From assembly GCA_944321005.1 (NCBI GenBank), contig CALUJT010000007.1, forward strand, positions 1 to 21,274: a DNA stretch of 21,274 bases, read 5' to 3'. This DNA is from an uncultured Atopobiaceae bacterium. Its GTDB lineage: Bacteria; Actinomycetota; Coriobacteriia; Coriobacteriales; Atopobiaceae. How positions within the stretch are numbered: position 1 is the first letter of the stretch; every line of letters begins with the position of its first letter. A program made the position numbers and the translations under genes. The notes under the pieces are model-generated. The model did no database searches. It was not told the DNA's origin and saw only the letters and a program-made list of their open reading frames with translations. Shown one piece after another: positions 1 through 21,274 of the stretch.

Positions 1-201
1 GAGAAGCTCAGGGCGAAGGGGGCCGCCAAGGCCGAGCGGGAGGCGGAGAGGGCTGCCGAGCGCGAGGCTCGCGCGCGCGAGAAGCAGCAGGAGCAGATGA
101 TGAAGGGCCTCGGCAAGATCGCCGGCCAGATCTTTGGCACCTTCGGTCGCGAGGCCACGCGCCAGATCACCCGCAACCTCTTCGGAGGCCGCCGCCGCTA
201 G
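1..201 (+). CDS. HerA-like helicase/ATPase (DUF853), C-terminal end only
   Basis: The last 66 codons of a gene that starts outside the window, read in frame 1 to a TAG at 199-201. The visible peptide begins with an Ala/Glu/Arg/Lys-rich, probably coiled, stretch of about 30 residues. It then has a short conserved-looking tail (MMKGLGKIAGQIFGTFGREA, then TRQITRNLFGGRRR) that resembles the extreme C-terminus of DUF853 proteins such as E. coli YjgR, HerA/FtsK-superfamily ATPases of poorly known role. No ATPase motif lies in the window, so the call rests only on that tail. A long perfect palindrome begins 9 bases after the stop and may end transcription. Confidence 0.6.
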   Translation, partial: EKLRAKGAAKAEREAERAAEREARAREKQQEQMMKGLGKIAGQIFGTFGREATRQITRNLFGGRRR

Positions 202-210
202 GAGCGACAA

Positions 211-299
211 AGGGGACAGGGCCGACAAGGGGGACAGGGCTGTTTGTCATGGCAAGACCATGACAAACAGCCCTGTCCCCCTTGTCGGCCCTGTCCCCT
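211..299. repeat. Long perfect palindrome with GGGGACAGGG cores (REP-like element)
   Basis: The left arm 211-252 and right arm 258-299 are perfect 42-base reverse complements around a five-base loop (caaga). Each arm holds two copies of GGGGACAGGGC, one GACAAG and a TTTGTCATGG end next to the loop. It lies between the convergent HerA-like and YitT-like genes, 8 bases from the latter's stop, so a transcript from either side would fold into a very stable hairpin and it may act as a bidirectional terminator. It shares the GGGAC core and TTTGTC/GACAAA ends with elements at 11293 and 19936. It resembles REP-type palindromes, but no transposase is present. Confidence 0.85.
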
Positions 300-306
300 G
301 TCGGCG

Positions 307-1146
307 CTACGCTCGGCGCTTGAGCTGGCGCTCGCTCATCTCGCTCACCTCGGAGATGACCAGGAACGCCGCCGGGTCGACGGAAGTGATCATCTCGCGG
401 ATGGCCCAGAGCTTGCGTCGGGGAATCACGCTGAGCAGCGCCCTGCCCTCTAGGCGCGTGTAGCCCTGCTCGACGGGTATCACGGTGACGCCGGCGTCCT
501 GCTCGCCAAGGATGTTCTCGCGGATCCTCTCGTGCTCGGAGGAGAAGATGAGCAGCTGGACCTGCGAGCGGCCCATGACCATGACCCGGTTCATGACGAT
601 GGTGAGCAGCGTCAGGGAGAGCACGCCGAGCAGCACCTGCTCGAAGTTGGAGAAGGGGATCTGCCCGGCAATGACGCAGGCGTCGATCGCCCAGAGGAGG
701 GCCGAGACGCTGACGTGCGTGTGCCTGTGCGCAACGAGCGCGATGACGTCGCTGCCGCCCGTCGAGCCACCCGCGCGCAGGATGAGCCCCGCGCCCGCGC
801 CCATGAGGGTGCCGGCGCAGACGGCGGCGAGCATGGGGTCGCTGGTGAGCTGGTCCAGCGGGAGCGTCTCGAGGACGGACATGGCAAGCGGGTAGGCGAT
901 CGTGCTGAAGATGGTCGACGCCGCAAAGGACCGGCCCAGGAAGGCCGCCCCCAGTAGGAAGAGTGTCACGTTGATGACGAGCACCACGAGCGACAGGGGC
1001 AGCGGCGTCAGATGCGTGGCTATCAGCGCGATGCCGGTTGACCCGCCGAGCACGAGGCCGTGCGGGACTATGAAGCAGGTGACGGCAAGCGCAACGAGCA
1101 GGTTGCCGAGTCCCAGCGAGGCGATCTTGATCAGCTTGTGCGACAT
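307..1146 (-). CDS. YitT family membrane protein (DUF161 + DUF2179)
   Basis: A 279-residue integral membrane protein. Residues about 10-190 form several hydrophobic helices with the glycine-rich loops typical of the YitT_membrane domain (HGLVLGGSTGIALI near 34-47; LILRAGGSTGGSDVIAL near 125-141). Residues about 195-275 form the soluble C-terminal DUF2179 domain, with a GYTRLEGRALLSVIPRRKL core. The family's transport function is not known with certainty. I chose the ATG at 1144-1146 because GGAGGG lies just upstream and the family starts there; an open frame continues upstream without support. nth lies 56 bases upstream on the same strand, so the two may be co-transcribed. The stop sits 8 bases from the palindrome at 211-299. 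Confidence 0.85.
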   Translation of the reverse strand: MSHKLIKIASLGLGNLLVALAVTCFIVPHGLVLGGSTGIALIATHLTPLPLSLVVLVINVTLFLLGAAFLGRSFAASTIFSTIAYPLAMSVLETLPLDQLTSDPMLAAVCAGTLMGAGAGLILRAGGSTGGSDVIALVAHRHTHVSVSALLWAIDACVIAGQIPFSNFEQVLLGVLSLTLLTIVMNRVMVMGRSQVQLLIFSSEHERIRENILGEQDAGVTVIPVEQGYTRLEGRALLSVIPRRKLWAIREMITSVDPAAFLVISEVSEMSERQLKRRA

Positions 1147-1202
1147 GACCCTCCGTATCCGTGGGTCGGGGCGGTTCCCCCCGGCCCTCGTTCGTCGCGG
1201 AC

Positions 1203-1865
1203 CTAGCAGCGGTGCGCGCTCGGGCAGATGTCCTCGAGGACGCAGCCGTCGCACTTGGGGGAGCGCGCGGAGCAGGTGTCGCGGCCGTGCTTGATCCACT
1301 GGTGGTTGACCGGCCCCCAGAGTTCGCGGGGCAGCAGGCGAAGGAGGTCCTGCTCGGTCTTGAGGGGCTCCTTCTCGTGCGTCTTGGGGGAGAGCGCGAG
1401 GCGATGCGCTATGCGGTTGACGTGCGTGTCCACCGCGATCCCCTCCACGATTCCAAAGCCCACGTTCATGACGATGTTCGCGGTCTTGCGCCCCACGCCG
1501 GGAAGGCGAGTGAGCTCCTCCATCGTGTGCGGGACCTCGCCTCCGAAATCAGAGACGATCATCTGCGCGCACTCCACGCAGTGACGCGCCTTGGACTTGT
1601 AGAAGCCGAGGCTGCGGATGTACTCGGAGACCTCCTCCGGGGAGGCGGCGGCCATGGCCTCGGGTGTGGGAAAGCGCTCGAAGAGTGCCGGTGTGACCTT
1701 GTTGACCTGCGCGTCCGTGGTCTGAGCCGAGAGCAGGACGGCAATCGTCAGGCGAAAGGGGCTCTCGTGGTCGAGAAAGCACTCGACGGGGCCGTACTTC
1801 TCGTCAAGGCGACGGCACACCTCGACGGCGCGGTCGATCTTGGCCTGCTTGGTCTCTCGCGGCAT
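1203..1865 (-). CDS. nth: Endonuclease III, DNA glycosylase/AP lyase
   Basis: A 220-residue base-excision repair enzyme that removes oxidised pyrimidines and cleaves the AP site. The helix-hairpin-helix LPGVGRKTANIVMN spans residues 121-134 with the catalytic Lys127, and Asp146 sits in AVDTHVNRI. The C-terminal [4Fe-4S] ligands are Cys198, Cys205, Cys208 and Cys214 in the canonical C-x6-C-x2-C-x5-C spacing. Length matches the family. The ATG at 1863-1865 follows GGGAGGAG; the open frame upstream reaches into the divergent operator region and is not used. The gene is transcribed away from the HTH-aminotransferase gene and towards the YitT-like gene. Confidence 0.96.
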   Translation of the reverse strand: MPRETKQAKIDRAVEVCRRLDEKYGPVECFLDHESPFRLTIAVLLSAQTTDAQVNKVTPALFERFPTPEAMAAASPEEVSEYIRSLGFYKSKARHCVECAQMIVSDFGGEVPHTMEELTRLPGVGRKTANIVMNVGFGIVEGIAVDTHVNRIAHRLALSPKTHEKEPLKTEQDLLRLLPRELWGPVNHQWIKHGRDTCSARSPKCDGCVLEDICPSAHRC

Positions 1866-1951
1866 GTCGCTCCTCCCGCTCGACTTCGTGCGTACAGAAT
1901 GATGATAGCCCGTGCGGAGGGAGGCTCCTCCGTCTCGAAGGTTTTCGATGA

Positions 1952-2028
1952 GTTCAATTTGATTCTGTGGTAGAGTGCTTGCTATTGAACCCATGTCCGG
2001 TGGGTTCAATATAAGACTCAAATTGAAC
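1952..2028. promoter_or_regulatory. Multi-half-site operator/promoter ahead of the HTH-aminotransferase gene
   Basis: Four TTGAAC/GTTCAA half-sites lie in 77 bases: GTTCAA at 1952, TTGAAC at 1985, GTTCAA at 2004 and TTGAAC at 2023. The middle two belong to a perfect 10-bp inverted repeat, ATTGAACCCA (1984-1993) and TGGGTTCAAT (2001-2010), with a 7-base spacer. The outer two are a matching pair, GTTCAATTTGA (1952-1962) and TCAAATTGAAC (2018-2028). A plausible promoter overlaps it: TTGAAC at 1985 as -35 and AATATA at 2008 as -10, 17 bases apart. The natural candidate ligand is the HTH domain of the gene that starts 15 bases downstream, so autoregulation is inferred. Confidence 0.65.
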
Positions 2029-2042
2029 CTCGAGGAGTCCCG

Positions 2043-3557
2043 ATGGACGGAACGACCTTCGCCAGCCGCCTGCGGCAGGCCATGGCCGAGAAGAGCCTCA
2101 AGCAGTCAGATCTCATCCACATGGCCGCCGCGCAGGGCGAGAAGCTCGGGAAGAGCCAGGTCAGCCAGTATGTGAGCGGCAAGGTCGTGCCGCGCGCCAA
2201 CGTGATGCGCCTCCTTTCCTCGGTCCTTGGCGTCGACGAGGCCTGGCTCGCTGCCGGGGAGGGGCGGCGAGCTTCCGCGCGGCCTGAGACCGCCCCCACC
2301 GTTTCGTCAAGCAGCGCAACCACGAAGAGGAGCACCACCATGCGAGAGTTCAAGAAGTCCACCAAGCTCGACAACGTTCTCTATGACGTGCGCGGTCCCG
2401 TGGCCGACGAGGCCGCCCGCATGGAGGACGAGGGCACGCGCATCCTCAAGCTCAACATTGGCAACCCCGCCCCGTTTGGCTTCCGCACCCCGGACGAGGT
2501 GGTCTACGACATGCGCCAGCAGCTCCCGGAGTGCGAGGGCTACTCGGACTCGCGCGGCCTCTTCTCCGCGCGCAAGGCCATCATGCAGTACGCCCAGCTC
2601 AAGCACCTCCCCAACGTGACCATGGACGGCATCTACACGGGCAACGGCGTCTCCGAGCTCATCCAGCTCTGCATGAACGCGCTGCTTGACACCGGGGACG
2701 AGATTCTCATCCCCAGCCCGGACTACCCGCTCTGGACCGCGTGCGCCACGCTCGCCGGCGGCACTCCCGTGCACTACCTCTGCGACGAGCAGGCCGAGTG
2801 GACGCCCGACCTCTCGGACATCGAGTCAAAGGTCACGAGCAACACCAAGGCCATCGTCATCATCAACCCCAACAACCCCACGGGTGCCGTCTACCCGCGC
2901 GAGGTGCTCGAGCAGATCGTGGAGATCGCGCGACGCCACCAGCTCATGATCTTCTCCGACGAGATCTACGACCGCCTGTGCATGGACGGCCACGAGCACA
3001 TCTCCATCGCCTCCCTCGCCCCCGACCTGCCGTGCGTCACCTTCTCGGGCCTCTCCAAGTCCCACATGGTGGCGGGCTACCGCATTGGCTGGATGATCCT
3101 CTCCGGCAACAAGCGCTGCATGCGCGACTTCATCTACGGCATCAACATGCTCTCCAACATGCGCCTGTGCTCCAACGTGCCCGCCCAGTCCATCGTGCAG
3201 ACGGCGCTCGGCGGCTACCAGAGCGTGGAGCGCTACGTCGAGCCGGGCGGTCGCGTCTACGAGCAGCGCAACTACGTCTACGAGGCCCTCAATGCCATTG
3301 ACGGCATCACCGCCGTCAAGCCCAAGGCGGCGTTCTACATCTTCCCCAAGATCGACGTGAAGAAGTTCAACATCACGGACGACGAGCAGTTCGCCCTTGA
3401 CCTGCTGCACGAGAAGCACATCCTCATCACGCGCGGCGGCGGCTTCAACTGGGCGGAGCCCGACCACTTCCGCATCGTCTACCTGCCGCGCATGGAGGTG
3501 CTGCGCGAGGCGATGACCGACCTGGCGGACTTCTTCGCGCACTATCGCCAGGCCTAG
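2043..3557 (+). CDS. Cro/CI-type HTH fused to AlaA-type PLP aminotransferase
   Basis: A 504-residue protein in two parts. Residues about 8-70 form an XRE/Cro-CI helix-turn-helix (core QSDLIHMAAAQG, then KSQVSQYVSGKVVPRANVM). After a Ser/Thr/Ala-rich linker, residues 100-504 are a full fold-type I aminotransferase very like E. coli AlaA (glutamate-pyruvate transaminase). The NPNNPTG motif is at about 275-281, SDEIYD at about 305-310, the PLP lysine Lys339 in SGLSKSHMVAGYRIGW, and the carboxylate-binding Arg at about 477 in HFRIV. An internal ATG at 2340-2342 (residue 100), preceded by GAGGAG, could start a free 405-residue enzyme. The expected reaction is alanine/pyruvate-glutamate transamination. 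The fused HTH suggests metabolite-linked regulation in the style of MocR proteins, which use a GntR domain instead. The start follows CGAGGAGTCCCG. Confidence 0.9.
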   Translation: MDGTTFASRLRQAMAEKSLKQSDLIHMAAAQGEKLGKSQVSQYVSGKVVPRANVMRLLSSVLGVDEAWLAAGEGRRASARPETAPTVSSSSATTKRSTTMREFKKSTKLDNVLYDVRGPVADEAARMEDEGTRILKLNIGNPAPFGFRTPDEVVYDMRQQLPECEGYSDSRGLFSARKAIMQYAQLKHLPNVTMDGIYTGNGVSELIQLCMNALLDTGDEILIPSPDYPLWTACATLAGGTPVHYLCDEQAEWTPDLSDIESKVTSNTKAIVIINPNNPTGAVYPREVLEQIVEIARRHQLMIFSDEIYDRLCMDGHEHISIASLAPDLPCVTFSGLSKSHMVAGYRIGWMILSGNKRCMRDFIYGINMLSNMRLCSNVPAQSIVQTALGGYQSVERYVEPGGRVYEQRNYVYEALNAIDGITAVKPKAAFYIFPKIDVKKFNITDDEQFALDLLHEKHILITRGGGFNWAEPDHFRIVYLPRMEVLREAMTDLADFFAHYRQA

Positions 3558-3565
3558 TCTGCTGC

Positions 3566-3608
3566 GGCGGCGAGGGCGGAGCCATGACGACGCTCCGCCC
3601 TCGCCGTC
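3566..3608. terminator. Bidirectional hairpin between convergent genes
   Basis: A GC-rich stem: CGGCGAGGGCGGAGC (3568-3582) pairs perfectly with GCTCCGCCCTCGCCG (3592-3606) around a nine-base loop, and two further bases extend it. It starts 8 bases after the aminotransferase stop and ends 7 bases before the stop of the convergent yolD-like gene. There is no clear T-run, so the terminator call rests on stem strength and position. Confidence 0.65.
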
Positions 3609-3614
3609 ACGCCG

Positions 3615-3941
3615 TCATAGCTGCTCGATGCTCCAGACGTCGTCGAAGGAGATGCGCTCGCGCGCGATAGAGAGGGTGCGGTGCTCCGGCTCCACGCCGC
3701 TCACCACGCCCGTCCGGGTTGCGTAGGCGACGCCGTCGTAGTGGGTCACGCGCACGAGCTGGCCGCGTTTGAGGCGCGAGAGCTCCGTCGATATGCGCTC
3801 CGCGTCCTCCTCCCCGGGGTCGCGTCGCGGCTCGCAGACGCGCTCCCTCCTGCGCACGAGATCGTAGTAGCCGGTGAGCGCGGCAAACGGCATGAACTGC
3901 GCGGCCCGCTCCGCGCGGCGCCCCGCGTCCCGGCTACTCAT
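3615..3941 (-). CDS. YolD-like protein
   Basis: A 108-residue soluble protein of the YolD-like family. The N-terminal signature RAAQFMPFAALTGYYDLVRRR and a C-terminal beta-rich half (LVRVTHYDGVAYATRTGVVSGV, then ISFDDVWSIEQL) are visible. Family members sit beside Y-family polymerases (for example B. subtilis YqjX/YqjW and YolD/UvrX) and are thought to work with them; the mechanism is not established. The ATG at 3939-3941 overlaps the end of the polymerase gene by 8 bases and has GGAGGT a few bases upstream inside that gene, so translation is probably coupled. A second ATG 30 bases upstream has no such site. Confidence 0.85.
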   Translation of the reverse strand: MSSRDAGRRAERAAQFMPFAALTGYYDLVRRRERVCEPRRDPGEEDAERISTELSRLKRGQLVRVTHYDGVAYATRTGVVSGVEPEHRTLSIARERISFDDVWSIEQL

Positions 3942-5262
3942 GGTGACCTCCGACCTGCTGATTTCTCTCACGTGCCGTTGCCTCGGGCCTCAGGCTGATT
4001 CCGCGCACGAGCGCGTTCTTGCCAAACCTGCGCTTCACGGCCATCGTGGCACGGGCGAGGCTCTTCTCGGCGGTGTCTGCCGCGGGGTCGGAGAAGAGCG
4101 AGAGCTCCGCGTACTCCTCCGGCACGAGCTCGCCCACGGCTATGTTGACGCGCCTGATGGCGCGGTTGGGGTCCACGATCTCGGCATAGAGGGCCAGAAA
4201 CGCCGCGGTGAGCGTCTCGCGCGAGCTGGTGGCCTCGACGAGCTTGCGCGAGGCGTTGGCGCCCTCTCCGTGCCGGCCGACCACGCGCGTCCCGTGCTCG
4301 CCCGTGAAGGTCTGCGCCCGCCCGCCCGTCTCGCCAACGTCCGCTCGCCCGTGTGCGTATCCCACGAAGAGGGAGACGTGGCTGCAGACCAGGCCCTTGT
4401 CAACGAGGTCGAGCACGAGGCCGTCCACCATCTCGCGCAGGATGGTGGCCGCCTCCTCGAAGCTGTAGTCGCGCATGAGGACCTGCCCGGAGCCCATGGA
4501 GTGCGCGCGCGGGCGGTACGCGTGAATCTCCGCCATGGTACAGGGCTCGATCCCCCAGGCATGGTCTATGAGCAGCTCGGCGTTGATGCCAAACTCGTCG
4601 TAGAGCGCCCGCTCGTCCAGCAGGGCCACGCCGCCCATGTCGTGCGCCCCCATGCGGGCGAGCCTCCGCGCGATGCCCGGCCCTATGCCCCAGATGTCCG
4701 TGATGGGCCGGTGGGGCCAGATGAGGCACTTGTAGCGCTCCTCGTCCAGCTCGCCGATGTGGTCCTCCACGTGCTTGGCCGTTATGTCGAGCGCCACCTT
4801 GGCGAGAAAGAGGTTGGTGCCCACCCCCGCGGTGGCGCACACGCCCGTCTCCCGGAGCACAAGGTCCATGAGCATCGTGGCGAGCTCGCGGGGCGTCTTG
4901 CCATAGAGGTCAAGGTAGGGGGTCACATCTATGAAGCACTCGTCGATGGAGTAGACGTGGATGTCCTCCGGCGAGAAGTACCTCAGGTAGAGCTCGTAGA
5001 TGTCTGCGGACACCTCCATGTAGCGGCGCATGCGCGGAGGCGCCATCTCGTAGTCGATGCCCCCGGGAATCTCGAAGACGCGACAGCGGTTGCGCACCCC
5101 CAGCGCCTTCATGGCCGGGGAGATGGCGAGACAGATGGTCTTGGGCCCGCGCGTGGGATCTGCCACCACGAGACGGTGCTCGAAGGGGTCCTTCCCGCGG
5201 TCTACGCATTCGACGGAGGCGTAGAAGCACTTGAGGTCTATGCAGAGATAGCTGCGCTCCAT
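3934..5262 (-). CDS. Y-family translesion DNA polymerase (UmuC/DinB/YqjW type)
   Basis: A 442-residue lesion-bypass polymerase. The palm carries Asp9 in LCIDLKCFYASVEC and Asp107/Glu108 in YSIDECFIDV, the metal-binding residues. The steric region SPAMKALGVRNRCRVFEIP is at about 48-66. The helix-hairpin-helix thumb follows (DIWGIGPGIARRLARMGAHD), then a little-finger region to the end. The YolD-like gene overlaps its 3' end, the arrangement of the B. subtilis uvrX/yqjW type rather than DinB (Pol IV). I favour the ATG at 5260-5262 because GGGGAGGGG lies right before it and family N-termini begin here. An in-frame ATG at 5307 would add 15 residues and is preceded by GAGAAGAAC, but it lies inside a LexA-like box. 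Confidence 0.92.
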   Translation of the reverse strand: MERSYLCIDLKCFYASVECVDRGKDPFEHRLVVADPTRGPKTICLAISPAMKALGVRNRCRVFEIPGGIDYEMAPPRMRRYMEVSADIYELYLRYFSPEDIHVYSIDECFIDVTPYLDLYGKTPRELATMLMDLVLRETGVCATAGVGTNLFLAKVALDITAKHVEDHIGELDEERYKCLIWPHRPITDIWGIGPGIARRLARMGAHDMGGVALLDERALYDEFGINAELLIDHAWGIEPCTMAEIHAYRPRAHSMGSGQVLMRDYSFEEAATILREMVDGLVLDLVDKGLVCSHVSLFVGYAHGRADVGETGGRAQTFTGEHGTRVVGRHGEGANASRKLVEATSSRETLTAAFLALYAEIVDPNRAIRRVNIAVGELVPEEYAELSLFSDPAADTAEKSLARATMAVKRRFGKNALVRGISLRPEATARERNQQVGGHHE

Positions 5263-5298
5263 CGCCCCTCCCCACGTTCGCTGCCCGTCGCTTGGTAC

Positions 5299-5312
5299 CA
5301 AACACATGTTCT
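5299..5312 (-). promoter_or_regulatory. Candidate LexA (SOS) box upstream of the Y-family polymerase
   Basis: On the - strand the site reads AGAACATGTGTTTG. Its inner twelve bases fit the Gram-positive LexA/DinR core GAACRNRYGTTY at every position; only the two outer bases differ from the published B. subtilis consensus CGAACRNRYGTTYC. It lies about 37 bases upstream of the preferred start at 5262. SOS control of this polymerase class is well known, so the match makes functional sense, but no promoter hexamers are obvious. If translation instead began at 5307 the box would overlap the start codon. Confidence 0.5.
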
Positions 5313-5392
5313 TCTCGTTGCTCCATGATGCTCCTTTGACCGGGCGCGGGTCAGCGTAGATTTGCTCGTCACAAATACTGCAACACTTGTTC

Positions 5393-5401
5393 TGGTATAG
5401 T
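5393..5401 (+). promoter_or_regulatory. Extended -10 promoter for thpR
   Basis: TGG followed by TATAGT (5396-5401) makes a TGn extended -10 element 22 bases before the thpR start. No good -35 lies at the usual distance. An imperfect palindrome, ACAAATACTGCAACACTTGT at 5371-5390, occupies the -35 position and could be an operator. Confidence 0.45.
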
Positions 5402-5423
5402 GGCGAGAAGGACGGGAGGGAGC

Positions 5424-5966
5424 ATGCGGGCGTTCATAGCCATAGAGCTGCCGGAGGCGTTTGCGGATGAGGTCGCGGAGCTTGCTCGCGGGCTCGAGGC
5501 CGTCTGTGCGGGTCGCTTTGTCTTGGCCGAGAGCCACCATCTCACGCTGGCGTTTCTTGGCGAGGTGGGGGAGGCTGAGGCACGCTCGGCCATGGCGGCG
5601 CTCGACGCGGCGTGCGCGGACGCGGCTCCCGTGCCGCTGCGCGCGACGGGCCTCGGAACCTTTGGGCGCCCGCGTGACGCGACGCTCTGGCTGGGCATCG
5701 AGAGGGATCCGCGGCTCATAGCACTTGCCGACCGCGTGCGCGAGGAGCTCTCCGCCCGCGGGCTTGCCTATGACGAGAAGGACTTCCTGCCGCACGTCAC
5801 TCTCGCCCGACGGGTCCGCGTGCCCCGCGGGGCCCTGGGGGACCTGGCGTTCCCGCTTCCCGACGAGGCGACGCGCGTCACCCTCTTTCGGAGCATCCTC
5901 GAGCCGGACGGTGCCCGCTACAAGCCCCTCTACTCTGCGAGGCTGGGCGAGGGCGGCCGAGCCTGA
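5424..5966 (+). CDS. thpR: RNA 2',3'-cyclic phosphodiesterase (2H phosphoesterase)
   Basis: A 180-residue protein of the LigT/ThpR family, first described as 2'-5' RNA ligase. The two H-x-T/S catalytic motifs are visible: SHHLTLAFLG with His39/Thr41 and LPHVTLARR with His124/Thr126. The N-terminal MRAFIAIELPE is also characteristic. It hydrolyses 2',3'-cyclic phosphate ends of RNA; its physiological role in bacteria is unclear. The ATG at 5424 follows GGGAGGGAGC. It is monocistronic, divergent from the Y-polymerase and convergent with the CwlM-like gene 49 bases beyond its stop. A GC-rich imperfect hairpin (about 5980-6009) lies in that gap but lacks a T-run. Confidence 0.92.
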   Translation: MRAFIAIELPEAFADEVAELARGLEAVCAGRFVLAESHHLTLAFLGEVGEAEARSAMAALDAACADAAPVPLRATGLGTFGRPRDATLWLGIERDPRLIALADRVREELSARGLAYDEKDFLPHVTLARRVRVPRGALGDLAFPLPDEATRVTLFRSILEPDGARYKPLYSARLGEGGRA

Positions 5967-6015
5967 CGGTTTTGACGGTCTGGCCCGGGCAATCTGTCAG
6001 GCCGGGCAGAAAAGG

Positions 6016-6927
6016 CTACTGCTCGATGCCCTCGAAGGCGGCGCAGATCGCGTCGAGCAGGAGCACCGCATAGGTCTGGGCGTCGCCCATGGTGAAGGCG
6101 CCGGTACCCACGGGGACCTCGATGCGGGCCGCGGGAGGCGTGGCCGTGGAGCTCTGGATGGCGGTGCGCAGGCGCAGCGGCAGGGTGTCGAAGTCGTCAA
6201 GCATGACGTTGCCCAGGCCGGAGGCTACGTTCTCGGGCTGGGGCTTGGTGGAGAGCTCCACGAGCGCGCCGGTCGTGGCGTCCGCGCGGCTGTCCACGAG
6301 CTCGAGGCCGCAGTCGTCCACCGTCGCGTGGGCGAGGTTCCAGATGCGCCCGGCGATGTTGCGGGAGATGGGGTCGTCCGCGGTGATGGAGATGTGCGCG
6401 GTCTCCAGCACGCTCGCGGCGCGCGCGAAGCCCATGCCGCCCATGGGGTGGGGGCCCGCCGCCGGCTTGCCGGCCCAGACGTGCTTGAGGCGCTCGATGG
6501 CGTCAAAGGTGTCGGGGAACGCCATGCCGTCCGCGAGGACGCCGATGCTCTCCTGGAAGAGCTTGACGGCGGCCTCGGTGTGCACGCCATAGACGCCGTC
6601 CGGCTCGCCGCAGGAGAAGCCCAGGATGTTGAGGCGCTCCTGGAGCTGGCGCACGTCGTTGCCGTGGAAGTTGGGGAGACGGAGGTAGAGGGTCCTGTCG
6701 CCCAGCTGGTAGCACTCGTCCACGAGCGCCATCCAGGTGGCGGTGTCGACCTCGTCCCCCAGCTGGAGGCCGTGGTCCAGACGGAAGCGAGCCACGGCAG
6801 TGGCGGTGGACCGCCCGAAGGACTTCTGATCGAGCTCGGCCTGGTCTATCTCGTAGCCGAGCGAGCACAGACGCTCCTGGATGTCCTCGACGGCGCTTCC
6901 CGCCGCTCCCTCACGAATTGCTTCCAT
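6016..6927 (-). CDS. CwlM-like protein: two peptidoglycan-binding repeats plus degenerate amidase domain
   Basis: A 303-residue protein without a signal peptide or membrane segment. Two PG_binding_1 repeats are clear: about 9-70 (AVEDIQERLCSLGYEIDQ through AVARFRLDHGLQLGDEVDTA) and about 92-145 (DVRQLQERLNILGFSCGEPD, then TEAAVKLFQESIGVLADG). The link between them (YQLGDRTLYLRLPNFHG) matches mycobacterial CwlM closely. From about 165 to the end the fold resembles a shortened Amidase_3 domain, ending AARIEVPVGTGAF...LLLDAICAAFEGI, but the DPGHGG zinc-histidine motif and the later zinc histidine are missing. I infer a catalytically dead amidase, perhaps a regulator or scaffold as CwlM is for MurA. 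It follows the polyprenyl synthase by 32 bases and has AGGAGA before its ATG. Confidence 0.75.
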   Translation of the reverse strand: MEAIREGAAGSAVEDIQERLCSLGYEIDQAELDQKSFGRSTATAVARFRLDHGLQLGDEVDTATWMALVDECYQLGDRTLYLRLPNFHGNDVRQLQERLNILGFSCGEPDGVYGVHTEAAVKLFQESIGVLADGMAFPDTFDAIERLKHVWAGKPAAGPHPMGGMGFARAASVLETAHISITADDPISRNIAGRIWNLAHATVDDCGLELVDSRADATTGALVELSTKPQPENVASGLGNVMLDDFDTLPLRLRTAIQSSTATPPAARIEVPVGTGAFTMGDAQTYAVLLLDAICAAFEGIEQ

Positions 6928-6959
6928 CGTCTCTCCTGTGACAGGTGGGGCGGGGCCGG

Positions 6960-8003
6960 CTAGCCCGCGCGCTCCACGAAAAAGTCTGACATAGAGATTA
7001 GCAGGTCGCGAGACTCAGCGGTGATGTGACCCTCCTCGGCGAGCCTCGACGCACGCTCCTTGGCCGCCCCCGCCTCGGAGCGCGCCAGCTCACGGCACCT
7101 CTCGATGCCGCCCCCCAGCTCGATGAGCTCGACGGCGCGCGCCAGCTCGCCCGGGTCCGTCGTCTTCTGGTTGAGAAGGGCCACGAGCTCGCGGTTCTTC
7201 TGTGCGTCGAGGTGCTCGAGGGCCCAGACCACGGCGAGCGTGCGCTTGCCCTCGGTGACGTCGGAGCGGAAGTCCTTGCCCTGCTTGTCGGCGTCGCCCA
7301 CCAGGTTGAGCAGGTCGTCCTGCAGCTGGAAGGCAATGCCCGCCGAGATTCCCAGGTCGAGCAGCCCTCGCGCCGCCTCGGCGGAGCCGCCGCCCACGAG
7401 GGCGCCCAGGCAGAGCGGGCTTGCCACGGTGTACCAGGAGGTCTTGCTCGTGACCATGTAGAGGTAGTCGTCCGGGCTCACGCCCCAGCGCCCGTCGCGG
7501 ACCCAGCCGAGGTCGAGCGCCTGCCCCTCGAGGGTATGGCGCTCCATGCGCACGAGCTCGGCGAGCGCGCGGACCTTGAGCTCGGGGTCGAGCGATTCGT
7601 CCGCGAGCACCACCTCGAAGACGCGGGTGAGCGCGAGGTCGCCCGCGTTTATCGCCATGCCGGTCCCCGTGGTGCGGTAGAGGCAGGGCTCGCCGCGGCG
7701 CAGCTCGCTCTCGTCCGCTATGTCATCGTGGATGAGGGCGGCACTCTGGAAGAGCTCCACGGCCACCGCCACGGAGAGCGCGTCCTCGGCTCGCCCGCCC
7801 ACGGCCTCCGCGCCGAGGAGGGCGAGCACGGGGCGCACGCGCTTGCCGCCGCTCGCGGTGAAGCCCTCGAGCGGCGCGTAGAGGTAGCGCCCCAGGTCGG
7901 ATGCCACGGCCGAGTCCGTGAGCGGGGTGCCCGCGCTGTCCGCGAGCGCGCGCTCGACAAGGGGGAGCCGTCGGGCGAGGTAGTCGACGAAGGGCGCTGC
8001 CAT
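6960..8003 (-). CDS. Polyprenyl diphosphate synthase (trans-isoprenyl type)
   Basis: A 347-residue class-I prenyltransferase that condenses allylic diphosphates with isopentenyl diphosphate. The first aspartate-rich motif is DDIAD at 93-97, followed by the ELRRGEP arginine motif. The second motif is Asp229-Asp230-Leu-Leu-Asn233 (FQLQDDLLNLVGD), with Asn where most members have Asp, and SGGKRVRP at 51-58 binds IPP. Bulky residues before the first motif could set chain length, but I cannot say whether the product is C15, C20 or longer. A role in quinone or lipid-carrier side chains is likely. The ATG at 8001-8003 follows AAGGAAACGAGAAGAAC; the galE stop is only 15 bases upstream, so the genes form an operon. 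Confidence 0.9.
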   Translation of the reverse strand: MAAPFVDYLARRLPLVERALADSAGTPLTDSAVASDLGRYLYAPLEGFTASGGKRVRPVLALLGAEAVGGRAEDALSVAVAVELFQSAALIHDDIADESELRRGEPCLYRTTGTGMAINAGDLALTRVFEVVLADESLDPELKVRALAELVRMERHTLEGQALDLGWVRDGRWGVSPDDYLYMVTSKTSWYTVASPLCLGALVGGGSAEAARGLLDLGISAGIAFQLQDDLLNLVGDADKQGKDFRSDVTEGKRTLAVVWALEHLDAQKNRELVALLNQKTTDPGELARAVELIELGGGIERCRELARSEAGAAKERASRLAEEGHITAESRDLLISMSDFFVERAG

Positions 8004-8018
8004 GTTCTTCTCGTTTCC

Positions 8019-9074
8019 TTATCCCTCGTAGCCGTTGGGGTTGTTGGACTGCCAGTTCCAGGAGTCGCGGCACATGTCCTCGATGTCGAACTTGGCCTCC
8101 CAGCCCATGAGCTCGCGCGCCTTGGAGCAGTCCGCGTAGTTGGCCGTAACGTCGCCCGGGCGGCGCGGGTCAACCACGTAGGGGATCTCGTGGCCGCAGG
8201 CCTTGGAGAAGGCCTCGATGATCTGGAGGACCGAGGTGCCGGTGCCGGTGCCCAGGTTGAAGATCTCCACGCCCGTGCGGCCGTTCATCCAGGCGAGCGC
8301 GGCGGCGTGGCCCGAGGCGAGGTCGCAGACGTGGATGTAGTCGCGCACGCCGGTGCCGTCGGGCGTGTCGTAGTCGTTGCCAAAGACGTGCACGGCGTCG
8401 CGCTTGCCGATGGCGGTCTGCGCAACGTAGGGCACGAGGTTGTTGGGGATGCCCTTGGGGTCCTCGCCCATGAGGCCCGAGGGGTGCGCGCCGATGGGGT
8501 TGAAGTAGCGCAGCAGCACGACGTTCCACTCCGGGTCGGCCGTGTGGAGGTCCGTGAGGATCTGCTCGATCATCCACTTGGTCCAGCCATAGGGGTTGGT
8601 CGCGGGCTTCTTGGGGCTCTCCTCGGTGAGGGGCAGGCTGTCCGGGTCTCCGTAGACGGTGGCGGAGCTGGAGAAGATGATGGACTTGCAGCCGTGCTCG
8701 CGCATGACGTCCACCAGCGTGAGCGTGTTGCCGATGTTGTTGGAGTAGTACTCGATCGGCTTGGAGACGGACTCGCCCACGGCCTTGTAGCCGGCAAAGT
8801 GGATCACGCGGCTCGGGCGGTGCTCGTCGAAGATCCTGGTGAGGGCGGTGCGGTCGTTGACGTCGGCCTCGTAGAAGGTGAGGTTGGCGGCGGCCTTCTC
8901 GCCCACGATGGTCCTGATGCGGTCGCAGACCTTGGCGGACGCGTTGGAGAGGTCGTCGACGATGACGACCTGGTAGCCGTCTTGGAGGAGTTCGACAACC
9001 GTGTGGCTGCCGATGAAGCCGGCACCGCCGGTCACGAGTACGCAGGTGTCCTGGGGCGCGATCTTCTCGCTCAT
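8019..9074 (-). CDS. galE: UDP-glucose 4-epimerase
   Basis: A 351-residue extended short-chain dehydrogenase that interconverts UDP-glucose and UDP-galactose using bound NAD. The Rossmann motif GGAGFIG is at 16-22; Ser137 in FSSSATVYG and Tyr162-x3-Lys166 in NPYGWTK form the catalytic triad. RYFNPIGAHPSG and the C-terminal GRRPGD-like segment (DPRRPGD) bind the sugar nucleotide. Length is typical. The ATG at 9072-9074 follows AAAGGAC. It is the first gene of a probable galE / polyprenyl synthase / CwlM-like operon with 15- and 32-base gaps, a grouping that suggests envelope polysaccharide and cell-wall supply. Confidence 0.96.
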   Translation of the reverse strand: MSEKIAPQDTCVLVTGGAGFIGSHTVVELLQDGYQVVIVDDLSNASAKVCDRIRTIVGEKAAANLTFYEADVNDRTALTRIFDEHRPSRVIHFAGYKAVGESVSKPIEYYSNNIGNTLTLVDVMREHGCKSIIFSSSATVYGDPDSLPLTEESPKKPATNPYGWTKWMIEQILTDLHTADPEWNVVLLRYFNPIGAHPSGLMGEDPKGIPNNLVPYVAQTAIGKRDAVHVFGNDYDTPDGTGVRDYIHVCDLASGHAAALAWMNGRTGVEIFNLGTGTGTSVLQIIEAFSKACGHEIPYVVDPRRPGDVTANYADCSKARELMGWEAKFDIEDMCRDSWNWQSNNPNGYEG

Positions 9075-9121
9075 GGAAGTCCTTTCGTTTGGTGGTTCTT
9101 CCCGACAGTCTCCCCCTGGCG

Positions 9122-9150
9122 CATAAGTATACGTCCTGGAGTACAGTCAA
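9122..9150 (-). promoter_or_regulatory. Possible promoter for the galE operon
   Basis: On the - strand TTGACT (9150-9145) is a good -35. The hexamer 17 bases on is CTTATG, a weak -10. A better hexamer, TATACT (9131-9126), lies only 13 bases away. The surrounding sequence is less GC-rich than the genes. Low certainty on the exact -10. Confidence 0.35.
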
Positions 9151-9179
9151 AACGACGTTGGACGTGTCAAAAGGGGCCG

Positions 9180-9211
9180 TGTGCAAAAAGGTGCCGGGTC
9201 CCATTTGCACA
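9180..9211. repeat. Short palindromic element, TGTGCAAA...TTTGCACA
   Basis: TGTGCAAA (9180-9187) and TTTGCACA (9204-9211) are perfect inverted copies around a 16-base centre that contains GGGTCCC. It lies just upstream of the NlpC-like gene, ending 15 bases before its GTG. The GTGCAAA end recurs in the half-element at 13473-13491, where it joins the GGGACAGG core found in the larger palindromes. Confidence 0.5.
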
Positions 9212-9226
9212 TCGAGGGGAGGCGCG

Positions 9227-9742
9227 GTGAGGAAGCGGCTTCTGGCGGCGCTGGCGGAGCGCGGCCTGCTGTCGGCAAACGGCGCGACGACCGCGTTTGG
9301 CGAGCCCGCGTGGCGAGAAGTGCGCGCGGGCCACGAGCCGCAGGCGCTCATGGCCGCCGGGGCGCTGCAGCGGCGCCTGGTGGAGTGTGCGTGCGGGACC
9401 GCGCCCATGGGGGAGGACCTCTGCGCGGCGTGGGTGGAGCGCGCGTTCTCCCGGCTGGGCATGGGCTACGTGAGCGGCGACGCGCGCGAGCTCTGCGACG
9501 GGTTCTGTCACCTCACGGACACGGCCGACCTCCTGGTGGGAATGATCGTCGCCGTGGCGCGCGACCCGTACGGCGCCGGCGGCTGGGACCACGGCCATGT
9601 GGGCCTCTACGTGGGCGACGGCGCGGTCATGGACTGCGTGGGCGGCCGTGTGCGCCGGGTGCCTCTCGAGCTCTGGCTATCCGCGTACGGCGTGGCGTCC
9701 GAGCCCCGGTGGGGCTGGCTGGGCGCGATCTCGCTCGCGTGA
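9227..9742 (+). CDS. NlpC/P60-like cysteine peptidase-fold protein
   Basis: A 171-residue protein with an apparent papain-like NlpC/P60 core. Cys66 in EDLCAAWVERAFSRLGMGY is placed as the nucleophile, and His124 in WDHGHVGLYVG as the general base, in a segment (DLLVGMIVAV...GHVGLYVGDGAVMDCVG) typical of the family. It has no signal peptide, lipobox or cell-wall-binding domain, unlike most family members that cut peptidoglycan stems, so either it is cytosolic or export is unusual. I chose the GTG at 9227 because GGGGAGG precedes it; the open frame upstream only reads through the palindrome at 9180-9211. No obvious partner gene is adjacent. Confidence 0.7.
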   Translation: MRKRLLAALAERGLLSANGATTAFGEPAWREVRAGHEPQALMAAGALQRRLVECACGTAPMGEDLCAAWVERAFSRLGMGYVSGDARELCDGFCHLTDTADLLVGMIVAVARDPYGAGGWDHGHVGLYVGDGAVMDCVGGRVRRVPLELWLSAYGVASEPRWGWLGAISLA

Positions 9743-9805
9743 GGGACGCGGCGGCGACGTTGCTGCCGCGCGGTTCTTCTCGCCGCGCGCTTGCTGCCCC
9801 TGCGC

Positions 9806-9875
9806 AATCACCATGTTTCTCCGGACAAAATCGGGGCGTCGAGGGCCTCTGTCTGTCTGGAGAAACATGGTGATT
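9806..9875. repeat. Inverted repeat, 22-bp arms
   Basis: The arms 9806-9827 (core CCATGTTTCTCCGGACA) and 9854-9875 (core TGTCTGGAGAAACATGG) are reverse complements with one mismatch, around a 26-base loop. It starts 63 bases after the NlpC-like gene's stop. It has the same build as the other long-armed palindromes here, but its arms differ in sequence. Confidence 0.75.
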
Positions 9876-9904
9876 GATGACGGCCCGCCTGAACGGTCTG
9901 CCGC

Positions 9905-9981
9905 TTCGTTCATCGCGCTCAAGCGACCATATTTGGCGCCGGTGGACCGCGCAAACTGGTCGTCTGAGCGCGATGAACGAA
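9905..9981. repeat. Inverted repeat, 25-bp arms
   Basis: The arms 9905-9929 and 9957-9981 (outer cores TTCGTTCATCGCGCTCA and TGAGCGCGATGAACGAA) are reverse complements except for two adjacent mismatches. The stem can continue inwards (TTTGGCGC with GCGCAAA) apart from a small bulge. It lies 29 bases after the previous inverted repeat and upstream of malic enzyme. Confidence 0.75.
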
Positions 9982-10010
9982 TGGGGCGCGGACACGTTAA
10001 CCGCGCTTGT

Positions 10011-10022
10011 CCGAGCGCTCGG
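10011..10022. promoter_or_regulatory. Perfect 12-bp palindrome upstream of malic enzyme
   Basis: CCGAGCGCTCGG is a perfect palindrome 85 bases before the malic enzyme start. It could be an operator for that gene, but no promoter hexamers nearby are convincing and it may be chance in GC-rich DNA. Confidence 0.25.
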
Positions 10023-10070
10023 CGGGCTCCCAAAATGAGTACACTTGCACATGGTTCTTATCGCTGAGAC

Positions 10071-10088
10071 GGCCGGCGGCTGCCGGCC
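10071..10088 (+). promoter_or_regulatory. Leader hairpin before malic enzyme
   Basis: GGCCGGC and GCCGGCC form a 7-bp GC-only stem with a four-base loop, ending about 9 bases before the ribosome-binding site GGGAG. In the 5' leader it could stabilise the mRNA or affect translation. Confidence 0.4.
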
Positions 10089-10107
10089 CCGTGAGATGGG
10101 AGTTTCC

Positions 10108-11286
10108 ATGGCAGAGGACGCCAAGCAGTACGCGCTCGACAAGCATCGCGAGTGGCAGGGCAAGATCGAGGTCGTCACCCGCGCGCCGATCACCAGCCCC
10201 GAGGAGCTGGCCGTGGCCTACACGCCGGGCGTCGCCGAGCCGTGCCTCAAGATTTCCGAGAACGTGGATGACTCCTACACCTACACGCGTCGCGGCAACC
10301 TGGTGGCCGTGGTCACGGACGGCACCGCGGTGCTCGGCCTCGGCGACATCGGCCCCGAGGCGGGCATGCCGGTCATGGAGGGCAAGTGCGCCCTGTTCAA
10401 GACCTTCGCGGACGTCGACGCGTTCCCCCTCTGCGTGCGCTCCAAGGACGTGGACGAGATCGTGCGCACCGTCGAGCTCGTCGCCGGCAGCTTCGGCGGC
10501 ATCAACCTCGAGGACATCTCCGCGCCGCGCTGCTTCGAGATCGAGCGTCGCCTCAAGGAGTGCTGCGACATCCCCGTCTTCCACGACGACCAGCACGGCA
10601 CCGCCGTCGTGACCTGCGCCGCGCTCATCAACGCGTGCCGCCTCACCGGCCGCGACCTCGCGGACGTGCGCGTGGTCTTCTCCGGCGCCGGCGCGGCGGG
10701 CATCTCCATCGCCAAGCTCATGCAGCGCATGGGCGTCAAGGACGTCATCATCTGCGACCGCACCGGTGCCATCTACGAGGGCCGCGAGGGCCTCAACCCC
10801 GAGAAGGCCGAGATCGCCACCTGGACCAACCGCGAGGGCGTGAGGGGCAGCCTTGCCGACGCCGTCAAGGGCGCCGACGTCTTCGTGGGCGTCTCCGCTC
10901 CGGGCGTGCTCACCCAGGACATGGTGCGCACGATGGCCGCCGACCCGATCGTCTTCGCCTGCGCCAACCCCGTGCCGGAGATCATGCCGGACGAGGCGCT
11001 TGCCGCCGGTGCCGCCGTGGCCGCCACGGGCCGCTCCGACTTCCCCAACCAGATCAACAACGTGCTCGCGTTCCCGGGCATCTTCCGCGGCGCCCTCGAC
11101 GTGCGCGCCTCCGACATCAACGACGACATGATGGAGGCCGCGGCCTACGCGATCGCCGGCCTCGTTGACGACGAGCACCGCGCCGCCGACTACATCATCC
11201 CCGGCGCCTTCGACGAGCGCGTGGCGCCCGCCGTCGCCGCCGCCGTGGCCGAGGCCGCCCGCAAGTCCGGCGTCGCCCGCCTCTAG
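10108..11286 (+). CDS. NAD(P)-dependent malic enzyme, short form
   Basis: A 392-residue oxidative decarboxylase converting malate to pyruvate and CO2. The malic N-domain has AYTPGVAEPCL with catalytic Tyr38, and Lys93 in VMEGKCALFK. Metal and substrate residues are in NLEDISAPRCF (about 133-143) and VFHDDQHGTA (about 157-166). The nucleotide-binding domain has FSGAGAAGIS at 191-200, and the NAD-domain signature RSDFPNQINN is near the C-terminus. The length fits the small bacterial type without a phosphotransacetylase tail; NAD or NADP preference cannot be read safely. I chose the ATG at 10108 because GGGAG lies 5 bases before it. Pyruvate links it loosely to the aminotransferase earlier in the window, but they are not adjacent. 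Confidence 0.95.
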   Translation: MAEDAKQYALDKHREWQGKIEVVTRAPITSPEELAVAYTPGVAEPCLKISENVDDSYTYTRRGNLVAVVTDGTAVLGLGDIGPEAGMPVMEGKCALFKTFADVDAFPLCVRSKDVDEIVRTVELVAGSFGGINLEDISAPRCFEIERRLKECCDIPVFHDDQHGTAVVTCAALINACRLTGRDLADVRVVFSGAGAAGISIAKLMQRMGVKDVIICDRTGAIYEGREGLNPEKAEIATWTNREGVRGSLADAVKGADVFVGVSAPGVLTQDMVRTMAADPIVFACANPVPEIMPDEALAAGAAVAATGRSDFPNQINNVLAFPGIFRGALDVRASDINDDMMEAAAYAIAGLVDDEHRAADYIIPGAFDERVAPAVAAAVAEAARKSGVARL

Positions 11287-11292
11287 CGAGGC

Positions 11293-11317
11293 TGACAGGG
11301 GGACAGTCCCTTTGTCA
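11293..11317. repeat. Short GGGAC palindrome with TGACA/TTGTCA ends
   Basis: TGACAGGGGGAC and GTCCCTTTGTCA (12 bases each, two mismatches) face each other across a single A. It begins 6 bases after the malic enzyme stop. The core and ends match the element at 19936-19966 closely and the sub-units of the palindrome at 211-299. Confidence 0.7.
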
Positions 11318-11327
11318 TGTTATGTGG

Positions 11328-11366
11328 CCGCCCCGGCGCTTCTTCTCGAGAAGAGCGCCGGGGCGG
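11328..11366 (+). terminator. Strong GC hairpin after malic enzyme
   Basis: CCGCCCCGGCGCT (11328-11340) pairs perfectly with AGCGCCGGGGCGG (11354-11366); the loop side continues as CTTCTCGAGAAG, which can itself pair. It lies 41 bases after the stop. No T-run follows, so the terminator role is inferred from stability and position. Confidence 0.6.
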
Positions 11367-11404
11367 TCCGCGTTATCGCAGAGTCGAGACCGGAGGAAAA
11401 GGAC

Positions 11405-11533
11405 GTGATGGTGGCGCTCGCGATGCACTTCCTGAAGAGGGGTAGCCCGGGTCGCCCCGGCGCCCTTTGCGAGAAGGACTCCGGGGCGGCTGCGCGTATG
11501 GGCCAGACTACGGCGATTATTTCTCGGTTATGA
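11405..11533 (+). CDS. Possible 42-residue small protein (speculative)
   Basis: A GTG at 11405, directly followed by ATG, opens a 42-codon frame ending at TGA 11531-11533. GGAGG and AAGGA lie just upstream. The peptide starts MMVALAMHFLKRG and has no recognisable domain. It contains a hairpin (11453-11488) resembling the terminator at 11328, and its end overlaps the convergent anti-sigma gene by 17 bases. These points make it quite possibly non-coding. Confidence 0.2.
   Translation: MMVALAMHFLKRGSPGRPGALCEKDSGAAARMGQTTAIISRL
11453..11488 (-). terminator. Hairpin downstream of the anti-sigma gene
   Basis: CGCCCCGG (11453-11460) and CCGGGGCG (11481-11488) form an 8-bp GC stem with a loop containing GCGAGAAGGA. 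It lies 28 bases past the stop of the - strand anti-sigma gene and could end that transcript. There is no T-run. Confidence 0.45.
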
Positions 11534-12512
11534 GATAGAGGCTCGGGGGGTTCTCGCGCAGAACCTGGGCGCGTGAGGAGTCCGCCGAGCTCAGGTCCTT
11601 GAGGTAGTTAGCATAGGCCTCCGCGTACCCCTTGCGCGGGGAGAAGCTATAGCGCTTGATTTGGGTCGTGCCGTCGTAAAACGCTGCCTTCATCACTAGC
11701 GTTGCCCGGCAGAGCTCCTCGGTGAACAGCTCGACCGCGTGAAGGGTCCCTTGGTCGGATAGTTCCGCCTGCGTCTGTAGCTGCTTCTCGGTCGGCTCGC
11801 CTTCCATGGAAACGGCGTCATGAAACTCCTGCATCTCGACGAGCATCGCGCGCATCTCTTCGTCGAGTGGCACGCTCGCATAGACGCCGTATTTGTGTGC
11901 TCCCTCAGCGTCAGAGGCCTGGTCCTCATAGTCGACCGTGTAGCTCTCGACCACGCCCTCGGACCACCAGATCCAGATGCCCTGGTGCCCGTAAAGGTCT
12001 CCCATCGTACGGTACCCCTGGTTGGTGAGGACGTTGTCCCCCTCAAGCGAATAGGTGAGCGTCTTCACGTTTGAGCCGGTGCACTCAAGGTCGAGCACCG
12101 TGCTTACCGTGAGATAATCTGAGTCTGGGCCTCCCGACCAGCCAAACATCCCTCCAAGGAGCTTTCCCGCCGCCAGACGCGTCCCGTCGCCCTCGTCAAC
12201 ACCCTCGGCATATGCGGCGAGAGCGAAGAAGTTGCCCTGGCCTGCGGTGCTGCTCTCTCCCGGCCGCGGCCGGGCAACGACGGAGAGAACAAGAAGTGCG
12301 GCAGCCGACCCAACCAGCCCGAGGCCGGTTGCTACGACGACGCGACGCGTGACGGGACGCCCGGCGCCGCCCTCCTGCGCGACCCGGCGCGGGTGGCTCT
12401 CCCTTCCGTCATCTGTTGTCGTAGCCTCGGCCAGCACGGCCGCGCGAACGCCTCCGGGTAGGGTGACCCTGCGCGCTCGCGCGCGGAACCGCTCAAGCAT
12501 GTGCTCGTCCAT
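11517..12512 (-). CDS. Probable membrane anti-sigma factor (sigma partner)
   Basis: A 331-residue single-pass protein encoded just after, and overlapping, an ECF sigma factor. Residues 1-55 are cytoplasmic, basic, and begin MDEHMLERFRARARRVTLPG; no zinc-binding H-x3-C-x2-C (ZAS) motif is visible. Residues about 57-80 (VVVATGLGLVGSAAALLVLSVVA) form one transmembrane helix, and about 250 residues lie outside, with no family I recognise. That plan fits an anti-sigma factor with an extracytoplasmic sensor. The ATG at 12512 has AAGGAGGAG upstream and overlaps the sigma gene by 20 bases, so translation is probably coupled. The anti-sigma role is inferred from position and topology, not from a sequence motif. 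Confidence 0.7.
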   Translation of the reverse strand: MDEHMLERFRARARRVTLPGGVRAAVLAEATTTDDGRESHPRRVAQEGGAGRPVTRRVVVATGLGLVGSAAALLVLSVVARPRPGESSTAGQGNFFALAAYAEGVDEGDGTRLAAGKLLGGMFGWSGGPDSDYLTVSTVLDLECTGSNVKTLTYSLEGDNVLTNQGYRTMGDLYGHQGIWIWWSEGVVESYTVDYEDQASDAEGAHKYGVYASVPLDEEMRAMLVEMQEFHDAVSMEGEPTEKQLQTQAELSDQGTLHAVELFTEELCRATLVMKAAFYDGTTQIKRYSFSPRKGYAEAYANYLKDLSSADSSRAQVLRENPPSLYLITEK

Positions 12513-13047
12513 AGTTCTCCTCCTTTGCCGTGCTCGCGGGGGACTCGAGCATCTGTCTCATCTGCTTGCGCGCCCGGTGAAGGCGCGTGCGCACCGTCGC
12601 TGGCGGACTTCCCACGATGCGGGCGATCTCCTCGGTCGTGTACTCCTCCACGTAGTGGAGCAGCGCAACCACGCGGAGCTTCTCGGGCAGGGCTAGGAGG
12701 GCCTGCCATACCGGGTCGGCCCGGAGCTCCGCGAGGGCGGCGTCCTCCGCGCTCGGGTCTTCTGCCGGCAGCTCGCGAGCGGCATCGTCGGTGCTCTCCA
12801 CGCGTCGCCTCCAGGGCGTGCGGTAGAGTTCGCGGCATCGGTTGACGGTCGTTCGCAGGAGCCACGCCTTCAGATGCTCGTTGCTCGTGAACGCCGTGCC
12901 GTCCGTGAGCAGTCGGCAGAACACGTCCTGGGCAACGTCTTGCGCGTCGTGCACGGAGCGGGTCTGAGAGAGCGCCGTGACATAGACGGAGTTGCCGTGC
13001 CGGTCCATTGCGTAGCGGATGAACTTTTCGCCTCTTTGTGCTCCCAT
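12493..13047 (-). CDS. ECF-type RNA polymerase sigma factor
   Basis: A 184-residue sigma-70 family factor with only regions 2 and 4. Region 2 lies at about 8-76 (SVHDAQDVAQDVFCRLL, then HLKAWLLRTTVNRCRELYR) and region 4 at about 115-168 (LALPEKLRVVALLHYVEEYT, TEEIARIVGSPPATVRTRLH). A Glu/Asp-rich linker joins them. I chose the ATG at 13045-13047 because the nearly ideal AGGAGGTGAT precedes it; the open frame continues upstream without support. The next gene overlaps by 20 bases and looks like the anti-sigma factor. A GGGGAAC motif about 50 bases upstream (13092-13098 on the - strand) could be an ECF-type -35 for autoregulation, but the matching -10 is not clear. Confidence 0.92.
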   Translation of the reverse strand: MGAQRGEKFIRYAMDRHGNSVYVTALSQTRSVHDAQDVAQDVFCRLLTDGTAFTSNEHLKAWLLRTTVNRCRELYRTPWRRRVESTDDAARELPAEDPSAEDAALAELRADPVWQALLALPEKLRVVALLHYVEEYTTEEIARIVGSPPATVRTRLHRARKQMRQMLESPASTAKEENYGRAHA

Positions 13048-13131
13048 GGCTATCACCTCCTCGCCTATAACATGCGTGGGCGTCGCATAATGTTCCCCAA
13101 GGCGCGCAAAAGTGACGGGCGCTATTTCACG

Positions 13132-13317
13132 ATGGATGGTGTGATGGACGAGCGGGAATTCAGGGCATGTGGGCGCAAGAAGCGCTACGAGACGCGCGTG
13201 GAGGCCCGCAAGGCCGCAGAGAGGAACTCTCGCCGCAAGGATGCGCCTAAGATTTTCATCTATGAGTGTCCGTACTGCGGCGGTTGGCACCTCACGCACC
13301 GCCGCCCGGGACGCTAG
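13132..13317 (+). CDS. Small zinc-ribbon-like protein
   Basis: About 61 residues, basic, ending in ECPYCGGWHLTHRR. One Cys near the N-terminus (FRACGRKKRY), the CPYC pair and the following His residues form a likely zinc-binding site: C-x32-C-x2-C-x3-H. Such small proteins are common in Actinomycetota and phages, usually annotated as hypothetical. The start is uncertain. ATGs at 13090, 13132 and 13144 are all in frame; 13144 has GGATGG before it, and none has a strong ribosome-binding site. It is divergent from the ECF sigma gene, sharing its upstream region, and could be a target of that sigma factor, which is only a guess. Confidence 0.65.
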   Translation: MDGVMDEREFRACGRKKRYETRVEARKAAERNSRRKDAPKIFIYECPYCGGWHLTHRRPGR

Positions 13318-13458
13318 CTCATTTGTAGGGTGTTTCTGGCGGGGTGTCTTAAGTATCACCTTGCAAGTAGCAATTCAACTACCTGCGGAAATACGGAGAT
13401 TAGTCACATCTGATACTCGGCAGGGCCTTCGCGAAATGCCCTCAAAATGAGAGACCGC
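13318..13458. other. AT-richer spacer with nested inverted repeats
   Basis: The 141 bases between the zinc-ribbon gene and the convergent EamA gene are visibly less GC-rich than the genes. AGTATCA (13352-13358) and TGATACT (13411-13417) enclose GCAAGTAG (13363-13370) with CTACCTGC (13379-13386; one mismatch). A third pair, AGGGC...GCCCT around TTCGCGAA (13422-13442), lies next to the EamA stop and could terminate transcription. No coding signal is evident. Confidence 0.45.
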
Positions 13459-14439
13459 TCAGTCGTGGGAAAGTGCCTGTCCCTTTTGCACGTTCACAAT
13501 GACGATGCCCAGGCTCACGAGCACGAGGGCCGCCACGGCCACTACGGGGCTCACCACGTTGGTCTCGCCGAGAAGGACGGCCGAGAGCAGCACGCCAAAG
13601 ACCGGGTTCATGAAGCCGAAGATTGCCACGCGCGACACGGGGTTCGCCGCCAGCGCGAGCGACCACAGCGAGTAGGCCGCGGCGGAGATGAAGCCCAGAT
13701 AGGCGAGGAGCGCGAGCGCGGGCAGCGGGTTCGCGGCGTCTGCCGGCGCCACGTGACCGCCCGCCGCGATGCCCACCGCCAGCATGATCGCCCCGCCGAG
13801 GACGAACTGCCAGCCGGAGAGCAGCACGGGGTCGTGCTCGCGCGAGAAGCGCTTGGCCAGGTTGCTCGACGTGGCGGCGGCCAACGTGGACGCGAGCACC
13901 ATGCCCTCGCCGGAAAGCGTGAAGCTAAGGCCTTCGGACTCGCCCGTCACGTTCACGAGTACCACGCCCGCAAAGCCGATGAGGCAGCCGAGGACCTTGC
14001 GGCCCGTGAGCCGCTCGAAGCGAAAGACCAGCGCGGCCAGAAGCACGCAGAGAAACGAGTTGCTCGCCTCGAGGATGGAGCTCGTGACGCCCGCGCAGTT
14101 GGCGAGGCCCACGTAGAAGAGGACATACTGGAGTACGGTCTGGAAGAGCGAGAGCGCGCCGATGGCGGGCAGGTCGCGCCGCTCGGGCACAAAGGCGCGC
14201 CGCGTGGCCACGCTCATGCCCGCCACCACCATGAGACCCGCGATGACGAAGCGCGTTCCGGCAAAGGCCAGGATCGAGGGCACGTCCGCCGCGTCGATGG
14301 CAAAGAGCCCGTAGCCGATCTTCACGCACGGGAAGGCGGAGCCCCACAGAAAGCAGCTTGCCAGACAGGCCAGGACCACGCCCGGCAGCGTGGCGATGAA
14401 GGGAGTCTTCTGGGGGTTGGTTACGGCCTCTGAGCTCAC
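13459..14439 (-). CDS. EamA/DMT-superfamily transporter
   Basis: A 326-residue inner-membrane protein with about ten hydrophobic helices in two EamA repeats: roughly residues 20-160 (CLASCFLWGSAFPCVKIGYG near the start) and 175-315 (ending AALVLVSLGIVIVNVQ). The substrate is unknown; relatives export metabolites or amino acids. I chose the GTG at 14437-14439 because GGGAAGCGAGAAGAAC precedes it as in the polyprenyl synthase gene; an ATG at 14472 would add 11 residues and has a weak AGGA. The last codons (QKGQALSHD) overlap a GTGCAAAAGGGACAGG repeat, so the C-terminal tail appears to be built from a repeat element. The gene faces higBA across a 204-base spacer. Confidence 0.85.
   Translation of the reverse strand: MSSEAVTNPQKTPFIATLPGVVLACLASCFLWGSAFPCVKIGYGLFAIDAADVPSILAFAGTRFVIAGLMVVAGMSVATRRAFVPERRDLPAIGALSLFQTVLQYVLFYVGLANCAGVTSSILEASNSFLCVLLAALVFRFERLTGRKVLGCLIGFAGVVLVNVTGESEGLSFTLSGEGMVLASTLAAATSSNLAKRFSREHDPVLLSGWQFVLGGAIMLAVGIAAGGHVAPADAANPLPALALLAYLGFISAAAYSLWSLALAANPVSRVAIFGFMNPVFGVLLSAVLLGETNVVSPVVAVAALVLVSLGIVIVNVQKGQALSHD
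13473..13491. repeat. Half-element of the GGGAC palindrome family inside the EamA C-terminus
   Basis: On the - strand it reads GTGCAAAAGGGACAGGCAC. It has GTGC/GCAC ends and the GGGACAGG core seen in the long palindromes at 211 and 20775, with the GTGCAAA end seen at 9180. It encodes the last residues of the EamA protein. Confidence 0.5.
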
Positions 14440-14513
14440 GTTCTTCTCGCTTCCCTCGGTATTATGCCGCATGACATCCTAGCAGGAATCTTGCAGCCGC
14501 GTACGCAAAGGAC

Positions 14514-14542
14514 GGAACTTGTGTTCCACAAACAAATGTTCT
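14514..14542. promoter_or_regulatory. Two tandem LexA-like palindromes ahead of EamA
   Basis: GGAACTTGTGTTCC (14514-14527) is a perfect palindromic arrangement of GGAAC and GTTCC. Fifteen bases on, the - strand reads AGAACATTTGTTTG (14542-14529), which differs at one base in fourteen from the LexA-like box of the polymerase gene. Both have the GAAC-N4-GTTC/T form of Gram-positive SOS boxes. They lie between the divergent EamA and higB genes, 75-100 bases from the EamA start. Confidence 0.45.
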
Positions 14543-14585
14543 AATATCAAGAAAGAAGAATAGTGGAAAGGGGACGCAAGATGGT

Positions 14586-14613
14586 TTGCAATACTTCTGT
14601 CATTCAGTACTAT
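14586..14613 (+). promoter_or_regulatory. Candidate promoter of the higBA locus
   Basis: TTGCAA (14586-14591) and TACTAT (14608-14613), 16 bases apart, form a plausible promoter 30 bases before the higB ATG. Short inverted pieces (GCAATAC with GTATTGC, ATACTTC with GAAGTAT) overlap and follow it and could bind the HigA antitoxin, which normally autorepresses. Confidence 0.4.
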
Positions 14614-14643
14614 ATCCGTATTGCGGAAGTATGGTGATGCGGA

Positions 14644-14932
14644 ATGAGGTTCAAGGAGGCATCGCTCGAAGCATTTTGGAGAAGTCCTGCTCGCCATACG
14701 CCGCCGTGGATTCCGGCGAGCATCCGCAGGCAGCTATTTCGAAGGCTGCAGATGCTCGATGCCGCTCACGAGCTTAGGGACCTTAGGGTTCCTCCGGGCA
14801 AACAGGCTGGAGAAGCTGAAGGGTGAACGGGCAGGAAGCTTCAGCATCCGTGTCAACGATCAATGGAGGCTTTGCTTTCAATGGGAAAGTGGGGAGGCGA
14901 TAGGGGTTGAGCTCTGCGACTACCATGACTGA
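14644..14932 (+). pseudogene. higB: HigB/RelE-type toxin, broken by a one-base frameshift
   Basis: The first part, from ATG 14644, reads MRFKEASLEAFWRS...RRQLFRRLQMLDAAHELRDLRVPPG, a typical HigB beginning. At about 14800 the frame is lost (GGC AAA CAG...) and stops at 14824-14826 after 60 codons. Shifting by one base at that point restores the family's second half (NRLEKLKGERAGSFSIRVND, QWRLCFQWESGEAIGVELCD) to the TGA at 14930-14932. That half includes the RVNDQWR and DYHD motifs of host-inhibition ribonucleases. One extra A in GGCAAACAGG explains it. Intact HigB cuts ribosome-bound mRNA; this copy should be inactive unless frameshifting occurs or the base is a sequencing error. The restored stop overlaps the higA start by 8 bases. 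Confidence 0.85.
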
Positions 14933-15203
14933 CGTCATCTCAACTCCGGGGGAGATTCTATCCGAGGAGTTTCTAGTTCCGATGGGCATCAGTCAGTACC
15001 GGCTGGCCAAGGCGATTGGTAAGCCGCAGTCCGCGATTTCCGACATCGTGAATGGGCGACGGTCTATCACGCCCGAGATGGCCTGGCTTCTTGGCAAGGC
15101 CTTGGGCACCACGCCTGAGTTCTGGCTGAGCCTTGAGGCAACCTATCAGCTCAAATTGCTTGAGGCGCGCCCCGATCAGCCTGAGGTTGCCGTTCTGGTC
15201 TGA
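14925..15203 (+). CDS. higA: HigA antitoxin, HTH protein
   Basis: A 92-residue antitoxin of the HigA/VapI family that binds the toxin and represses its own operon. The Cro/CI-type helix-turn-helix covers about 19-70 (GISQYRLAKAIGKPQSAISD, then GRRSITPEMAWLL), preceded by the family hallmark STPGEILSEEFLVPMG and followed by GTTPEFWLSLEATYQLKLLE. Length is typical. The ATG at 14925 overlaps the ancestral higB stop in the form ATGACTGA, the usual translational coupling; a TTG 18 bases upstream is less likely. The antitoxin is intact although the toxin is frameshifted. A small hairpin (15254-15266) lies between its end and the convergent purL. Confidence 0.93.
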   Translation: MTDVISTPGEILSEEFLVPMGISQYRLAKAIGKPQSAISDIVNGRRSITPEMAWLLGKALGTTPEFWLSLEATYQLKLLEARPDQPEVAVLV

Positions 15204-15272
15204 TGGGCAACAGGTGCGGCGGCCTTCCAGCTGAAGTTTCTTGAGAAGGACGGGCGGGCCACCCGCACGACG

Positions 15273-18200
15273 TTACTCCGTGAAGTACGCCACGCCGCCC
15301 TCGATGAGCGGCTGGTACGCGTTGCCCGGCACGTTCTTGTAGAGGCCGGCGCCGGAGCGCTCGGTGTGGCCCATCTTGCCGAGGATGCGGCCGTCGGGCG
15401 AGGTGATGCCCTCGATGGCGAGCACCGAGCCGTTGGGGTTGACGTCGAGGCTCATGCCCGGAGTGCCGTCCTCGTCCACGTACTGCGTGGCAACCTGGCC
15501 CGCGGCCACGAGCTGCGCGACCATCTCGGGCGAGGCCACGAAGCGACCCTCGCCGTGGGAGATCGCGATGTTGTGGACGTCGCCGACCTCGCACTTGGAG
15601 AGCCAGGGGCTGAGGTTGGACGCCACGCGCGTGCGCACGAGGCGGCTCTGGTGGCGACCGATGGTGTTGAAGGTGAGCGTGGGGCAGGCGTCGTCCATCG
15701 GGCAGATGTCGCCGTACGGCACGAGGCCCAGCTTGATGAGGGCCTGGAAGCCGTTGCAGATGCCCAGCATGAGGCCGTCGCGCTTCTGCAGCAGCTCGCG
15801 CACCGCCTCGGTGACCTCGGGCGCGCGGAAGAACGCGGTGATGAACTTGGCGGAGCCCTCGGGCTCGTCGCCGCCGGAGAAGCCGCCCGGGATCATGACG
15901 ATCTGGCTCTCGCGGATGCGGCGCGCGAGCTCGTGCGTGCTCTCGGCCACGGCCTCGGGCGTGAGGTTGTTGATGACAAAGACGTCCGCCACCGCTCCGG
16001 CGCGCTCGAAGGCGTGCGCTGTGTCGTACTCGCAGTTGGTGCCCGGGAAGACGGGGATGATGACGCGCGGGCGCGCCACGTGGACGGCGGGCACGGGGCG
16101 GCCCTTGCCGGAGGCGGCGAGGTCGAAGGAGACGGTCTCGACCTTCTCGCCCTCCGCGCGATACGGGAAGACGGACTCGACGGCACCCTCCCAGGCCTCC
16201 TGGAGCTCGGTGAGGTCGATCTTCTCGCCGCCGACGGAGAGCTCGTAGGCCTCCGTGGTGGTGCCAAAGAGCGAGGCGGTCACGCCCTCGGGCACGTCGG
16301 GCAGCTCGGCGTCGTCGGAGAGCTCCACGAGGAAGCTGCCGTAGGACGGGCAGAAGAGGGCGTCCGCGCCAAAGGCCGGCGCGAGCTCGAGTCCGATCTG
16401 GTTGCCCACGCACATCTTGAACGCGGCCTCCGCCACGCCGCCGTAGCCGGGCGTGGAGACGGCGAGCGCGTCGCCGCGGCCCACGAGGCCCTCGACGTAG
16501 GAGAACGTGTCGAGAAGGGCCTGGGCGCCGGGGGTGAGGCCGTCGTCGGCGTAGTTCGGCACGAGGACGAGCACGCGGTGGCCGGCCCCCTTGAACTCGG
16601 GCGAGGTCACGCGGTCCACGGTGCCGAGGCCCGTGGCAAAGGACACGAGGGTGGGCGGGACGTCCAGCTCCTCGAAGCTGCCGGACATGGAGTCCTTGCC
16701 GCCGATGGAGCCGATGCCGAGGTCGACCTGCGCCATGAGGGCGCCGAGAAGGGCGGCTACGGGCTTGCCCCAGCGGCGCGGGTCCTCGCGCAGGCGCTCG
16801 AAGTACTCCTGGAACGTGAGGTAGAGGTTCTCGTGCTCGAAGCCCGCCGCCACCATGCGGCTCACGGACTCGATGACGGAGAGGTAGGCGCCGGTGTAGC
16901 AGTTGGCGCTCATGAGGTAGGGGTTGAAGCCCCACGCCATGCCGGAGCACGTGGTGGTCTCGCCGTCCACGGGGAGCTTGGCGGCCATGGCCATGCTGGG
17001 CGTGAGCTGGGTGCGCCCGCCGAAGGGCATGAGCACGGTCGCGGCGCCGATGGTGGAGTCGAAGCGCTCGGAGAGGCCCTTGTTGGAGGCGACGTTGAGG
17101 TCGGTCACGAGGGCGCGCATCCTCTCGGCGAGGGTGTCGCCCTCCCAGGTGCGGCAGAACTCCTCGGGGGCCTCCACGTGCGCGGAGGTCTCCTTGGGGG
17201 CGCCGTTGGAGGCGAGGAACTCGCGGCTCACGTCCACGATCGTGCTGCCGCGCCAGCTCATGCGCAGGCGGGGCTCCTCGGTGACGGTGGCCACGACGGT
17301 GGCCTCGAGGTTCTCCTCGTGCGCGTAGCCCATGAACTCGTCGACGTCCTCCGGGGCGAGCGCCACGGCCATGCGCTCCTGGGACTCGGAGATCGCGAGC
17401 TCGGTGCCGTCGAGGCCCTCGTACTTCTTGGGAACGAGGTCGAGGTTGATGTCCAGGCCGTCGGCCAGCTCGCCGATGGCCACGGAGACGCCGCCCGCGC
17501 CGAAGTCGTTGCAGCGCTTGATGAGGCGGCAGGCGTCCTCGCGGCGGAAGAGGCGCTGGAGCTTGCGCTCGATGGGAGGGTTGCCCTTCTGAACCTCGGC
17601 GCCGTCCTGCGCGAGGGAGTCCACGTTGTGCGCCTTGGAGGAGCCGGTGGCGCCGCCGATGCCGTCGCGGCCGGTGCGGCCGCCCAGCAGCACGATCTTG
17701 TCGCCGGGCGCCGGGCACTCGCGGCGCACGTGGGAGGCCGGGGTGGCGCCCACGACGGCGCCGATCTCCATGCGCTTGGCCACGTAGCCGGGGTGGTAGA
17801 GCTCGGAGACCTGGCCCGTGGCCAGGCCGATCTGGTTGCCGTAGCTGGAGTAGCCGGCGGCAGCGGTGGTCACGAGCTTGCGCTGCGGGAGCTTGCCCTC
17901 CATGGTCTGAGAGACGGGGACGGTGGGGTCTGCCGCGCCGGTGACGCGCATGGCCTGGTAGACGTAGCTGCGCCCGGAGAGCGGGTCGCGGATGGCGCCG
18001 CCGATGCAGGTGGCCGCGCCGCCAAAGGGCTCGATCTCCGTGGGGTGGTTGTGGGTCTCGTTCTTGAAGAGGAAGAGCCAGTCCTGGTCCTCGCCGTTGA
18101 CGTCCACCTTGACCTTGACGGTGCAGGCGTTGATCTCCTCGGACTCGTCGAGGTTCTTGAGCTGCCCGGTGTGCTTGAGCCACTTGGCGCCGATGGTGCC

Positions 18201-19019
18201 CATGTCCATGAGGCAGACGGGCTTCTCGTCGCGTCCGAGCTCGTGGCGCATCTCCATGTAGCGGTCGAACGCGGCGCGGACCACCTGGTCGTCGAACTGC
18301 AGGTGCTCGAGGGCGGTGCCGAAGGTGGTGTGGCGGCAGTGGTCGGACCAGTAGGTGTCGATCATCTTGATCTCGGTGATCGTGGGCACGCGCCCCTCGC
18401 CGGCGAAGTAGCTCTGGCAGAAGGTGATGTCCGCGAGGTCCATGGCAAGGCCGCGCTCGTCGATGAAGGCCTTGAGCTGGGCCTGGTCGAGCTCTAGGAA
18501 GTCGCTCAGCACCTCGACGTCGGCCGGCTCGGGGTAGGTCTGGCGCAGGGTCTTGCGCTCCTCGAGGGAGGCCTCGCGCGCCTCCACGGGGTTGATCACG
18601 TAGTGCTTGACCGCGTCGAGCGCCGCGGGGGTGCAGGCGCCCTCGATGACATAGACCTTGGCGCAGCGCACCGTGGGCCGCTCGCCCTGGCTGATGAGCT
18701 GGACGCACTCGGCGGCGGAGTCCGCGCGCTGGTCAAACTGGCCGGGCAGCGCCTCCACGGCAAAGACGCTCACGTTCTTCTCGCCCAGGCTTGCGGGAAG
18801 CTCGCGTGAGGTGACGTCCACCTGCGGCTCGCTGAAGACAATGGGTACGCAGCGCTCGAAGAGCTCGGCGTCGATTCCCTCCACGTCGTAGCGGTTGACG
18901 ATGCGCAGACGTGCGTCGGGCGCGAGGCCCTCGGTGACGACGGACGCGAGCTCGGCCCTGAGCTGCTGAGCCTCGACGTCGAACCCCGGCTTCTTCTCCA
19001 CGTAGATGCGTGAGACCAT
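15273..19019 (-). CDS. purL: Phosphoribosylformylglycinamidine synthase, single chain
   Basis: A 1248-residue enzyme for the fourth step of purine synthesis (FGAR + Gln + ATP to FGAM). The first AIRS-type half has DTYWSDHCRHTTFGT at about 221-235 and NETHNHPTEIEPFGGAATCI; GIGSIGGKDSMSG belongs to the second half. The C-terminal glutaminase domain starts near PVFPGTNCEYD, with the nucleophile Cys1088 in GICNGFQAL and His1218/Glu1220 in MGHTER. So all three functions that are separate PurS/PurL/PurQ in many Gram-positives are in one chain, the long form of proteobacteria and some Clostridia and Coriobacteria. The ATG at 19017-19019 follows AGGAGGT. No other pur gene is in the window. Long open frames on the other strand here are GC-rich shadows. 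Confidence 0.97.
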   Translation of the reverse strand: MVSRIYVEKKPGFDVEAQQLRAELASVVTEGLAPDARLRIVNRYDVEGIDAELFERCVPIVFSEPQVDVTSRELPASLGEKNVSVFAVEALPGQFDQRADSAAECVQLISQGERPTVRCAKVYVIEGACTPAALDAVKHYVINPVEAREASLEERKTLRQTYPEPADVEVLSDFLELDQAQLKAFIDERGLAMDLADITFCQSYFAGEGRVPTITEIKMIDTYWSDHCRHTTFGTALEHLQFDDQVVRAAFDRYMEMRHELGRDEKPVCLMDMGTIGAKWLKHTGQLKNLDESEEINACTVKVKVDVNGEDQDWLFLFKNETHNHPTEIEPFGGAATCIGGAIRDPLSGRSYVYQAMRVTGAADPTVPVSQTMEGKLPQRKLVTTAAAGYSSYGNQIGLATGQVSELYHPGYVAKRMEIGAVVGATPASHVRRECPAPGDKIVLLGGRTGRDGIGGATGSSKAHNVDSLAQDGAEVQKGNPPIERKLQRLFRREDACRLIKRCNDFGAGGVSVAIGELADGLDINLDLVPKKYEGLDGTELAISESQERMAVALAPEDVDEFMGYAHEENLEATVVATVTEEPRLRMSWRGSTIVDVSREFLASNGAPKETSAHVEAPEEFCRTWEGDTLAERMRALVTDLNVASNKGLSERFDSTIGAATVLMPFGGRTQLTPSMAMAAKLPVDGETTTCSGMAWGFNPYLMSANCYTGAYLSVIESVSRMVAAGFEHENLYLTFQEYFERLREDPRRWGKPVAALLGALMAQVDLGIGSIGGKDSMSGSFEELDVPPTLVSFATGLGTVDRVTSPEFKGAGHRVLVLVPNYADDGLTPGAQALLDTFSYVEGLVGRGDALAVSTPGYGGVAEAAFKMCVGNQIGLELAPAFGADALFCPSYGSFLVELSDDAELPDVPEGVTASLFGTTTEAYELSVGGEKIDLTELQEAWEGAVESVFPYRAEGEKVETVSFDLAASGKGRPVPAVHVARPRVIIPVFPGTNCEYDTAHAFERAGAVADVFVINNLTPEAVAESTHELARRIRESQIVMIPGGFSGGDEPEGSAKFITAFFRAPEVTEAVRELLQKRDGLMLGICNGFQALIKLGLVPYGDICPMDDACPTLTFNTIGRHQSRLVRTRVASNLSPWLSKCEVGDVHNIAISHGEGRFVASPEMVAQLVAAGQVATQYVDEDGTPGMSLDVNPNGSVLAIEGITSPDGRILGKMGHTERSGAGLYKNVPGNAYQPLIEGGVAYFTE

Positions 19020-19079
19020 GCGCGACTACCTCCTGGTTGCTGAAGGTGCGGTGATAGTCCCACCATTCTACGGCAAAAT

Positions 19080-19092
19080 GCTACCGCTCGGC
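19080..19092 (-). terminator. Weak hairpin with T-run between ecfT and purL
   Basis: On the - strand ACCGC-CGA-GCGGT makes a 5-bp stem followed by AGCATTTT. It lies 24 bases past the ecfT stop. The stem is short, so ecfT and purL may still share some transcript. Confidence 0.35.
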
Positions 19093-19115
19093 GGTCGGAC
19101 GGTCCTTCTCGGCGC

Positions 19116-19919
19116 CTAGGGCACGAGCGCCAGCGCGGCGAGAAGGGCCACGAGGCCCAGGGTCAGCGCCATCGCCACGCCCTCGTGGACGCCCACGCGC
19201 TGCTCGTGGAGGTGCGTGCGCCCCGATCCGCCCTCGTAGCAGCGGGCGTCGAGTGCGCGGGAGAGGCCGTCGGCGTGGCGCAGGCCGCTCGCGAGAAGTG
19301 CCACGACCACGGGCACGACGGAGCGCACGCGCTGGACGGGGCCGCCCTCGTCGAAGGCGCCGCCGCGCAGGGACTGGGCGTCGATGATGGCGGAGGCCTC
19401 GTCTGCCAGGGTTGGGACGAAGCGCATCATGAGCGAGAAGACCATGGCGATCTCGTGGCCCGGCAGGCCCAGGCGCGAGAGCGGCGAGAGCATGCGGTCG
19501 AAGGCGTCTGCGAGCTGCGTGGGCGTGGTCGTGAGCATGATGAGCGAGCCCGCAACGAGCGCCAGGGCGAAGCGGGCGGTGTAGAGCGCCGCCGCGCGCA
19601 GGCCGCCCTCCGTGACGGAGAGGGGGCCGAGCGCGGCCACGACGTCGCCCGTGTGCACGAAGACCAGGTTGAAGAGCGAGAGCACGGCGAGAAACACCAG
19701 GAGAGGCCGGACGGACGCGAGCACGCGTCCGGCGGGCACGCGCGCGGCGGCCAGCGCGCCGGCCACGAAGGCCGCGGCAGCAAGGAGCTGGGGAAGGCTC
19801 GATACGCAGAAGATCGCCACGAGCGCCACGAGCGTGCAGACGAGCTTGACGCGGGCGTCGAGCCTGTGGACGGGGGAGTCCGCGGCAAAGTACTGTCCCA
19901 CCGAGATGCGAAGCGCCAC
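19116..19919 (-). CDS. ecfT: ECF transporter transmembrane subunit
   Basis: A 267-residue membrane protein, the T-component that joins the two ATPases to a substrate-binding S-component. Hydrophobic helices lie at about 25-60, 68-92, 108-130, and at the C-terminus (MALTLGLVALLAALALVP). The two cytoplasmic coupling helices that grip the ATPases are marked by Ala-Gln-Ser-Leu-Arg-Gly-Gly near 182-188 and DARCYEGG near 225, variants of the family's X-R-G motifs. The GTG start at 19917-19919 directly follows the ecfA TAG, with GGAGGTGAGG as ribosome-binding site, so the two are translationally linked. No S-component is in the window, so the substrate (vitamin or metal) is unknown. Confidence 0.92.
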   Translation of the reverse strand: MALRISVGQYFAADSPVHRLDARVKLVCTLVALVAIFCVSSLPQLLAAAAFVAGALAAARVPAGRVLASVRPLLVFLAVLSLFNLVFVHTGDVVAALGPLSVTEGGLRAAALYTARFALALVAGSLIMLTTTPTQLADAFDRMLSPLSRLGLPGHEIAMVFSLMMRFVPTLADEASAIIDAQSLRGGAFDEGGPVQRVRSVVPVVVALLASGLRHADGLSRALDARCYEGGSGRTHLHEQRVGVHEGVAMALTLGLVALLAALALVP

Positions 19920-21274
19920 CTACCTCACCTCCGCGACTTGACAAAGGGACTGTCCCCTTGTCAAGTTGGCGACGAGCTCGTCGGTGGTGATGGGGTCGCC
20001 GAGCTCCGGCCAGCCGCGGCGCTCCAGCTCGCGCGCCACGCGCAGCGAGCGCGGGATGCCGAGCCCGCTCTGGGTGAGCCGCGGCTCGCTCTCGCGGGAG
20101 AAGACCTCGCGCGGCGTGCCCACGGCGACGAGGCGCGACTGGTCGAGCGCCGCCATGCGGTCGCAGCGCGCGGCGTCCTCCATCGAGTGCGTGACCTGCA
20201 CGAGCGTGATGCCCTGCCCGCGCAGGCGGGCGAGCACGCGCCGCAGCATGGCGCGGCCGCGCGGGTCGAGGCCGGCGGTGGGCTCGTCGAGCACGAGGAC
20301 GCGCGGCTCCATGGCGAGTATGCCGGCGAGCGCGCAGAGGCGCCGCTGCCCGCCGGAGAGCTTGAAGGGCGAGGCGCCGCGTCGCCCCGCAAGCCCTACG
20401 AGCTCGAGCGCGTGCGTCACGCGCCGGTCGACCTCCTGCTCGGGAAGGCGCAGGTTGCGCGGGCCAAACGCCACGTCCTTCTCGACCGTCTCGGCGAAGA
20501 GCTGACGCTCGGGGTGCTGCATCACGTAGCCGATGGCGCGGCGCGCGGCCTTGCGCCCACGGCGGGATGAGGTGTCGTTCCCGTCCACGACCACGCGGCC
20601 GCGGTCCGGGACCTCGAGTCCGCAGAGCAGGCGCAGCAACGTGGACTTGCCGGAGCCCGTCTGGCCGATGATGGCCAGCGAGGACCCCTCCGCCACCTCG
20701 AGGGACACGTCGTCGAGGGCGGGCACGCCGCGCCCGTAGGAGAAGGACGCGTGCTCGACCTGCAAAATGGGGGCCTGCGAATTGGGGACGTGTTTTTTCG
20801 TGCAGACAGAACGGGACAGGCCCGTCTCCTTGGTTGGATGCGGCGAGTTGGGATCGACGCATCGTTCGGGCCTGTCCCGTTCTGTCTGCACGAAAAAACA
20901 CGTCCCCAATTCGCAGAGCTCGTCGAGAAGGGCGGGCTCGCTACAGGTCCAGGGGAGGCCCAGGCGTTGAGAGAGGTGTGCGGCGAAGGGCACCTCAAGG
21001 CCAAGCTCGGAAAGCTCGGCGCCGCAGGAGAAGACCTCCTCGGGCGCTCCCTCCAGGGCGACGCGTCCGTGGTCGAGCACGATGACGCGGTCCGCCTCGA
21101 GGGCCTCCTCCATGAAGTGAGTCACGTGGACGAGGGTGGTGCCCGCCTTGGCGAGCCTCCCCATCACGCGCAGAATCGCGGCGCGCCCGCGCATGTCGAG
21201 AAGCGAGCCGGGCTCGTCGAGCACGAGCACCGCGGGTTCCATGGCGAGCGCCCCGGCGATGGCCACGCGCTGCT
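19920..21274 (-). CDS. ECF transporter ATPase with two fused ABC domains, 5' end outside window
   Basis: About 450 codons of a two-domain ATPase that powers ECF vitamin/metal uptake. Residue numbers count from the GTG at 21266, which is internal; the preceding QQR belongs to the first domain's signature loop. The first domain shows Walker B VLVLDEP, D-loop SLLD and the switch His in VHVTH. A linker of about 50 residues follows. The second domain (from about 168) is complete: Walker A GQTGSGKST, Q-loop GYVMQHPE, signature LSGGQ, Walker B VLVLDEPTAGLD and switch QVTH. The linker, about residues 117-164, is encoded by the palindrome at 20775-20916, and the C-terminal TRGQSLCQV lies in another palindrome (19936-19966). 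The stop abuts the ecfT start. Confidence 0.95.
   Translation of the reverse strand, partial: QRVAIAGALAMEPAVLVLDEPGSLLDMRGRAAILRVMGRLAKAGTTLVHVTHFMEEALEADRVIVLDHGRVALEGAPEEVFSCGAELSELGLEVPFAAHLSQRLGLPWTCSEPALLDELCELGTCFFVQTERDRPERCVDPNSPHPTKETGLSRSVCTKKHVPNSQAPILQVEHASFSYGRGVPALDDVSLEVAEGSSLAIIGQTGSGKSTLLRLLCGLEVPDRGRVVVDGNDTSSRRGRKAARRAIGYVMQHPERQLFAETVEKDVAFGPRNLRLPEQEVDRRVTHALELVGLAGRRGASPFKLSGGQRRLCALAGILAMEPRVLVLDEPTAGLDPRGRAMLRRVLARLRGQGITLVQVTHSMEDAARCDRMAALDQSRLVAVGTPREVFSRESEPRLTQSGLGIPRSLRVARELERRGWPELGDPITTDELVANLTRGQSLCQVAEVR
19936..19966. repeat. GGGAC palindrome at the ecfA/ecfT junction
   Basis: ACTTGACAAAGGGAC (19936-19950) and GTCCCCTTGTCAAGT (19952-19966) are 15-base inverted copies with one mismatch around a single T. 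It encodes the last residues of the ECF ATPase (TRGQSLCQV) and ends 17 bases before the ecfT start, so an mRNA hairpin here would sit just upstream of the ecfT ribosome-binding site. It is closely related to the element at 11293-11317. Confidence 0.8.
20775..20916. repeat. 50-bp-arm perfect palindrome read in frame as the ecfA linker
   Basis: The arms 20775-20824 and 20867-20916 are perfect 50-base reverse complements around a 42-base loop. The arms contain GGGGACGTG, a T6 run, GTGCAGACAGAA and GGGACAGGCCCG. The whole 142 bases lie inside the ECF ATPase gene and remain open in its frame, encoding about 48 residues between the two ABC domains (ELGTCFFVQTERDRPERC, then TGLSRSVCTKKHVPNSQ). Confidence 0.9.

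Follow-up and report, generated by a model that had tools for sequence, protein, structure and literature searches.

A transposase-associated palindromic repeat in the interdomain linker of EcfA in an Olsenella/Thermophilibacter-like bacterium

The window, a stretch of 21,274 nucleotides from an uncultured Atopobiaceae bacterium, carries a perfect palindrome within the coding frame of ecfA. We regard it as quite probable that this palindrome, termed type A here, is a REP/TIR-type doublet linked to a RAYT-like gene, that it lies in frame in a disordered linker of EcfA, and that it took over this position from an element of a different type, type B. The host is Olsenella/Thermophilibacter-like, as the nearest named records among the ecfA relatives are Olsenella and Thermophilibacter. 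In the following, G, C, and L numbers denote genomes, contigs, and loci, respectively, and the genome of the window is G000.

The palindrome in ecfA

The relevant features of the window are:

19116..19919, minus strand: ecfT-like transmembrane component, downstream of ecfA (TIGR02454, 90.2 bits, below the cut-off of 111.8)
19920..21272, minus strand: ecfA, fused double-ABC energy-coupling-factor ATPase (TIGR04520, 373.2 bits, cut-off 315, in two stretches)
19936..19966, unstranded: type E palindromic repeat with 15-nt arms and one mismatch, encoding the C-terminal tail of EcfA
20760..20774, minus strand: likely right-end remnant of an older type B element, reading GCCCCCATTTTGCAG on the coding strand, where the sister L031 reads GTCCCCATTTTGCAG
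20775..20824, unstranded: type A palindrome arm 1, the 3' arm in the ecfA message, 50 nt, 100% complementary to 20867-20916
20825..20866, unstranded: loop, 42 nt
20867..20916, unstranded: type A palindrome arm 2, the 5' arm in the ecfA message, with a 37-nt core identical to that of an element in G010

An earlier note on this DNA had described a perfect palindrome with 50-nt arms at 20775-20916, in frame and encoding most of the interdomain linker. Both statements are correct. The arms are 100% complementary with 42 nt between them, and the inverted-repeat score of the linker is 50, compared with at most 9 among 50 shuffles of the same linker. The ecfA frame is open across the palindrome, which encodes residues 120-166 of the 450-residue EcfA fragment; the frame ends at the contig end, with the N-terminus (5' end) of EcfA outside the window. 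Of the four open frames listed, ecfA alone has a GC pattern by codon position (0.75/0.49/0.90) that we judge to be coding-like. All six reading frames of the type A arm are open.

The structure of EcfA has been predicted from 31 sequences with a mean pLDDT of 88.3. Residues 133-164, inside the element-encoded segment, fall below 50, while the first residues of the element prolong a predicted helix. The linker is predicted to be disordered, low pLDDT being no more than a sign of disorder.

The type E motif of the ecfA tail is the motif that flanks the RAYT-like gene of L006. The palindrome score of the tail, 12, equals the control maximum of 12 and is not above it. The ecfA tails of several relatives look repeat-derived too, the strongest being that of L047 with a score of 33. 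Elsewhere in the window, a further perfect palindrome with 42-nt arms, a 5-nt spacer, and GGGGACAGGG cores is found at 211-299, and two neighbouring, apparently intergenic inverted repeats lie at 9805-9876 and 9905-9981 (23 nt, 96%; 34 nt, 82%).

The type A family and the RAYT-like genes

Type A is a dispersed repeat, as the earlier note had supposed. The genome of the window (2.24 Mb in 294 contigs, 85% complete) contains 62 BLAST pieces of the element, both strands counted, and 35 matches to the strict type A core motif, GGGGACGTGTTWTTTC. The strict core occurs in 14 of the 60 genomes searched, all of them among the 31 genomes of the window's genus, and the reversed control of the pattern occurs in none of the 60. 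The unit is ~46 nt long, and its dispersed copies are found both as singles and as inverted pairs, as in transposase-flanking REP/TIR elements. Phage and plasmid records gave no match to the element, nor did viral contigs to one exact type A pattern. By a crude criterion, only the ecfA copy lies in a frame with coding-like GC among the 25 places examined in the window genome. On contigs C111, C151, C84, C222, and C51 of G000, type A copies lie at most about 70 nt from the contig ends (for example C111:7418-7449 of 7451). Such copies suggest that the repeats probably break the assembly and that the copy number is underestimated.

Four Y1_Tnp genes of the window genome score above the Pfam cut-off. 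The gene on C57 (PF01797, 41.9 bits, cut-off 23) has inverted type A copies on both sides, 92% complementary over 49 nt, which is the arrangement of REP/TIR elements, where a Y1_Tnp gene of the genome is enclosed by inverted repeat copies. Each of the four genes is flanked by its own type of inverted repeat: type A on C57, type E on C95, type C on C213, and another type on C161. With the NCBI model for REP-associated tyrosine transposases (NF047646), the four genes score 61.7 to 78.4 bits, all below the cut-off of 80, and they are therefore named RAYT-like here. The transposase protein of L008 contains NHVHLL and AVRYIHDNP, read by eye, which we take to be the HUH motif and the catalytic tyrosine motif of the family. 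Next to the C57 transposase gene, at L008:953-1001, a type A copy overlaps the stop codon of a gene that is presumably diacylglycerol-kinase-like.

Each of the 32 RAYT loci examined has flanking inverted repeats scoring at least 15, a result obtained without shuffles as a control; nine loci were hand-picked, two of these for type B motifs beside the gene. Type B flanks the RAYT-like gene in L160, L161, L163, L164, and L166, and type C does so in L007, L149, L156, and L162. In its tails, the type B element of the linker is similar to the two ends, left and right, of the type B element that carries the transposase. In the window genome, the type B motif is found at none of the four RAYT loci despite 24 type B core matches genome-wide, in an assembly that is 85% complete.

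A REPIN consists of two inverted REPs with a short spacer and acts as one unit, and the type A doublet is built in the same way. RAYT-type genes flanked by terminal inverted repeats have been described as TIRtrons or TIRYT (PMC3733652). To the extent of the sections consulted, type A resembles them in that a tyrosine-transposase gene lies between inverted repeats that carry no GTAG tag, and in that the repeats also occur as singles and dimers. The absence of GTAG from the 50-nt type A arm sets type A apart from the GTAG REPs. Types B, C, and E carry GGGGACAG, fitting the GGGGWSAS consensus given in those sections, whereas the outer motif of type A, GGGGACGT, does not fit it, and the host in the present case is a coriobacterium. 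A text search of PMC3733652 for Atopobium, Olsenella, and Coriobact gave no matches, and literature searches brought up no description of repeats of this kind in Olsenella or its relatives.

The EcfA linker across relatives

The EcfA alignment comprises 110 rows, including the window. Many rows are the same genome twice, leaving 82 distinct linkers with that of the window included. The palindrome score is at least 14 in 20 of the 82 and at least 16 in 18 of them, while none of 555 control windows elsewhere in the same ORFs reaches 14 (maximum 12). Three types recur in the linker within the window's genus, and each of them also flanks some RAYT-like gene:

Type A: window, L032, L038, and L045 (degraded)
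Type B: L031, L033, L034, L035, L040, L043, L044, and L046
Type C: L037 and L042

The linkers of L048, L050, and L051 resemble decayed type B, and five more palindrome-positive linkers come from relatives that are more distant, at 53 to 55% identity. The linker of L084, which is the same as that of L055 and scores 14, resembles GC-rich sequence and not a repeat. The two type C elements are identical over 79/79 nt; their flanks match at 557 and 585 of 600, a comparison too weak to test constraint. Other GC-rich palindromes are seen at the same linker in the more distant relatives L097, L104, and L105, and the linker of L107, also more distant, has a palindrome too. The linker of L126, a metagenome-derived and more distant relative, contains a 43-nt perfect inverted repeat with a 109-nt loop, which has the appearance of the linker's own coding sequence copied in inverted orientation.

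A tree of 36 EcfA rows was built without the linker. On this tree, the window (type A) and L031 (type B) are sisters with support 100/96, as are L032 (type A) and L040 (type B) with support 99/87, and the type C pair is placed among the type B carriers. The four type A carriers require four changes, with no root state inferred; the counts are of changes without direction, and the scatter of the A labels, like that of the B labels, is comparable to the scatter after shuffling. In the window and in L032, the type A element has its outer ends in common with type B, and the 15-nt B-like sequence after the window's element is similar to the end of the sister's type B element. Type A most likely replaced type B at the ecfA linker at least twice, in the window and in L032. 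For the window, this conclusion is based on the type B element of the sister together with the retained 15-nt B-like remnant. With type B in the sister, the type A copy postdates the split of the two. As the tree gives no direction, the view of type B as the older state draws on the shared loop, on the linkers that look like decayed type B, and on the 15-nt remnant. The G012 genome, whose linker has switched to type A, has no exact type B core, while its sister on the EcfA tree, G022, has 48.

The equality of the arms has been examined for both types. In eight type A pairs of the window genome, the arms within a pair differ by a mean of 1.75 core mismatches, compared with 5.8 between loci, and none of 20,000 random re-pairings is as low; two further pairs, L018 and L028, were left out of this comparison. 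With its 11 core mismatches, L015, among the eight, shows that pairs decay as well. In 11 orthologous type B or decayed type B linkers, two-sided changes are found in 11 of 30 palindrome pairs (20 such cells). None of 500 shuffles is as high on the two-sided measures, although related sequences can exceed such shuffles, and slid structures give 0 to 4 pairs. For a long-hairpin alternative, 11 of 31 pairs have two-sided changes and 26 of 500 shuffles are as high on the measure of further pair types. In eight species, the left type B unit has 2 G-U cells of 120 compared with 112 Watson-Crick cells, and the right unit has 10 G-U and 20 unpaired cells of 120.

For one change in the linkers a source can be seen. 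The GCACGTT variant of the G010 linker occurs 16 times in G010, two of these in the linker itself, while the count in every other genome searched lies between 0 and 3, and the type B transposase gene of G010 has the variant too. These observations suggest that copying from other copies probably contributes, besides any arm-to-arm correction. The earlier proposal of recent insertion or active homogenisation is therefore retained in two parts: the type A copy appears recent by the sister comparison, and the older type B elements have the two-sided compensatory changes. For the type A copy itself, the equal arms may reflect either homogenisation or youth.

Other sites, rival readings, and implications

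Type A-like elements are also found at a second ABC-ATPase gene. On contig C33 of G010 (L169:1875-2003), an ABC ATPase has an in-frame N-terminal extension encoded by a type A palindrome, whose 49-nt arms are perfect and which lies after the start codon; the ATG of the ATPase gene overlaps the stop codon of a FecCD permease. Seven orthologues of the ATPase N-terminus were inspected, of which G013, G014, and G012 are type A-like, G006 has a type B unit, and G002, G001, and G011 have none. In 20 genomes of the genus and 11 others, the pattern with the GAACGG core variant, which changes FW to ER in the ecfA frame, is confined to three places: ecfA of G000, ecfA of G012, and G010 C33. All three loci in the 20 genus genomes lie in open ABC-ATPase frames, and two of them, in different species, have identical 37-nt cores. 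Since the copy in G010 is probably related to that in G000, the three loci do not count as three independent cases.

In G012, contig C12 (L193:1492-3792) has a single ORF of 766 residues with FecCD and ABC_tran domains. An A-like doublet lies inside this ORF, with 41-nt arms at 2577-2617 and 2729-2769 (88%) and a loop of 111 nt. At the seven other loci inspected, including that of G010, the permease ORF ends ahead of the ATPase, and the two genes are read in different frames. We infer that the doublet made the permease-ATPase fusion of G012, although the single ORF may also stem from a wrong base in the assembly.

For two type A sites that lie between genes in the window genome, five other genomes each were compared, of seven searched. 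At six of the ten places (2/5 and 4/5), a palindrome beyond all 200 shuffles is present at the same site; five are of other types and one is type A-like (G012, second site). In the sister G009, neither site shows a clear palindrome (its score is reached by 8 and 3 of 200 shuffles).

The earlier note also proposed that the element had joined two separate ecfA genes, pointing to an insertion of about 142 nt, which is not a multiple of three. The probability of this explanation is practically nil. Both domains (at least 70% of each) are present in 109 of the 110 rows, the remaining row, L138, being masked by N there, so that in close relatives the domains are joined with or without a palindrome in the linker, and the candidate was rejected. 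The length of 142 nt is uninformative on ancestry, since the linker segment of the window exceeds that of L031 by 54 nt (18 codons), as expected if an older element was replaced. The alignment indicates that the ecfA fusion is older than the element, though it may not be universal; outside the family, there are short matching ORFs, some of them adjacent (for example two places each in G037, G050, and G055), that may be separate genes. The idea of the element as a gene joiner fails for ecfA but seems to apply elsewhere, given the A-like doublet that links permease and ATPase in G012. An assembly artefact is also extremely improbable. The fragmentation of the assembly into 294 contigs at 85% completeness and the type A copies at contig ends would allow for one, but in other assemblies an element of this class occupies the same codons, and identical core arms recur at another locus. 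L032, whose linker is the same as that of L060 (Olsenella sp. SW781), carries at this position a 50-nt palindrome that is likewise perfect but different, and the core arms of the G010 element at another locus equal those of the window over 37/37 nt.

Template switching at a REP already present in the linker, with one arm copied back as its complement, would give a perfect palindrome without doublet transposition. The perfect arms of the window, the closeness of arms within the eight type A pairs, and the L126 repeat are all consistent with such a local origin, and correction of imperfect palindromes has been discussed for nematomorph mitochondria in the part of PMC6649704 consulted. On the other hand, the sister has type B and no single type A unit, and the 37/37-nt core is shared with another species, which argues that the type A sequence came from elsewhere. 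We consider such a local origin rather unlikely, while the second arm of the palindrome may be explained by template switching. It is less probable still, and in our view improbable, that the palindrome is kept for a hairpin role in the ecfA message, for example to slow ribosomes between the domains or to protect the RNA. The predicted fold is very stable (-113.9 kcal/mol, z -18.18), and the compensatory changes in the type B linkers agree with such a role. However, 62 of the 82 distinct linkers score below 14, further pair types are no more frequent than in shuffles (312 of 500 as high), and no structured-RNA match at Rfam gathering scores was found in the window. The scarcity of G-U cells in the left type B unit is more like DNA homogenisation than RNA selection, a weak argument because of the G-U and unpaired cells of the right unit.

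According to the preferred reading, takeover by a transposase-linked doublet, type A is, or was, presumably moved by a RAYT-like (Y1_Tnp, HUH/tyrosine) transposase. EcfA would tolerate the doublet in the disordered linker between its two ABC domains, and type A would have displaced an older type B doublet at the same site, with the outer ends of type B kept. Resident palindromes may attract newcomers, via targeting or via recombination at shared ends, and the arms may stay equal via template switching or copying from other copies. The likely rule is tolerance, in which selection at the protein level would keep the frame open and the linker soluble; a benefit to the transporter is no part of this reading. 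A more far-reaching proposal, which we put forward only tentatively, is that intragenic palindromes act as landing pads. RAYT families would then compete for the same in-frame positions at the borders of ABC ATPase domains, where each new element would take the place of the previous one in frame, and the encoded peptides would be ready-made linkers able to build gene fusions, with coding-compatible variants spreading between species.

Several elements of this picture are already published, to the extent of the sources as consulted: intragenic REPs, TIR-flanked RAYT-type genes, and in-frame palindromic elements (PMC3733652, PMC10969869). In the consulted sections of PMC3733652, REP dimers within open reading frames encode extra peptides, and recB of two Xanthomonas species has different REPs at about the same site. 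The present case is similar in both respects, dimers adding peptides and different REPs at one gene site, and differs in that one linker is reused by three RAYT-flanking types, with a remnant and a comparison between sister species. Rickettsia palindromic elements, as portrayed in the passages of PMC10969869 and PMC3733652 drawn on here, are about 150 bp long and lie in frame in unrelated genes. The parallel drawn by the earlier note is a fair one as to the way of working; the likeness in size (~150 bp) and in-frame insertion is one of description. In the same passages of PMC3733652, RPE-4 and RPE-6 of R. conorii are placed among the CGTC repeats and said to be without a dedicated transposase, whereas type A flanks one. 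The coding palindromes of nematomorph mitochondria are likewise perfect inverted repeats kept in genes, for which arm conversion has been proposed (PMC6649704); there, however, the arms encode conserved protein regions, and the consulted part of that source makes no mention of a transposase-linked repeat family. What is new is a single coding linker that is occupied serially, in frame, by three RAYT-flanking repeat types and compared on a species-level tree.

REP elements take their name from an extragenic location, while here one protein linker records three transposase-flanking types. With this record, a species tree can be used to put the targeting and turnover of these poorly understood elements in order. 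It seems that the EcfA linker is rewritten by small mobile repeats while the gene stays intact. The second locus, in G012, suggests that the repeats also make gene fusions, and the origin of a linker from mobile DNA can be traced stepwise.
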